From assembly GCA_945870425.1 (NCBI GenBank), contig CAMBSD010000015.1:1-64000 (forward strand): a stretch of DNA of 64,000 nt. The letters are read 5' to 3'. Made by a program: the position numbers and the translations under genes. This DNA is from Chitinophaga pinensis (GTDB lineage: Bacteria > Bacteroidota > Bacteroidia > UKL13-3). The notes beneath the pieces are model-generated. The model was not told the origin of the DNA, did no database searches, and saw nothing but the letters and a program-made list of their open reading frames with translations. Numbering within the stretch: position 1 is the stretch's first letter; each line of letters starts with the position of its first letter. Shown here one piece after another: positions 1-64,000 of the stretch.

Positions 1-572
1 CGGACGATGAGGTATACAAGTTGTTTAAAGGGGTTCAAGAAAGTGTAAAAAAGCCTCCTACAAATCTTCCTAAAAAGCCAGAGCTTAAATTCGAATTTGA
101 TACCACAGAGGATGAGGAACATTCTATTGGATTACTAACACTAATTCAAAATCTCAGTGCAGCGGGATTCGAAAAATTATGTAAAAGATTATTAATTGAA
201 ATTGGAATAAATGAAATCATTATAACAGGGGGAGCTGGTGATCAAGGAATTGATGGAAAAGGCATTGTTAAATTAAATGACGTTGTAAGTCTAAATATCG
301 TTTTTCAATGCAAACGATATAGAGAAACAGTCTCTCCGCATCATGTTAGAGATTTTAGAGGAGCTATGCAAGGTCGTGGTGAAAAGGGTTTGATAATTAC
401 CACAGGTAGATTTACAAAGGAAGCTAAAAACGAAGCCAATCGGGATGGAGTTACTCCAATTGAATTAATTGATGGAGATAGACTAGTGGAATTATTTGAA
501 AAATATCAATTGGGATTAAAACCAGTTACCGTATTTGAAATTGACCATGAATTTTTTAAAGGATTCAATTAG
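1..572 (+). CDS. Mrr-type restriction endonuclease domain protein (5' end outside window)
   Basis: The reading frame is open from the left edge, so the gene begins outside the window; a TTG at 21 is only an in-frame codon, not a convincing start. The visible part is about 190 residues. A charged linker is followed by a hydrophobic helix region (LLTLIQNLSAAGFEKL) and then the PD-(D/E)xK core of the Mrr_cat family: GAGDQGIDG supplies the acidic residue and VFQCKRY the Q-x-K half, followed by the family's RDFRGAMQG and LIITTGRFTKEA segments. Mrr-type nucleases cut foreign, often methylated, DNA. No methylase partner is visible; any partner would be to the left. The cellular target is inference. 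Confidence 0.8.
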   Translation, partial: DDEVYKLFKGVQESVKKPPTNLPKKPELKFEFDTTEDEEHSIGLLTLIQNLSAAGFEKLCKRLLIEIGINEIIITGGAGDQGIDGKGIVKLNDVVSLNIVFQCKRYRETVSPHHVRDFRGAMQGRGEKGLIITTGRFTKEAKNEANRDGVTPIELIDGDRLVELFEKYQLGLKPVTVFEIDHEFFKGFN

Positions 573-580
573 TTTATTAA

Positions 581-610
581 TTAACTTAAAACATCTACGT
601 TTTAAGTTAA
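581..610. terminator. Bidirectional intrinsic terminator hairpin
   Basis: A perfect 12-bp stem (TTAACTTAAAAC / GTTTTAAGTTAA) with a 6-nt loop lies between two convergent genes (Mrr-like on plus, 206-residue protein on minus). Confidence 0.55.
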
Positions 611-646
611 TCATAACTTACAATAGCTTCCTAAATATCTATGAAT

Positions 647-1267
647 CTACCATTCATCAATATCAATAAAATTGTATTTATGACTAATGGTAATTCCAAT
701 AAAAATACTTTGTGGAAGGTGATCGTATCCTAAGTTTAAAACCACAGTATTACCCAGTGGAATAAATGTTTGGGCAGTGAAATTGAAATTAAATTTGGTT
801 TCATCAGGATTCAAACTCCAGCCTTTCCCAGTAATTCCATCGTACTCTTCAATTTGTCTTTGTCGGATCACACCAGCTCCTAAAAACAAAGGAATTTTCT
901 TTGTCACCGCAAAGGCGAAACCTGGCATTACTGTATAAGCATAGCTAAGGCTTTTATTCCCCGTTAACCATTTATTTGATTTGGCATTATCATAGGTAAC
1001 ATCTCCACTTTTACTATATGACTCATCAATAAATTTTGCACCTGCCCTCCAACTTAATCCAAATCCCATTTTTCGAAAGGAAACATGATTTCCTCCAATC
1101 ATAATTTGGTTGGTAGGGTCTGATACACCAAAGGCATTGTACCTTATCGGGCGTGGCTTATCATTTTTATTTTTTGCAGAATAATCATAATAATCAATTA
1201 GGTTTTGAGCAGAAGCAAATCCAATAAAAACCAATAAATATGATATCAAAATCATTGTTTTTCTCAT
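647..1267 (-). CDS. Exported protein, probably outer-membrane beta-barrel-like, unknown function
   Basis: The 206-residue product begins with a clear signal peptide ending near SAQ. The rest alternates aromatic/hydrophobic and polar residues in short strands with Gly turns and ends in strand-like sequence ([25 protein letters not shown]). This resembles small outer-membrane beta-barrel or surface proteins of Bacteroidota, but I do not recognise a family. Its ATG overlaps the end of pyrD by 4 bases (ATGA type), so it is translated from the same message. No functional link to pyrimidine synthesis is evident. Confidence 0.6.
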
Positions 1268-2286
1268 AACGCTTTTGCAATATTTTTAATCATTTGAGGA
1301 CCGCCATAAATAAATCCAGAATATACCTGAACCAAATCTGCACCCGCATTTATTTTATCATGAGCCGTTTTGGCAGAATATATGCCTCCAACACCAATAA
1401 TAGGAATCTTTCCTGAAGATTTTTTGTGAATATAAGCCACAACCTCAGTGGCTCTATCACTTAGTATCTTACCGCTCAAACCTCCTGAACCTATGCTTTC
1501 AACCTTTTCCTTGCTTGTCAATAAGCCAGCTCGGCTGATCGTAGTATTTGTTGCCACTATTCCATCTATTCCAGTCTCATTAACAATATCAACAACATCG
1601 TCCAATTGCTCATTTCCTAAGTCTGGAGCAATTTTCAACAAAATGGGTTTGCAAATTTTACCTGTTGAAATAAAAGCGCTTCTCATTTCAATTAAGGCTT
1701 TCAAAATCTCACCCAATGGTTTTTTGTCTTGCAATTCTCTTAAATTTGGTGTGTTTGGCGAACTTACATTTACCACAAAATAATCCACCACATCATACAA
1801 TTTATCAAAACAGATTTTATAGTCATTTACAGCCTCTTCATTGGGTGTTACTTTATTTTTGCCAATATTTCCACCCACTATCAAATCTTTTGGTCGCAAC
1901 TGAAGTCTTTTCACAATCACATCTAATCCATCATTATTAAACCCCATGCGATTGATAACAGATTCATCTTCTATCAGCCTAAATAATCTCGGTTTATCAT
2001 TACCTGCTTGGGGCTTAGGGGTTACGGTTCCAATTTCTATAAAACCAAAACCAAGTGCGGATAACTCACCAAGGTACTTGGCATTTTTATCAAAACCTGC
2101 AGCCAATCCTACCCTATTTTTAAATCGAATACCAAGAAACTCGTATTCTTTTCTCACTACATACATTGAACAGAGTATGCTCCTAAAAAATGGAATTTTG
2201 CAGAACAATCGAAGACTATTTAACGCAAAGTAATGAGCTGTCTCGGCAGACATCAAAAACAAAAATCGAAGAATAATGCGGTACAA
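1264..2286 (-). CDS. pyrD: Dihydroorotate dehydrogenase (quinone), class 2
   Basis: It oxidises dihydroorotate to orotate in pyrimidine synthesis, passing electrons to membrane quinone. The 340-residue length and the N-terminal amphipathic extension before the barrel (about residues 1-45, containing [16 protein letters not shown]) mark class 2. FMN-barrel signatures are present: [11 protein letters not shown] (60-70), GTVTPKPQ (86-93), INRMGFNN (111-118) and [12 protein letters not shown] (173-184), whose Ser175 is the expected catalytic base of class 2 enzymes. It is followed by a 4-bp overlap with a small exported protein. Other pyr genes are not nearby. Confidence 0.95.
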
Positions 2287-2381
2287 AATATTGGGGGGCT
2301 TTTTTGCGAAAATAAGACTATGTTTTGGCTAAACAAAAAAGGCGACAAATTTGGTTGAAAATCAAACACTGAATCTAAAGA

Positions 2382-2419
2382 TAAGGAATAAGGCGCGATA
2401 AATCGCGCCTTATTCCTTA
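2382..2419 (-). terminator. Intrinsic terminator after the T9SS-sorted protein gene
   Basis: An 18-bp perfect inverted repeat (TAAGGAATAAGGCGCGAT and its complement) with a 2-nt centre sits 20 bases beyond the stop of the minus-strand gene ending at 2439. The GC-rich core is flanked by A/T-rich arms. Confidence 0.7.
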
Positions 2420-2438
2420 AAAAATTATTTCCTACAAT

Positions 2439-3185
2439 CTATTCAATCACCAATTTCTGGTATCCGGATTTGTCATTATCTGAAATCCTTAAAAAATAAA
2501 TTCCTTTGCTTACATCAGACAAATTGATTTCAAAAATATCCCCAAAGGCTTTTGGTTCAAAGTTTTGTATTGTTTTTCCAGCAACATCTGTTAATTCCAT
2601 AGAATAATTAGCGTTAAGATTAATTTCTAATCCATATACAAAAACCCTGTCGTTTGCAGGGTTTGGAGAGGCAATGAAAAACAATTTTGAATTCAACTCA
2701 CCTACACTATTAACACCACCGGGAATTTTGAAATCAATTGTACTGGAATCAATCCTTTCAAACTGGGTTCCTGGCAATGAAGGTGAGCTTAACCAACTAT
2801 TAACAAAAACTTTAACAGCATAAGTATTCTTATGCGTACTTTTGGGCATGCCCGTTAATCTAGCACATCCAAAAGAACCACCAGCCCAAGTACAAGTGGG
2901 ACTATTACAGCTATATTTAAAAGAAGTATCTGGCAAATTACTTATGTATATTACCCTTGCAGAATCAACAGTAATTGGAATAGTTGAACCAGCATACACT
3001 ATAGTTGAATCTTTTGGCACTCTTAGCGAAACGGTAACTGCATAAGCTTGTCCAATTATACCATCTGGCAATACAGTAGGAGAAATGCCAGTGCCCTTCA
3101 TGGTTGAATCAGGGGTACAAATTTGTGATTTACCCACTGCAAAATTGAAAATAGTAAGTAAAACTAGTAGTAATATTTTTTTCAT
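2439..3185 (-). CDS. Secreted protein with T9SS type A sorting domain
   Basis: The start was placed at 3185 because MKKILLL there opens a normal signal peptide; an in-frame upstream ATG at 3218 would only add residues before it. The mature part has a middle region with several Cys (CNSPTCTW, FGCARL) and repeated SxP/VTV-type strands. The last 75 or so residues form a type A sorting domain: SPNPANDRVFVYG, then a DVAGKT strand, and finally GIYFLRISDN with a KLVIE end. Such domains direct export through the type IX system and cell-surface attachment. The function of the N-terminal part is unknown. It is a single-gene unit with its own terminator. Confidence 0.85.
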   Translation of the reverse strand: MKKILLLVLLTIFNFAVGKSQICTPDSTMKGTGISPTVLPDGIIGQAYAVTVSLRVPKDSTIVYAGSTIPITVDSARVIYISNLPDTSFKYSCNSPTCTWAGGSFGCARLTGMPKSTHKNTYAVKVFVNSWLSSPSLPGTQFERIDSSTIDFKIPGGVNSVGELNSKLFFIASPNPANDRVFVYGLEINLNANYSMELTDVAGKTIQNFEPKAFGDIFEINLSDVSKGIYFLRISDNDKSGYQKLVIE

Positions 3186-3433
3186 ATTGTATTCAATTAA
3201 TACTGCAATATAAATCAATGCTGCTTAGTTTTAGCATTCTTAATGAAAAATGACTTTAGGCAAACTCTGATTCATATAAAAACCTAACAAATTGTACAAA
3301 ATTCTCTTTTCATATTCAGTCAATTATTAAAAAAATGTAAAATACCTAGAAGGTTAATTGTATATACATTTAATGTTTATACATTCGCATAGGAATTGAT
3401 ACCTTTATATCGTAACATTCAAACAATAAATTT

Positions 3434-4159
3434 ATGAAAACTGTCATTCACAGAGCCGAAAAAAGAGGTCATGCCAACCACGGATGGTTGAACGCCAAAC
3501 ACTCATTTAGTTTTGCCTCTTGGTATAATCCTGACCTTGTACACTTTGGTGCACTAAGGGTGTTAAACGATGATGAGGTGTCACAGGGTATGGGCTTTGG
3601 CAAACACCCTCATGAAAACATGGAAATAATCACCCTTGTGCAAGAGGGAGCCTTGGAACACCAAGACAGCATGGGTCATACCTCTGTAATGAAAGCAAAC
3701 GATGTGCAAGTAATGAGTGCAGGGAAAGGGGTTTTTCACTCAGAAGTAAACCACTCAAAAGAAGAAGCTGTTAAATTATTTCAAATTTGGGTTTTCCCTG
3801 ATAGAGATAATGTTGAGCCACGCTACGAACAAAAATCCTTTTCGGTGGAAGGACGTAAAAACCAATGGCAAGAAATAATAAAACCATCAGGTCAAAATGA
3901 AGGAGAAGCCATTTTCATCTACCAAGATGCTTGGTTTTCGCTTTGTGATTTGGATGCAGGGAAAGAGATAAATTATAGCAACCACAAAGCAAACAATGTA
4001 TTATATCTATTCGTTATAGAAGGTGATGTGGAGCTGAATGAAGAGAAACTAAAACGTAGAGATGCCATCGGGGTTTCAGAATACGATACAATCCAAATTA
4101 AAGCGAGTTCAAATGCCCGATTATTGGCAATGGATGTGCCACAAATAAACTTACAATAA
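3434..4159 (+). CDS. Pirin family protein (bicupin)
   Basis: A 241-residue cytoplasmic bicupin. The N-terminal cupin carries the pirin metal site, with GFGKHPHENMEIITLVQEG (His-x-His and Glu) and later VFHSEVNH. The C-terminal cupin is shorter. The motif arrangement matches bacterial YhhW-type pirins, some of which have quercetin dioxygenase activity in vitro; the physiological substrate is usually unknown. A YceI-family gene follows after 17 bases, a common pairing, so the two are probably co-transcribed and end at the hairpin at 4731. Confidence 0.9.
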   Translation: MKTVIHRAEKRGHANHGWLNAKHSFSFASWYNPDLVHFGALRVLNDDEVSQGMGFGKHPHENMEIITLVQEGALEHQDSMGHTSVMKANDVQVMSAGKGVFHSEVNHSKEEAVKLFQIWVFPDRDNVEPRYEQKSFSVEGRKNQWQEIIKPSGQNEGEAIFIYQDAWFSLCDLDAGKEINYSNHKANNVLYLFVIEGDVELNEEKLKRRDAIGVSEYDTIQIKASSNARLLAMDVPQINLQ

Positions 4160-4176
4160 ATAAATTAATAAAAAAA

Positions 4177-4704
4177 ATGAGCACACATTCTTTATCAAAA
4201 TGGAGCATAGATGCTATGCACTCAGAAGTTGAATTCAAAGTAAAGCACCTAATGATTTCTACTGTTACAGGAAAATTCTCAATCTTTAACGCTGATATTG
4301 AAGCAAGCAATGAAGATTTTACAGATGCTAAAATAACTTTCACAGCGGATGTAAAATCTATCTCAACTGGCAACGAGCAAAGAGATGGCCACTTGCAATC
4401 AGATGATTTCTTTAACTCAGAGTCGTTTCCTCAAATCAAATTTGTTTCAACAGGAATGAGCAAAAACAAATTGGTGGGTAATTTAACCATCAGAAGCGAA
4501 ACTAAATCAGTAGAGTTAGATGTAGAATATAATGGTAAAATGAACGATCCATACGGCAATACCAAAGCTGGTTTTGAAGTAAGTGGTAAAATAAACCGTT
4601 CGGATTTTGATTTAAAATGGAGCGCAACAACCGAAGCAGGTGGAATAGTTGTGAGCGATGAGGTGAAGATTATCTGTAATATACAACTTATTAAAGTAGC
4701 GTAA
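4177..4704 (+). CDS. YceI family lipid-binding-like protein
   Basis: The 175-residue product shows the YceI beta-barrel pattern: WSIDAMHSEVEFKVKHLMIS at the start, VTGKFSIFNADIEA, and a C-terminal KWSATTEAGG...VSDEVKI strand pair. YceI barrels bind isoprenoid-type lipids in known structures. Unlike many relatives it has no signal peptide, so it is predicted cytoplasmic. It lies 17 bases after the pirin gene and is followed by a strong terminator. The ligand is unknown. Confidence 0.9.
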   Translation: MSTHSLSKWSIDAMHSEVEFKVKHLMISTVTGKFSIFNADIEASNEDFTDAKITFTADVKSISTGNEQRDGHLQSDDFFNSESFPQIKFVSTGMSKNKLVGNLTIRSETKSVELDVEYNGKMNDPYGNTKAGFEVSGKINRSDFDLKWSATTEAGGIVVSDEVKIICNIQLIKVA

Positions 4705-4730
4705 TTACTTATTGAATTTGTAATACCTGA

Positions 4731-4764
4731 AAAAGATTTGGCAGATATGCCAAATCTTTTTTTT
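4731..4764 (+). terminator. Intrinsic terminator after pirin-yceI
   Basis: A 13-bp stem AAAAGATTTGGCA / TGCCAAATCTTTT with GATA loop runs into a tract of eight T. Confidence 0.85.
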
Positions 4765-4791
4765 GTTGTGTAATATTGCTCAAAAAAAGAG

Positions 4792-5529
4792 ATGACAAAA
4801 CTGAGTGTCAATATTAACAAGTTTGCTACACTACGAAACTCAAGAGGAGGCAATAACCCTGATGTGATAAAAACGGCAATAGATTGCGAACGTTTTGGGG
4901 CAGATGGAATCACTGTGCATCCGCGTCCAGATGAGAGGCATATTCGTTATGCTGATGTTTATGAATTATGCAAAGTTGTAAAAACCGAATTTAATATTGA
5001 AGGCAATCCAAAAGAAGCCAAATTTGTAGAACTCGTTTTGCAAGCTAAACCTACCCAAGTAACTTTAGTGCCTGATGCCGAGAACCAATTGACATCAAAC
5101 CATGGTTGGGACACTCGCACACATAAAGATTTTCTAATAGACATCATTGCACTTTTTAAAAGTGCAGGAATTCGCACCTCCATTTTTGTAGATGCCAATA
5201 TGGATATGATTGAAGGGGCTGCGTTGGTTAAAACAGATAGGATTGAATTATACACCGAAAGCTATGCACATCAATATCCCATTGATAAAAGAGCTGCCAT
5301 TCACAATTTTGTTGTGGCTGCCAATCATGCGCAGCAGCTTGGACTAGGCATTAATGCAGGTCACGACCTAAGTCTTGAAAACCTAAAATACTTCAAACAA
5401 AACATACCTCAATTGCTTGAAGTATCAATTGGCCATGCGCTTGTTTGCGATGCATTGTATTATGGTATAGAAAACACCATACAATTGTACAAAAGACAAC
5501 TTTTGGAAAACCCCTATTCTAATTTGTAA
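4792..5529 (+). CDS. pdxJ: Pyridoxine 5'-phosphate synthase
   Basis: It condenses 1-deoxyxylulose 5-phosphate with 3-amino-2-oxopropyl phosphate to form pyridoxine 5'-phosphate, the last ring-forming step of the DXP-dependent B6 pathway. The 245-residue TIM barrel is full length. It opens with [17 protein letters not shown], then [20 protein letters not shown], and [14 protein letters not shown] near the C-terminus, which are standard PdxJ segments. The partner pdxA lies at 53995, far away in the same window. A small exported-protein gene starts 37 bases downstream and may be co-transcribed. Confidence 0.96.
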
Positions 5530-5566
5530 AGATTACTATATTCGTACTTTCAGAATCAAACGAACT

Positions 5567-6139
5567 ATGTCAAAAAAAATATTATCGAGCTTATTATTGT
5601 GTGCCATTACCTTTTTTAGTTTTGCTCAATTGCCCTCATTTTTATGGAAAGTTGAAAATAGTAAACTCATTAACCCAACAACCTACCAATTTGATGTGTA
5701 TTTGTATAATAATGGCGAAAGTGAATTTGAATTAAGAGGTGGCACCATTGCTCTTAATGTAAATCCAGCTTGGAAAAACGGAGGGATTATAGAAATATCA
5801 GCAGCTTCAAGTGAATTAGTTGCTGCGCAACAAAAGGGAAATGCTATGTACAATGTGTCGGCAACAGACTATTTGAGAAAAATAATCAATAGTGTTTCAA
5901 AAGGTGCGGGCACTTCAATAGCGGCTCATGGAAAGGTAAAATGCTTTACCATCCAGCTAACCAATACAGTTGCCTTTTCCACTAAAGCCAAACCTAAATT
6001 TGCATGGAAATTCGATAATTCGCCAGGAGCAGGATTTAATTGCAGCGGTGGCGAGAATGGAGCAGCTATGACCGCTGTAGCTATGAGAGGTTCAGCAGAA
6101 GTTATTGCCAACCAAAAGAATTGTGTGGTGATTCCTTAG
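5567..6139 (+). CDS. Exported protein of unknown function
   Basis: 190 residues with a signal peptide (MSKKILSSLL...FSFAQ). The mature part looks all-beta: PTTYQFDVYLYNNG and ELRGGTIALNVNP resemble one strand pair of carbohydrate-binding or cohesin-like sandwich folds, but I cannot assign a family. There is no sorting domain at the C-terminus, which ends NQKNCVVIP. Two Cys (in FNCSGG and KNCVV) could form a disulfide. The gene converges with purA only 12 bases away, so the two 3' ends nearly meet. Confidence 0.65.
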   Translation: MSKKILSSLLLCAITFFSFAQLPSFLWKVENSKLINPTTYQFDVYLYNNGESEFELRGGTIALNVNPAWKNGGIIEISAASSELVAAQQKGNAMYNVSATDYLRKIINSVSKGAGTSIAAHGKVKCFTIQLTNTVAFSTKAKPKFAWKFDNSPGAGFNCSGGENGAAMTAVAMRGSAEVIANQKNCVVIP

Positions 6140-6151
6140 ACAAGGAAAATC

Positions 6152-7414
6152 TTACCTCATAATCGTCTCTTCCCTATCCGGTCCTACTGAGATAACACCT
6201 ACACCCACACCAATTTCTTTTTCTACAAAGTCCATGTAGTTTTTAAAAGTATCAGGCAAATCAGCATACTTTCGGATTTTGGTTAAATCTTCGTTCCAAC
6301 CATTAAAGGTTTGGTAAATAGGATTTACTTGAATATCGTTTAAATTGAAAGGAAGTTCGGATGTTATTTGTCCGTCAATATTGTACTGGTTACAAACCAA
6401 TACATCATCAAAACCACTTAGCACATCGCTTTTGGTACATATCAAATCAGTAACGCCATTAAGCATAATAGAATACTTAAGCGTTGGCAAATCCAACCAA
6501 CCTGTTCTGCGCGGACGACCTGTGGTAGCACCAAACTCATGTCCTAATTTTCTTAATTTTTCGCCCGTTTCATTTATTTGCTCAGTAGGGAAAGGACCAC
6601 TGCCTACACGGGTGCAGTAGGCTTTAAAAATGCCATACACTTTATTGATTTGCTGCGGGGCAATACCCAATCCGGTGCAAGCACCACCAGTGATGGTGTT
6701 TGATGAAGTAACAAATGGATAAGAACCAAAATCAATATCCAGCAGAGTGCCTTGGGCACCTTCGGCTAGTACTTTTTTGCCTTTGCTTATCAAATCATTG
6801 ATTACATATTCTGAATTAATAATTTTAAATTGTTTAATAAACTCAACCGCCTCAAAAAAGGCAGGTTCATGTTCGGCCAAGTTATAATTGAAGTTAAGCG
6901 AATCAAGCAATTTCCTGTGAATTTGTGCAGCTGCTTCGTATTTATGCTTAAAATTTGGATTCAAAATATCACCTATTCTCAAGCCGCTACGGCCAATTTT
7001 GTCTTGGTAAGTTGGGCTAATGCCTCGTAAAGTGGATCCAATTTTGTGCTCACCTTTATGCGCTTCTGAGGCTGCATCCACCAAGCGATGGGTAGGTAAT
7101 ATTAAATGTGCTTTTTGAGAAATGAATAGATTTTTTTTCAAATCAACCCCAGCTTCAGTGGCCTTTTCAATTTCTTTTTTGAGTTGAACAGGATCAATTA
7201 CCACACCATTGCCAATAATATTGATGCAATGCTCATGAAATATACCTGAAGGAATGGTATTAAGTACAAATTTTTTACCATTAAACTCTAATGAATGTCC
7301 AGCATTTGGTCCGCCCTGAAAGCGAGCTACCACATCATATTTTGGTGTTAACACATCTACAATTTTACCTTTACCTTCATCGCCCCACTGAAGCCCCAAT
7401 ACTACATCTACCAT
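6152..7414 (-). CDS. purA: Adenylosuccinate synthetase
   Basis: It forms adenylosuccinate from IMP and aspartate with GTP, the first committed step to AMP. At 420 residues it is full length and begins with the P-loop signature QWGDEGKGKIVD. Other conserved segments are RFQGGPNAGHSL, HKIGSTLRGISPTYQDK, GAQGTLLDIDFG-like (residues after 215), TTGRPRRTGWLD and the C-terminal SVGPDREETI. It sits 4 bases after the fur-like gene on the same strand and downstream of relA/spoT, forming a compact cluster that links purine nucleotide supply, (p)ppGpp and metal sensing. Confidence 0.97.
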   Translation of the reverse strand: MVDVVLGLQWGDEGKGKIVDVLTPKYDVVARFQGGPNAGHSLEFNGKKFVLNTIPSGIFHEHCINIIGNGVVIDPVQLKKEIEKATEAGVDLKKNLFISQKAHLILPTHRLVDAASEAHKGEHKIGSTLRGISPTYQDKIGRSGLRIGDILNPNFKHKYEAAAQIHRKLLDSLNFNYNLAEHEPAFFEAVEFIKQFKIINSEYVINDLISKGKKVLAEGAQGTLLDIDFGSYPFVTSSNTITGGACTGLGIAPQQINKVYGIFKAYCTRVGSGPFPTEQINETGEKLRKLGHEFGATTGRPRRTGWLDLPTLKYSIMLNGVTDLICTKSDVLSGFDDVLVCNQYNIDGQITSELPFNLNDIQVNPIYQTFNGWNEDLTKIRKYADLPDTFKNYMDFVEKEIGVGVGVISVGPDREETIMR

Positions 7415-7418
7415 AATC

Positions 7419-7919
7419 TTAATTATCTTGTTTTACTGTCCTTTTACAATTTACACATTTGTTATCTGCATCAACTTTGGGTTTTCCAAAAAGATACAAT
7501 GAATGATTAATCACTTCAAAATTCATCAAATCCCCCATCATTGTTTTAATTTGGTGTATGCGTGGGTCGCAAAACTCCACGATATCATTACACTCGTTGC
7601 ATATCATGTGGTCGTGTTGACGAAATCCAAAAGCCCTTTCGTAGCGTGCAATGTTTTTTCCAAACTGATGTTTAATAACCAATCCACACTCTAAAAGCAA
7701 GTCTAGGGTATTGTATACAGTAGCTCGGCTAACCCTATAGTTCCTATTTTTCATATGAATAAAAAGCGTTTCAACATCAAAGTGCTCTTTGTTTGAATAA
7801 ATCTCATCCAAAATAGCAAACCTCTCGGGGGTTTTTCTTTGTTGGTTATGCTCTAGATATTCACTGAACTTTAGCTTAACTTCATCTTTTATTTTTTGGC
7901 TTGCTCCTACGTCAGTCAT
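7419..7919 (-). CDS. Fur family metal-responsive transcriptional regulator
   Basis: A 166-residue Fur/PerR/Zur-type repressor. The N-terminal winged helix contains RKTPERFAILDEI and SRATVYNTLDLLLECGLV. The metal-binding half has HDHMICNEC (Cys107, Cys110) and CVNC (Cys155, Cys158), the four-Cys structural zinc site. Which metal or signal it senses (iron, zinc or peroxide) cannot be told from sequence. It is co-directional with purA 4 bases downstream and lies 163 bases after the relA/spoT start-distal gap, an unusual place for a Fur protein. Confidence 0.93.
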   Translation of the reverse strand: MTDVGASQKIKDEVKLKFSEYLEHNQQRKTPERFAILDEIYSNKEHFDVETLFIHMKNRNYRVSRATVYNTLDLLLECGLVIKHQFGKNIARYERAFGFRQHDHMICNECNDIVEFCDPRIHQIKTMMGDLMNFEVINHSLYLFGKPKVDADNKCVNCKRTVKQDN

Positions 7920-8082
7920 TTTCCTGAATTATAACATTGTACACATTACAGTTTGTCTCTTTTGATTTTAGACATTCATATATGCGATTACAAGGCTGCA
8001 AAATAATAGAATTACAGAATAAAGTTACACACAAAGTCTAAACCAAATGAAAGAAGAATTTAGACTGATTCAAAATCAAAAC

Positions 8083-10305
8083 TTAATTATCCTCAACCCT
8101 TCTTACAGTAATGAATGGACTCGCATCTTTAATGGTTTGCATCAATTCCTCTAAATGTTGGGTATCCATAATTTCTAGCGTAATCATTCCTTCAAACGAA
8201 CCTGCATTGGAAGTAATGCTTATGGATTTCATATTGATTTGCAACTGTTTAGAAATAATATCAGTAATGGTGCTAACAATTCCGACACTGTCGATACCTT
8301 CCACTTTAATGGATGAGACAAAAGACTTGCGAATATTTAGTGATTCATTAGCCCATTTAGCACGAATAATGCGATAGCCATAATTACTCATCAATCCTGT
8401 GGCATTTGAGCAATTGGTTCGATGAATCTTAACGCCCTCTCCTATCGTAACAAATCCAAAAATCTCGTCACCTGGAATGGGGTTACAACATTTGGCAAAG
8501 GAATAATCCATGCCAGTGTCTTCATCCCCAATAATTACTGCATCATTTCCTTTTTTAATAACTTTTTTCGGCTTACTTAACTCTTCCAAAGCAGGCTTAT
8601 TGATCTCATTATTGATAATCTCCTCAATATCAATTTTGGTTCTGTCAATTTTTTCAGTTGCAATTTGATAGTACAATTCACCCACCGAAGCCAATTTAAA
8701 ATACCGAATTAAATGACTTAATGCTTCAGAAGTAAATGAGACTTTAGCATTTTTGAACTTACGTTCCAGAATCTCTTTACCCAAGCCAGAAGTTTTAAGT
8801 TTCTGTTGTTTAAAATACTCACGAATTTTAGCTTTGGCCTTGGCAGTGACGACCAAATTTAACCATTCCTCTGTAGGTTTTTGTTTGATCGAGGTAAGTA
8901 TTTCAACCTGGTCACCATTTGACAAGGTATGGTTAATTGGCACTAACTTATTGTTCAATTTTGCACCAATACATTTTAAACCCACATCTGTATGTATCTC
9001 GAAAGCAAAATCGAGGACAGAGGCAAATGCTGGCAATTTTCTCAAATCACCTTTAGGTGTAAAAATAAAAATCTCGTCCGAATAAAGAGTCAGTTTAAAA
9101 TCATCCAAAAACTCTAAGGCATTTTGTTCTGGATGCTCTAAAATCTCGCGAACTCTGCCAATCCATGCCTCTAGACCATTGTCATTATTCTGACCCGATT
9201 CTTTATATTTCCAGTGAGCAGCATAACCTTTTTCGGCTATCTCGTCCATACGTTTTGTTCTTATTTGTATCTCCACCCATTTACCTTTGGGACCCATTAC
9301 AGTAGTGTGTAAACTTTCGTAACCATTGGCTTTCGGAGTACTGACCCAATCTCTAAGCCTATCAGGGTTGGGAGTATAATGGTCGGTTACAATTGAATAA
9401 GCTTTCCAACAATCCGACTTTTCATTATCTATGTCAGTATCAATAATTACACGGATGGCAAACAAGTCATACACTTCTTCAAAAGGTATGTTTTGTTTCT
9501 TCATTTTATTAAGAATAGAATGAATTGATTTGGGACGACCTTTTATTTCATATACCAATCCAAGAGCATCCAAATCTTGTGTCAATGGCTTTACAAACTC
9601 GTTGATATACCTTGTCCTTTGAGATTTGGTTTCTTGTAATTTATTTTTAATAAAATTGTAGCTATCAGCTTGCAAGTATTTGGTCGCCAAATCTTCCAAT
9701 TCGGTTTTAATAGCATACAAACCTAAGCGATGCGCCAATGGGGCATACACATAGGCCGTTTCAGAAGCCACTTTCAATTGGCTCTTAGCACTCATGCTAT
9801 CAAGGGTTCGCATGTTGTGGAGTCTATCCGCTAATTTTATCAAAATCACCCTCACATCATCACTCAAAGTAAGGAGCATTTTCTTGAAATTTTCGGCCTG
9901 CATGCTCTTATCTTGCTGATCGAAAACCCCTGATATTTTGGTAAGCCCATCAATAATCCTCGAAACCTTATCACCAAACTTGAGCTTTACATCTTCTAAG
10001 GTTATGTCCGTATCTTCAACAGTGTCATGCAAAAGGGCACAAATCACAGAAGTGGTACCTAAACCAATTTCTTCTGCACAAATCTGAGCCACTGCCAATG
10101 GATGAAGTATATATGGTTCACCTGATTTACGCCTCACGTTCTTGTGGGCTTCAAGCGATAATTCAAAAGCTTCTCTTATTCGTTTTTTATCTTCCTTGCT
10201 CTTTTCCTTTAGTATATGTAGCAGATTCTTATATGCTTTGACAATAACTTTATTTTCTATATCGGTTTCGTTGCTAAGAGTCATCCAGTTTGAACTTTCG
10301 TGCAA
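8083..10305 (-). CDS. Bifunctional (p)ppGpp synthetase/hydrolase (RelA/SpoT homologue)
   Basis: It makes and degrades the alarmone (p)ppGpp. The 740-residue order is standard for long RSH proteins. The HD hydrolase domain has ILHPLA with His68 and LLHDTVEDTD at 91-100, both intact, so hydrolysis is expected. The synthetase domain follows (YDLFAIRVIID, TPKANGYESLHTTV and IQIRTKRMDEIAE), then the TGS domain (FTPKGDLRKLPA), a CCNPIPGDEI zinc-finger-like segment and a C-terminal ACT domain. Since both catalytic domains look complete it is best called Rel/SpoT rather than RelA. An alternative start is Met8. Confidence 0.95.
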   Translation of the reverse strand: MHESSNWMTLSNETDIENKVIVKAYKNLLHILKEKSKEDKKRIREAFELSLEAHKNVRRKSGEPYILHPLAVAQICAEEIGLGTTSVICALLHDTVEDTDITLEDVKLKFGDKVSRIIDGLTKISGVFDQQDKSMQAENFKKMLLTLSDDVRVILIKLADRLHNMRTLDSMSAKSQLKVASETAYVYAPLAHRLGLYAIKTELEDLATKYLQADSYNFIKNKLQETKSQRTRYINEFVKPLTQDLDALGLVYEIKGRPKSIHSILNKMKKQNIPFEEVYDLFAIRVIIDTDIDNEKSDCWKAYSIVTDHYTPNPDRLRDWVSTPKANGYESLHTTVMGPKGKWVEIQIRTKRMDEIAEKGYAAHWKYKESGQNNDNGLEAWIGRVREILEHPEQNALEFLDDFKLTLYSDEIFIFTPKGDLRKLPAFASVLDFAFEIHTDVGLKCIGAKLNNKLVPINHTLSNGDQVEILTSIKQKPTEEWLNLVVTAKAKAKIREYFKQQKLKTSGLGKEILERKFKNAKVSFTSEALSHLIRYFKLASVGELYYQIATEKIDRTKIDIEEIINNEINKPALEELSKPKKVIKKGNDAVIIGDEDTGMDYSFAKCCNPIPGDEIFGFVTIGEGVKIHRTNCSNATGLMSNYGYRIIRAKWANESLNIRKSFVSSIKVEGIDSVGIVSTITDIISKQLQINMKSISITSNAGSFEGMITLEIMDTQHLEELMQTIKDASPFITVRRVEDN

Positions 10306-10366
10306 TTTATAAAAATGGATTATCTATTGAAATATTTAATGAGATAAGTAATTATAAAAAAATCTG

Positions 10367-10397
10367 TTTGCATAATTTAATAGTTCTATTACATTTG
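10367..10397 (+). promoter_or_regulatory. Bacteroidota sigma-A promoter of tRNA-Leu
   Basis: TTTG at 10367-10370, a 19-base spacer, then TACATTTG at 10390-10397. This matches the Bacteroidota -33/-7 consensus (TTTG, TAnnTTTG) exactly and ends 12 bases before the mature tRNA 5' end. Confidence 0.8.
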
Positions 10398-10409
10398 CAG
10401 TCCTTTTTT

Positions 10410-10491
10410 GCGCATGTGGCGTAATTGGTAGCCGTGCCAGACTTAGGATCTGGTGCCGAAAGGCGTGGGGGTTCGAGTCCCTCCATGCGCA
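10410..10491 (+). tRNA. tRNA-Leu (anticodon TAG)
   Basis: The acceptor stem GCGCATG pairs with CATGCGC, followed by discriminator A. The anticodon stem CCAGA / TCTGG encloses CTTAGGA with anticodon TAG at 10444-10446, reading CTA. A long variable arm (TGCCGAAAGGCG) and the T-arm GTTCGAGTCC complete a class II tRNA, as expected for leucine. CCA is not encoded. It has its own promoter and terminator. Confidence 0.97.
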
Positions 10492-10505
10492 CACAAAAAA
10501 GTTAA

Positions 10506-10539
10506 AATAAGACTGAACCTTGTTCGGTCTTATTTTTTT
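10506..10539 (+). terminator. Intrinsic terminator after tRNA-Leu
   Basis: A 13-bp stem AATAAGACTGAAC / GTTCGGTCTTATT (one G-T pair) with a 3-nt loop and seven T. It ends 20 bases before the trigger factor ATG, so trigger factor expression may depend on read-through or a promoter inside this short gap. Confidence 0.85.
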
Positions 10540-10558
10540 AAGAGCTTATTCTAGAAAA

Positions 10559-11953
10559 ATGAACGCAACTTTAGATAAAAAAGACGCCTTAAACGGCACT
10601 ATTACTGTAAACATCGCTGCTGATGATTACATGCCAGGTATCGACAAGAAAATATCTGACTACCGCAAAAAAGCAAATATCCCGGGTTTTAGAGTAGGAC
10701 ATGCGCCAAAAGCCATGGTTGAAAAAATGTTTGGTCCAAATATGCTTTTGGAAGAAATCAATGTAAGTGCCTCAAAAGGCTTGTATGATTTTATTGAAGA
10801 AAATAAAATCAATATCCTTGGTCAACCTATCCTTAACGAGGAAACCCTGATAGACAAACTTGAAAAAGGTTTGGACTATACTTTTAAGTTTGATATTGGT
10901 ATTGCTCCTGAGTTTGATTTGCAAGTTTCATCTGCTGATGTATTTACGAAATACGTTGTGAAAGTTGAAGACAAACAAATAGACGAAGAAGTAGAGCGTA
11001 TGTGTAAGCGTTTTGGAAAACTTCAAGAAGTAGACAAAGCCGAAGACAACGATATGATTTATGTAAAACTTACCGAGCTTGATGATGACGGAAACGCTAT
11101 CGAAGGTGGAGTGAGCGCTGATTCAGTTCCTATTTTAACATCAGCTGTAAAAAGCGAAGTGGTAAAAGCTACTTTGATAGGTATTGAAAAAGGAAACGAG
11201 TCTACGGTTAATATTTTTGGTTTGTTTGACAATGATGAAGGAGAAATCTCTCATGCATTAGGCATTCAAAAACCAACCGTGGCTGACCTTAGCCCTAATT
11301 TCAAAATGGTAGTTAACGAAATTAAGCGTACCACTTTGGCTGATATCAACCAAGAATTGTTTGATATTGCTTTTGGTAAAGATGCTGTGACTACTGAAGT
11401 AGAAATGCGTGACAGATTGGCTAAAGAAATTTCAAGCTATTTTGATGGACAAGCTGAGCATTTATTAGAGCATGGCATGACTGATGCCATCGTTGCTAAA
11501 CACAATATCACTTTGCCAGATGCTTTCTTGCAACGTTGGTTAAAAGACCGCTATGCAGATAAATTCAATGATGACAACATGGAGGAAGCTTTCAAACCTG
11601 AAGCTAACTACTTGAAAAATCATTTGTTTGAAGAAAAAGTATTGGTAAGTAACAACATTAAAGTTGAAGAAGAAGATATTAGAGCTGCAGCTGTTGAATA
11701 CACCAAATCAATGTTTGGCATGTATGGCATGAGCAACCAATTGAATGATGAATTGATTGATAGCCTTGTTGAGCCTAATCTAAAAAAAGACGATTACCGT
11801 TCTAATATGATTAACTCGGCAGTGAAAAAGAAAGTGAACGATTATATTAAATCGGTAATCACTATCGAAAATAAAGAAATCAGCCAAGAAGAATTTTTGA
11901 AAATTGTGGAGGAACACAACCACCAACACCACAATAATTCACACGAAGAATAA
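10559..11953 (+). CDS. tig: Trigger factor, ribosome-associated chaperone/peptidyl-prolyl isomerase
   Basis: It binds nascent chains at the ribosome exit tunnel. The start at ATG 10559 (MNATLDKKDALNGTITV) fits the family; an in-frame TTG at 10520 lies inside the terminator stem. The product is 464 residues. The ribosome-binding loop GFRVGHAPK sits in the N-terminal domain (about residues 42-50), a divergent FKBP-like middle domain follows (residues about 150-240), then a long helical C-terminal domain ending in a His-rich tail (HNHQHHNNSHEE). The middle domain is poorly conserved, as is common in Bacteroidota. The gene is followed by a terminator. Confidence 0.93.
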   Translation: MNATLDKKDALNGTITVNIAADDYMPGIDKKISDYRKKANIPGFRVGHAPKAMVEKMFGPNMLLEEINVSASKGLYDFIEENKINILGQPILNEETLIDKLEKGLDYTFKFDIGIAPEFDLQVSSADVFTKYVVKVEDKQIDEEVERMCKRFGKLQEVDKAEDNDMIYVKLTELDDDGNAIEGGVSADSVPILTSAVKSEVVKATLIGIEKGNESTVNIFGLFDNDEGEISHALGIQKPTVADLSPNFKMVVNEIKRTTLADINQELFDIAFGKDAVTTEVEMRDRLAKEISSYFDGQAEHLLEHGMTDAIVAKHNITLPDAFLQRWLKDRYADKFNDDNMEEAFKPEANYLKNHLFEEKVLVSNNIKVEEEDIRAAAVEYTKSMFGMYGMSNQLNDELIDSLVEPNLKKDDYRSNMINSAVKKKVNDYIKSVITIENKEISQEEFLKIVEEHNHQHHNNSHEE

Positions 11954-11962
11954 TATTTAGAA

Positions 11963-11989
11963 AATCCCGAGCAATCGGGATTTTTTTTT
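11963..11989 (+). terminator. Intrinsic terminator after tig
   Basis: Stem AATCCCGA / TCGGGATT, GCAA loop, followed by nine T. Confidence 0.85.
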
Positions 11990-12160
11990 GGGTCTCTCCC
12001 TAAATCCCTCTCCAAAGGAGAAGGACTTTTTAAATTCAGCTGTTCGTGGATTTTAGCGAAGCGCATCCCGAACCCCAGATAAATAGGATATTTATCCTAT
12101 AACATAATCTTAGCTTTGAATTAATATTTTTATTTTTTTACCTTGCTCGTTATAACGACT

Positions 12161-12691
12161 ATGGCATTTGAATACAGAATTAAAGACCAATTTGGTGTCT
12201 ATTTTATTACATGCACAGTTCATCAATGGACAGATGTTTTTACTAGACAGGACTATGTAGATATTTTACTTGATAGTTTACGATTTTGTCAAAATGAAAA
12301 AGGCTTAAAAATATATGCTTGGGTGATTATGAGCAATCATATACATTTGATAATAAGTAATGATAATGGAAGATTGAGCGATTGCATAAGAGATTTTAAA
12401 AAATATACTTCATCAAAAATTTACAAAGCGATTGAGGCAAATGAAAAAGAAAGTAGAAAAAAATGGCTCTTATGGCTTTTGAAAAAGGACAATAACATTT
12501 GGTTTTGGGAAGAAGGATATCATGGAGAAGAAATTTTTTCAAAGAGTTTTTATGATTCAAAAGTTAATTATATTCACTCTAATCCAGTAAGGGCAAATAT
12601 TGTTGAGAAAGAAGAAGAATATTTAAATAGTAGTGCAGGAGATTTTTGGGGAATTAGGAAAGGGAAAATTGAATTAGAAATTGGATTTTAA
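12161..12691 (+). CDS. REP-associated tyrosine transposase (IS200-like, HUH)
   Basis: The start is ATG 12161 (MAFEYRIKD); an in-frame TTG 18 bases upstream is less likely. The 176-residue protein has the Y1-transposase fold: FGVYFITCTVHQW, the HUH motif MSNHIHLI (His-hydrophobic-His), RDFKKYTS, and the RAYT C-terminal block VNYIHSNPVRANIVEKEEEY followed by SSAGDF. RAYTs are usually single-copy, domesticated transposases that act on REP hairpins. The gene lies between hairpin-bearing ends, so it may still mobilise them. Catalytic tyrosine not assigned. Confidence 0.85.
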   Translation: MAFEYRIKDQFGVYFITCTVHQWTDVFTRQDYVDILLDSLRFCQNEKGLKIYAWVIMSNHIHLIISNDNGRLSDCIRDFKKYTSSKIYKAIEANEKESRKKWLLWLLKKDNNIWFWEEGYHGEEIFSKSFYDSKVNYIHSNPVRANIVEKEEEYLNSSAGDFWGIRKGKIELEIGF

Positions 12692-12703
12692 ATAATTTAA
12701 ATA

Positions 12704-12760
12704 GCGGATTTAAATCCGCATTATCTGTAATTCGACATGCGCTACGCTAACATGTCGAAT
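12704..12760. repeat. REP-like palindromes at the right end of the RAYT element
   Basis: A 16-nt perfect palindrome (12704-12719) is followed by hairpin ATTCGACATG, 11-nt loop, CATGTCGAAT (12730-12760). The latter is shared with the hairpin at 12883-12919. Confidence 0.75.
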
Positions 12761-12769
12761 AGCGACCAT

Positions 12770-12920
12770 AGATAAAAAGGATATTTATCCTATAATTTTT
12801 GAATTGAATTAATATTTTCGATTTTTCCTTGCTATTTGCATAGAACATGGCATTTGAATAGTAGATTAAATCCGCCTAATCTGCTATTCGACATGCACTG
12901 CGCTAACATGTCGAATAGCG
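12770..12920 (+). mobile_element. Internally deleted, non-autonomous RAYT-element derivative
   Basis: Positions 12770-12860 repeat the left end of the full element (12077-12174), including AGGATATTTATCCTATA, the T-rich leader and the gene start ATGGCATTTGAATA. The reading frame then stops at once (M-A-F-E-stop), and the sequence jumps to a right end carrying hairpin GCTATTCGACATG / CATGTCGAATAGC (13-bp stem, 12883-12919). So it holds both ends without the transposase body, like a MITE. It directly abuts the full copy. Confidence 0.6.
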
Positions 12921-13107
12921 ATACCAACCATCAGTCCCCCCTAATTCACACATTCTCAAATTCGCAAATTCTCACATCCTCTATTTCTCACATTCTCAAA
13001 TTAGCCTCTGCAGCCTTGTCAACACATTTTGTCAGTAAAATCAATTGGCATAGGTTTGGCTTAGTCAAATGAGTTTATATATTTGATAAAAATTAAACCA
13101 CTAAGCA
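12921..13107. other. Intergenic DNA before clpP
   Basis: No gene visible. The segment contains several TTCTCA(A/C)ATT-like short direct repeats (12951-13004: CACATTCTCAAATTCGCAAA and variants), then an AT-rich stretch leading to clpP. Promoter not identified. Confidence 0.4.
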
Positions 13108-13800
13108 ATGATGAACGAAGGAAAAGAATTTCGCAAATATGCCACCAAACACATGGGCATAAGCAGCATAAAAGTAGACGCTTACATGGAAAGCACCATG
13201 GAAAACATGACCCGCACGGTGATTGAAGAGCGTCCAATGAATTTTAGAGAGATAGATGTATTCTCTCGTTTGATGGCAGATAGAATTATCTTTTTAGGCA
13301 CTGCCATTGATGATTATATTGCCAATATCGTGCAAGCACAAATGCTATTCTTAGAAAGCATGGATGCCCGCAGAGATATCCAAATGTATATAAACAGCCC
13401 AGGAGGTTCGGTATATGCAGGTTTAGGTATATATGACACCATGCAATGGATACAGCCTAACGTGGCTACTATCTGTACAGGCCTAGCAGCATCTATGGGT
13501 GCTGTGCTAATGTGTGCCGGTGAAAAAGGCAAACGTACTGCCCTACCTCATGCTCGTATTATGATTCACCAACCATTGGGAGGAGCACAAGGACAGGCAT
13601 CAGATATTGAAATTACAGCTCGTGAAATCCAAAAATTGAAAAAAGAATTGTATGACATTATCGCAAACCACAGCGGACAACCTTTTGAAAAAGTGCAAGC
13701 CGATAGCGACCGTGACTATTGGATGATAGCCCAAGAAGCAAAAGAATACGGAATGGTGGATGATATTTTGGTGCGCAAAAAAGAAGACATAGCTAAATAG
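13108..13800 (+). CDS. clpP: ATP-dependent Clp protease proteolytic subunit
   Basis: The serine peptidase chamber that pairs with ClpX. The 230-residue product has a Bacteroidota-type N-terminal extension (about 35 residues before [10 protein letters not shown]). The catalytic residues are visible: Ser129 in GLAASMGAV and His154 in IMIHQPLGG, with the Asp expected in the following helix region (SDIEIT... to the DRDYWM segment). [13 protein letters not shown] is intact. Two adjacent ATGs (13108, 13111) could start it. clpX follows after 88 bases, separated by a hairpin. Confidence 0.96.
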
Positions 13801-13822
13801 GCTTTGCTTATTACTATATTTG

Positions 13823-13859
13823 AAGGCTGTTTCAGAAAAGATTTTTTGAAACAGCCTTT
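13823..13859 (+). terminator. Hairpin between clpP and clpX
   Basis: A 12-bp stem AAGGCTGTTTCA / TGAAACAGCCTT with a 12-nt loop, followed by only TTGTTATT rather than a T tract. It may attenuate or partly terminate clpP transcripts before clpX. Confidence 0.6.
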
Positions 13860-13888
13860 GTTATTATTAATGGATAGAAGAATAAAAA

Positions 13889-15121
13889 ATGGCTAAGAAA
13901 AAAGATGATGACCGTTGCTCGTTTTGTGGACGCAACAGACAAGAAGTGAAATATTTGCTATCAGGCATTGATTCAATGATATGCGAATCATGCGTTGACC
14001 AAGCTTTTAAGATTATAAACGAAGATGAAAAATCGGCAAAAAACAGTAAAGTTGAGGCTATAAAATTACTAAAACCGGCTGAGATAAAAGCCCATTTGGA
14101 CGAATATGTGATAGGGCAAACCGAGGCAAAACGTGTACTTTCAGTTGCAGTATACAACCACTTCAAGCGCATTAATGCAAAAAACAAAAATGCAGATGTG
14201 GAATTAGAAAAATCCAACATATTATTGGTAGGTGAAACAGGTACTGGAAAAACACTATTGGCCAAAACATTAGCCAAAATTCTTAAAGTTCCTTTTTGCA
14301 TTGCAGATGCAACCGTTTTAACAGAGGCTGGCTATGTGGGTGAAGATGTAGAGAGCATATTAAGCCGATTGCTACAAGCCTCAGATTACAATGTTGAGTT
14401 GGCTGAAAGAGGCATTGTGTATATTGACGAGATTGATAAAATTAGCCGCAAAAGCGATAACCCGAGTATTACCCGCGATGTGAGTGGCGAAGGGGTGCAA
14501 CAAGCTTTATTGAAAATACTGGAAGGCACCACGGCCAATGTTCCTCCTCAAGGTGGGCGTAAACATCCAGAGCAAAAGCTCATTCAAATAAACACAGAAA
14601 ACATTCTTTTTATCTGTGGAGGTGCCTTTGAAGGTATTGACAAAATTATTTCTCGTAGGATGCAAACGCAATCCATCGGCTTTAAAAATGATGCCACCGT
14701 TAGCAGTGATGAAGAAAACATGCTACAGTTTGTTTCCCCTGCCGATTTAAGGCATTTTGGCATGATACCAGAAATTATTGGCCGATTGCCTGTAGTGTGT
14801 CACTTGAACCCACTTGACAAAGAAACTTTGTTTCAAATTTTAACTGAACCTAAAAATGCGTTGATTAAACAATACAATCATTTATTTGATTTGGAAGGCA
14901 TCAAGCTAAATATTTCAAAAGAAATTATTGAGCTAATTGTTGACAAGGCTTTTGAATACAAGTTAGGTGCTAGGGGTTTGCGTAGCATTTGCGAATCCAT
15001 CATGTTGGATTATATGTTCGACCTTCCATCCAATCAAGAAGTGAAAGAAATTAGCATTTCATATGAAGAAGCGAAGGAAAAATTAGAGCATATAAAATTC
15101 AAAGGAATTAAAGCAGCATAG
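13889..15121 (+). CDS. clpX: ATP-dependent Clp protease ATP-binding subunit ClpX
   Basis: An unfoldase of the AAA+ family that feeds tagged proteins to ClpP. The N-terminal zinc domain has Cys10, Cys13, Cys32 and Cys35 (CSFC, CESC). Walker A is GETGTGKT at about 115-122, pore loop GYVGEDVES, Walker B YIDEIDKI, then GGRKHPEQK and GGAFEGID, and the arginine-finger/sensor region LGARGLRS near the C-terminus. At 410 residues it is standard length. It follows clpP across a hairpin; a redoxin-like gene follows after 29 bases. Confidence 0.97.
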
Positions 15122-15150
15122 AAAGTTGCAATGAATTTGATCCTTAAAAG

Positions 15151-15654
15151 ATGAAGATAAAATCACTGGTTTTTAGTTTGCTAATGTTGGCTTTTGTGAC
15201 CAGCCAATCGCAGGAGATAAAGCTCAGTGACTCTTTATTGAATTATACATTTAAAACGACCCAAGACAAAAGCATTAGTCTCGCAAGCTTCAAGGGAAGT
15301 ATTGTTCTAGTTGAGTTTTGGGCCAGTTGGGACATTCCATCTCGCAAAAACCATGTGGAACTTTTAAAAATTTATCAAGAGTATTTGGACAAAAAATTCA
15401 AATCAGCTAAAAGGTTCAACATTGTTAGCATTTCATTAGATGTAAACCCTAAGCACCATAAACTCGCAGTGAGCAAAGATGGAATGATTTGGAAAAATAT
15501 TGTTTGCGACTTTAAGGGCTGGGAATCGCCTTGGGTAGATATTTTTAAAATAAAAATGCTTCCTCAAAACTTTTTGTTGGATGGAAACGGAAAAGTAATA
15601 GCCCAAGATTTGTGGTATGAAGAACTTGAAAAACAATTGAGGGCTCTTCAATAA
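15151..15654 (+). CDS. Exported thioredoxin-fold protein lacking the redox cysteines
   Basis: 167 residues with a signal peptide (LVFSLLMLAFVTSQS). The fold matches TlpA/AhpC-type thioredoxins: LSLASFKGSIVLVEFWASW, then the cis-Pro segment MLPQNFLLDGNGKVI. At the usual W-C-x-x-C site the sequence is WASWDIPSRK (residues 57-66), so both catalytic cysteines are absent. The only Cys, in IVCDF, lies elsewhere. It therefore cannot act as a classic disulfide reductase and may serve a structural or binding role. It starts 29 bases after clpX and could be co-transcribed. Confidence 0.85.
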   Translation: MKIKSLVFSLLMLAFVTSQSQEIKLSDSLLNYTFKTTQDKSISLASFKGSIVLVEFWASWDIPSRKNHVELLKIYQEYLDKKFKSAKRFNIVSISLDVNPKHHKLAVSKDGMIWKNIVCDFKGWESPWVDIFKIKMLPQNFLLDGNGKVIAQDLWYEELEKQLRALQ

Positions 15655-15728
15655 ATCTGCCTACATGTCACTATTTACCTCATTGGCAACACCTTTGATA
15701 TTACATGCTAAAAAATATATTTAAAAAA

Positions 15729-16283
15729 ATGAGCGAAGAGAAAATATTAGATAATACAAACGAAGAACTTATTCCTGAACAAGAAACCCCAATTGAGGAA
15801 AATGCATCTACGCCTGAACAAGAAACAGAAGTGACTGCCAAACTTTCGCTTGAGGATGAATTGGCAGAGATGAAAGACAAGTACCTTCGCTTGTACAGTG
15901 ATTTCGAAAATTTTAAACGCAGAACAAGTAAGGAAAGGGTGGAGTTTTTTAAAACTGCTGGTCAGGAAATCATCACCGCCATGTTGCCCGTTTTGGATGA
16001 TTTTGAAAGGGCTACAAAATCAATGGATACAGCAAAAGACGTATCAGCCGTGAAAGAAGGCGTTACGCTTGTTCATCATAAATTGAAAAACATTTTAACC
16101 CAAAAAGGCCTAAAGGAAATGGAAGCTCAAGGTAAAGATTTTGATGCTGATTTTCATGAGGCTATCACCAATATCCCTGCACCAAGCCCTGAACTAAAGG
16201 GCAAAGTGGTGGATGCGGTTGAAAAAGGTTATTTCCTTGGCGACAAAGTGATTCGCTACGCTAAGGTTGTAGTGGGAGAATAA
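15729..16283 (+). CDS. grpE: Nucleotide exchange factor GrpE
   Basis: It releases ADP from DnaK. I chose ATG 15729 (MSEEKILDN) as the start; an in-frame ATG 24 bases upstream is possible. The acidic, low-complexity N-terminus (many E/T/P) leads into the coiled coil LEDELAEMKDKYLRLYSDFENFKRRTSKER, then the beta domain (GKDFDADFHEAIT, GYFLGDKVIRYAKVVV), all typical. dnaJ follows 76 bases later across a hairpin. dnaK itself is not in this window. Confidence 0.93.
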   Translation: MSEEKILDNTNEELIPEQETPIEENASTPEQETEVTAKLSLEDELAEMKDKYLRLYSDFENFKRRTSKERVEFFKTAGQEIITAMLPVLDDFERATKSMDTAKDVSAVKEGVTLVHHKLKNILTQKGLKEMEAQGKDFDADFHEAITNIPAPSPELKGKVVDAVEKGYFLGDKVIRYAKVVVGE

Positions 16284-16306
16284 TAATAAATTGAAGATTA
16301 AATAAT

Positions 16307-16346
16307 TTGAAGATTTGAAAATGCAGTTTTTAAATCTTCAATTTTT
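16307..16346 (+). terminator. Hairpin between grpE and dnaJ
   Basis: 10-bp stem TTGAAGATTT / AAATCTTCAA with a 15-nt loop followed by TTTTTG. Weak, A/T-rich; likely partial. Confidence 0.4.
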
Positions 16347-16359
16347 GAAATAAAAAAGA

Positions 16360-17487
16360 ATGGCAAAAAGAGACTACTACGAAATACTAGGTGTAAGTAA
16401 AAGTGCAAATGAGACTGAAATAAAAAAGGCTTATAGGCAAATGGCGATTAAATACCACCCAGACAAAAACCCTGATAATAAAGAGGCTGAGGAGAAATTT
16501 AAAGAAGCAGCTGAAGCTTATGAGATATTAAGTGATGGAGATAAGCGTGCCCGATATGATCGTTTTGGTCACCAAGGCAACAGTGCATCAGGTGGTGGAT
16601 ATGGCGGTGGTGGAATGAATATGGAAGACATATTCAGCCAGTTTGGTGATGTATTTGGCGATGGTGGCGGAGGAGGATTTGAATCATTCTTTGGTGGTCA
16701 ATCTCGTGGTGGAAGAAGAGGTGTTCGTGGAAGCAATATTCGCCTAAAAGTGAAAATGACCTTACAAGAAATCTCTTCAGGTGCCGAGAAAAAATTGAAA
16801 TACAACCGTATGGTTATGGCCGATGGCATTAACTTTAATACCTGCGGTACTTGTAATGGTAACGGAAGCGTTAGGCGTGTTACCAATACCTTCTTAGGCC
16901 AAATGGCTACTACCAGTGTTTGTCCTACTTGTAACGGAACTGGCAAAACCATGGGTAAACGTCCAAGTGGTGTAAACGCTGACGGTTTGGTTTCACATGA
17001 AGAAATTGTTCTGGTAAACATACCTGCTGGTGTTGCCGATGGCATGAATCTAAGCATGCAAGGCAAAGGAAATGTAGGCCCAATGGGAGGACCTTCGGGT
17101 GATTTAATCATATTGATTGAGGAGATTGAAGATGCCGTTTTAAAACGCGAAGGCAACAACATGGTGTATGATTTATACCTAAATTTTGCTGATGCGGCTT
17201 TAGGAACAAATGTTGAAGTACCTACTGTGGATGGAAAAGTGAAAGTAAAAGTGGATGCAGGAACACAAGCTGGTAAAATTCTTAGATTAAGAGGCAAAGG
17301 ACTACCTGATATCAACTCTAATTACCGTGGCGACCAATTAATACACATTAATGTTTGGACTCCACAGAAACTAAACGCTGAAGAGAAAGCCATCTTAGAA
17401 AAACTGCAACAATCAGAAAACTTTAAACCTAATCCTGGCAAAGCAGACAAGAGTTTCTTTGATAGGATGAGGGAGTATTTTAATTAG
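16360..17487 (+). CDS. dnaJ: Molecular chaperone DnaJ with a reduced zinc domain
   Basis: The co-chaperone of DnaK. It has a J domain with HPD at 33-35, a Gly/Phe-rich linker (about 75-125, SGGGYGGGG) and C-terminal beta domains. Where a usual DnaJ has four CxxCxGxG motifs, here only two exist: CGTCNGNG (162-169) and CPTCNGTG (188-195). By alignment of surrounding sequence they are motifs II and III, which form zinc centre 2; the motifs that build centre 1 are replaced by [13 protein letters not shown] and by [16 protein letters not shown] recall similar two-motif forms in flavobacteria. The gene follows grpE. Confidence 0.93.
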
Positions 17488-17558
17488 TTTTGTTCGTTGA
17501 TGGTTTTTAGTTTCTAGCTAATTGAAAAGTTAGAAATCATAAATGAACCTATTTAGCC

Positions 17559-17582
17559 GTTGCAGGCGCCCTCGCCTGCAAC
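17559..17582. repeat. GC-rich hairpin between convergent dnaJ and HHH-protein genes
   Basis: Perfect 10-bp stem GTTGCAGGCG / CGCCTGCAAC with CCCT loop. Flanking T tracts are absent, so termination is uncertain. Confidence 0.45.
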
Positions 17583-17601
17583 AATAACGCCCAATAGCCC
17601 T

Positions 17602-19689
17602 TTAAAAACTCCACCTCACTTGTACTTTCATATCACTGCTTTCGTTGCCTTGAATTTGTTCTAATCCAGTTCCAATGCTATTCACATTTCTGTATGTGGT
17701 TTTGGCATATCTTAACCAAAGGTCAAAGTGTTTGCTTACGTTATAGTGCAACAAAATATAATATCGGACACCTGCATTTTGGTATAAAGGCACACTGTAT
17801 TGATACAAAACATCACTCTCTACTGCAAATACCCTTGCATTAAAATCATCAATATCAAACATGGCCAAACGGCATGATACATCTAATGGATTGAAGACAG
17901 GCTTATACTGAAAGTCCTGGTAGATGAGGGTTCCAGACTTTTGACCCATACCTTCTGCATTAAACAGACAATGCTCCAATCTGGATTTGAAGTTAAAATG
18001 AGTACCTACTTTATATTGCAAATGCAACCTTAGCAAGTCTCTTGTTTGAGGAACAATCACATCCAACTTGGTTACATTTCCGCTTTGGTTCTTTTCTTTT
18101 TCTTCATGCTTATAGCGTATGTAGGATTGAAATACCTTGTTCGGATTGTATTGCAATTCTGTTAGAAAATCTATGCCTTTTGAGGGCGCATCTACCAAAT
18201 ATCGCAGCCACGGTGAACGATACACATCCAAATATGCGCTAAGTTGAATGCTTTTAGAATGCCTATAAATCATGGCAGTGTATATAGCTTCTTCATTGCT
18301 ACCATTGTTAAATTCTGCAAAGGGGTTGTTAAAAGTGGTTTGATAATCCTTTGAAAAATTTCGATACATCATACAGAAATCAAGCTTTGCATCCAATGGC
18401 AATTGTGCGGTATTAGTGGTAGCCCATCCCCCATTTGAACTTATTGAGCTTTCGCCAAAAAGATTTACTGAACCCAATTGTATAGAGTAATCAAGTCCAA
18501 CATTACTCAACTCTGTGCCACTGAAATAATACTTTTGATAAGGTGCTGCTCCAGGAGTGAAAGCCTTGTCATAATTTGCATTAACAGCAGTGAAGCCTAA
18601 TTGGAATTTCTCTAATGCCAATTGCACATTAGCACCCACAATAGTTTGAGTCGCGTTTTGTTTGTTTTGAATTTCATTTGTAGTTCGATGATAACCTGTT
18701 AAAACAATGCTTGAAAAATCATCTCCGTTTGACACTTGGTTTGAATCTGCATTTCGGTAGCTTGTATTAATATATTTATGTGAGACAAAACCTGTAATCA
18801 AAAGCTTTTTGTTTATTTGGTAAGAAAGGGCTGCACCACGCATAAACTCATTTTCGTTTAATGAGCGATAAGGCCTTATACTCTCATAATACCTTCTCAG
18901 ATTCATAACGTAAGCCGATTTTCTTGCCGCCAATCCCGAGCCAAAAGTAAGTCCTTGTCCAAAATTAACTTGATAATCACCCAAAGCCAGTGCCTTTATT
19001 TTACCCGTATTTTTTAATACAAAATGAAAAGAGTTGAAATCAAATCCATAGGCTTGGGCACCTTGAAAAAACTGCTCGCCCATATCCTTCTCACCAGTAT
19101 ATCCCATGCTTAATCTGTTACCATAATTGAACCGATAACGCGACACATATCGATAAGGAGAGCCTAAATAATATTGTTTATTAGCAGCCTTTAATGCTTC
19201 AGTATGATAGCCCTCTTTTTTCTGAAAATCGTTTTCGTGTAATAAAATTAATTCATTTCTTCCTTTACGTAGCATTTGCATAAAAGGGGTTTGATCCTGC
19301 AACCAATCAATGCTAACAGCTACAAAACATTTAAGGTAATACAGGCTTTGTTCATCCATTTCTGGAATCACTTGCAACTCAAAAACACTGATAAAATCAC
19401 CAAATTTGATTCTATGCTTGATGATGGCATCCGCTTGCCTGGGGCTCAGAAAAACAAGGCTCATCAATTCCTTTTGAGAGCATTTATTCAAATCTAATTT
19501 GTTGTTGTAGTAATATTCCAATTGCTCTTGCAAATCGGTATAATCAATGCTGGCTTCATTGTTTTCAATCCACCTTTCGAGCAATTCTTGCACAACCATA
19601 TTTCTGCTTGAAACTTGTTTGTTTTGAGCAAAAGAATTTGCTAAGAACAAAAAGTAAATAAGGTATAATATGAGGCGCTTTTTTCTCAA
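17602..19689 (-). CDS. Helix-hairpin-helix and outer-membrane beta-barrel protein
   Basis: The 695-residue protein has a signal peptide (ends near NSFAQ), then at about residues 50-115 a ComEA-like helix-hairpin-helix region (LDLNKCSQKELMSLVFLSPRQADAII, then FISVFELQVIPEMDEQSL). The remainder to the C-terminus (about 450-500 residues) is strand-rich with typical beta-barrel alternation and ends in VQVRWSF, an aromatic outer-membrane terminus. This combination is common in Bacteroidota but of unknown function; HHH here need not bind DNA. It overlaps the upstream gene by 4 bases (ATGA), giving a two-gene operon. Confidence 0.75.
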   Translation of the reverse strand: MRKKRLILYLIYFLFLANSFAQNKQVSSRNMVVQELLERWIENNEASIDYTDLQEQLEYYYNNKLDLNKCSQKELMSLVFLSPRQADAIIKHRIKFGDFISVFELQVIPEMDEQSLYYLKCFVAVSIDWLQDQTPFMQMLRKGRNELILLHENDFQKKEGYHTEALKAANKQYYLGSPYRYVSRYRFNYGNRLSMGYTGEKDMGEQFFQGAQAYGFDFNSFHFVLKNTGKIKALALGDYQVNFGQGLTFGSGLAARKSAYVMNLRRYYESIRPYRSLNENEFMRGAALSYQINKKLLITGFVSHKYINTSYRNADSNQVSNGDDFSSIVLTGYHRTTNEIQNKQNATQTIVGANVQLALEKFQLGFTAVNANYDKAFTPGAAPYQKYYFSGTELSNVGLDYSIQLGSVNLFGESSISSNGGWATTNTAQLPLDAKLDFCMMYRNFSKDYQTTFNNPFAEFNNGSNEEAIYTAMIYRHSKSIQLSAYLDVYRSPWLRYLVDAPSKGIDFLTELQYNPNKVFQSYIRYKHEEKEKNQSGNVTKLDVIVPQTRDLLRLHLQYKVGTHFNFKSRLEHCLFNAEGMGQKSGTLIYQDFQYKPVFNPLDVSCRLAMFDIDDFNARVFAVESDVLYQYSVPLYQNAGVRYYILLHYNVSKHFDLWLRYAKTTYRNVNSIGTGLEQIQGNESSDMKVQVRWSF

Positions 19690-20495
19690 TCAGCAATGAC
19701 ATAGATTAAACTTAGATGAGGTGTAACACCTAATATTTGATGATAGGAAGCAGCTATATCCAGCTTCAGCTTTGACCACTTAACACCTGCTCCAAATGTG
19801 AGTAAAAAAGGATTACTTGAGGCGCCCGCTCTAAGTGTAAAAGCAGGGTGTATTTTATAAGCAAATCCTGATCTATATATTTCAGGTAAACCCAAAGACT
19901 TTTCAAACTCAGCATTCAACACGAGTTTCTCAGAGATATAATAGGATGTTCCGATGCGGGCATAAGTTGGAACTTTTACATTATTATTTTCAGACAATTT
20001 ACTTTGAGTTGGATTAAATATACTCAAACCGAAATTAAGATTTTTAGTAGGCTTATATTGTAATCCTATGTCACCCATAAAAGTATAAGCCTGGCTATTT
20101 TCACTAATATTAACGCCAAACAAAGCCATGCTAATACCTAATGAAAACTGACTATTCAGTTTTCGTGCAATAGCCACATTGAATTTTTGTTGGTTGTATA
20201 AATCATATCCAAAATGATTTACACCAAAGCCCAAATGAAATCTTTTAAAAGGCACTAGAATATTGGCATTGGATAGGCTAAGGTTAATTAATCGATACCT
20301 CATTTCGTTATATATTGAAACTTCAACTTTATCAGTCCACACCATGCCTGCCACATTGTTTTGAATAGCAAAAGACCCCGAATTAGATAAAGCAGTGCCC
20401 CCCATTGCAGCAGCCTCGGCTCCCAAAGGGTTAAAAACTTGCTGGGCAAAAGCAAATCTTGTCATTAAAAGCAAGTAAATAAATAAGTGCTTCAT
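19686..20495 (-). CDS. Outer-membrane beta-barrel protein (PorV/UPF0164-like appearance)
   Basis: 269 residues with signal peptide (LLLMTRFAFAQQ). The motif PLGAEAAAMGGTALSNSGSF followed by NNVAGMVW is the start pattern of PorV/FadL-like barrels (AAxMGGA, then NPAG). It continues as repeating strands (LGFGVNHFGYDLY, LNFGLSIFNPTQS, LRAGASSNPFLLTFGAG). The partner downstream overlaps by 4 bases, so they are made together and probably interact at the outer membrane. I cannot tell whether it is the T9SS component PorV itself; the family contains many members. Confidence 0.65.
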   Translation of the reverse strand: MKHLFIYLLLMTRFAFAQQVFNPLGAEAAAMGGTALSNSGSFAIQNNVAGMVWTDKVEVSIYNEMRYRLINLSLSNANILVPFKRFHLGFGVNHFGYDLYNQQKFNVAIARKLNSQFSLGISMALFGVNISENSQAYTFMGDIGLQYKPTKNLNFGLSIFNPTQSKLSENNNVKVPTYARIGTSYYISEKLVLNAEFEKSLGLPEIYRSGFAYKIHPAFTLRAGASSNPFLLTFGAGVKWSKLKLDIAASYHQILGVTPHLSLIYVIAD

Positions 20496-20680
20496 GTATG
20501 CAATATCTTTAATTTGGATTAAAATTAAAAATCAGAAGTTTGTAAGAGCAAAAAAATGAAAATAGGAATATTTAGAACTTGAGTGATTGGAAAATCATTG
20601 GATCTAAATTACAAAAACTGAAGTCAGTAAACTTATTCAAAGTTTTGCTTTTTAACATAGGTGAATTGATAGCTTTAGTA

Positions 20681-20721
20681 AAACAAAGAAGCCGCTGCGT
20701 CTTTGACGCAGCGGCTTCTTT
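20681..20721 (-). terminator. Intrinsic terminator of the LruC-protein gene
   Basis: 17-bp perfect stem (GACGCAGCGGCTTCTTT and complement, 20685-20721) with TTT loop; on the minus strand it is followed by TTGTTTTAC. Located 23 bases past the stop at 20744. Confidence 0.85.
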
Positions 20722-20743
20722 CACATTAATTAAACTCTATATA

Positions 20744-23700
20744 TTATCTAATGATAAGTTTAGTAGCTTCTCTGTTACCTTCCGTGTTTAGGTACCAAGT
20801 TTGGTTTGTTGTTCCATTTGAACTAGCCCAAGGTATAAACTTTAAGAATGCCTCGCTAATATCTGTTCTCTCTTGTGGGTAAGGAATTGAACTTGTTACA
20901 TTGATTGCCCAAGGTAAGTTATTAGCTGTTTTGTAATAGCTACCAGTTCCAGGATTACTTTTATCTTGCCCAGTGCCAAAGAAACTAGCATCTACTTTTG
21001 ATGAAGGTAATCTGTCAACCAAATGAACTTCTTTACCTCTTACTTGGTTCAAAATAATGTATGGGTTAAACACATTTGTTTCAAAACTGCTATAGTTAAC
21101 TGCTCCTCCAGTTGGAACCACACCATTATCAATAAACTTTACAACAATGGTAGTCGTATCTTTTCCTGAATCAGGTGATCCTTGGTATGTGTTAATAAAG
21201 CTATAACCTCCTTGGGTAGGCAATAACTTATAGGCATCATCAAACACTACGATGTTTGCATTGTCGCCTTGTCCAGCTTCTGTGCCATTGTTATTTAATT
21301 GCAACCATGAAGCACCAACTGCTTTTGAACCTGTAACACTTGTTATTCTATTTGGGTTAATACCGTCTAATTGAAAGGCAAATCCATTGTGTAATGAACC
21401 TCCAACGGCTCTTGTTACAAAACTATATCTTACTTCTACCACTTGGTTTGCAGCATTCGTTACTGTATTGTATTGGTAGTTTACTACTAAGTCATTGAAA
21501 TCATAATCCCCTTTACCTGGCCATAAATCTTCAAACATTAAAGTACCATGTGAAGCTGCAGGGTAAAAGTTGTTAAATGATTTGTTTACATCATTTGGAT
21601 AATCATCATCTGCATCAGCCACACCATCATTATCCGCATCTGTTTGTGAGGTAGTAGCACAAGTGGTGTATTTTGTTGAAGTAGAATATAGATAAGTAGC
21701 ACCCGAATAATTGTATTCATAAATGCTAAAGTGATACATTGTACCTGCCTCTAAATTTGTAATATTTACAGTGTTTCCATCTCCATTGTAAACTACAAAA
21801 CCTCCTCCCAAAGCACTGCCTGAACCAGTGGCTCCGTTTGCAGTGTAAGATTGACCATTACTTGGATCTGAACTAGGTGCTGAACTTTTTTTAGCAATAA
21901 CAATTCTGTGCGTTCCACTTCCTTTTGTCCAATTCAAGGTAAGCGTATTAGATGTAACAGCTGTAAAACTTGCGTTGCTCGCAGCTATGTTCGGAGTAAT
22001 CGTAATTGTTCCAGTAGCATTGATACTGCCGCATCCGCCTGTTAATGGAATAGAATAACCAAAAGTTCCTGACGCAGTTGGTGTTCCACTGATGGTTATT
22101 GTATTTGATGCCCAAGCTGCTGTAGCCCCAGCAGGTAAACCTGTAGCTGTTCCAATACCAGTTGCACCTGTTGTAGCTATAGTGATATTTGTTAATGCGG
22201 TGTTGTTAAACAATGTTGGGGTAGATGAAGGACTTCCTGCTGTTATTGCAGCTTTTACGGTAATAGTTCCAATAGCATTAACACTGCCACATCCTCCAGT
22301 TAAAGGAATAGTATAACTAAATGTTCCAGAATCTGTTGGTGTTCCAGTGATGGTTATTGTATTTGATGCCCAAGCTGCTGTAACTCCAGCAGGTAAACCT
22401 GTGGCTGTTCCAATACCTGTTGCACCTGTTGCAGCTATGGCGATATTTGTTAATGCGGTATTGATACACAATGTCGGGGTAGATGAAGGACTTCCTACTG
22501 TTTTTGCGGCTGTTACTGTAATAGTTCCAGTTGCATTAGCACTGCCACATCCTCCAGTTAAAGGAATAGTATAATTAAATGATCCAGCGGCTGTTGGTGT
22601 TCCACTGATGGTTATTGTATTTGATGCCCAAGCTGCTGTAACCCCAGCAGGTAAACCTGTGGCTGTTCCAATACCTGTTGCACCTGTGGTAGCAATAGCA
22701 ATATTTGTTAATGCATTATTGATACACAATGTCGGGGTAGATGAAGGACTTCCTGCTGTTCTTGCAGCTGTTACTGTAATAGTTCCTGTTGCATTTACTG
22801 AACCACAACCACCCAACAATGGAATACTGTAATTATATATCCCTGCAGCAGAAGGTGTTCCAAAAATGGTAATTAAATTACCATTCCAAGAAGCAGCTAC
22901 TCCTGCTGGAAGCCCATTAGCTCCAATTGTACCAGCATTTGCAATTCCTGTTGCACCTGTTGTTGTATGGGTAATATTTGTAAGCGCTGTGTTGATACAC
23001 ACAGTTGGGGTTGATGAAGCCGTTCCAATAGTGTTGTTTGATGAAACGGTAGCTGCCAAAGTTTGTGCAGCACTTGTTCCACCTGAATTGGTTGCCGTTA
23101 CGGTAACGTTTCCATTTTGTCCTGATGCGCCTACTGTTACTGTAATAGAATTTGTTCCTGTTCCTCCGGTGATTGACCAACCTGTTGGAACTGTCCATGT
23201 ATAACTTGTTGCATTGGTAACTGCAGCGATGCTATATGTTTGTGATGCAAGTCCAGCACATTGTGTGGCTGTTCCTGAAATCGTTCCCGGTGTAGCAGGT
23301 GTAGCTGAATTAACAGTAATAGTTCCTGTTGCATTCACTGAACCACAACCCCCTGATAATGGAATACTGTAATTATAAGTTCCAACAGCAGAAGGTGTTC
23401 CATAAATGGTGATTGTGTTGTTGTTCCAAGAAGCAGCTACTCCTGCTGGAAGCCCATTAGCTCCTGTTGTTCCAGCATTTGCAATTCCTGTTGCACCTGT
23501 TGTAGTATGGGTGATATTTGTTAATGGGTTATTGATAGACAATGTCGGGGTAGATGAAGGACTTCCTGCTGTATTTGCTGTATTAACGGTAATTAAAATA
23601 GGTGCAGTATTTACAGGGGTATTACAACTACTTGATACTACTCTTCTAATATAGGTACTTGAGGTGAGTGTTCCAGGAGAATAGGTAATTGAGGAGGCAC

Positions 23701-24148
23701 CACCTATATTATTCCAAGTACTATTATTACTTGAACTTTGCCACTGATAGGAATATCCACTTCCACCAGATGGTGAAGTAAAATTAGTTAAAGCGCTAGG
23801 AGTATTACCTGAACAAATAGTTTGGTTAGAACCAATAGTTCCTGCGTTTATTGAACCAGAGGAGGGTGTGCAAGCACCAATATCTTTAAAATCCCAATGT
23901 CCTGGGCCAGCATTAGAACAATAGCCTTTGTGGGTATAAAGTCTGCCATTGTAACTAACTGTTTGGTAATACTGAACGCCAGTACCCGCACAATTATAAC
24001 CAGCTGGACCTATCCACATTCCGGGTGTCCAAACTGTGTAGCCATTACAACATTGACCATAAACTGATTGATTGATAGTGCCATAAAACAAGATTATAGC
24101 CATTACAATCGTTTTTATAACTGTTGTTTTTTGAATTTTATTTTGCAT
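20744..24148 (-). CDS. LruC-domain surface protein with Ig-like tandem repeats
   Basis: The start was set at 24148 ([12 protein letters not shown]), which gives a signal peptide ending SVYGQ; the product is about 1,134 residues. After a Cys-rich N-terminal domain ([13 protein letters not shown], chitin-binding-like) come Ig/PKD-type segments, then repeated 86-residue units ([46 protein letters not shown]). A fibronectin-like region follows (about 760-850). The last 270 residues are the LruC domain: [25 protein letters not shown] ... ATKLIIR. It has no T9SS sorting domain. A secreted/surface role is inferred. Confidence 0.85.
22003..22776. repeat. Three 258-bp tandem repeats inside the LruC gene
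   Basis: Copies begin at about 22003, 22261 and 22519 (shared TAATAGTTCC...CCGCATCC-type start); a marker such as GATGGTTATTGTATTTGATG recurs at 22091, 22349 and 22607, exactly 258 bp apart. Each encodes one 86-residue unit. Flanking units at 22777-23100 and 23310-23570 are more diverged. Confidence 0.85.
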
Positions 24149-24520
24149 TTTTAAGTTGATGTATTTTATTTTTAAAATTATTTTTAACATAATATTTATT
24201 TGTCTTCTAATAAAATAATCTACAAAACAAGTTCAATTTGTAAGGAATTCTTTATTAATACAATATGTTTAAACATTAAGGTTAAATAGTTTTATTTGTG
24301 TTTATTGTTTTAAATTAATAGTTAATGTTGGTGAGATGGTGTTAAACTTTTGTCAATAACACCGTAAACGTATTTCAAGGTTTTAACTTGGATTTCTGAA
24401 ACCTTTTCGTTTTTGAATTTGATTTGATTATTTTTTTTATAATATTTCCAAGACACTAAAATAGATTGCTGCCTCTGAAGGTTGTTTTTTTAATTTGATT
24501 TTTACAAATAACGTTTTTGA
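24149..24520. other. AT-rich intergenic region, no gene seen
   Basis: 372 bases between two minus-strand genes. Very AT-rich with long T runs. It holds the LruC gene's upstream region and the 3' flank of the lipoprotein gene. I find no clear promoter consensus, hairpin or small ORF. Confidence 0.4.
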
Positions 24521-24916
24521 TTAATTTAAAATCATTTCTACTTTCCCAAGTTTGGTATCGTATGTCCTATTTAGACCATCAAATTGAAGGGATACTTTAT
24601 CGTATTGCGCAGGAAGGGTCAATTGGATTGAATAATCCTCGTTGGCTTTTTGTAATTTCCTAAACAATATTCCACCATCGGGTGTAACAACCTTCAAAAC
24701 AGCTACCCTAACATCATTACGAACACCTTTAAAACTTACGTTTAATGAGTTAGTGGTATTCCATTTGAAATCTTTTGACGCTTTTATGTCAGAAGTTGTT
24801 TTTGCTGTTACTGCATTAGCTGCCACTGCTGGTGCTGGAGTAACCTCCTTCATACAACTGGTTAAACTAGATAAAAATAACAAAGCAAAAGCGATTTTAA
24901 AAATTGGGTTTTTCAT
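24521..24916 (-). CDS. Small lipoprotein of unknown function
   Basis: The start was set at 24916 (MKNPIFKIAF) because it gives a clean lipoprotein signal with lipobox LTSC; upstream in-frame starts would place charged residues ahead of it. The mature 110-residue part begins with an Ala/Thr/Pro linker (KEVTPAPAVAANAVTAKT), then a compact domain with strands NVSFKGVRNDVRVAVLKV and VSLQFDGLNRTYDTKLG. No family recognised. Anchored to a membrane by lipid, probably facing the periplasm. Confidence 0.6.
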   Translation of the reverse strand: MKNPIFKIAFALLFLSSLTSCMKEVTPAPAVAANAVTAKTTSDIKASKDFKWNTTNSLNVSFKGVRNDVRVAVLKVVTPDGGILFRKLQKANEDYSIQLTLPAQYDKVSLQFDGLNRTYDTKLGKVEMILN

Positions 24917-25166
24917 TTTGTATTGATTTTCCCATTTCATTGCAAACAAGAAACCAAATTTATGATACACATGATTAACAATACATTACTATTTTTTCAA
25001 GTTCATGATTAAGATAAAAGTTATCCCAAAACGGGAGAAAATTCCACAATTAGCGTTAAATTTTCAATAATTTATGCTTACTAAATCAAGCAAATTTTAT
25101 AAATACTTTCTAAGTATTGCAATAGTGTTTGTCCTTCCTTAGGTTCGCGTCCCAAAAATTACCCAA

Positions 25167-26195
25167 ATGATTGAATTTACTGACACATCCATAGAAACAT
25201 ACGCCCTTCACCGCATTAGCATCGACCATGCAAAAAACATTATCAATGACCAATCATTTGCACCCAATTCAGATGAAGAGAATGATATTTTGAAGAAAGT
25301 ATTTTTGAGGCCTTTTATATCTAGTTCTACTACCTATGAATTTAAACATGATGTAGATATTGAATTAAACACGTTATTTAAACTATCCAACGACATACAA
25401 AATGGAGATAATTACGCCCTCAAATCAATTAACATTCATCAACATCTAAAATCGGTTTCGAAGCACCCCAATATTAAAGATGGAGACTTGTTTGTGGTTA
25501 AATTTAAACACCTTCAACTACACAGAAATTTCTATGATGGCTTGGGTATTTACAAAATAGAAAACAAAGAAAGCTTTATTGAAACTTCGGAAAATAGCTC
25601 AAGTGAAATAGGAATTAGTTTTAAGAAAGGCATAGGCACCAAAAGGCTAGACAAGGCATGTCTTATTTTATTTACGGAAGAACCCTATACTGTTTTTGTG
25701 ATTGATAATAACAGTTCAGAAACGGATTATTGGCAAAATGAATTTTTGAAAGTGGGTTATCGAAACGACCATATTAATAATACAAACCAGTTTTTATCAT
25801 TAACCAAATCCTACCTAACCGAACAATTACCCAGTGAATTTGAAGTAAGCAAGGCTGATCAAATTGACCTTCTTAATCGTTCAGTTGACTATTTTAAAAA
25901 CCATGAAAGTTTCGACAAAGCCGAATTTGAAAATGAAGTATTTCAAGACAACACTTTGATTGAATCATTTCGAAGTTTCGATTCAAGCTATCGAAAAGAA
26001 AATGCCATTGATATTGCAGATGATTTTGAAATTTCACAACAGGCCGTAAAAAAGCAGGCAAAAGTTTTCAAGAGTGTTTTAAAACTAGATAAAAACTTCC
26101 ATATCTATATTCATGGGGATCGTCAGCTGATTGAACAAGGCATTGAAAAAGATGGAAGGAAATATTATAAAATTTATTTTGATAAAGAAAGCTAG
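25167..26195 (+). CDS. Nucleoid-associated protein, NdpA/YejK family
   Basis: A 342-residue cytoplasmic protein. The opening ETYALHRISIDHAKN, then KKVFLRPFISSSTTYEF and later LYPDAFFVIDN-like segments (here PYTVFVIDNNSSETDYW), match the 37-kDa nucleoid-associated family described for YejK. The C-terminal half contains the usual NdpA conserved tail (FEISQQAVKKQAKVF, HIYIHGDRQLIEQG). Functions reported for relatives are DNA association; a link to phage defence or nucleoid shape here is untested. Single gene with no close neighbours on its strand. Confidence 0.75.
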   Translation: MIEFTDTSIETYALHRISIDHAKNIINDQSFAPNSDEENDILKKVFLRPFISSSTTYEFKHDVDIELNTLFKLSNDIQNGDNYALKSINIHQHLKSVSKHPNIKDGDLFVVKFKHLQLHRNFYDGLGIYKIENKESFIETSENSSSEIGISFKKGIGTKRLDKACLILFTEEPYTVFVIDNNSSETDYWQNEFLKVGYRNDHINNTNQFLSLTKSYLTEQLPSEFEVSKADQIDLLNRSVDYFKNHESFDKAEFENEVFQDNTLIESFRSFDSSYRKENAIDIADDFEISQQAVKKQAKVFKSVLKLDKNFHIYIHGDRQLIEQGIEKDGRKYYKIYFDKES

Positions 26196-26408
26196 TTTTT
26201 CGCATCATAATTATTGAGATTAAAGAGCATCATTTTTTAATTTAAAACCCATTTATGAAAGTAAAATTTCGCGTAAAATGAGTTTACAACACTATCTTAA
26301 CTAATGTTAATCAAATGATTACCTTATAATTTTATGTACATATTAATATTTTCTCAGTTTCCCTTATTTTCGCAGACTTTTTAAAAACATAAAGAATAAA
26401 AATTAACT

Positions 26409-28856
26409 ATGGAGAATGTAATTTATTTAGTTCCCGCCCTCGGGGTAGTTGGCCTAATTGTAATGGCTATTAAGAGTGCTTGGGTAAGCAAGCAAGATGC
26501 AGGAGACAAAAACATGCAAGAACTTGCAGGCTATATAGCCGATGGAGCTATGGCATTTTTGAAAGCAGAGTGGAAAGTGTTGAGCATATTTGTGGCATTT
26601 GCTGCAGCCTTATTAGCATATTCTGGAACTATACACGAAATAAACGGCAAACCGATTCATTCAAGTTGGATTATATCGATTGCCTTTATCATTGGCGCTG
26701 TGTTTTCAGCAACTGCAGGTTATATTGGAATGAAGGTGGCAACAAAAGCTAATGTTCGTACCACACAAGCGGCACGCACAAGTTTAAAACAAGCATTAAA
26801 AGTTTCGTTTACTGGTGGAACAGTAATGGGCTTGGGTGTAGCTGGTTTAGCTATTTTAGGTCTAGGAGGATTATTCATAGCGTTCCTAGCCATTTTTAAT
26901 GATGGAGTTAACACGGAGTATGTAAAAACAGCTATTGAAGTATTGACAGGCTTCTCATTAGGAGCTGAATCAATTGCTTTATTTGCCCGTGTAGGTGGCG
27001 GTATTTATACCAAAGCTGCTGATGTTGGAGCAGATTTAGTAGGTAAAGTTGAAGCAGGTATTCCTGAAGATGACGTTCGTAACCCTGCAACGATTGCTGA
27101 TAACGTAGGCGATAACGTGGGTGATGTGGCTGGTATGGGTGCCGATTTATTTGGTTCGTATGTGGCTACAATATTAGCAACAATGGTATTAGGACAAGAA
27201 ATTTCAGTTAACGACAACTTTGGAGGTATGTCTCCTATCCTATTACCAATGGTAATTTGTGGTTTAGGTATATTATTCTCAATCGTTGGAACTTGGTTTG
27301 TTACTATTAAAGATGATAAATCAAATGTTCAAAATGCATTAAACATGGGTAATTGGGCTTCAATGGCTTTAACTGTTGTAGCTTCATACTTTATTGTTAT
27401 GTGGATGTTACCTGAAACTTTAAATTTACGTGGATACGAATTTTCAAACATAAACGTATTCTATGCAATTTTAGTAGGAACAGTGGTTGGTGCCATTATG
27501 AGTATCGTAACTGAATATTATACTGCCATGGGTAAAGGTCCGGTTCTTTCTATTATTCAACAATCATCTACTGGCCATGCTACCAATATCATTGGCGGAC
27601 TATCTGTAGGTATGAAATCAACAGTTATTCCTGTATTAACTTTAGCTGCTGGTATCATGTTATCATACCATTTTGCAGGATTATATGGTGTAGCTATTGC
27701 CGCTGCAGGTATGATGGCAACAACGGCTATGCAATTAGCTATTGATGCATTTGGACCAATTGCTGATAACGCAGGTGGTATTGCAGAAATGAGTCAATTA
27801 CCTCCTGAAGTGCGTGAACGTACTGATAACTTAGATGCTGTTGGTAATACAACTGCTGCTACAGGTAAAGGTTTTGCTATTGCTTCAGCTGCTTTAACTT
27901 CATTGGCTTTATTTGCGGCTTTTGTTGGTATTGCTGGCATTGATGCTATTGATATTTATAAAGCACCCGTTTTAGCTGGTTTGTTTGTAGGTGGTATGAT
28001 TCCATTTATTTTCTCAGCATTGTGTATCCAAGCGGTAGGTAAAGCTGCCATGGACATGGTTCAAGAAGTTAGACGTCAGTTTCGCGAAATTCCAGGTATT
28101 ATGGAGTACAAAGCAAAACCTGAATATGAAAAATGTGTGGCTATTTCTACCAAAGCTTCAATTCGTGAAATGATGTTGCCAGGTGCAATCGCATTGATCA
28201 CACCAGTGATTGTTGGTTTCATTTTTGGACCAGAAGTATTAGGTGGCTTATTAGCTGGTGTTACAGTATCAGGTGTATTGATGGGTATTTTCCAATCAAA
28301 TGCAGGTGGTGCATGGGATAACGCTAAAAAATCTTTCGAAAAAGGTGTTGAAATCAATGGCGAAATGTATTACAAAAAATCAGAGCCGCATAAAGCTTCT
28401 GTAACAGGTGATACGGTTGGTGATCCTTTCAAAGATACTTCAGGACCTTCAATGAACATCTTGATTAAATTAATGTCTATCGTTTCATTGGTTATAGCTC
28501 CTTATATCGCTGTAAATGGTGGAATGAAAGCTGATAAATCAGGTATGATAAACGGGGCTAAAACTGAATGCTGTGTTGACTCTATGGATATGAATCATTG
28601 CAGCATGATGGGTAAATGTGAAATGAGCCAATGCATGACTATGACCAAGGAAGAGTGTGCTGCTCATTGCGATAGCGTGGGTTGTTCTGCTGAAGAAAAA
28701 GAAATGTGTATGAGTATGTATGGTGCTGATGGCAAATTTGATATGAAAAAATGCAAAGAAATGTGCAAAAGCAAAATGGCTGAAGCTTGCGAAGGAGGTC
28801 ACGATATGAAAGGCAAAAAAGCTTGTTGTGCCGAAGAAGAAGAAGAGAAAAAATAA
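26409..28856 (+). CDS. hppA: K+-dependent membrane-bound pyrophosphatase with Cys/Met-rich tail
   Basis: It couples pyrophosphate hydrolysis to ion export across the inner membrane. The body (to about residue 705) has all core motifs: [20 protein letters not shown] (about 218-237), [19 protein letters not shown], and [10 protein letters not shown] (about 478-487). The Ala and Gly at the K+-site positions in that motif indicate the K+-dependent class. Residues 706-815 are an extra tail with 14 Cys and about 16 Met ([35 protein letters not shown]) ending in EEEEEKK. In this family the C-terminus is extracytoplasmic, so the tail would face the periplasm. Metal binding is inferred. Confidence 0.95.
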
Positions 28857-28879
28857 ATAATAAGAATTTATATAATGAG

Positions 28880-28910
28880 AAAGCCATTGCAATTGCAATG
28901 GCTTTTTTTA
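28880..28910 (+). terminator. Intrinsic terminator of hppA
   Basis: Perfect stem AAGCCATTGC / GCAATGGCTT with AATT loop and T tail (28881-28909), 24 bases after the stop. Confidence 0.85.
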
Positions 28911-28912
28911 TA

Positions 28913-29296
28913 ATGTCGGGAATTGCTTCCCGACATTTTTAGTGCATGACAATGTTTACTAAGAAACACACGACTTCACTAACAATACAATTGCAATCCT
29001 GAACAAAAGCTATTTGCCAAAATAGGTATACTGACTTTTTATGATGTTGGGAATTGCTTCCCGACATTTTTACTGCATGACAATTGTTGCTGAGAAACAC
29101 ACGACTTCACTAACAATATAATTGCAATCCTGAACAAAAGCTATTTGCCAAAATAGGTATACTGACTTTTTATGATGTTGGGAATTGCTTCCCGACATTT
29201 TTAGTGCATTACAATGGTTGCTAAGAAACACAACTTCACTAACAATATAATTGCAATCCTGAACAATAGCTATTTGCCAAAATAGGTATACTGACT
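28913..29296. repeat. Three tandem 131-bp repeats carrying the ATGTCGGG hairpin
   Basis: Copies start at 28913, 29044 and 29175 (exactly 131 bp apart). Each opens with ATGT(C/T)GGG, AATTGCTT loop, CCCGACAT, then TTTTTAGTGCATGACAATG and a long conserved block ending TAGGTATACTGACT. Copy 3 is 2 bp shorter. Differences are few (about 5-8 per copy). The minus-strand open frame at 29070-29336 is a by-product of this repetition. Confidence 0.9.
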
Positions 29297-29412
29297 CAGG
29301 TAAATTTAATATGGTTAGATACAAAGCAATTCGCAAAGAAAAGGCTGGAAAAGAAAATAAAGCTAGCTGCGCTGAATTGGAAGAGCAGGAACATGAAAAA
29401 ATAATTGAATAA
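29296..29412 (+). pseudogene. Decayed copy of the hppA Cys-rich tail end
   Basis: Read in frame from 29296 this gives SGKFNMVRYKAIRKEKAGKE...KASCAELEEQEHEKIIE then TAA. It aligns with the end of Hpp[17 protein letters not shown] ... [12 protein letters not shown]. Shared residues include GKF, M, several K, and the CAE-EE end, and the DNA is similar at GGTAAATTTAATATG versus GGCAAATTTGATATG. Most Cys are lost. It looks like a remnant of a duplicated hppA 3' end. Confidence 0.45.
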
Positions 29413-29428
29413 TTAGATTATAAAACAT

Positions 29429-29459
29429 AAAAAAAACACGCTTTAGGGCGTGTTTTTTT
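29429..29459. terminator. Bidirectional intrinsic terminator
   Basis: Stem AAAAAACACGC / GCGTGTTTTTT (29431-29458) with a 6-nt loop; A tract on one side and T tract on the other allow use by both the plus-strand transcript and the SPFH gene on minus. Confidence 0.8.
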
Positions 29460-29477
29460 ATTTGTATTAATCAAAGA

Positions 29478-30401
29478 TTATTTATCGTCTTTTTGTTTAA
29501 TCATCATCGCCTGAATTTGTTTCATGGTAGATTCCATGCCGTTTGGACTACCATCCAAAAAAATCACATTCCCTTTTCCATATTCAGCAAAATTTTTAAC
29601 AGCCTCAGTCCACATACTAAATAAAATTACATTTGTATCAAGGTTTGCTTGTTTCATTTCTTCGGCAGCATTTGACATACCTTTTGCCACAGCCTGACGG
29701 AATAAAGCAACACCTTCTCCTCTTAATAAAGCTGCTTGTTTTTCAGCTTCTGCCGATATTTTAATTGCATTTCCTTCGGCCTCTGCAGCTTTTGTTTTTG
29801 TTATTAACAAAGCCTGTCCTTCATTTTCGGCAGCAGCTTTTAAATTATTTGAAGCTACAACTTTGCTCATGCTTTCAATAATCGCTTGATCAAAAGTGAT
29901 GTCATTAATTTGCAAATCTTGTAAATGATAACCCCAAGTTGATAACGTATGATCAATTTGGTCTTTCACATAATCTACAATCTCTTTTCTAGAAGCCAGC
30001 ACTTCTGCTTGTTTTTTTGAAGCTACAAAAGCCCTTATGCTTCCTTCTATAGTTCTGATTAAGGCTTGCATTAAATCTTTTTCGCTGAAAAACTTAAAAG
30101 CCACTTTCTGAATCGTTTCATCTTCTTGATCCATCACGCTGTAAAGCAACATCGATTTAAAATAAACATTTGCTTGGTCATTTGTTACAGCTTGAAATTC
30201 CAATTCTACTGATCTATTTTGAATAGAAATACGTTTATTAACTTGTTCAATAAATGGAATTTTTATGTTTAAACCAGGTTGTAAAATGCGTCTGTATTTT
30301 CCAAAAACGGTTATTACAGCCACCGTTCCTTGCGGCACAGTTGAAAGAGAGATTAAAATAATGCCGAGGATTGTAGCAAGGATAGCAAATAGGTAAATCA
30401 T
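29478..30401 (-). CDS. SPFH/Band 7 domain protein (slipin/stomatin-like)
   Basis: 307 residues. It has an N-terminal membrane anchor (MIYLFAILATILGIILISL), then the SPFH domain (VPQGTVAVITVFGKYRRILQPGLN, FIEQVNKRISIQNRSVELEF, EIVDYVKDQID, LQINDITFDQAIIESMSKV). A long Ala/Glu-rich coiled coil follows (NLKAAAENEGQALLITKTKAAEAEGNAIKISAEAEKQAAL), typical of stomatin-type scaffold proteins that organise membrane microdomains. There is no NfeD-type protease partner beside it. A second SPFH-class protein lies at 45843. Confidence 0.88.
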   Translation of the reverse strand: MIYLFAILATILGIILISLSTVPQGTVAVITVFGKYRRILQPGLNIKIPFIEQVNKRISIQNRSVELEFQAVTNDQANVYFKSMLLYSVMDQEDETIQKVAFKFFSEKDLMQALIRTIEGSIRAFVASKKQAEVLASRKEIVDYVKDQIDHTLSTWGYHLQDLQINDITFDQAIIESMSKVVASNNLKAAAENEGQALLITKTKAAEAEGNAIKISAEAEKQAALLRGEGVALFRQAVAKGMSNAAEEMKQANLDTNVILFSMWTEAVKNFAEYGKGNVIFLDGSPNGMESTMKQIQAMMIKQKDDK

Positions 30402-30814
30402 AGTTTTTTATTACAAGGTTAATTAAAAAACTTATTGAATACAAAATATTGTTGTGTAATGCTTATTTAAAGATTGAGTCCAAAAAAATCGCTCTTAACC
30501 TACCTTGCAAGTACACCTCTTTGACGTGTTCAAACTATTAAAAGAATAATTTATTAAAACTAGATTGTCTTGAAGGGTATTCTTAATTAACTGCGCATAG
30601 TTGCCATAAGGGCAGGTGCATTAAAAAATACATTATTGTGATGTCGGGAATTGTTTATCGACATTTTAAGTGCGTTATATTTGTCGATTAGGTACAATCG
30701 TTTTCAATAGAATTTAAATGGGCTATTAAACTATCATTTAAAATCAATTAACAAATATTATGTAACACAAATAGCATTTATTATTTTGCGGCTCTTAAAC
30801 ACAAACAAAACGAT
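30402..30814. other. Intergenic region with a degenerate repeat copy
   Basis: 413 bases between divergent genes. Near 30641 it holds a partial, diverged copy of the 131-bp repeat: ATGTCGGG, loop, ATCGACAT, then TTTTAAGTGCGTTATATTTG, which parallels the flank of the tandem copies. Otherwise AT-rich. The promoter of the cyclophilin gene is likely near its 3' end but no consensus is clear. Confidence 0.5.
30641..30700. repeat. Degenerate dispersed-hairpin repeat, copy 4
   Basis: ATGTCGGG AATTGTTT ATCGACAT (two stem mismatches), followed by a flank resembling the tandem copies at 28913-29296 for about 35 more bases. Confidence 0.55.
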
Positions 30815-31252
30815 ATGACAAAAGGCGAAATACACACCAATAAAGGTGTAATGAAAATTGAATTTTATGACAATGATGCTCCTAACACGGTAGCCAACTT
30901 TGTAAAACTTGCCAAAAGCGGTTATTACAATGGCGTGACTTTTCACCGTGTAATACCTGATTTTGTAATTCAAGGTGGCGACCCAACTGGAACAGGTGCT
31001 GGTGGACCAGGTTACAAAATTGATTGCGAATTAACAGGTGGTAACCAATTTCACGACAGAGGTGTTTTATCAATGGCACATGCCGGCAGAAACACGGGTG
31101 GTTCACAATTCTTTGTTTGCCATAGTCGTAATAATACCGCCCATTTAGACCGCAACCATACTTGCTTTGGTAAAGTAGTAGAAGGCCTTGATGTGATTGA
31201 CGATATCCGCCAAGGTGATGTGATGGAAAAAGTGATTATTACCGAAGGATAA
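30815..31252 (+). CDS. Peptidyl-prolyl cis-trans isomerase, cyclophilin type (cytoplasmic)
   Basis: 145 residues, no signal peptide, so it acts in the cytoplasm. The cyclophilin core is evident: [63 protein letters not shown] and [11 protein letters not shown]. The active-site Arg in [11 protein letters not shown] is present. It is compact, like the short bacterial PpiB group. A strong terminator follows. A second cyclophilin, a lipoprotein, is encoded at 50501. Confidence 0.93.
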
Positions 31253-31276
31253 GAATAAAACTTTTAACAAATATCT

Positions 31277-31306
31277 AAAGGCTATCTGAGAAGATGGCCT
31301 TTTTTT
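31277..31306 (+). terminator. Intrinsic terminator after cyclophilin gene
   Basis: Stem AAAGGCTATCT / AGATGGCCTTT (one G-T pair), 4-nt loop, T tract. Confidence 0.8.
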
Positions 31307-31327
31307 ATTGAATATTCAGTAGGGCAT

Positions 31328-31358
31328 TTTGCATAGCAAAGCAAAATTATCATCTTTG
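31328..31358 (+). promoter_or_regulatory. Candidate promoter of serS
   Basis: TTTG at 31328-31331, a 19-base spacer, then CATCTTTG at 31351-31358, close to the TAnnTTTG consensus (one mismatch). The predicted leader to the ATG at 31385 is about 20 bases. Confidence 0.55.
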
Positions 31359-31384
31359 TTACCTAATATCGAACGAGGAATAGC

Positions 31385-32659
31385 ATGTTACAAATAAACT
31401 TTATACGCGAAAACACTGAACTGGTTAAACAAAAACTAGCTAAAAAACACGTTAAAAACATTGATGATATTGACAACCTAATTCGCCTTGACGAAGAAAA
31501 ACGCAGTGTGCAGCAGGTGGCAGAAAGCAATCAAGCTGAGGCAAATCAATTGGCAAAGAAAATTGGCGAATTGATGAAATCAGGTCAGAAAGAAGAAGCA
31601 GAAAAGTTGAAAGTTCGTACAGCTGAAATCAAAGAATCTTCAAAAACCATTGAAGAAAACTTAAAAAAACTAGAGGATGATATCTATAACATATTGGTTA
31701 GTTTCCCTAACCTGCCTGCTGATATTGTTCCAGAGGGAAAAACCCCTGAGGAAAACCTAAATGTATATCAACATGGCGAAATTCCTAATTTATACGAAGG
31801 TGCTGTTCCTCATTGGGATTTGATAAAAAAATATGACTTAATTGACTTTGAATTAGGCAATAAAATTACAGGTGCCGGATTTCCGGTTTACAAAGGCAAA
31901 GGTGCGCGCATGCAACGAGGCATGATTAATTTCTTCTTAGATGAAGCCATCAAAGCGGGTTACCATGAAATTATGCCTCCCCTATTGGTAAATGCTGACA
32001 GTGGTTTCGGTACGGGTCAATTGCCCGACAAAGAAGGCCAAATGTATCATTCTACTGTGGATGATTTGTATTTGATTCCAACGGCCGAAGTACCTATTAC
32101 AAACCTATACCGTGATGTAATTTTAAGAGAAGAAGACCTTCCTATTAAAAATGCAGGATATACACCTTGTTTCAGACGCGAAGCAGGTGCATGGGGAGCT
32201 CATGTAAGAGGATTGAATCGACTTCACCAATTTGACAAGGTAGAGATTGTGCAAATTGCACACCCTGATTATAGTTACGAAATTTTGGAAGACATGGTTA
32301 AACATGTACAAGGTTTATTAGAAAAACTTGAGTTACCCTACCGTATCCTTAGACTTTGTGGTGGAGATATGAGTTTCTCATCAGCATTAACATACGATTT
32401 CGAAACCTATAGCACCGCCCAAGGCAGGTGGCTAGAAGTGAGCAGCACATCAAACTTCGAATCATTTCAAGCCAATCGCTTAAAGTGCCGAATTAAAGGA
32501 AAAGATGGTAAAAACTATTTGGCTCATACCCTAAATGGAAGTGCCTTGGCATTGCCACGCATTCTTGCTACCATACTTGAAAACAACCAAACAACTGAAG
32601 GAATAAGAGTGCCAAAGGTATTAGTACCTTATGTGGGTTTTGATATGATTACTCTTTAG
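31385..32659 (+). CDS. serS: Seryl-tRNA synthetase
   Basis: Charges tRNA-Ser with serine. At 424 residues it is standard. The N-terminal tRNA-binding antiparallel coiled coil runs from about residue 28 to 110 (long K/E/A-rich helices). Class II motifs follow: TAEVPITNLYRD, motif 2 CFRREAGAWGAHVRGLNRLHQF-like, ELPYRILRLCGGDMSFSSALTYDFETY, and motif 3 LNGSALALPRILATILENNQ. Single gene with its own promoter-like element upstream. Confidence 0.96.
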   Translation: MLQINFIRENTELVKQKLAKKHVKNIDDIDNLIRLDEEKRSVQQVAESNQAEANQLAKKIGELMKSGQKEEAEKLKVRTAEIKESSKTIEENLKKLEDDIYNILVSFPNLPADIVPEGKTPEENLNVYQHGEIPNLYEGAVPHWDLIKKYDLIDFELGNKITGAGFPVYKGKGARMQRGMINFFLDEAIKAGYHEIMPPLLVNADSGFGTGQLPDKEGQMYHSTVDDLYLIPTAEVPITNLYRDVILREEDLPIKNAGYTPCFRREAGAWGAHVRGLNRLHQFDKVEIVQIAHPDYSYEILEDMVKHVQGLLEKLELPYRILRLCGGDMSFSSALTYDFETYSTAQGRWLEVSSTSNFESFQANRLKCRIKGKDGKNYLAHTLNGSALALPRILATILENNQTTEGIRVPKVLVPYVGFDMITL

Positions 32660-32808
32660 GAGTTAGGATGGAGACAAGAGGCAAAAGGGTTATTTCATTT
32701 CATTTTACTTGAAATTAAAGTATCTGAAATGGACTTGTGTTTGTGATTCGGATAACATAAAATTGTTTTCCCCTACTCTTGCCTATTCCCTAAATCCTTT
32801 ATCCTCCC

Positions 32809-34365
32809 CTAAAATCTTTTTCTGATAAACATATTCAATCCTACAAAATATGGGTATTGTTGCACCCAATAAGGGGTGGCTACCATTGAGTTTAAGCTGG
32901 CTTTAAACGCAGGCATGATGCCAATGTTTACAGCTGAATTTAACTTATAAGATGCCATTGGCTGAATCGTGAAAAAGAACACATTCCTCAATGGAGGAAA
33001 GTCGGTTTTGCTGTTTATTTGAAGCAATCCTACATTGTATTGATCCACCATTTGGGCGTTGGCGCCTGACAATATGCCCCAGCTAAACCCACCTTGTACT
33101 TCAAACTCAAACTTACGTTTTTTTGCAAATTTATAACTCACAAAAAATGGTATTTCGGTAAATGAATAACTAATAATGCCAGTCTGCCCTCCACCATTGG
33201 TAATCGAATCTGTATTATGCACATAAGAGGCATTTTCTGCTCCTCCATACAATTCATTCACAGGTTTTTGAACCCCAAAACGTAAATCTTGTCTAAAATT
33301 GGTGAGGATAATTCCACTTGACAAATACCATTTAGTATTCAAATGCAAATTAGCCAAAAATGCACCTGTCCATTCGGCTGTAGGTGCTTCAACACTGTTT
33401 CTTAGTGCTATGTTCTTACTAAAATCTTTTCCTAATGTATTTGGATTAACCAGTTGATTGTAACACATATTATAACCTGTAAAAGCAGTGATCGAATAAT
33501 TGCTTAATAGCATTTCATCAGGCATGCTGTAGTTCTCAGTATTGGCTACTTGCGAAGCTGCTATTGCAATAGGACTGACCACATTTTTAACGCTATCTAG
33601 ATGTATTGTTTTTTCTTCGGCTTTTTCAGCATTTGCTGCGCTTGTTAGATCCGCTTGCGCTAATACAGCTAGGGTATCCTTATTAGTTAGGGATAGAGAA
33701 GCATTGTTTCCTTTTTCGTTTTTTATGACCGATATGCTATTTTCATTTGGATTAATTGAAAGGTTTTCGGCCTTATTACTTTCACTCATATCACTCCTCT
33801 CAACACTAGCTGATTTAACTGTCCTAGCTTTTCGGCCTTCTGCCAATAGCCATATAGCTGCTGATTTTCTGTACTTGCTTCTATTCAAATAAGATTTTGG
33901 TTGTGGTCTGCTATTTTGAGCGTCTACACCATTGCTACTATTATCATCCCTTGTTACTTCATACGAAAGCGCTTTATCTGATTTGACTGATGATGTGTTT
34001 TTCTTCTTTTGCTCTTGATTTGTTATAGAAGAATTTAGAGTTTTATTTTCTGGCAAGATTTCGTTATGCATTAAGTATTGGCTCAAGAAACCTAACATAA
34101 ATACAAATGCAGCCAACACCAATACAATTGTGCGTTTGTAAAATGGAACTGTTGCAGGGAGGCGTCTTTCTATGGCAGCCCAAGTTTCAGGATTTGGGCT
34201 AATTTTAAGGCTGTCCAATTTGCCTGCTACCTTGTTTTCAAAGGCATCTTCAGGCAAGCTTTGGGCAATCCTTTCCCATAAGTCGTCTGTGGGCTTCGTC
34301 TCCATGCCATCCAACTGCTTTTTCAGCTTATCTTCAAACTTATTTTGGTTCTTCAAAGGGTTCAT
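32809..34365 (-). CDS. Putative envelope-spanning anti-sigma-like protein with duplicated N-terminal motif and beta-barrel
   Basis: 518 residues. It starts 26 bases inside the ECF sigma gene. The first 71 residues are probably cytoplasmic and hold two copies of a 32-residue unit: F-E-(D/N)-K at 10-13 and 42-45, W at 30 and 62, LP at 37 and 69. A single transmembrane helix follows (about 79-97). Residues 100-290 are a low-complexity, Ser/Asn/Lys-rich linker. The C-terminal 220 residues look like an outer-membrane beta-barrel (NTKWYLSSGIILTNF, FEFEVQGGFSWGI, ending MFIRKRF). This suggests one protein reaching from cytoplasm to outer membrane and controlling the sigma factor. Confidence 0.7.
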   Translation of the reverse strand: MNPLKNQNKFEDKLKKQLDGMETKPTDDLWERIAQSLPEDAFENKVAGKLDSLKISPNPETWAAIERRLPATVPFYKRTIVLVLAAFVFMLGFLSQYLMHNEILPENKTLNSSITNQEQKKKNTSSVKSDKALSYEVTRDDNSSNGVDAQNSRPQPKSYLNRSKYRKSAAIWLLAEGRKARTVKSASVERSDMSESNKAENLSINPNENSISVIKNEKGNNASLSLTNKDTLAVLAQADLTSAANAEKAEEKTIHLDSVKNVVSPIAIAASQVANTENYSMPDEMLLSNYSITAFTGYNMCYNQLVNPNTLGKDFSKNIALRNSVEAPTAEWTGAFLANLHLNTKWYLSSGIILTNFRQDLRFGVQKPVNELYGGAENASYVHNTDSITNGGGQTGIISYSFTEIPFFVSYKFAKKRKFEFEVQGGFSWGILSGANAQMVDQYNVGLLQINSKTDFPPLRNVFFFTIQPMASYKLNSAVNIGIMPAFKASLNSMVATPYWVQQYPYFVGLNMFIRKRF

Positions 34366-34903
34366 TTAAAATGTGATAATGTTTTGCCAATACTTGTTGC
34401 ATCCATTGCCTTGCTCTTGAGTATTGCGATTTACTGGTGCCTATGGCAATACCCAACTCATCAGCTATTTGCTTGTGGGTATAACCTTCAACTGCATATA
34501 AATTAAATACAACACGATATCCTTCAGGCATTTGTTGTACAAAGGTTAAAATTTCTTTGGCTGAAATTTTGTCAACAATTTCGGCATCAAAAGGGGCATC
34601 GTAATTTTCTCTGTCTAAATCTTCTTGAAACTTACGGCTACGATGTTTGTACATATTGATGGCAGTATAAACCATGATACGTCTGATCCAGCCTTCGAAA
34701 CTACCTTCACCCTTAAAGCGAGAAATACCTTGAAAAACTTTCAAAAATCCCTCTTGTAGCATGTCCTCAGCCTCTGCCCTATCCTTTGAATATCGCATAC
34801 AAACAGCAAGCATCTTCGAAGCATGTTGGCCATACAGCGCCTTTTGACTAGCTCTGTCTCCATCAATGCAACCTTGGATGATGTCTTGCTCCTTATAATG
34901 CAT
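34340..34903 (-). CDS. ECF RNA polymerase sigma factor
   Basis: 187 residues with region 2 (CMRYSKDRAEAEDMLQEGFLKVF, SFEGWIRRIMVYTAINMYKHR) and region 4 (MPEGYRVVFNLYAVEGYTHKQIADEL, GIAIGTSKSQYSRARQWMQ) of the sigma-70 family. Regions 1 and 3 are missing, as in group 4 (ECF) sigmas. The downstream gene overlaps it by 26 bases and encodes the likely regulator, so the pair forms a transcription unit. Target genes are unknown. Confidence 0.92.
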   Translation of the reverse strand: MHYKEQDIIQGCIDGDRASQKALYGQHASKMLAVCMRYSKDRAEAEDMLQEGFLKVFQGISRFKGEGSFEGWIRRIMVYTAINMYKHRSRKFQEDLDRENYDAPFDAEIVDKISAKEILTFVQQMPEGYRVVFNLYAVEGYTHKQIADELGIAIGTSKSQYSRARQWMQQVLAKHYHILNEPFEEPK

Positions 34904-35017
34904 ATATTACTGTTATGTCAAAATTAATAAATAATAGGTTGCATTAGGAGTTTGATTTTTTTAAAAACCAAATTAATCGATTTTGAGTAATCTCAATCAT
35001 TGACATTTTTTACAAAA

Positions 35018-35042
35018 ACAGTTCAAAAATGCGCAAAACTGT
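35018..35042. promoter_or_regulatory. Inverted repeat in the groES upstream region (candidate operator)
   Basis: ACAGTT and AACTGT half sites separated by 13 bases lie 86 bases before the groES start, next to TATAATTTGAG. It is not a CIRCE element (no TTAGCACTC/GAGTGCTAA), and no hrcA is seen in the window. Confidence 0.3.
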
Positions 35043-35128
35043 CATATAATTTGAGGTGGCATGATATGTGATAAAACTCCCATGAAAAGTCATTTCAATT
35101 CATTAACAAATAACCATATACAATAATT

Positions 35129-35404
35129 ATGTCAGTAAGTTTAAGACCATTAGGAGATAGAGTTCTAGTAGAACCAGCTCCAGCAGAAGAAAAAACAGCA
35201 GGTGGAATCATCATCCCTGATACCGCTAAAGAAAAACCACAAAGAGGCACTGTGATTGCAGCAGGCGAAGGCAAAAAAGATGAGCCTACAACAGTAAAAC
35301 CAGGCGATACCGTTCTTTATGGTAAATATGCAGGTACTGAAATCAGCATCGAAGGAAAAGATTACCTAATCATGCGCGAATCGGACATTTTTGCAATTGT
35401 TTAG
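35129..35404 (+). CDS. groS: Co-chaperonin GroES
   Basis: 91 residues, the usual length. The roof and mobile loop are intact: [30 protein letters not shown], then [10 protein letters not shown] and [15 protein letters not shown]. It caps the GroEL barrel. groEL follows 77 bases later on the same strand; an inverted repeat lies upstream but no CIRCE element. Confidence 0.97.
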
Positions 35405-35469
35405 TTGATAATTGTCTGTTTTAACAAATCACAGAAATCAATTTTCAAGTTTTAATGTATAAAATTTAA

Positions 35470-37119
<1,650 letters not shown>

Positions 37120-37196
37120 GTTAGTTGAGCATTATGTAGGGCAAATTAATATTCGCCCAACTATAGGATAATTATATGATCCTACAATATTTAAAA

Positions 37197-37237
37197 CCCG
37201 AATCAAACCGAAAGCAATCGGTTGATTCGGGTTTTTT
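37197..37237 (+). terminator. Terminator after groEL
   Basis: CCCGAATCAA pairs with TTGATTCGGG, with an added CCG/CGG pair, followed by TTTTTTA. Confidence 0.8.
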
Positions 37238-37325
37238 ATTTAAATAAATTAAAGGTAATTAGGATAAAAGAAAATCGAACGAATTGATTTTCTTTGAAAC
37301 ATCATTCGACAAAAGAAACGTATAG

Positions 37326-38237
37326 ATGAAGGCCATTATAGATTTAGGAACCAATACTTTTCACTTACTAATTGCAGAAATCAGAAACGAACAAATTTCT
37401 GAGGTTTTTAACCTGCAAGCTCCAGTGAAATTGGGAGAAGGTGGCATTGGAAATGATACCCTAAGCAATGATGCCATGCAAAGGGGATTAACTGCTTTGG
37501 GTCAATTTAAAACTTATCTTGATAGGTTTGAAGTGCAACAAGTAACTGCCTTGGCTACTTCGGCCATACGTAATGCCAAAAACGGAAAAGCATTTGTAGA
37601 AAAAGCTAAAAACCTTTATGGCATAAGCATTGAAACCATCACCGGTGATCAAGAAGCAAATTATATTTATGAGGGTGTTAGACATTCCTTCAAATTGCCT
37701 GAAGAAAATGTATTAATCATGGATATTGGTGGCGGTAGTGTTGAGTTTATTATTGGCAACAAAGACAATATCAAATGGAAAAAAAGCTTTGATATTGGTG
37801 CTGCCCGTTTGATTGAGAAATTTAAACACAGTGACCCCATCAGCGATGATGAAATTACCAAACTCAACAACTATTTTGATGAGCATTTAGACGAATTAAA
37901 ACTTGCTCTAAAAGAATTTCCAGTAACCACACTGGTAGGTTCTGCAGGCTCCTTCGAAACCCTTGTCGATGTGGTATTAAACGATTTGCATACCATACCC
38001 ATAGCCTTTAGTAAACAAGCCTTTGAAATCAACTTACCATTGTTTGATATTTTTTATGAATTGATGATTACCTCGAGCAATGAACAAAGAGGAAAATTAA
38101 AAGGCATGGTTAATTTCAGACTTGAAATGATAGTGGTAGCAAGTGTACTCATGCGTTATGTAATCGACCATTTCTATATCCGAAAATTGATTGCATCTAA
38201 CTACGCCTTAAAAGAAGGTGTTTTATTTAGTAAATAA
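37326..38237 (+). CDS. Ppx/GppA-family phosphatase (exopolyphosphatase-like)
   Basis: 303 residues of the ASKHA fold. It opens with AIIDLGTNTFHLLIAEI (ATP/phosphate loop), then ATSAIRNAKNG and MDIGGGSVEFII at about 136-147, the Ppx/GppA signatures. Only the N-terminal catalytic half of long Ppx enzymes is present; the C-terminal HD-like extension is absent, which is common in Bacteroidota. It may cleave polyphosphate or (p)ppGpp. A SUMF1-like gene begins 3 bases downstream, so the two are coupled. Confidence 0.85.
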   Translation: MKAIIDLGTNTFHLLIAEIRNEQISEVFNLQAPVKLGEGGIGNDTLSNDAMQRGLTALGQFKTYLDRFEVQQVTALATSAIRNAKNGKAFVEKAKNLYGISIETITGDQEANYIYEGVRHSFKLPEENVLIMDIGGGSVEFIIGNKDNIKWKKSFDIGAARLIEKFKHSDPISDDEITKLNNYFDEHLDELKLALKEFPVTTLVGSAGSFETLVDVVLNDLHTIPIAFSKQAFEINLPLFDIFYELMITSSNEQRGKLKGMVNFRLEMIVVASVLMRYVIDHFYIRKLIASNYALKEGVLFSK

Positions 38238-38240
38238 GAA

Positions 38241-38987
38241 ATGAAAAACATTCTAAGTATATTGATTTTGCTATGCATGAACAGCATAGTTATTGCACAA
38301 AAACCAGCAATAGTTAATACTAAAACTAGGTTCATTTCCAATCCAAAAGGCTTTGTTTATATACCCACTGGAATGTTCACGGATAGCAGCAATAACCACA
38401 CTCGTATTTCCGCATTTTTTCTAGGTGAAACAGAAGTTAGCAATAAGCAATACCAAGCCTTTTTGAATGATTTGAAAGCCCAAGGGCGAGATGCTGATTA
38501 TGAATTGGCCAAACCTCAAAACCAGAAATGGAAAAATTTTGATGCACAAATGATAGATACCTATCAATCGAAAGAGGAATTCCCAGTAGTTAATATCAGT
38601 AAACAAGCCGCTTTGCTCTATTGCCAAGGGCTTACAGAAAAAGAAAATGCCAAAAACCAAGATATGGTGGTGCATTTCAGACTTCCATCCAAAGCGGAGT
38701 GGCAATATGCCACAAGGGGCATAACAAGCGTTACTAAAAAAGATGATTTAAAAGGCATTTATAAAAGTAAGAAAATACTAGTTGACTACAGAACAGAACC
38801 CAACAAATACGGATTGTTCTTTATGTGTGGCAATGTTGCCGAAATGGTATCAGATGAAAACATTGCTATAGGTGGGCATTGGCAAAATGATGTGAAAGAC
38901 CTAAACATTTACAACACCATTGAAAATGCAGCATCACCTTTAGTAGGATTTAGAGTGCTTATGAGTTATGTAGGAAACGTTCGTTAG
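38241..38987 (+). CDS. Exported SUMF1/formylglycine-generating-type domain protein (GldK/J-like)
   Basis: 248 residues with a signal peptide (MKNILSILILLCMNSIVIAQ) and a SUMF1 domain: VYIPTGMF near the start, AFFLGETEVSNKQYQAFL, FPVVNISKQAALLYC, FRLPSKAEWQYATRG, then CGNVAEMVSD and VGFRVL. This fold is shared by sulfatase activators and gliding proteins GldJ/GldK, which act at the outer membrane. No sulfatase is nearby. It has no lipobox; it is 3 bases after the Ppx gene. Activity not known. Confidence 0.78.
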   Translation: MKNILSILILLCMNSIVIAQKPAIVNTKTRFISNPKGFVYIPTGMFTDSSNNHTRISAFFLGETEVSNKQYQAFLNDLKAQGRDADYELAKPQNQKWKNFDAQMIDTYQSKEEFPVVNISKQAALLYCQGLTEKENAKNQDMVVHFRLPSKAEWQYATRGITSVTKKDDLKGIYKSKKILVDYRTEPNKYGLFFMCGNVAEMVSDENIAIGGHWQNDVKDLNIYNTIENAASPLVGFRVLMSYVGNVR

Positions 38988-39001
38988 GATTTACAAAAAT
39001 C

Positions 39002-39295
39002 CTAATACTTCTTCTTTTTAGGATTTTGCCTTGTATCCCAGAAGGTAATTAAGTCAATTCGTTTAGGGTAAATTTTATAAATCAAAAGATTATGAGGAGT
39101 GACTAATGCCTCATGAACATTAGCAATATTGGTTTTCCTAAACATTTTAGGGTTTTTCGAGATATAGGTAATTACATCTTCCGTTGCTCTTATAAATTTT
39201 TCAATTTCTTTATCAGTCCAATTCTCATGAAGATATTGAATCACTCTATCAAAACTTAGTTCAGCTTCTGGTGTCCAAATTACTTCTTTAACCAT
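39002..39295 (-). CDS. ParE/RelE-superfamily toxin
   Basis: 97 residues with the RelE/ParE pattern: VIWTPEAELSFDRVIQYLHENW at the start, SKNPKMFRKTNIANVHEALV, NLLIYKIYPKRIDLITFWDTRQNP at the end. The compact basic C-terminus (PKKKKY) and the overlap with the upstream gene (16 bases) fit a toxin-antitoxin pair. The C-terminal order (LITFWDTRQNP) is typical of ParE/RelE in Bacteroidota. Toxicity is inferred from family. Confidence 0.8.
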   Translation of the reverse strand: MVKEVIWTPEAELSFDRVIQYLHENWTDKEIEKFIRATEDVITYISKNPKMFRKTNIANVHEALVTPHNLLIYKIYPKRIDLITFWDTRQNPKKKKY

Positions 39296-39513
39296 TTACT
39301 ATAATTTTTCATAACAGTGGCATGAGACCTACCTTCACCATTAGCAGATTCCATCAAACCTTTATCTACGGACTTTTTGATTTTTGTGGGTAGTTCGTCA
39401 TACCAATCAGAAGAATCATTATCAAAAACCGCTTTAATATGGTTAATAACTGCGGTATTTTTGGTCTCCAATATCTTCTTTACTAAATCAACTTTTAGGC
39501 TTGCTATCGACAT
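39280..39513 (-). CDS. Antitoxin-like protein of a ParE/RelE pair
   Basis: 77 residues, overlapping the toxin start by 16 bases, in the upstream position usual for antitoxins. Its N-terminus LKVDLVKKILETKNTAVINHIKAVFDN and the central DWYDELPTKIKKSVDKGLMESANGEG with ATVMKNY match the Bacteroidota addiction-module antitoxin pattern (helical, later part wraps the toxin). No DNA-binding fold is obvious. Expression would be coupled with the toxin. Confidence 0.7.
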   Translation of the reverse strand: MSIASLKVDLVKKILETKNTAVINHIKAVFDNDSSDWYDELPTKIKKSVDKGLMESANGEGRSHATVMKNYSKWLKK

Positions 39514-39627
39514 AAAATAAAATAATTACAAATCAAAAATACAACAAATACATCGCTTCATAAAAATAATTTCTAAATGAATTATTATCGAATAATTATT
39601 TTAGAAGTATACGTATTTACTAAAACA

Positions 39628-40194
39628 TCAAATAAACTTCAACCTATCATAAATCTTAGCAACAGGCAGTCCCATCACATTATAAAAACAACCATTTATT
39701 TTTTCTACTGCGGTGTATCCAAACCAATCTTGAATGCCATAGCTACCCGCCTTATCAAATGGTTTATAATTTTTGATATAATGCCAAATTTCATCATCCG
39801 ATATATTTTTGATTAATACTTCACTCCTATCAAAAATTACCTCTTTTGATTGATTGGTTTTTAAACAAACACCTGTAAAAACTTCATGCTTAGTGCCGCA
39901 AATCTCTCGCAACATAGCAAACGCTTCTTGTTCATCAGCAGGTTTATTAAGCACATGGTTATTTACCCAAACAATGGTATCTGCTGTCAACAAAACTTCA
40001 TTATCTTTTAATGCTTTTGGATAGGCATCAGCTTTCTTTTCTGCCAAATAAGTGGCAATAGCATCTGCTTTTAGGTTTTCAGGAAAACTTTCGTCCACCT
40101 CATAAGTAAACACTTCAAAATCCATTTCCAATCCTTTTATGAGCTCTTGTCTTCGTGGCGACTTAGAAGCCAAAATAATTTTTTTATTAATCAT
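39628..40194 (-). CDS. maf: Maf-like nucleoside triphosphate pyrophosphatase
   Basis: Start set at 40194 (MINKKIILASKSPRRQELI); upstream starts would add 23 residues absent in relatives. 188 residues with SKSPRRQEL at the N-terminus, ADTIVWVNN and DKAGSYGIQDW, the Maf/HAM1-like signatures. Such enzymes hydrolyse non-canonical or excess nucleotides (dTTP, UTP or modified bases). It is divergent from the ArsC-like gene 80 bases away. Confidence 0.92.
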   Translation of the reverse strand: MINKKIILASKSPRRQELIKGLEMDFEVFTYEVDESFPENLKADAIATYLAEKKADAYPKALKDNEVLLTADTIVWVNNHVLNKPADEQEAFAMLREICGTKHEVFTGVCLKTNQSKEVIFDRSEVLIKNISDDEIWHYIKNYKPFDKAGSYGIQDWFGYTAVEKINGCFYNVMGLPVAKIYDRLKFI

Positions 40195-40274
40195 TCCCTG
40201 TTGTTTTGGGGCAATATAAATCAATGAATTTAATACTTTTGATAGTATGTTTGAACACCACAAATTAGAGAAGA

Positions 40275-40625
40275 ATGATTATATACGGCATAAAAAATTG
40301 CGACACCATGAAAAAGGCCTTCACATGGCTGAATGAGAAAGGTTTTGGATATACTTTTCACGATTATAAAACAGAAGGAATTGGCAAAAAGAAGATTGAA
40401 GAATGGTTGAAACATTTACCAATGGACCAAATTATCAATACCAAAGGAACCACATTCAAAAATCTTAGCGAAAGCGAAAAAGCAAGTAATTCAGATAAGG
40501 ACAAAGCCATTGAGTTGATTATAAATAATACCTCAATGATTAAAAGACCCGTTTTAGAATCTGGAAAGGATTTATTATTAGGCTTTAAACCTGAAATTTG
40601 GTTAAGCCAATTGGTTAAGAAATAA
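40275..40625 (+). CDS. ArsC/YffB-family thioredoxin-like reductase
   Basis: 116 residues in the ArsC-Spx family: MIIYGIKNCDTMKKAFTWLNEKG opens it, with a single Cys at residue 9 (NCDTM) rather than CxxC. IKRPVLESGKDLLLGFKPE near the end matches YffB-type members. Functions reported for the family are glutathione-dependent thiol reduction; arsenate reduction is not assured. A transporter gene follows after 39 bases. Confidence 0.85.
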   Translation: MIIYGIKNCDTMKKAFTWLNEKGFGYTFHDYKTEGIGKKKIEEWLKHLPMDQIINTKGTTFKNLSESEKASNSDKDKAIELIINNTSMIKRPVLESGKDLLLGFKPEIWLSQLVKK

Positions 40626-40663
40626 TTTGTGCATGATTAAATAATTTTCATTACTTGCAACTA

Positions 40664-42064
40664 ATGAAACACCCATTAAATGATAAAAAAGTAATCAGGG
40701 CTTGGACCATGTATGATTGGGCGAATTCGGTTTTCTCGCTTACCATTGCCACGGCTATTTTCCCTATCTATTTTTCAAAAATGTGCAAAGCAGCCAGCAT
40801 CGCACAAGGCACTGCTCAAGGTGACGTGTATTACCTTAATATTTTTGGTCTTCGTGTGATTGGACCAGAGCTATACTCATTTGTGGTATCTGCTGGATTC
40901 CTTTTAGTGGCGTTTATAAGCCCGCTTTTATCTGGCATTGCTGATTTCAAACAAAACAAGAAATTATTCCTAAAAACATTCTGCTACATGGGCTCTGCTA
41001 GTTGCATTGGCATGTATTTCTTTACTTCTTATACCATTGAACTAGGTGTTATTTTCTTTTTGCTTAGCTTGGTTGGATTCGCGGGAAGCTTAGTATTTTA
41101 TAACGCCTTTCTTCCTGAAATAGCAAGCGAAGATATGCTTGACAAAGTTAGTGCAAGAGGTTTTTCAATGGGCTATTTGGGTAGTGTTATTCTACTCATT
41201 CTCAATTTAATTACTATTATGATGCCTGATTTGTTTTTCCCAATCCAAGCAAAAGCTATGCATTATATGAGTGAAAACGCAGCACTCAATTTGGAGAAAG
41301 CAACAGAAATGTCTAAATCTTATTTTTCAGGTATTGCCACTCGCCTATCATTTGTTTCTGTAGGTCTTTGGTGGGCCGGATTTGCTCAAATTACCTTTAA
41401 ACATGTTCCAGAAGTATTATCAAACAAAGTATATGATGGAAACCTATTCAGCAAAGGTTTTGAAGAATTGAAAAAGGTTTGGATGCAACTTAAGCACCAA
41501 CCAAAAATGAAGAAGTTTCTTCTTGGATTCTTTTTTACAAGTATGGGTGTTCAGACTGTTATGTATGTGGCAAGCTTATTTGGCGAGGAAGAATTACACT
41601 TACCTACCGAAATTTTAATTGGTACCATCTTGATCATACAACTAATAGCCATTTTAGGTGCTTGGACTTTTGCACGTGTTTCAGCCAAATTTGGGAACAT
41701 CTACACACTGGTGTTTATGATTATAGTTTGGATTTTAATTTGTGTAATAGCCTATCAAGTAAAAACACAAAATACCTTCCTTGCCCTTGGAGGCCTTGTA
41801 GGTATTGTTATGGGTGGCATTCAATCCCTTTTCCGTTCAACCTATGCCAAACTGATTCCAGAAGGAACAACAGATACTACTTCTTTCTTCAGTTTTTATG
41901 ATGTGGCAGAAAAAGTAGCCATTGTTTTAGGAACCTTTAGTTATGGGCTGTTTAATGGCATCACACATAGTATGCGCACTTCCATCATTGCTTTGGCGGT
42001 TTATTTTATAATTGGCTTAGTGTGGATGATTCAGATAAAAAATTTTAAAACAAACAACGATTAA
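40664..42064 (+). CDS. MFS transporter, UMF1/Atg22-like family
   Basis: The start was placed at ATG 40664 (MKHPLNDKKVIRAW). 467 residues with about 12 hydrophobic segments. The N-terminal WTMYDWANSVFSLTIATAIFPIYF is the hallmark opening of UMF1/Atg22-type carriers; RATYAKLIPEGTTDTTSFFSFYDVAEK-like text appears in the second half (here FRSTYAKLIPEGTTDTTSFF). It is probably a multidrug or amino-acid carrier; the substrate is unknown. The next gene begins 6 bases after its stop. Confidence 0.9.
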   Translation: MKHPLNDKKVIRAWTMYDWANSVFSLTIATAIFPIYFSKMCKAASIAQGTAQGDVYYLNIFGLRVIGPELYSFVVSAGFLLVAFISPLLSGIADFKQNKKLFLKTFCYMGSASCIGMYFFTSYTIELGVIFFLLSLVGFAGSLVFYNAFLPEIASEDMLDKVSARGFSMGYLGSVILLILNLITIMMPDLFFPIQAKAMHYMSENAALNLEKATEMSKSYFSGIATRLSFVSVGLWWAGFAQITFKHVPEVLSNKVYDGNLFSKGFEELKKVWMQLKHQPKMKKFLLGFFFTSMGVQTVMYVASLFGEEELHLPTEILIGTILIIQLIAILGAWTFARVSAKFGNIYTLVFMIIVWILICVIAYQVKTQNTFLALGGLVGIVMGGIQSLFRSTYAKLIPEGTTDTTSFFSFYDVAEKVAIVLGTFSYGLFNGITHSMRTSIIALAVYFIIGLVWMIQIKNFKTNND

Positions 42065-42070
42065 GTTTAG

Positions 42071-42790
42071 ATGAAGATTGATATTTTTATACCTTGTTTT
42101 ATAGATCAGTTTAGACCCCAAACTGCCTTAAACATGATAAAGGTGTTAGAGAAAGCGGGCTGTGTGGTCAACTATAACACCGAACAAACTTGTTGTGGGT
42201 TACCTGCTTTCAATGCAGGATACTGGGACGATGCAAGAGAAGTGAGTGAAAAACTTCTGAGCGAAGTAAGTTTAGATAGAAACTTGGTTTGCGGTGCATC
42301 AGCTTGTGTTGGGATGATTCGCAATTCATATGATTTATTATTTCAAAATTCTTCTTTTCATAATAAATTTAGACAGCTACAAAAAAAGACTTTTGAATTG
42401 AGCGAGTTCTTGGTGGATGTTCTTAAAATATCAGATTTAGGAGCAAAGTTTGAAGGCAAAGTGGCTTTCATGGATACCTGCACCGCACGCAATGAATGCA
42501 ACATAAAAAGTCAACCTAGATTGTTACTCGAAAAAGTAGAAGGCATTGAAATAGTAGAATTAAAAAACCAAGAGCAATGCTGCGGATTTGGAGGCACTTT
42601 TTCTACTAATTATTCTGAACTTTCAGTAGCATTGGCCAAGGACAAAATTGATGATGTTTTGGCTACTGGTGCTGATTATATCGTATCATGCGACTACTCA
42701 TGTTTATTGCATCTTGAAAGTTATATCAAAACAAAAAACATCAAACTCAAAGTACTTCATATAGCTGATATTTTAGCAAGTGGATTATAA
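42071..42790 (+). CDS. (Fe-S)-binding protein, LutA/YkgE family
   Basis: 239 residues with two CCG-type cluster motifs: EQTCCGLPAF (CCG at about residues 41-43) and EQCCGFGGTFS near residue 170; a further Cys-x-x-Cys set (CGASACVG) lies between. This matches LutA, one part of the lactate utilisation complex LutABC, but lutB and lutC are not in the window. It follows the MFS gene by 6 bases, suggesting linked transcription with an organic-acid or electron-transfer role. Partner uncertain. Confidence 0.85.
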   Translation: MKIDIFIPCFIDQFRPQTALNMIKVLEKAGCVVNYNTEQTCCGLPAFNAGYWDDAREVSEKLLSEVSLDRNLVCGASACVGMIRNSYDLLFQNSSFHNKFRQLQKKTFELSEFLVDVLKISDLGAKFEGKVAFMDTCTARNECNIKSQPRLLLEKVEGIEIVELKNQEQCCGFGGTFSTNYSELSVALAKDKIDDVLATGADYIVSCDYSCLLHLESYIKTKNIKLKVLHIADILASGL

Positions 42791-42811
42791 TTTCAGATCA
42801 TTATAGAAATA

Positions 42812-43318
42812 GTGAAACCTGCTATTAAACAATATATAAGCATTTGTTTTCTTTTCTTGGTGTCATTCAACACCGTTGGAACATCTATTTTATATATTGG
42901 ATGGAAGGCCATTATGTCTGAAAAAATTGAAGAAATGGCCATGATCATGCCATTGAATAGTTTAACAAAAATTACCAAGCCTTTTGATGGTTATATTGAG
43001 CATGAATTTGAATTGAACGGCAAAATGTTTGACGTCATTTCATACCAATTGAAAGCAAGTGAAATAAGTTACTATTGTATTCACGATTTTGAAGAAGAAT
43101 GTATTAACTCTGCCGATGACAATGAGCTTAATAAATGTATCGCCAAATGCAAGCAAAGCTCAAAGAACATTGCCAAGAGGCTCTTCAATCCTATAACAGC
43201 CATACTCCAACCAAAAAGTTTTGTCGAAGATATTTCATTCCTTTATTCTTATGCTACTGGCTTTTATTCTCTACTAGATTTAACAATTGAAAATACTTAT
43301 CCTCCCCCAGAAGTTTAG
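42812..43318 (+). CDS. Small membrane/exported Cys-containing protein of unknown function
   Basis: 168 residues, start GTG at 42812 (the only plausible start near a hydrophobic leader). A signal/TM segment (FLFLVSFNTVGTSILYIGW) is followed by an acidic domain with paired Cys (YYCIHDFEEECINSADDNELNKCIAKC). It is between the LutA gene (21 bases) and a TonB receptor (52 bases). I do not recognise the family. The position next to a TonB receptor suggests a role in metal or iron-ligand handling, by inference only. Confidence 0.55.
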   Translation: MKPAIKQYISICFLFLVSFNTVGTSILYIGWKAIMSEKIEEMAMIMPLNSLTKITKPFDGYIEHEFELNGKMFDVISYQLKASEISYYCIHDFEEECINSADDNELNKCIAKCKQSSKNIAKRLFNPITAILQPKSFVEDISFLYSYATGFYSLLDLTIENTYPPPEV

Positions 43319-43370
43319 TTCCTTATCACTTTAAGAACTTTTACATTTTCAATTTTTAATCAAACATTTT

Positions 43371-45740
43371 ATGAATAAAATTACAATATGGAGCATATTG
43401 TTAGTTTTCACAATTTTGACATCTGCAAGTTTTGCTCAGAATTTTCGTCTATTTGACAAAACAACCAATCAAACAATATCAGGTTTTACTTATAGCAAAG
43501 GCAATGAAAACACCTATATTTTTTCACACCCTGATTATACTAGTCTCACAAAAAAAATTGAGAATATAAAGGAGAACGAGAACATTGATATTTACCTTTA
43601 TCCTTCAAGCTTAAAAATGGATGAAGTAGTCATTTCAGCAAATCGTTTTCAAGGAAACAATAAGGATGTTCCAAGACAAATACAGACCATAAGCCAAAGA
43701 AATATTAGGTTTCAAAACAGACAAAACACAGCGGATTTATTAGAACAAAGTGGCAATGTATTTATACAAAAAAGCCAACAAGGAGGAGGTAGCCCCGTAT
43801 TAAGGGGTTTTGAATCTAACAAGGTTCTTTTAGTAATTGATGGTATTAGAATGAACAATGCCATATACCGTGGTGGACACCTTCAAAATGCTTTGAGAAT
43901 TGATCAAAACATGTTATCCAAAGCAGAAATTCTCTTTGGTGGAGGAAGTGTTATTTATGGTAGTGACGCTCTTGGAGGTGTGATGTATTTTGAAACCATG
44001 AAGCCACAACTTAACAAAACAACTCATAATTCTTATTACAGATATGGTTCTGTTAATAATGAGTCGACCTTCCATTACGATGTAAATGTAGGCTCTAAAA
44101 AGTGGGCTCAATTACTAAGTTTAACATACAGTTCCTTCGGAGATTTGAAGCAAGGCAGCAATAAAGATAATGTAGACGGAGATACAATTTACCAGCGCAA
44201 TTATTATGCTACGCGCATCAATAATAGAGACACAATGACCAAAAACAATGACCCATTGGTTCAATTGGGCACAGCCTATTACCAATATGACGCCATGTAC
44301 AAAGCACTCTATCAAGCAAAGGAAACACAACAACATATATTTAATTTCCAAATCTCTAATACAGGTAATGTGCCTAGATACGATAGATTGAATGAATGGA
44401 AAGGAAAAAACTACCGCAGTGCTGAATGGTATTATGGACCAGAGTTAAGAACACTAGCATCCTATCAACTAAATACTGTGCTTAATAAAAAATTGGCTGA
44501 CAAGTATAAACTTACACTAGCATATCAATACATAGAAGAAAGTAGGAATGATAGAAACTGGCAGGCCTCTGTTTTAAACAAACGTAATGAGGCAGTAAAT
44601 TTAGTGTCACTTAATTTGGATGTTCTTAAATCAATAAAACAAAACAATAATTCCAACCATGAAATAAGATATGGTATAGATGGACAATACAATTATGTTA
44701 AATCAACAGCAAATGGTGTAAATATAAATACAGACTCTAACTCAGCTATTTCAACACGCTACCCAGATGGCGGTAGTACCATGAACTATTTGGCAGCCTT
44801 TATAAGTCACTCATGGGAAATGGGCAAAAAGTTTGTTATCAGCGATGGATTGCGATTTAATTATGTAGGCTTGAATTCCACATTTAATGATAAAACTTTT
44901 TATCCATTCTTGGGCAATACCCTTACTCAAAGCAACACGGCTTTAAACGGCAAATTAGGTGCTGTTTACAATCCCATTAAACAACTTAAACTATATGCTA
45001 ATGCTTCCACCGCATTTAGAGCTCCCAATCTAGATGATATTAATAAGGTATTCGATAGTAAAGCTGGAGATGCTCTAATCACTCCAAATCCAGATTTGAA
45101 ACCAGAAAGAACCAATAACTTCGAACTAGGGTTTAGTGCTTTGATACATAATAAGGTGAAATTGGATGCTTCAATCTATTATACCCAAATACAAGATGTT
45201 ATAACAATGCTACCTAGCAAACTAAATGGTTTGGATTCTGCTGTGTATAATGATAAAAACACCAAAGTATTCAGTTATCAAAATGCGCAAAAAGGCTACA
45301 TCTATGGATATAGCTTACAAGTTGCTGCTGATGTTTTACAAAATGTATCTTTCAATTCAAGCCTAAACTACACTTATGGAAGAATTAAAATGGGTAATAA
45401 TGAATCTCCATTAGACCATATCCCACCCATGTTTGGCAGAACAGCCATCACCTACCATCTAAAAAAACTATCTATAGAAGTTAGTTCACTTTACAATGGT
45501 TGGAAGCGTATTGAAGATTATAATTTAGCCGGTGAGGACAACCAAGTATACGCCACACCAAAAGGTTCTCCAGCTTGGTATACCTTAAACTTAAAATCCC
45601 AATATACGATTGATAAAAAGGGAAGAACCCAATTGCAATTAGGTATTGACAATATAATGGATACTCAATACCGTGTTTTTGCCTCAGGCGTAAGCGCTTC
45701 AGGCAGAAACCTATGGGTATGTTTCAGAGTGAAAATATAG
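43371..45740 (+). CDS. TonB-dependent receptor, outer membrane
   Basis: 789 residues with a signal peptide (ILLVFTILTSASFAQ). After a short N-terminal region the plug domain is clear: MDEVVISANRFQGNNKDVPRQ, DLLEQSGNVFIQ, GGGSPVLRGFESNKVLLVIDGIRMNN and GSVIYGSDALGGVMYF. The barrel follows (YRYGSVNNESTFHYDVNVGS through FELGFSALIHN, FRAPNLDDINKVFDS). No carboxypeptidase-regulatory (SusC) N-domain exists, so it is of the classic siderophore/heme/metal type. The substrate is unknown. It is last of a likely operon and is followed by a terminator. Confidence 0.93.
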   Translation: MNKITIWSILLVFTILTSASFAQNFRLFDKTTNQTISGFTYSKGNENTYIFSHPDYTSLTKKIENIKENENIDIYLYPSSLKMDEVVISANRFQGNNKDVPRQIQTISQRNIRFQNRQNTADLLEQSGNVFIQKSQQGGGSPVLRGFESNKVLLVIDGIRMNNAIYRGGHLQNALRIDQNMLSKAEILFGGGSVIYGSDALGGVMYFETMKPQLNKTTHNSYYRYGSVNNESTFHYDVNVGSKKWAQLLSLTYSSFGDLKQGSNKDNVDGDTIYQRNYYATRINNRDTMTKNNDPLVQLGTAYYQYDAMYKALYQAKETQQHIFNFQISNTGNVPRYDRLNEWKGKNYRSAEWYYGPELRTLASYQLNTVLNKKLADKYKLTLAYQYIEESRNDRNWQASVLNKRNEAVNLVSLNLDVLKSIKQNNNSNHEIRYGIDGQYNYVKSTANGVNINTDSNSAISTRYPDGGSTMNYLAAFISHSWEMGKKFVISDGLRFNYVGLNSTFNDKTFYPFLGNTLTQSNTALNGKLGAVYNPIKQLKLYANASTAFRAPNLDDINKVFDSKAGDALITPNPDLKPERTNNFELGFSALIHNKVKLDASIYYTQIQDVITMLPSKLNGLDSAVYNDKNTKVFSYQNAQKGYIYGYSLQVAADVLQNVSFNSSLNYTYGRIKMGNNESPLDHIPPMFGRTAITYHLKKLSIEVSSLYNGWKRIEDYNLAGEDNQVYATPKGSPAWYTLNLKSQYTIDKKGRTQLQLGIDNIMDTQYRVFASGVSASGRNLWVCFRVKI

Positions 45741-45751
45741 TTTTTTGACAT

Positions 45752-45795
45752 AAACAGAAGCAACGAAAAATGTTTTCGATGCTTCTGTTTATTAT
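45752..45795 (+). terminator. Terminator after TonB receptor gene
   Basis: Stem AAACAGAAGCA / TGCTTCTGTTT with an inner CGAAAA/TTTTCG pair, followed by ATTATT. T tract short. Confidence 0.6.
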
Positions 45796-45842
45796 TCCAA
45801 TTCCATCTCTAGAAGCTATATATTTGCTCAAAATATAAAACT

Positions 45843-46742
45843 ATGTTTCTTATTATTATCGGTTTGGTATTGCTTGCAGTGTCAAGCGCTATCAACAAAA
45901 ACAATCCCCTTACTCAATTTGTAACTGCTGCTCGTTTGGCTTCTATTGCAATTATTATTGCTGGTGTCGTATCTTCTTGTTTCAAACAAATTGATGCAGG
46001 TCAAATAGGTGTAAAATCGCTTTTCGGTAAGATAGATGACGATATTCTAACCAGTGGTTTAAGTTTCATCAACCCTATGGTAGAGGTAAAAACCATCGAC
46101 ACCAAAACACAAAACTATACCATGAGTGGTATTCACGATGAAGGACAAAAAGCAGGTGATGATGCTATCAGAGTGCTAACTGCAGACGGACTTGAGGTAA
46201 CAATCGACCTTACTGTTCTTTATCGCGTAGTGCCAACAGAAGCACCTCGCTTGTTGAAGGAAACTGGTTTAGACTACAATGATAAAATTGTTCGTCCATT
46301 GACTAGAACCAAAATCAGAGACAATTCAGTTTACTATGATGCTGTTTCATTGTATTCAGTAAAACGTGATGAATTTCAAACACGTATTTTCAATAGTATT
46401 GAGAAAGATTTTAAAAACCGTGGTTTGATATTGGAGCAATTATTGGTTCGTAATATCACCCTTCCAGCATCCGTAAAAGCTACTATTGAGTCAAAAATAA
46501 ATGCAGAGCAAGATGCGCAGAAAATGCAGTTTGTATTGCAAAAAGAAAAGCAAGAAGCTGAACGTAAACGAGTGGAAGCGCAAGGTATTGCAGACTACCA
46601 ACGTATTATTTCAACTGGTCTTAGCGACAAACAATTGCAGTACGAAAGTATCAAAGCCAATTTAGAATTAGCCAAATCGCCTAATGCTAAAATCATTGTT
46701 TTGGGTAAAGGAAACAACCCCATGATTATTGATGGGAAATAG
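45843..46742 (+). CDS. Prohibitin-like SPFH protein
   Basis: 299 residues with two hydrophobic N-terminal segments (IIIGLVLLAVSSAI and ASIAIIIAGVVSSC), then the prohibitin/SPFH domain (IDAGQIGVKSLFGKIDDDILTSGLSFINP, VLTADGLEVTIDLTVLYRV, EFQTRIFNSIEKDFKNRGLILEQLLVRNITLP). A coiled coil near the C-terminus (KMQFVLQKEKQEAERKRVEAQGIADYQRII) is typical. Such proteins form membrane scaffolds, often with FtsH. FtsH is not in the window. Confidence 0.88.
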   Translation: MFLIIIGLVLLAVSSAINKNNPLTQFVTAARLASIAIIIAGVVSSCFKQIDAGQIGVKSLFGKIDDDILTSGLSFINPMVEVKTIDTKTQNYTMSGIHDEGQKAGDDAIRVLTADGLEVTIDLTVLYRVVPTEAPRLLKETGLDYNDKIVRPLTRTKIRDNSVYYDAVSLYSVKRDEFQTRIFNSIEKDFKNRGLILEQLLVRNITLPASVKATIESKINAEQDAQKMQFVLQKEKQEAERKRVEAQGIADYQRIISTGLSDKQLQYESIKANLELAKSPNAKIIVLGKGNNPMIIDGK

Positions 46743-46777
46743 TTGCAAAAACTATTTTATGAGAATGTTATACTGAT

Positions 46778-46844
46778 ATGTCGGGAATTGCTTCCCGACA
46801 TATTTTTTGCTTTTTAATAGCCGGGTGGTAACACCCGACTGCAC
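46778..46844. repeat. Composite two-hairpin repeat, copy A
   Basis: Hairpin ATGTCGGG/CCCGACAT (46778-46801), then CGGGTG-GTAA-CACCCG (46822-46837) and ACTGCAC. The second hairpin has a GTAA tetraloop. Confidence 0.7.
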
Positions 46845-47062
46845 TATAAGACTATCCGTTGTTGTGTCTCCCGACCAACAACAAAGTTGGAAGATGGCAC
46901 GAGCGACCTACGCCAAACCTTCACACAACGCTCGCGCCAGCATGGGGAGCGGATGCTTGCACCAGCATTGGTAAAAGACTAATAGCTAACTGAAATAGTA
47001 AAGCCATTTTCTGATTTTAATTTCTCAATGTCAGCTTGATAGCCTTTAATAATATTACCGTG

Positions 47063-47130
47063 ATGTCAGGAATTGCTTCCCGGCATTTTTTATGATTAAT
47101 ACAGTTGGGGGGGGTAACACCCGACTGCAC
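47063..47130. repeat. Composite two-hairpin repeat, copy B
   Basis: ATGTCAGG-AATTGCTT-CCCGGCAT (mismatched stem), then GGGGGGG-GTAA-CACCCG and ACTGCAC. It shares TAACACCCGACTGCAC with copy A. Confidence 0.65.
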
Positions 47131-47166
47131 CATAATTCACACATTTGCAAATTTTCACATACACAT

Positions 47167-49839
47167 TTAAGCTTTCCCCATCCTCTCCGTTCCAAAGTCA
47201 ATTATTTTGTCAATAAACTCATAAGGTTTATAGCCGTTCAGAGCGCATTGGTGAAAGATAGCCGTAGCGGGTGTCATGCCCGGCAAAGAGTTAATTTCTA
47301 TAATCACCACCTCTACTTTGTTCTTATCAAAAATCTTCACAAAGGCATCAATACGGCAATAGCCTTCTACATTCAAGACTTTGGCAGTTTTCTTCAATTC
47401 ATCTTGCACCTTTTTGCTTATCTCTTGTTGGGCTTTGGCATTTTTGCTAAAACGGCTTGGCGTTATGTTTTGCCCTTGTCCTGCTAAGAATTTCTCCTCT
47501 AATGAAAGTATTTCGCCTTCTGCCAAGGTTTCGCTTGGCTCAAACATTTCATATTGTAGTTTGCCTTTTTTGAAGTATGTAAGCAAACCCCCAGTTACTT
47601 CTAAAAAGTGTTTGGCATTGCCTTTCTCTACAAACTTTTCAACCAAGAAATAGGCTTTTCTTGGAAACTCTTCTTTGGGTTTTAGTCCTAGTTTTTCACT
47701 TAATAATGCATCCATTAAATCAGCCGATCTAAAAACCCCTTCAGCATAATTAATCAAATCATCTTGGATCTTTATTTTCTTCACAGCACTACTACAGCCA
47801 TCGTCAGCAGGCTTGGCAATTAATGGGTAGCCTATTTTCTCAACTTGTTTAATCACTGCTGCTTTGTCTTTCTTCCACTTATCCATATGCACCAGCATGT
47901 GTTCTGCTACACGAATACCATTTTTCTTCAGCAGCTCGTTGGTGTCGTATTTATTAATGGTTATTTTAGAACTATCTACCCCACTGCCATTAAATGGTAT
48001 TTTTAGTTTTATCAATTCTTTCTGCACCGTTCCGTCTTCACCTGGTCTGCCGTGTAGGGCAATAAACACCGCATCAGTCATCTTTGCCAGTTCTTTGTAG
48101 CTTATTTCCTTAGGGGCAAACAAGGCTTGGGTATTTCCATATTTCTTCAAAAGTGTTTCGCACTCTTTGCTTATCTTTTTGATGATGGGCGATACTTTGT
48201 AATGCAATACTTTTTCTTTGATATCATCGGCATTGTCTTTCAACATCACATTGATAGGCAAAGTGTATAGCTTATGGTGCTTGTCATCACCTGTAACAAA
48301 TACTGGAAAAGGCTGGTACTTGCTAGATGAAGCAAATTTCTCATAGATATTTCTTCCACTCTCCACTGAGATGTGTCTTTCTGTAGAATAACCACCCATA
48401 AACACAGCCACTCGTTTTTTAGTGTTTGTTTTATTTTGGTTGGAAGCAATTTTATTATCAAGGTGTTTTAATAATGCATCGTGATGAAAATGTACCACCT
48501 GTGATTTAGCCCTATCAGCAATGGAGGTGCGAATGATATAGGTTAAAAACTGTGAAGGATTTAGTCCAATCTCGGCCGCTTGATGAAAGAAGAAAGAGCT
48601 TGGCATCATACCACTGGTTGTATTTGGATCATTTAAGAAAATCTTACCTCCAGTGTTTATAAAACCATCAATGCGGGCATATACATGAAAATTGAAATAA
48701 GTAAACAAATCCTGACAAGCTTTTCTAATCTCGTCAATCTTCTTTTCTTCAATATCTATGGGTGTTACTTTTCTGCTGAGGCCAGGAAGATATTTGCTTC
48801 TGTAGTCATACACCTCTTTGCCCTTAACAATCTCGGTTGGAGGCAAGGCAACAGCAGTTCCATCTTCGTTTTTCAATACGATACAACTAAATTCCCTTCC
48901 TTCAATAAAACTCTCGATTAAGCATTCAGTTTCACTATATATACTTTCAAGTTTTATGGTTGATTCCCCTTTTGATTTTTTATTAAAAATTGCATCAAAC
49001 AAATCCCATAAATCATCAGGATTATAAATGATCTCACCCCTACAGATGGCTGGCAATCCTATGCCTTCTTTCACATCCGTAATCTTTTGAATGAATTGAG
49101 TTTTGCCTTTTTCATCTAAAGCTATCCATTCTTTTGATGAAATTTCTTGAATAAAAAATGCCTTTTGTACAGCCAATTCAAATTCATCATAATTATCTTT
49201 AGAAATTACACTAACACCAACAGAACTGCCTTGGTTTGCGGGCTTCACAACAAATGGTAGTCCCACTTCTTTTTTGGCCGTTTTGAAAGTCTCTTTTAAG
49301 TTATTAAGAGAAGATTTATCAAATGAAAACCATTTGGGTATATGCATGCCTGCAGCTTGCATCCATTGTTTTTGCAAACGTTTGTTCATGCCTAAAGCAC
49401 TAGGTAATATGCCACTTCCCGTGTATGGAATATCCATAAATTCAAGTAGGCCTTGAATGCTTCCATCTTCTCCATTAGCACCATGTAAGGCCAAGAAAGC
49501 AAAATCAATCATGTCTTTTAGGTCTTCAGCTTTAATGATTTTACCCAAACCTCTTAATAGAGATTTGCCATTGTCTTTATGCGCATCAGCAATATTTTCA
49601 GCATAAATCTGAATACCGTGTTTTTGTTTTTTTGTAGCAGAAACAGGCGGATAAAAATCTCTGATGGAGCCTTTGTAAATAAAATGCCAATCGAGCAGAA
49701 TAAAATTATTAAAACTATCTACAAATATAGGAATAGCTTCAAAAAGCGTTTTGTCTAAATTGTCGTAAACAGTGCGTCCACCAGCAAAACTCACCTCACG
49801 CTCGCGGCTATTGCCACCAAAAAAAATTCCTACTTTCAT
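47167..49839 (-). CDS. Tandem-fused D-alanine-D-alanine ligase-like protein (two ATP-grasp units)
   Basis: 890 residues, more than twice a usual Ddl. Unit 1 (1 to about 470) has the N-terminal GGNSREREVSF, LHGANGEDGSIQG (118-130), KPANQGSSVGV (199-209) and RIDGF (389-393). The final metal motif reads DPNTTSGMMPSS instead of E-x-N-x-x-PGMTPxS. Unit 2 (about 475 to 890) restarts with RVAVFMGGYSTERHISVESG (476-495), then LHGRPGEDGTVQ (595-606), KPADDGCSSAV (676-686) and the standard EINSLPGMTPATA near residue 850. So unit 2 has standard catalytic metal ligands and unit 1 a changed set. The role in peptidoglycan is expected but the tandem form is unexplained. Confidence 0.85.
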   Translation of the reverse strand: MKVGIFFGGNSREREVSFAGGRTVYDNLDKTLFEAIPIFVDSFNNFILLDWHFIYKGSIRDFYPPVSATKKQKHGIQIYAENIADAHKDNGKSLLRGLGKIIKAEDLKDMIDFAFLALHGANGEDGSIQGLLEFMDIPYTGSGILPSALGMNKRLQKQWMQAAGMHIPKWFSFDKSSLNNLKETFKTAKKEVGLPFVVKPANQGSSVGVSVISKDNYDEFELAVQKAFFIQEISSKEWIALDEKGKTQFIQKITDVKEGIGLPAICRGEIIYNPDDLWDLFDAIFNKKSKGESTIKLESIYSETECLIESFIEGREFSCIVLKNEDGTAVALPPTEIVKGKEVYDYRSKYLPGLSRKVTPIDIEEKKIDEIRKACQDLFTYFNFHVYARIDGFINTGGKIFLNDPNTTSGMMPSSFFFHQAAEIGLNPSQFLTYIIRTSIADRAKSQVVHFHHDALLKHLDNKIASNQNKTNTKKRVAVFMGGYSTERHISVESGRNIYEKFASSSKYQPFPVFVTGDDKHHKLYTLPINVMLKDNADDIKEKVLHYKVSPIIKKISKECETLLKKYGNTQALFAPKEISYKELAKMTDAVFIALHGRPGEDGTVQKELIKLKIPFNGSGVDSSKITINKYDTNELLKKNGIRVAEHMLVHMDKWKKDKAAVIKQVEKIGYPLIAKPADDGCSSAVKKIKIQDDLINYAEGVFRSADLMDALLSEKLGLKPKEEFPRKAYFLVEKFVEKGNAKHFLEVTGGLLTYFKKGKLQYEMFEPSETLAEGEILSLEEKFLAGQGQNITPSRFSKNAKAQQEISKKVQDELKKTAKVLNVEGYCRIDAFVKIFDKNKVEVVIIEINSLPGMTPATAIFHQCALNGYKPYEFIDKIIDFGTERMGKA

Positions 49840-50002
49840 GATTTATTTTATTCTTTTCAAACCTAAATGAAATTATCCAATAATGTAAATGGCTTACTAA
49901 GATGTTTTGTTAGTATATCAATGAGTTGTACACAATACTATTTTTGTGGCAAGACTTTTGTTTATTAAGATAAAATTTAAATTAGCAGAAAATTTAACCC
50001 TT

Positions 50003-50500
50003 ATGAAAAACCTAGTATTAGCATTAACAATCAGCCTCTTCTCTTTAACTGCTATGGCACAAAACGGACAAACCATGCCCGACATTACACTTAAAACAAT
50101 AAAAGGACAAACGGTTAATGTTAAAGATTATTCGAAAAATGGAAAAATCACTGTGATTAGCTTTTGGGCAACATGGTGTAAACCTTGTATCAAAGAATTA
50201 GCCAATATAAACGAAGTGTTGGATGACTGGAAACAAAAATACGGTATCGAATTGGTGGCTGTATCTACTGACAATGCTAGAAACGTAATGAAAGTTAAAC
50301 CTTTTGTTGATAGCCAAGGTTGGGAATTCGAATGTCTTTTGGACGTGAATGAAGATTTACGCAGAGCCATGAATACCAACTCAATTCCATTTACTGTGGT
50401 TTTGGATAAATCAGGAAAAATAGTTTATACCCACACTGGATATATTGAAGGTGATGAGGTGGCTTTAGAAGAAAAATTAAAATCTTTAGCTGGAAAATAA
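50003..50500 (+). CDS. TlpA-type thioredoxin-like oxidoreductase, exported
   Basis: Start set at ATG 50003 (MKNLVLALTI), which opens a signal peptide ending AMAQ; upstream in-frame starts would only add charged sequence. 165 residues. The redox site ISFWATWCKPCIKEL carries the WCxxC motif, with SIPFTVVLDKSGKIV as the cis-Pro strand, so it is an active periplasmic thiol reductase by sequence. Compare the Cys-less relative at 15151. A TATTTTTG box sits at 49939-49946, 57 bases before the start, without a clear -33 partner. It converges on the PPIase gene with no spacer. Confidence 0.88.
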   Translation: MKNLVLALTISLFSLTAMAQNGQTMPDITLKTIKGQTVNVKDYSKNGKITVISFWATWCKPCIKELANINEVLDDWKQKYGIELVAVSTDNARNVMKVKPFVDSQGWEFECLLDVNEDLRRAMNTNSIPFTVVLDKSGKIVYTHTGYIEGDEVALEEKLKSLAGK

Positions 50501-51148
50501 TTAAGGGGTGAAGTTGAATTCATCCTTCAACTCTTGATTTGTTTTGGTCAATACATTTACATCCATATTGATGTTTGAGTAAGGCCTATTATTCGTGCTA
50601 TTCTTAGGCTGTTTTACGATCAATTCAGCCACATCCATACCCTTAATTACTTTACCAAAAACAGTGTAATTACCATCTAAATTGGCTTGTCCTGCTTTGT
50701 TCACCACAATGTAAAACTGAGAGCCGCTAGATGCTTTTGCAGCGTTGCCATCACGCGCAGCACCAACTGCCCCATAGGCATGCTTAAACAAAGAGGTGTT
50801 AATCTCGGCAGGGATTTTATAAGCAGGTCCACCTGTTCCATCATTGGTTGTATCTGCATCTTTTGAGTTTGGATCACCTCCTTGAATCACAAAATTAGTA
50901 ACAATTCTATGAAAAGTTGTTCCATCAAGGTAGTTACTATCAGCCAATGCCAGGTAATTAGCACGATGTAGGGGCGTTTCTTTATTTAACCATAAATACA
51001 TATTACCAAAACTCGTTTTTATCTCCAATATTTTCTGCTGACTGGCAGTATCAATGGGATTTGTAGTATTGTTTGAAGTGCTATCTTTAGAACAAGACGA
51101 AACAAGCAAAAAAGAAACAAAAGCAATGAATAGAATATTTTTAACCAT
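50501..51148 (-). CDS. Lipoprotein cyclophilin-type peptidyl-prolyl isomerase
   Basis: 215 residues with a lipoprotein signal (VSFLLVSSCSKDS, lipobox LVSSC) then a cyclophilin domain: [58 protein letters not shown] and SGSQFYIVV. The active-site FHR is retained; the Arg/Gly-rich GGDP loop follows. It folds periplasmic or surface proteins at the membrane. Its stop is immediately next to that of the thioredoxin gene (50500/50501). Confidence 0.92.
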   Translation of the reverse strand: MVKNILFIAFVSFLLVSSCSKDSTSNNTTNPIDTASQQKILEIKTSFGNMYLWLNKETPLHRANYLALADSNYLDGTTFHRIVTNFVIQGGDPNSKDADTTNDGTGGPAYKIPAEINTSLFKHAYGAVGAARDGNAAKASSGSQFYIVVNKAGQANLDGNYTVFGKVIKGMDVAELIVKQPKNSTNNRPYSNINMDVNVLTKTNQELKDEFNFTP

Positions 51149-51165
51149 ATTTCAAATATGTAAAA

Positions 51166-51942
51166 TTATGATTGATTTGCAAGAATTAAATTGGTTAAAT
51201 TGACAAAATCATCCACTGAAAGCTCTTCAGCCCTTCTGTCAATATAGTCTTTCAATATTTCATCACTGATATTAAATGAAGATAAACCATTGCGCAATTT
51301 CTTTCTTCTTTGGTTGAAAGCTGTCTTTACTACTTGTCTGAATTTCTTTTCATCACAGGCAAGGGTAACTTCTTTTCGTATGAACCTTACCACGGCTGAC
51401 TTAACCTTAGGAGGTGGAGTAAACACGTGTTCAGGAACAGTAATTAAATATTCAACATCAAAAAAAGCTTGAGTAATAACCGAAATAATGCCATAATCTT
51501 TTGTTCTTGGCTTGCCACATAAACGCTCAGCCACTTCTTTTTGGAACATACCTACCATCAATGGAATTTGTTCTTTACAATCAATCATCCTAAATATGAT
51601 TTGGGATGAAATATTATAAGGGAAATTACCTATCAAACTGAATTCGGATTTGAAATAATCTTTAAAATTTATTTGAAGAAAATCACCAAGGATTAGTCTT
51701 TCTTGAAGTGCTGGAAAATGCTCTTTTAACCATTTCACTGATTCTAAATCTATGTCTATTGCCCAAGTTTGGAAGGATTCATTTTTCAAAAGATATTGTG
51801 TAAGCACACCCATACCAGGACCAACTTCCAGCACATTTTTGGTTGTGCACTTTTCGTTTAATGCATTGACAATTTCAAAAGCTATACTTTCATCATTTAA
51901 AAAATGTTGCCCAAGGTGTTTTTTTGCTCTTACTAATTCCAT
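51166..51942 (-). CDS. rsmA: 16S rRNA dimethyladenosine transferase
   Basis: It dimethylates two adjacent adenines near the 3' end of 16S rRNA. 258 residues with KKHLGQHFLNDESIAFEIV, SAM motif VLEVGPGMGVLTQYLL, motif IV NFPYNISSQIIFRM (NFPY in place of the common NLPY), and the C-terminal domain with RKKLRNGLSSF. It lies 18 bases upstream of the lipoprotein cyclophilin on the same strand. Confidence 0.96.
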   Translation of the reverse strand: MELVRAKKHLGQHFLNDESIAFEIVNALNEKCTTKNVLEVGPGMGVLTQYLLKNESFQTWAIDIDLESVKWLKEHFPALQERLILGDFLQINFKDYFKSEFSLIGNFPYNISSQIIFRMIDCKEQIPLMVGMFQKEVAERLCGKPRTKDYGIISVITQAFFDVEYLITVPEHVFTPPPKVKSAVVRFIRKEVTLACDEKKFRQVVKTAFNQRRKKLRNGLSSFNISDEILKDYIDRRAEELSVDDFVNLTNLILANQS

Positions 51943-52093
51943 TACTTATTGCAAATAGAATGTATTTTGAGCAATTGTAAACATAAATATTTTAGCCTGA
52001 ATCAATATTCATTAGAATTTCGAACCTAAAATTTGTGTGGAAATTAACCCAATATCACTTTTTTTTGATTCATATTTAAATCAAAATACACAT

Positions 52094-52364
52094 ATGAAAA
52101 AATAATTTAAAGTAGCCTTCTTTGCATTGATAATGATGGCTTTCACAGCATATGATTCAATAGCTCAAACTGTTTACAAAACAAACAAAAAACTACATGC
52201 TAAAAAAAGCGCATGGGTAAAGACCGTCAAAGAAAGATTTGAATTGGCTGATGCCATCAAAGCAAATTATGTTCTTTCTATGTGGTCATTGCAAAGTAGA
52301 TGGTGCTGTTAGCAAAAAAGCATTGTCAATTAAAAAGAAAAATAAGCCAAATGCTCGGATTTGA
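52094..52364 (+). pseudogene. Degraded small exported-protein gene
   Basis: The frame from ATG 52094 reads M-K-K-stop then FKVAFFALIMMAFTAYDSIAQ, an evident signal peptide, then TVYKTNKKLHAKKSAWVKTVKERFELADAIKANY. A stop closes that frame at 52312, but the +1 frame continues from the same place as ...FLCGHCKVDGAVSKKALSIKKKNKPNARI to a stop at 52364. A nonsense codon at position 4 and a frameshift near the 3' end fit a decayed gene. No family recognised. No assembly check is possible. Confidence 0.6.
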
Positions 52365-52394
52365 AGGCGCGCAGCTTCGCTGCGCGCCTTATTT
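52364..52394 (+). terminator. Strong GC-rich hairpin
   Basis: Perfect 12-bp stem AAGGCGCGCAGC / GCTGCGCGCCTT with TTC loop followed by ATTTATTT. Immediately follows the pseudogene stop. Confidence 0.7.
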
Positions 52395-52491
52395 ATTTGC
52401 AATTTCACACTATTAACATTTCAACAGCAGTGCAGCATTAACATTAGCAAATTAAAATTATCTTCGCCTCGCTCAAATAGAGGATAATTTT

Positions 52492-53949
52492 ATGACACCT
52501 ATACAACTTAGTTCTAAAATCAATAAACAAATTTCATCACTTGTTATAACAAATAAAAAGGCCAAGTGGGCTGATCTTGGATTTTCAAAAGAAGAAATAG
52601 CATACGTTTCTAAAAAGATAAAACAAGAAGATAACTTCATTACCATTAATAGATTTGAATCACTCGTATTTGTTCAACTTATTGAGGAATTTGAAAAGAA
52701 AAATGAAGCCGCTACATTAGAAGCATATAGAGGTATTGGCAACAAAGTTACAAATACAATTAATGCGCATAAATACGAATCATTTCAAATAAGCACTACT
52801 GAAAAAATTGCTTTCGAACTTCTTTGTGTAGCTGAAGGAGCGGCTTTAGGCAATTACCAATTTATTAAATACCTATCAAGCCAAAAATCAAAACATACAT
52901 TAAAAAACATCATCATTTCAGATAAATCTATTTCTCAATCAGAAGTTGATGAAATGAACATTTTGGTTGATGCGGTTTATCAAGCTCGAAACTTGGTTAA
53001 CGAACCTCAAAATGTTATCAACTCTGTAACTTTTGCCGAAGAAATGCAAAAGATGGGCAAAGCCGCTGGCTTTAAAGTGGAGGTATTAAACAAAAGTCAA
53101 ATTGAAAGTTTGAAAATGGGTGGATTGCTTGCTGTTAATCGCGGTAGTGTTACCCCACCTACTTTCACTATTATGGAATACAAACCCGCAAAAGCCATCA
53201 ACAAAAAACCATTTGTCATTGTAGGCAAAGGTGTGGTGTATGATACTGGAGGCCTTAGTTTGAAGCCCACTCCAAATAGCATGGATAGCATGAAGTGCGA
53301 TATGGGAGGTGGCGCTGTAGCATGTGCATCCATGTATGCGATAGCAAAAGCTAAACTTCCTTATCATGTAATTGCGCTTGTTCCTGCTACGGATAACCGT
53401 CCGGGTGGAGATGCCTATACACCTGGTGATGTGATTACCATGTATGATGGAAAGACTGTTGAAGTATTAAATACTGATGCCGAAGGTCGCATGATATTGG
53501 CAGATGCATTGGCCTATGCTAAAAAATATAAGCCTGAATTGGTTGTTGACTTTGCCACCTTAACCGGTGCAGCAGCAGCAGCCATAGGGCACTTTGGAAT
53601 TGTTTGCATGGGAACAGCTGAAGAACAAACAAAATCTGCACTTAAAGATAGTGGTAATAGAGTGCATGAACGACTAGTTGAATTTCCGTTTTGGGATGAT
53701 TATGCTGCCTTAATAAAAAGTGATATTGCTGATATGAAAAATATTGGCGGACCTATTGGAGGTGCTATTACTGCAGGTAAGTTTCTTGAGAAATATATTG
53801 ATTACCCATGGATGCACTTTGACATTGCAGGACCTGCATTTATCAATTCAAATGATAGCTATAGACCAAAAATGGGCACAGGTGTCGGGGTTAGACTTAT
53901 GTTTGATTTCGTAAAAAAATTATCTTCGTCAAAAAGTACTAAAAAGTAA
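52492..53949 (+). CDS. Leucyl aminopeptidase, M17 family
   Basis: 485 residues. The catalytic half has VGKGVVYDTGGLSLKP (canonical VGKGITFDSGGISLKP), GGGAVA, LVPATDNRPGGDAYTPGDVI and the M17 signature NTDAEGRMILADAL, all metal-binding and catalytic positions. It is a dizinc/manganese hexameric enzyme that trims N-terminal residues from peptides. The N-terminal half is family-typical but divergent. It lies 46 bases from pdxA on the same strand. Confidence 0.93.
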   Translation: MTPIQLSSKINKQISSLVITNKKAKWADLGFSKEEIAYVSKKIKQEDNFITINRFESLVFVQLIEEFEKKNEAATLEAYRGIGNKVTNTINAHKYESFQISTTEKIAFELLCVAEGAALGNYQFIKYLSSQKSKHTLKNIIISDKSISQSEVDEMNILVDAVYQARNLVNEPQNVINSVTFAEEMQKMGKAAGFKVEVLNKSQIESLKMGGLLAVNRGSVTPPTFTIMEYKPAKAINKKPFVIVGKGVVYDTGGLSLKPTPNSMDSMKCDMGGGAVACASMYAIAKAKLPYHVIALVPATDNRPGGDAYTPGDVITMYDGKTVEVLNTDAEGRMILADALAYAKKYKPELVVDFATLTGAAAAAIGHFGIVCMGTAEEQTKSALKDSGNRVHERLVEFPFWDDYAALIKSDIADMKNIGGPIGGAITAGKFLEKYIDYPWMHFDIAGPAFINSNDSYRPKMGTGVGVRLMFDFVKKLSSSKSTKK

Positions 53950-53994
53950 TATTACTCGACCATCGTTTATTGTTGGTCAATAAAATAAATTAAG

Positions 53995-55059
53995 ATGAAC
54001 AAACCGATTATAGGAATAAGCATAGGTGATGTGAATAGCATTGCGGTTGAAGTTGTAATAAAAACATTGAGTGATAATCGTATCAACGAATTTTGTTGTC
54101 CTGTGGTGTATGGATCACCAAAGGTTTTGAGCTATTGGAAAAATGTTATAGGCGCGAAAGACTTTAACCTAAATTACATCAAATCTTTAGACCAAGCCAA
54201 CCCTAAAAAAAGCAATTTGGTGGTTTGCTGGGAAGAAGAAGTTGAAATAAAAATTGGTGAGGCCAATCAAACTGGAGGTAAGTATGCTTTCAAAAGTCTG
54301 GAAATGGCGGTGAAAGATTTGAAAGAAGGGAAGCTAAATGCGCTTGTAACAGCGCCTTTAAACAAAAATATGGTGAACAATGAATTGCTACCATTTAAAG
54401 GTCACACTGAGTATTTAGCTCAACAAGCCAATGTTCATGATTACATGATGTTTTTGGTAAGTAATGATTTAAAAGTTGGTTTGGTAACAGGACATATCCC
54501 GTTAAAAGAAGTATCCTCAAAACTGAGCAAGGATTTAGTTTTGAAGAAAATTAAATTAATGAATGATAGCTTAAAAAACGATTTTGGTGTTTCTAAACCA
54601 AAAATTGCTGTGCTAGGGTTAAACCCACACGCAGGCGATGCAGGACTATTGGGCAATGAAGAAAAAGATATTATTGAACCAGCAGTAAAATCAGCACAAG
54701 AAGAAGGTATTATTGTATATGGCCCATATCCAGCTGATGGTTTTTTTGGTTCAAAACAATTTACCAAATTTGATGCTGTTTTAGCTATGTATCACGACCA
54801 AGGTTTGATTCCATTTAAATACATCGCCTTTGAAGATGGCGTTAATTACACGGCAGGACTTCCTTTTATTAGAACTAGCCCCGACCATGGAACAGCCTAC
54901 AATATTGCTGGTAAGAATGTAGCAGATGAAAGCAGTATGAGAAATGCCTTGTTTGCAGCTATTGATTTATACTTCACGAGAAACAATATTGCAGAATGGA
55001 AAGAATCCCCTCTGCCATTTTCTAATCTACGTAAAGAAAGATTCAGGATGGATTTTTAA
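53995..55059 (+). CDS. pdxA: 4-hydroxythreonine-4-phosphate dehydrogenase
   Basis: It oxidises 4-phosphohydroxy-L-threonine in the DXP-dependent B6 pathway, giving the substrate of PdxJ. 354 residues with GISIGDVNSIAVEVV at the start, ALVTAPLNKNMVN, FKGHTEYLAQQ (metal His), NPHAGDAGLLGNEE, and HDQGLIPFKYIAFEDGVNYTAGLPFIRTSPDHGTAY, all PdxA signatures. It complements pdxJ at 4792 though separated in the window. Confidence 0.96.
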   Translation: MNKPIIGISIGDVNSIAVEVVIKTLSDNRINEFCCPVVYGSPKVLSYWKNVIGAKDFNLNYIKSLDQANPKKSNLVVCWEEEVEIKIGEANQTGGKYAFKSLEMAVKDLKEGKLNALVTAPLNKNMVNNELLPFKGHTEYLAQQANVHDYMMFLVSNDLKVGLVTGHIPLKEVSSKLSKDLVLKKIKLMNDSLKNDFGVSKPKIAVLGLNPHAGDAGLLGNEEKDIIEPAVKSAQEEGIIVYGPYPADGFFGSKQFTKFDAVLAMYHDQGLIPFKYIAFEDGVNYTAGLPFIRTSPDHGTAYNIAGKNVADESSMRNALFAAIDLYFTRNNIAEWKESPLPFSNLRKERFRMDF

Positions 55060-55202
55060 TCCTTAAAGTGGCAAATCTATTCAAACAACAAGAACACTGC
55101 ACAAATGATACTTAGCCCAGTTCAAGCATCATGATATTTTTTATTATTATTTCATATTAATCAAATAGGCTGTGCCTATATGATAGAATTCACAAGTAAA
55201 AA

Positions 55203-55484
55203 TTGAAAATTATACAAAAAAACGATCCACTACCCACAATGCCCGCCCATCAAAGGGATGACGAGGATGAGCTTGTAGAAGATGAACAAAAGGGTTTATT
55301 TAGTGATGTTTTTGCCATTTTCTTTTTTATATTCATAGTCATTATTTCAGTAGCAGTAATTTTAGAACTCAAACATGAATATCATGTTGATTTATTTAAT
55401 GGAATAAATACCCCTTTTGATGATTTGTATTTCGCTGTAAAAAATACCTTTACTGGCAAGGCACCCAACCAAACAGGCAGATAA
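55203..55484 (+). CDS. Small single-pass membrane protein, unknown function
   Basis: 93 residues from a TTG at 55203; an ATG at 55239 would give a shorter form, so the start is uncertain. An acidic N-terminus (HQRDDEDELVEDEQ) is followed by a strong helix (DVFAIFFFIFIVIISVAVILEL) and a soluble tail (HEYHVDLFNGINTPFDDLYFAVKNTFTG). No family known. It lies 143 bases after pdxA with no clear terminator between. Confidence 0.45.
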   Translation: MKIIQKNDPLPTMPAHQRDDEDELVEDEQKGLFSDVFAIFFFIFIVIISVAVILELKHEYHVDLFNGINTPFDDLYFAVKNTFTGKAPNQTGR

Positions 55485-55592
55485 ATATTCTTTTTTATGC
55501 TAAAAAACAGCTATTTTACTGATTAAAAACATCTAGCAATAAGGATAATTCACTAATCCTACTTATACCTTTGGGTATCAAAAACTAATAGC

Positions 55593-55802
55593 ATGTTACT
55601 CATAATTTTAACCCTATTATTGACATTAAATGTCTTAGGATTTATACACAGAAAAAAAAGCTGGCCTAAAATATTTATGATTGTTCAGGTTTCAAGTTTT
55701 CTAATTTTCACCATAATGATTAATGTTGGTGCAAATAACCAAAAGCAATCTAGTTTGAACAAAACAATCAATTCAGTGAAAGAGTTGTTGATTTATCGCT
55801 GA
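55593..55802 (+). CDS. Small hydrophobic membrane protein
   Basis: 69 residues with two hydrophobic stretches (MLLIILTLLLTLNVLGFI and MIVQVSSFLIFTIMINVG) separated by a basic HRKKSWPK loop. It resembles the 45-residue product at 55904 (MILFILTFLMLTNIVGYYYRKKIWARILMI), so they are paralogues. Function unknown. Confidence 0.5.
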   Translation: MLLIILTLLLTLNVLGFIHRKKSWPKIFMIVQVSSFLIFTIMINVGANNQKQSSLNKTINSVKELLIYR

Positions 55803-55903
55803 TTTCGGGGATAATTACTTGATTTTAAAGTGATTAAAAATTAGATATTTAGTTTTGTATTCCAAATTGATAATCTTAATTTTGATTAAGCAATCACTAA
55901 AGT

Positions 55904-56041
55904 ATGATATTATTTATTTTAACTTTCCTTATGCTTACTAATATTGTAGGTTATTATTACCGCAAAAAAATTTGGGCAAGAATATTAATGATTACGCAAT
56001 TACTAACAATGGCAGGTATGTTAATTGCCTTGGGAATTTAA
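55904..56041 (+). CDS. 45-residue membrane protein, paralogue of the 55593 gene
   Basis: ATG at 55904 to TAA ending 56041. The product (MILFILTFLMLTNIVGYYYRKK...) matches the preceding gene in its first 45 positions: hydrophobic helix, a G/F or Y turn, (R)KK-x-W-(P/A), second hydrophobic helix ending G. It is a two-helix hairpin with a basic loop. It lies 1 base before the convergent MgtC gene end (56043). Confidence 0.5.
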   Translation: MILFILTFLMLTNIVGYYYRKKIWARILMITQLLTMAGMLIALGI

Positions 56042-56042
56042 A

Positions 56043-56690
56043 TTAATATTCAAAATTTTTAATTTCATCATCCTTTAAAAGCAATTGAGTGAATGCATCC
56101 AAAGTATGCTGATTTCCTCCAACACTAAAACTATAAACCAATTTTCCATTTTGCTTGGTATGCTTTACGTTAAACAATTTCAGATTATGAGATTGAGTTC
56201 TGTCCGCGATTTTCTCAAACTCTTCCAACTCATCAAACCATATCTTATAAGTTCTAACCTCATGTGTTCTATGGATCAATTTCTCTACATGAGGAATAGC
56301 AAAAAGAAATAACAAAACTAAAATAGCTGATAGTATCGAAAACAAAAACTCGCCACTTCCTACCCCTACTCCCAATGCAGCAATAATCCAAATAATGGTA
56401 GCAGTGGTAAGCCCACTTATCATATTATCTTTATCTTTAAAAATAGCACCTGCACCAATAAATCCAATACCTGTGATGATATTCGCTGCAATTCTATCAT
56501 GACTTTCAGAACTACCCAATTTATAAGAAAAAATAGTAAATAAGGTTGATCCGATACAAATCATTACCATCGTTTTGAAGCCAGCATTTTTGTTTTTGTA
56601 TTCGCGTTCTACCCCGATGCACGCGCCAATCAATGCTGAAATAATCAACTTATTTAGATCCTGTTCCTCTATAATGAAATCAATATTCAT
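56043..56690 (-). CDS. MgtC/SapB family membrane protein
   Basis: 215 residues. The MgtC domain is in the first half: IGACIGVEREYKNKNAGFKTM, CIGSTLFTIFSY, RIAANIITGIGFIGAGAIFK, GLTTATIIWIIAALGVGVG, with four to five helices. The C-terminal soluble part is ACT-like (YSFSVGGNQHTL). MgtC proteins support growth at low magnesium and virulence in pathogens; a similar membrane role is inferred. It shares a 5-base spacer with the upstream lipoprotein gene. Confidence 0.9.
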   Translation of the reverse strand: MNIDFIIEEQDLNKLIISALIGACIGVEREYKNKNAGFKTMVMICIGSTLFTIFSYKLGSSESHDRIAANIITGIGFIGAGAIFKDKDNMISGLTTATIIWIIAALGVGVGSGEFLFSILSAILVLLFLFAIPHVEKLIHRTHEVRTYKIWFDELEEFEKIADRTQSHNLKLFNVKHTKQNGKLVYSFSVGGNQHTLDAFTQLLLKDDEIKNFEY

Positions 56691-56695
56691 ATAGA

Positions 56696-57106
56696 TTAGT
56701 TTTCTAAAGCACTTTTAGGAATATTTTGGTTGTTTATCTTCTTAAACCTACGAGTAAAAATGATATTCGGATAAGCAATTTGACAAAATTTATTAGTATC
56801 AAGCACTTGAATATCCCATCTACTCTTAATTTTCCAAATACTATAATCTACAAACTGAATATAAGGCTGATTGATTTTATTTTTAAAAACAGCATAGGTA
56901 TAATAAGCTGTCCAACCATCAAAATTTCTTTCGCACTCGGCATATTTATTAAATGTGATGGTATTGCCACGCTGTTCTTCCCATGTGCCAATAATTGAAA
57001 ATGGTATTTCAGTTTCAACAAGAACAGGTTTAGGATTATCCTTTTTGTCTTCGCATGAGACCAATGCTCCGACTATAAATGCTAATAAAAATAATATTTT
57101 CTTCAT
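56696..57106 (-). CDS. Lipoprotein of unknown function upstream of mgtC
   Basis: 136 residues with lipobox ALVSC (MKKILFLLAFIVGALVSCEDKKDNPKP). The mature domain is compact: FSIIGTWEEQRGNTITFNKYAECERNFDGWTAYYTYAVFKN, then WKIKSRWDIQVLDTN. This is like lipocalin-style small Bacteroidota lipoproteins. Ends 5 bases before mgtC starts, so the two are co-transcribed. Confidence 0.7.
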   Translation of the reverse strand: MKKILFLLAFIVGALVSCEDKKDNPKPVLVETEIPFSIIGTWEEQRGNTITFNKYAECERNFDGWTAYYTYAVFKNKINQPYIQFVDYSIWKIKSRWDIQVLDTNKFCQIAYPNIIFTRRFKKINNQNIPKSALEN

Positions 57107-57173
57107 TTTTTTAGTTTCAAAAATATGAATTCAAATTAATTATGTGATAATTATCTGACTATAAAACTAAAAA

Positions 57174-57296
57174 TCATGACAAAAGCTCTGATAATTCAAG
57201 GCAAATCTTTGCAGGAACCAACGCTAAAAAATCTTCAGGGATAAATGCACTTACGTATAAGGCAATTAATACTAATAACATTGCTAGAATAAACAT
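57174..57296 (-). CDS. Candidate 40-residue membrane peptide
   Basis: ATG at 57296 (MFILAMLLVLIALYVSAFIP) to TGA at 57174. The N-terminal half is a single hydrophobic helix; the C-terminal half is EDFLALVPAKICLELSELLS. No homology known. It fills an otherwise empty 317-base gap between a lipoprotein gene and tRNA-Arg, so it may be a small gene or chance. Confidence 0.35.
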   Translation of the reverse strand: MFILAMLLVLIALYVSAFIPEDFLALVPAKICLELSELLS

Positions 57297-57423
57297 AGTC
57301 AAACATTTAAAGAATAACACATTTTGGAATCAAAAGTAATTATACAAATAGGTTAAAAATTCCAAGTCTTATGCCCGACCAAATAAAAAACCCCTACAAA
57401 TCAATGTTTATAGGGGTTAATCG

Positions 57424-57497
57424 TAGTCCCAGCAGGATTCGAACCTGCGACCTACGGTTTAGAAAACCGGTGCTCTATCCAGCTGAGCTATGAGACC
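57424..57497 (-). tRNA. tRNA-Arg (anticodon TCT)
   Basis: Acceptor GGTCTCA pairs with TGGGACT (G-T pairs included), discriminator A at 57424. D-arm AGCTCAGCTGGATAGAGC, anticodon stem CCGGT / ACCGT around TTTCTAA with anticodon TCT (reads AGA), T-arm GCAGGTTCGAATCCTGC. CCA is not encoded. It is transcribed away from dnaG. Confidence 0.96.
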
Positions 57498-57592
57498 AAA
57501 AGCGGTGCAAATAAAATTTTTTTCTGTTGCAAAGCAAACTTAAATTCAATATTCCTTTTTTTAGTCTCATATTTTTATTCTAAAACAATAAA

Positions 57593-59554
57593 TTGCAAGA
57601 CTTGATTCCACATAATAAAATAGAAGAAATAATGAATGCCGCTAACATCGAAAGTGTTATTGGCGATTATGTTCGTTTAAAAAAACGCGGGGTTAATCTA
57701 TTGGGTAACTGCCCTTTTCATGGTGAAAAAACACCTTCTTTTACAGTATCACCAGTAAAAGGAATATACAAATGTTTTGGCTGCGGCAAGGCCGGAAATG
57801 TGGTAAATTTCATCATGGAACACGATAGTTTGGGCTATGTGCAAGCACTAAAATTTTTAGCAGATAAGTTCAATATTGAGTGGCCAAAGCAGGAACAAGT
57901 TAATATTGACGAAGAAAAAAAGCAGCAAAGCGAGCGCGAAAGTCTCCAAATTTTAAACAATTGGTCGGCTGAATATTTTGAAAACATCCTTTGGAATGAT
58001 ACTGATGGGCAAACAATCGGATTGGGTTATTTTGAAGAACGTGGTTTTAGACATGATATCATCAAAAAATTTCATTTAGGTTATAGCAAAGATTCATGGA
58101 ACGCATACTTTGATGAAGCTATTAAGAACCAGTACAACACAGAAGTATTACTTAGTTCGGGTTTAGTTAAACAGAGTGAAGACGGCAAGAAATATGATGC
58201 CTATAGAGGTCGTGTAATTTTCCCTATTCATGGCAGCAATGGAAAAGTCATTGCTTTCGCAGGTCGCTTTTTGAAAAAAGACCCGAAAAGTCCAAAGTAT
58301 GTAAACTCTCCAGAAACCATTCTTTACCATAAAAGTAATGAGTTATATGGCTTATACTTTGCTAAAAACATAATCAAGCAAAAGGACTCAGTATACTTGG
58401 TTGAAGGTTATACAGATGTGATAAGCATGCACCAAGCTGGTGTCGAGAATGTAGTGGCTTCTTCTGGTACATCCCTTACCGAAAACCAAACCAAGCTTAT
58501 CAAACGCTTTACAGACAATGTAACCGTTTTGTATGATGGAGATGCTGCAGGTATTAAAGCCAGTTTGCGCGGTATTGATATGTTGCTAGAGCAAGGCTTG
58601 AACGTGAAGGTGGTGCTTTTCCCTGATGGAGAAGATCCTGATAGCTATAGCATTAAAGTGGGTTCTGAGGCATTTGCTAACTATTTAAACGAATCGAGCA
58701 AAGATTTCATCTTATTCAAACTGCATTTATTGCTAGGTGATACCAAAGGTGATCCTGTGAAAAAGGCTGCAGTGGTCAGAGACATTGTAGAAAGCATCGT
58801 AAAAATACCAGATGTATTTAAACGTGCTGCTTTCATCAAAGAATGTTCGCAATTGCTTGAAATAGATGAGCAATTGCTGATAAGCGAAGCCAATAAATCG
58901 AGAAGAAATTTTGTTAAACAACAAGAAAAGGATTGGATTGAAAAAGAGCCTCATACGCAAGCCGAGGAGACTTTAACATACGAACAAGCCATTGATGCCA
59001 CCTTCAAAGAAATTGATGGTTATCATCAAGAAAAAGACATTGTACGCCTGCTATTGAAGTATGGCAATAACAAGATTGATAACTATATGAATGCTGCCCA
59101 TTTTATCCTTCACGAATTGCATCAAGACGAAATAGAAATTGAACACAACAATATCCATTTGTTTATTGATGAATACAAAAGGCAATTGGAAGTACAAAGA
59201 GATTTGAATGACACATTCTTTATTCAACACCAGAATACAGACATATCAACCTTAACGGCTGATGTGCTTGGCAGTCAGCTCACCACAAGTCCACATTGGG
59301 GTCGCAAATTCGACTATGTAGTGGAAGCACCTGAAGTAAATTATATTGAAGATATCGCTTCATCCTTACGCAGAATCAAACAAAAATATTTGGATAAAAA
59401 ACTGCAACAAACCCTTAAAAATATTCAAGAGGCATCAGACGAAGAGACCAATGATTTATACCAACATGTGTATCAAATTTTATTAGAACAAAAAACCAAA
59501 TTAGCCCTAGAAACGGGAACAGTGGTGCAAAGATGGTTTGGCACTAAAGCTTAG
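57593..59554 (+). CDS. dnaG: DNA primase
   Basis: It synthesises RNA primers at the fork. 653 residues. No ATG lies near the N-terminus; TTG at 57593 or at 57602 (giving IPHNKIEEIM, the usual opening) are the candidates. The CHC2 zinc finger reads CPFHGEKTPSFTVSPVKGIYKCFGCG; then the primase core (YRGRVIFPIH, KYVNSPETILYHKSNELYGLY) and Toprim (VEGYTDVISMHQAGVENVVASSGTSLT, LYDGDAAGIKASLRG) follow. The C-terminal helicase-binding region is family-like but divergent. Confidence 0.95.
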   Translation: MQDLIPHNKIEEIMNAANIESVIGDYVRLKKRGVNLLGNCPFHGEKTPSFTVSPVKGIYKCFGCGKAGNVVNFIMEHDSLGYVQALKFLADKFNIEWPKQEQVNIDEEKKQQSERESLQILNNWSAEYFENILWNDTDGQTIGLGYFEERGFRHDIIKKFHLGYSKDSWNAYFDEAIKNQYNTEVLLSSGLVKQSEDGKKYDAYRGRVIFPIHGSNGKVIAFAGRFLKKDPKSPKYVNSPETILYHKSNELYGLYFAKNIIKQKDSVYLVEGYTDVISMHQAGVENVVASSGTSLTENQTKLIKRFTDNVTVLYDGDAAGIKASLRGIDMLLEQGLNVKVVLFPDGEDPDSYSIKVGSEAFANYLNESSKDFILFKLHLLLGDTKGDPVKKAAVVRDIVESIVKIPDVFKRAAFIKECSQLLEIDEQLLISEANKSRRNFVKQQEKDWIEKEPHTQAEETLTYEQAIDATFKEIDGYHQEKDIVRLLLKYGNNKIDNYMNAAHFILHELHQDEIEIEHNNIHLFIDEYKRQLEVQRDLNDTFFIQHQNTDISTLTADVLGSQLTTSPHWGRKFDYVVEAPEVNYIEDIASSLRRIKQKYLDKKLQQTLKNIQEASDEETNDLYQHVYQILLEQKTKLALETGTVVQRWFGTKA

Positions 59555-59638
59555 CTTTATTTAAAATCAAAGTTAGCTTCAGAAATAAACCCTATTATTG
59601 CAATGTAGAACTACAGCTACCTAAGAAGAGAAATAGGA

Positions 59639-60838
59639 ATGAAAACAATAGGCATTATTCGCGAAGGGAAAAAACCATCTGACTTAAGAACCCCGCTTAC
59701 ACCAAGACAATGTGTTGAATTAATGAATATCATCCCAGATATAAAAATTTTGGTGCAAAGCTCCCCTTTCAGGTGTTTTAATGATGATGAATACAAAAAC
59801 GCAGGTATTGAGGTGGTTGAAGACATGACATCATGCGATATTTTATTGGGCGTAAAAGAAGTGCCAGTTTCTGAATTGATAGCTGACAAAACCTATTTAT
59901 TTTTCTCACATACCATCAAAAAACAAGCTCACAACAGAGCCTTGCTGCGCAGCATATTAGAAAAAAACATTCGCCTAATCGACTACGAAACATTGGTTTG
60001 GGATGCAGGCAATAGAATTATTGGATTTGGACGTTTTGCAGGCATTGTAGGTACGCACTATGCATTCAGTATGATGGGCCAAAAATATGGTTTATTTAAT
60101 TTTAAACCTGCCCACCTTTGCCACGACTATTCAGAAATGATTGAGCAGTATATTGGTGTAAAGTTACCTTCTGTAAAAATTGTTTTATGTGGAGATGGTA
60201 GGGTGGCTCATGGCTGTATTGAATTGATGAAAAAACTTAAAATTCACCGTGTATCTCAAGAAGAATTTTTGGACAACACCTATGATGAGCCAGTTTACGT
60301 GCATCTAAGAAGCGAAGATTACTACGCACACAAAGATGGACGAGAGTGGGATAAATCAGACTTTTATAAGCATCCAGAAGATTATGTAAGTTCTTTTAAA
60401 CCTTACTTCCAAAAAGCAGATGTAATGCTAAATGCAATATTTTGGAAAGAAGATATTCCATTGTTTTTTACCCATGAGGACATGAAACGTATGGATTTTA
60501 ACATCAAAATTATTTCTGATATTACCTGTGATGTGCCAGGCCCAATACCTTCTACTACAAGAAGCACAACTATAAACGATCCATACTATGGGTATAATCC
60601 ATTTACAGCGCAGGAAACCAAGCCTTTCCAAGCCAACACCATTGACGTGCAAGCGGTTGGTAACCTGCCATGCGAGTTGCCTATTGATGCTTCAATTGAA
60701 TTTGGCGAACAGTTGATTCGTCATGTACTGCCAAGTTTATTGATTGAAGACAAGGAAGGTATTATTAAAAATGCGACCATTGCCGAGCGAGGTAAACTGA
60801 ATGAAAGGTTCGCTTACCTACAAGATTACGTACAGTAA
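59639..60838 (+). CDS. Saccharopine dehydrogenase-like / alanine dehydrogenase-PNT family oxidoreductase
   Basis: 399 residues with the AlaDH/PNT N-terminal pattern: KTIGIIREGKKPSDLRTPLTPRQC, then SCDILLGVKEVP, KTYLFFSHTIKKQ, LIDYETLVW, IGFGRFAGIVGTHYA. The NAD site is at IVLCGDGRVAHGCIELMKKL (about 181-200). Later CDVPGPIPSTTRSTTI and the FEPRTDTIDVQAVGNLP-like segment (here FQANTIDVQAVGNLPCELP) match lysine-forming saccharopine dehydrogenases. Substrate (saccharopine or another amino acid) is not resolvable. Confidence 0.78.
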   Translation: MKTIGIIREGKKPSDLRTPLTPRQCVELMNIIPDIKILVQSSPFRCFNDDEYKNAGIEVVEDMTSCDILLGVKEVPVSELIADKTYLFFSHTIKKQAHNRALLRSILEKNIRLIDYETLVWDAGNRIIGFGRFAGIVGTHYAFSMMGQKYGLFNFKPAHLCHDYSEMIEQYIGVKLPSVKIVLCGDGRVAHGCIELMKKLKIHRVSQEEFLDNTYDEPVYVHLRSEDYYAHKDGREWDKSDFYKHPEDYVSSFKPYFQKADVMLNAIFWKEDIPLFFTHEDMKRMDFNIKIISDITCDVPGPIPSTTRSTTINDPYYGYNPFTAQETKPFQANTIDVQAVGNLPCELPIDASIEFGEQLIRHVLPSLLIEDKEGIIKNATIAERGKLNERFAYLQDYVQ

Positions 60839-60924
60839 TTCAATAATTATTGTAGTTTTTGGATTTTCTAACTAGGCACCAACGGCCTTATTTTACTAGG
60901 ATTTTAATGCCAATTTACTTCATT

Positions 60925-60956
60925 TTTGCTGATACAAAAGCAAAAACGTATGTTTG
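60925..60956 (+). promoter_or_regulatory. Bacteroidota-type promoter directly before a start codon
   Basis: TTTG at 60925-60928, a 20-base spacer, then TATGTTTG at 60949-60956, a perfect TAnnTTTG. Only 4 bases lie between the box and the ATG at 60961, so the message would have no or almost no leader. Confidence 0.6.
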
Positions 60957-60960
60957 AAAC

Positions 60961-62166
60961 ATGAAGAAATTGATTTTACCCGCGCTCATACTTCTTGGTT
61001 CTCTGTCGATTAATGCGCAAACAAAATATACCGAACACATTAAATTGCTAACAGGTCATAGCAGGGATGTAGGTGCGGTTAGCTTTTCTCCAAAAAACAT
61101 GTATCTAGCATCTGCAGGTGCTGATAATATCGTAAATATTTACAAAGCTGATAGCCCATTTACCAGAATAACGTCCTTTAAATCGCATAGCACTCCCATT
61201 AATGTTATTCGCTTCAATCGATTGGGAAATATGTTGCTAACTGCATCCACTGCGCCAAATGATTTTGGAATATTTGTGTACGATTCGGTTTTCAAAAAAG
61301 CCAAAGAACTTTTGGGTCACTCTGCCAATATCAATACCGCTATTTTTGATAATAGCTCGCGTTTTGTATTTTCTGGGTCCGAAGATGGCAAAATATTTTT
61401 GTGGGATATTAAATCAGGTAAAAACTTTAAACAAATTGTCAATGGACAGGCTGTAAATTCAATTGCCATGAACAACGATCCTCGCTTCCTTTTCGTAGCA
61501 GGTGCTGAACCTAAAATAAAAATGTATTCAATAGCCAACGGGCAAGTGGCACGAAGTTTTGACGGTCATATGGACGCTGTAAATGCCATAGAAATCAGCC
61601 CAAATAACAAATTTCTATTAAGTGGTTCAAACGACAAAACAGCACGTATTTGGGACGTATTAACAGGCAAGGAACTACGTAAACTACCTGTTGATTGTTG
61701 GAAGGTAACAGCGGTTGCATTTAGTGAGGATAGCAAATATGCCATTACCGGTTGTAACGATGGCTCTATTAAAGTTTGGGAAGTAGAAACGGGCAAACTA
61801 GTTAGCAGTGTGGAAGCCCAATATTACAATATCAGAGATATTAGTTTGAGTAAAAATTATAAATACATTGCTACTGCACCTATGCTAAGAACAGGTGAAG
61901 ATTTTGGTGTTAGAATTTATCCTTCAGGAATTGAATTACCGCAAAACCTTACAACTAATAATAAGATATATTATCCTTATGCACCGCTTGATAGCATTAT
62001 GAAACTAAGAACACTTACCAAAGCAGATTCAATAAAATACAAAAAGCAAATTGGTATTTTTGAAGATTTTAATAAAGCTAAAAACAAAGACACAGCACCA
62101 AGCAATAAGTTAGATTCAGTAAGGTTTTTTAAAACACCTATGAACAAGCCTAGCACTACAAAGTAA
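60961..62166 (+). CDS. Exported WD40-repeat protein
   Basis: 401 residues with a signal peptide (MKKLILPALILLGSLSINAQ). About six to seven WD40 blades follow: HSRDVGAVSFSPKNMYLASAGADNIVNIY, VNVIRFNRLGNMLLTAS, ANINTAIFDNSSRFVFSGSEDGKIFLWD, VNAIEISPNNKFLLSGSNDKTARIWDV, VAFSEDSKYAITGCNDGSIKVWE. WD40 propellers are scaffolds; the extracytoplasmic partner is unknown. Its ATG sits right after a consensus promoter. A T-rich terminator follows. Confidence 0.9.
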   Translation: MKKLILPALILLGSLSINAQTKYTEHIKLLTGHSRDVGAVSFSPKNMYLASAGADNIVNIYKADSPFTRITSFKSHSTPINVIRFNRLGNMLLTASTAPNDFGIFVYDSVFKKAKELLGHSANINTAIFDNSSRFVFSGSEDGKIFLWDIKSGKNFKQIVNGQAVNSIAMNNDPRFLFVAGAEPKIKMYSIANGQVARSFDGHMDAVNAIEISPNNKFLLSGSNDKTARIWDVLTGKELRKLPVDCWKVTAVAFSEDSKYAITGCNDGSIKVWEVETGKLVSSVEAQYYNIRDISLSKNYKYIATAPMLRTGEDFGVRIYPSGIELPQNLTTNNKIYYPYAPLDSIMKLRTLTKADSIKYKKQIGIFEDFNKAKNKDTAPSNKLDSVRFFKTPMNKPSTTK

Positions 62167-62194
62167 TTAATACAAACTAAAATACTATATTCAT

Positions 62195-62229
62195 AAGCCC
62201 CCAATGCAGATTGTATTTGGGGGCTTTTT
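62195..62229 (+). terminator. Terminator after WD40 gene
   Basis: Stem AAGCCCCCAA / TTGGGGGCTT, 12-nt loop, T tract. Confidence 0.85.
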
Positions 62230-62412
62230 ATTGAAAAGAATTCATAATAGACAAGATTGTATTGAGATAAATGAGACACCTAATTTGACGCAGATAGATA
62301 GCCCAACTATTTCTATTTTTTTATGAATATACTGTTATAACAATATCTGTATAATGGAAGTGTCCAAATTTGAACAGCTTAATATTTATACTAACAAGAA
62401 ATATCACAATTC
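62230..62412. other. Intergenic DNA between two terminators
   Basis: The 310-base gap 62167-62476 holds a terminator on each side; this middle part is AT-rich with no ORF or recognisable element. Confidence 0.4.
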
Positions 62413-62450
62413 AAAAAAAAAAAGAGGCTGCTTTGGTGAAAGCAGCCTCT
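62413..62450 (-). terminator. Terminator of the T9SS surface protein gene
   Basis: Stem AGAGGCTGCTTT / AAAGCAGCCTCT, GGTG loop; on the minus strand followed by a long T run (A11 on plus). Confidence 0.9.
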
Positions 62451-62476
62451 ATAAAATAAGGTCTACCTGAAATGGA

Positions 62477-64000
62477 TTATTTTACAAATTTCATTGTTTT
62501 GATTGCTGCACCATTTTCGTCTGATAATTGAATAAAGTAAATTCCTTGTGCAAGGTTACTAACATTCATAGATGATTTACCATCTGTTCCCAATGAATTT
62601 AATTCATAGCCTGAAACAAGGTTACCTTTGGTATCAAACACATCAACGGATATGTTTTTGGCTGTATTGTTTTTATAAGCAATGTTTAACACATCATTAG
62701 TTGGAACAGGATACAAAGCATAAGAAGATGAAATCTCATTAGCTATGTCCTTAATTGATGTAGGCGATGCAAAGGTGGTATCATTTAAAATCAACACAAA
62801 TCTGTCTTTACCCCATTGGTGAGGGAGTGAATCCATCACAAATGTGTACGAACTAACTTTTCTTACATCAATTGTTTTTTGGGTAAATTTATCCAATAAT
62901 TGAATTCTCATAGCAGGTGAGAAGCTTTCTAAATTGGTAAAATTGAAGTAATAAGTGCCTTTTTGCGTAGCTTCTACATTCATGCTTACACGTGTTTCGG
63001 TGGTCACAACTGGAATACTTGACAATGTTAAATTAACTGAATCATTGCCATAGCTTGATAGATTCAGGTTATCATTTTTCATTTTTGTAATATCATAATC
63101 ATCCTTATTAAGTGTAGCGCCATCTATCATTTTCAAGATATATTCATCACTTTCTGTTGAGTCTCTAAAATATTTAATATGCAATTCATTATTTGCAGTT
63201 GTTTTATGCAGTACAAAAGAATTGGTATTGGTTTTGAAAGCCTCAGTAAAAGTCAATGCTGCTCCTGTTCCGGTAGCCTGAACAAAGAAACCAGTTGCAC
63301 TTGGAATTAAACCATTAGTTAAAGTTCCAGAACCTGCCAATGCGCTAAAGCTTTTATAAGAATTTGAAGTCGCATCAAAAACGTGTATTGCATTCGATAT
63401 ATTTGTTCTATTGCTATTTGAAGCCCAAAAAGCCGCCCAATCAAAAGCACACGGATATGGGTTTGCTAATAAATTCCAACCATCAGTAGCATTATCAAAA
63501 GCCCCTGCAGTGCCAGTTCCAGTTGAGTTTATCAGCATAGATACAGAACCTGCATTTACCCCACTCGTAACACCGCCTGTCTGGGTAAATGTAAAGGAAG
63601 ATTGGGCGGGTGCAGATCCCGGTTCAAAATAACCAATAACAGCCGTATCCGTTGCATAAGTTCCTGTGATAGGACCCCTTACGAAAGCTCTGTAACCTAC
63701 ACCAGGCGTTAAAGTAGTTGCCATATTTGATACTGGATTAGCCCAACCATTTTCAATGGTACCAGATGCAGTTCTGTTATATATCCTAACTGATGACGGA
63801 GTGCCTGCGGTATTATTAAATCCTAATAAATTTGAACGAGTGGTAGCATATCCATTTGAATTTGCCGACCCTATAGTTGCCCCTGGTGTACCAGGGCCTG
63901 TGATGTAAAACTGAGAACCCCAACTAGCCAATGTTTGACCTGTAACAGGTGCACCAAGGTACCTCCATCTGCGACCAGAACCAGAAATATACCTTTCAAC
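62477..64000 (-). CDS. T9SS-sorted surface protein (5' end outside window)
   Basis: The frame is open to the right edge (reading VERYISGSGRRWRYLGAPVTGQTL before ASWGSQF), so the true start is beyond the window; a TTG at 63931 is not the start. The visible 507 residues hold a long Ser/Thr/Gly-rich beta region (NLLANPYPCAFDWAAFWAS typical of Bacteroidota surface proteins), then FVLILNDTTF, and a type A sorting domain: YALYPVPTNDVLNIAYK, FDTKGNLVSGYEL, GIYFIQLSDENG and a final MKFVK. It is exported by T9SS. Adhesin or enzyme role not known. Confidence 0.88.
   Translation of the reverse strand, partial: VERYISGSGRRWRYLGAPVTGQTLASWGSQFYITGPGTPGATIGSANSNGYATTRSNLLGFNNTAGTPSSVRIYNRTASGTIENGWANPVSNMATTLTPGVGYRAFVRGPITGTYATDTAVIGYFEPGSAPAQSSFTFTQTGGVTSGVNAGSVSMLINSTGTGTAGAFDNATDGWNLLANPYPCAFDWAAFWASNSNRTNISNAIHVFDATSNSYKSFSALAGSGTLTNGLIPSATGFFVQATGTGAALTFTEAFKTNTNSFVLHKTTANNELHIKYFRDSTESDEYILKMIDGATLNKDDYDITKMKNDNLNLSSYGNDSVNLTLSSIPVVTTETRVSMNVEATQKGTYYFNFTNLESFSPAMRIQLLDKFTQKTIDVRKVSSYTFVMDSLPHQWGKDRFVLILNDTTFASPTSIKDIANEISSSYALYPVPTNDVLNIAYKNNTAKNISVDVFDTKGNLVSGYELNSLGTDGKSSMNVSNLAQGIYFIQLSDENGAAIKTMKFVK

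Follow-up and report, generated by a model that had tools for sequence, protein, structure and literature searches.

D-Ala-D-Ala ligase (Ddl) is needed by every walled bacterium for cell wall building; it is essential, is the target of D-cycloserine, and is regarded as a single enzyme that has a single active site. In the window, by which we mean the whole 64,000-nucleotide stretch of DNA that was analysed, one gene encodes two Ddl units in a single protein. This raises the question of what each unit does, and which of them supplies the cell with D-Ala-D-Ala.

Layout and fold of the tandem gene

A single uninterrupted open reading frame on the minus strand starts with ATG and encodes 890 residues. 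The gene and its features are:

47167..49839, minus strand: tandem Ddl gene, 890 aa; an open reading frame kept as one gene in relatives
48421..49839, minus strand: N-terminal Ddl unit (unit 1), residues 1-473, with the helix linker at its C-terminal end; PF01820/PF07478 and fold match
48421..48501, minus strand: linker, mainly helix, residues 447-473; predicted structure
47170..48420, minus strand: C-terminal Ddl unit (unit 2), residues 474-890; fold match to solved Ddl
48139..48417, minus strand: first unit 2 subdomain, residues 475-567; all that truncated relatives retain of this unit
49222..49245, minus strand: unit 1 KPANQGSS (199-206), with the equivalent of the dipeptide-type Ser150; Ser in 75/75
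48787..48807, minus strand: unit 1 DYRSKYL (345-351), with the omega-loop Lys215/Tyr216 equivalents; K and Y in 75/75
48610..48630, minus strand: unit 1 DPNTTSG (404-410), Asp for the Mg ligand Glu270 and Ser for Pro275; 75/75
47788..47814, minus strand: unit 2 KPADDGCSS (676-684), Cys for Ser150; 75/75
47482..47508, minus strand: unit 2 LSLEEKFLA (778-786), Phe for Tyr216; 75/75
47272..47298, minus strand: unit 2 EINSLPGMT (848-856), standard Mg ligands Glu270/Asn272; E and N in 75/75

Unit 1 carries LHG at 118-120, KPANQGSS, R389-x-D391 and NDPNTTSGMM at 403-412. The corresponding motifs of unit 2 are LHG at 595-597, KPADDGCS at 676-683, R829-x-D831 and EINSLPGMT. These positions match those in the preliminary description with one exception, the second R-x-D, which lies at 829-831 and not at about 840. 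Pfam finds PF01820 (the Ddl N-domain) twice in the protein and PF07478 (the Ddl C-domain) in four stretches, covering both units.

Structure prediction gave a confident model of the full-length protein (pLDDT 83, pTM 0.84). In comparisons with solved Ddl, unit 1 (residues 1-451) matched with a Z of 36.9 over 318 residues, and unit 2, folded alone, with a Z of 31.5 over 320 residues. These matches indicate that both units are complete Ddl folds joined by a helix, and the protein is the fusion of two Ddl units that had been proposed from the motifs. Against the Ddl family model, the whole protein scored 386 bits, above the cut-off of 245.65, and each unit alone fell below it (240.5 bits for unit 1 and 154.9 bits for unit 2). 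The score of unit 2 against the D-Ala-D-Lac ligase model was 98.6 bits, short of its cut-off of 550. The tandem makes the automatic annotation of such genes as plain Ddl open to question.

Within the window, the tandem gene has a TlpA-like thioredoxin, a cyclophilin and KsgA as neighbours. A 131-aa open frame at 47092-47487 on the plus strand runs antisense to it and is probably spurious.

Distribution and age of the tandem gene

Searching the whole genome with the PF01820 and PF07478 profiles, we found no second, separate Ddl. The two PF01820 matches both lie inside the tandem frame, which extends the earlier statement that no separate ddl is present from the window to the genome; a second ordinary ddl elsewhere is thus rejected. 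PF07478 matched the two tandem units and also other open frames that have no PF01820 match; from this and their lengths, we read them as ordinary ATP-grasp enzymes. The genome encodes MurF (a 431-aa frame) and thus an enzyme that uses D-Ala-D-Ala. A further MurF-like domain lies in an 833-aa frame, presumably a MurF-alanine racemase fusion as known from Bacteroidota. The MurF-like proteins lie at G000:C9:5988-7283 and G000:C11:6168-7409; a genome with ordinary Ddl (G261) has both as well, so the pair is not tied to the tandem.

We sorted 296 Bacteroidia genomes by their matches to the Ddl model and to the tandem protein, reading the two tables together. About 129 carry the tandem type, three of them in truncated form, about 166 carry an ordinary Ddl of ~330 residues, and one has neither. 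None of the 296 has both types, and no tandem was found among ~285 sampled genomes of the phylum's other classes. Relatives' tandem proteins range from ~80% down to ~40% identity to the window protein, and this spread across the class rejects confinement to one genus. The tandem Ddl is an old, exclusive replacement of the ordinary enzyme, and a large part of Bacteroidia depends on it.

Two artefacts had been considered when the gene was first described: a sequencing error joining two genes, and relatives that carry two genes with a stop between. Neither was upheld. The layout is conserved as a single gene in dozens of relatives, which excludes a sequencing error. The apparent splits in nine genomes (G023, G030, G050, G074, G089, G135, G198, G237 and G244) all fall at contig ends, and unit 2 by itself was seen in no genome except at contig ends. 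One further genome, G179, has a match that breaks off near its 3' end, at residue 833 and not at a contig end, and is followed by a second match; the probable cause is a frameshift in this assembly.

In many relatives the tandem gene adjoins a gene with a PASTA domain, as do several ordinary Bacteroidia ddl genes. In G314 (L129:1742-5341), the tandem frame itself runs on through a membrane segment into a PASTA domain, giving 1200 aa. The PASTA neighbour shared with ordinary ddl, together with this fusion, suggests that the tandem came to occupy the locus where ddl ancestrally lay. A 1389-aa frame in G621 may resemble this Ddl-PASTA fusion. Three families (f42, f51 and f60) mix tandem and ordinary genomes, indicating that switches or transfers between the two types happened more than once.

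The two units are 25% identical, and the N-halves and C-halves form two separate clades with supports of 100, so a recent duplication is rejected. Pairwise identities of the two units correlate (r 0.95), and the C-half (58%) is about as conserved as the N-half (56%), which rejects a degenerate second unit. The sequences thus describe two old halves that diverged long ago and are both under strong constraint.

Active sites and truncated relatives

An alignment was built from 75 tandem proteins, 30 ordinary Bacteroidia Ddl and E. coli DdlB. E15, H63, E68, K97, E180, E187, K215, R255, D257, N272 and G276 are invariant in both units. Metal, ATP and phosphate contacts are all invariant in the two units despite wide divergence, the exceptions being the conservative Glu270Asp of unit 1 and one Lys144Arg among the 75 proteins.

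The pockets differ between the units. In all 75 proteins, unit 1 keeps E15, H63, E68, D69, K97, S150, K215, Y216, R255, D257, N272, G276 and S281, and has Asp for Glu270 and Ser for Pro275; nearly all have Met or Leu at position 278, and most have Phe at 282. Unit 2 keeps Glu270, Asn272, Asp257, Pro275 and Thr278 in 75/75, so that all three Mg ligands are present, and equally consistently replaces Ser150 with Cys, Tyr216 with Phe and Ser281 with Thr; Tyr210 is Leu. Ser150 together with Tyr216 marks enzymes that make D-Ala-D-Ala only (PMC7691350), and whether residue 216 is Tyr or Phe decides between dipeptide and depsipeptide activity (PMC5996685). Because only unit 1 keeps the Ser150/Tyr216 marker, its pocket is of the dipeptide type and that of unit 2 is not.

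The preliminary description had noted that DPNTTSGMM in unit 1 replaces Glu and Pro, which holds in every protein aligned. It had also suggested that the units differ in role, and the invariant, unit-specific pocket differences support this. Its implied assignment of unit 2 as standard and unit 1 as altered is probably the wrong way round. The alignment of ATP-, Mg- and D-Ala-contacting residues that it proposed gives an invariant catalytic set beside two distinct pockets.

Truncated relatives bear on which unit is needed. In a family of three genomes (f65: G226, G259 and G305; 6.4-7.2 Mb, with G259 complete in one contig), a frame of 561-590 aa comprises unit 1, then ~95 residues alignable to the beginning of unit 2, and ends there in a stop. 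A profile search found no other Ddl in these genomes. The same truncated form occurs in Bernardetia sp. Wsw4-3y2 (Cytophagales), as a protein of 623 aa. In a tree with the N-halves, the truncated forms are one group (support 91/62) without a firm position among the N-halves. Asp270 is kept in both f65 and Bernardetia, so a genome's sole Ddl can carry this residue, at least in f65. These data make unit 1, with its Asp270, most likely the essential D-Ala-D-Ala ligase, since a lineage with no other Ddl has lost the ATP-grasp part of unit 2. Unit 2 would then most likely be a second, dispensable site of changed specificity.

The truncated proteins read N-T-(L/I)-P-G-M-S..S-L, so that positions 275, 278 and 282 resemble ordinary Ddl. 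This may be either a reversal or a retained ancestral state. At these three positions, proteins that have the catalytic part of unit 2 thus differ from those that lack it, a hint that the units are coupled. The Bernardetia gene (L170, NZ_CP147018.1:82783-84654) lies on a 602-kb replicon labelled a plasmid, which may therefore carry an essential gene.

Roles of the two units

On balance, we lean towards the explanation that the protein is the cell's only D-Ala-D-Ala ligase, built of two fused, long-diverged units, with unit 1 making D-Ala-D-Ala and unit 2 having a changed second-substrate site. Unit 1 (Ser150/Tyr216, Asp270) would make the D-Ala-D-Ala that MurF uses. Unit 2 (Cys150/Phe216/Thr281) would also be an active ATP-grasp ligase, either making another D-Ala-X or serving as a back-up ligase of other specificity. 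Several points weigh against this explanation. Glu270Asp could make unit 1 less active, and the conservation of catalytic residues may have a structural or allosteric cause. In intact tandems, unit 1 has Ser275, Met/Leu278 and Phe282, which are absent from the truncated forms, so there unit 1 alone may be nonfunctional. No partner gene, such as one for D-lactate supply, could be tied to unit 2, and the activities of both units are predictions from sequence. A different product of unit 2 is possible, and Bacteroidia with the tandem may make a second product with it. It is a tentative possibility that the two sites make two products, D-Ala-D-Ala in unit 1 and a depsipeptide or other D-Ala-X in unit 2, giving an undescribed wall precursor or metabolite, and that the plant double DDL may descend from such a protein.

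If instead both units made D-Ala-D-Ala, or unit 2 were the main ligase with unit 1 as an altered partner, fusion might serve to raise dosage or stability. The standard Mg ligands and EINSLPGMT of unit 2, and invariants as strong as those of unit 1, are what such an enzyme would have. However, Cys150, Phe216 and Thr281 are just as invariant, and a lineage with no other Ddl is missing the catalytic part of unit 2; we consider this arrangement unlikely. One unit could also lack catalysis and, binding D-Ala or ATP, regulate its partner. Retention of the first subdomain of unit 2 in the truncated lineage points to a structural role towards unit 1, and the differences at 275/278/282 suggest coupling, but the phosphoryl-transfer residues are all kept in both units, the two exceptions above aside. 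A purely regulatory unit, as had been suggested, is thus quite improbable.

Ordinary Ddl forms a dimer, whose face has been described (PMC6899670), and the fusion might merely tie this homodimer together covalently as a symmetric pseudo-dimer. In favour of this, the pTM of the full-length model places the halves with some confidence. Yet the face is small and hydrophobic in unit 1 (Gly74, Leu75, Ile88, Leu/Met89, Ala92) and polar or charged in unit 2, including positions 74, 75, 89 and 92. A pseudo-dimer therefore appears very unlikely, and we infer that the chain probably dimerises through unit 1, like ordinary Ddl, with unit 2 outside.

Plants are reported to have a double DDL: across their whole lineage, the plastid DDL derives from two fused DDL genes (PMC9954125) and, like the Bacteroidia tandem, has two Ddl units in one protein. 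Of a bacterial tandem we found no report in the open-access literature searched. For Hymenobacter or Pontibacter, the same literature yielded no vancomycin phenotype that could be used. Homologs from the Fibrobacteres-Chlorobi-Bacteroidetes group are stated to be the nearest to moss Ddl (PMC9434261), which makes a link between plant and Bacteroidia DDL worth testing, and the tandem offers a bacterial counterpart for comparison.

With bacterial Ddl of the E. coli DdlB type (TIGR01205/NF002378), the tandem shares the fold, the ATP-grasp residues and a role that is expected from the lack of any other Ddl and from the PASTA genes beside it in many relatives. It differs in having two units and 890 aa, with each unit below the family cut-off, and in Glu270Asp of unit 1 and Ser150Cys/Tyr216Phe of unit 2. 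Its second site bears the dipeptide-to-depsipeptide switch residue, and the tandem is a natural test of Ddl specificity rules. The Leuconostoc D-Ala-D-Lac ligase LmDdl2 (1EHI) matches the fold of unit 2 (Z 30.2) and likewise has Phe at the Tyr216 position, as unit 2 does in 75/75, but unit 2 is no closer to the D-Ala-D-Lac family than to ordinary Ddl. Chlamydia also has a Ddl unit in a fusion, MurC-Ddl (NF011171), where the partner is MurC rather than a second Ddl.
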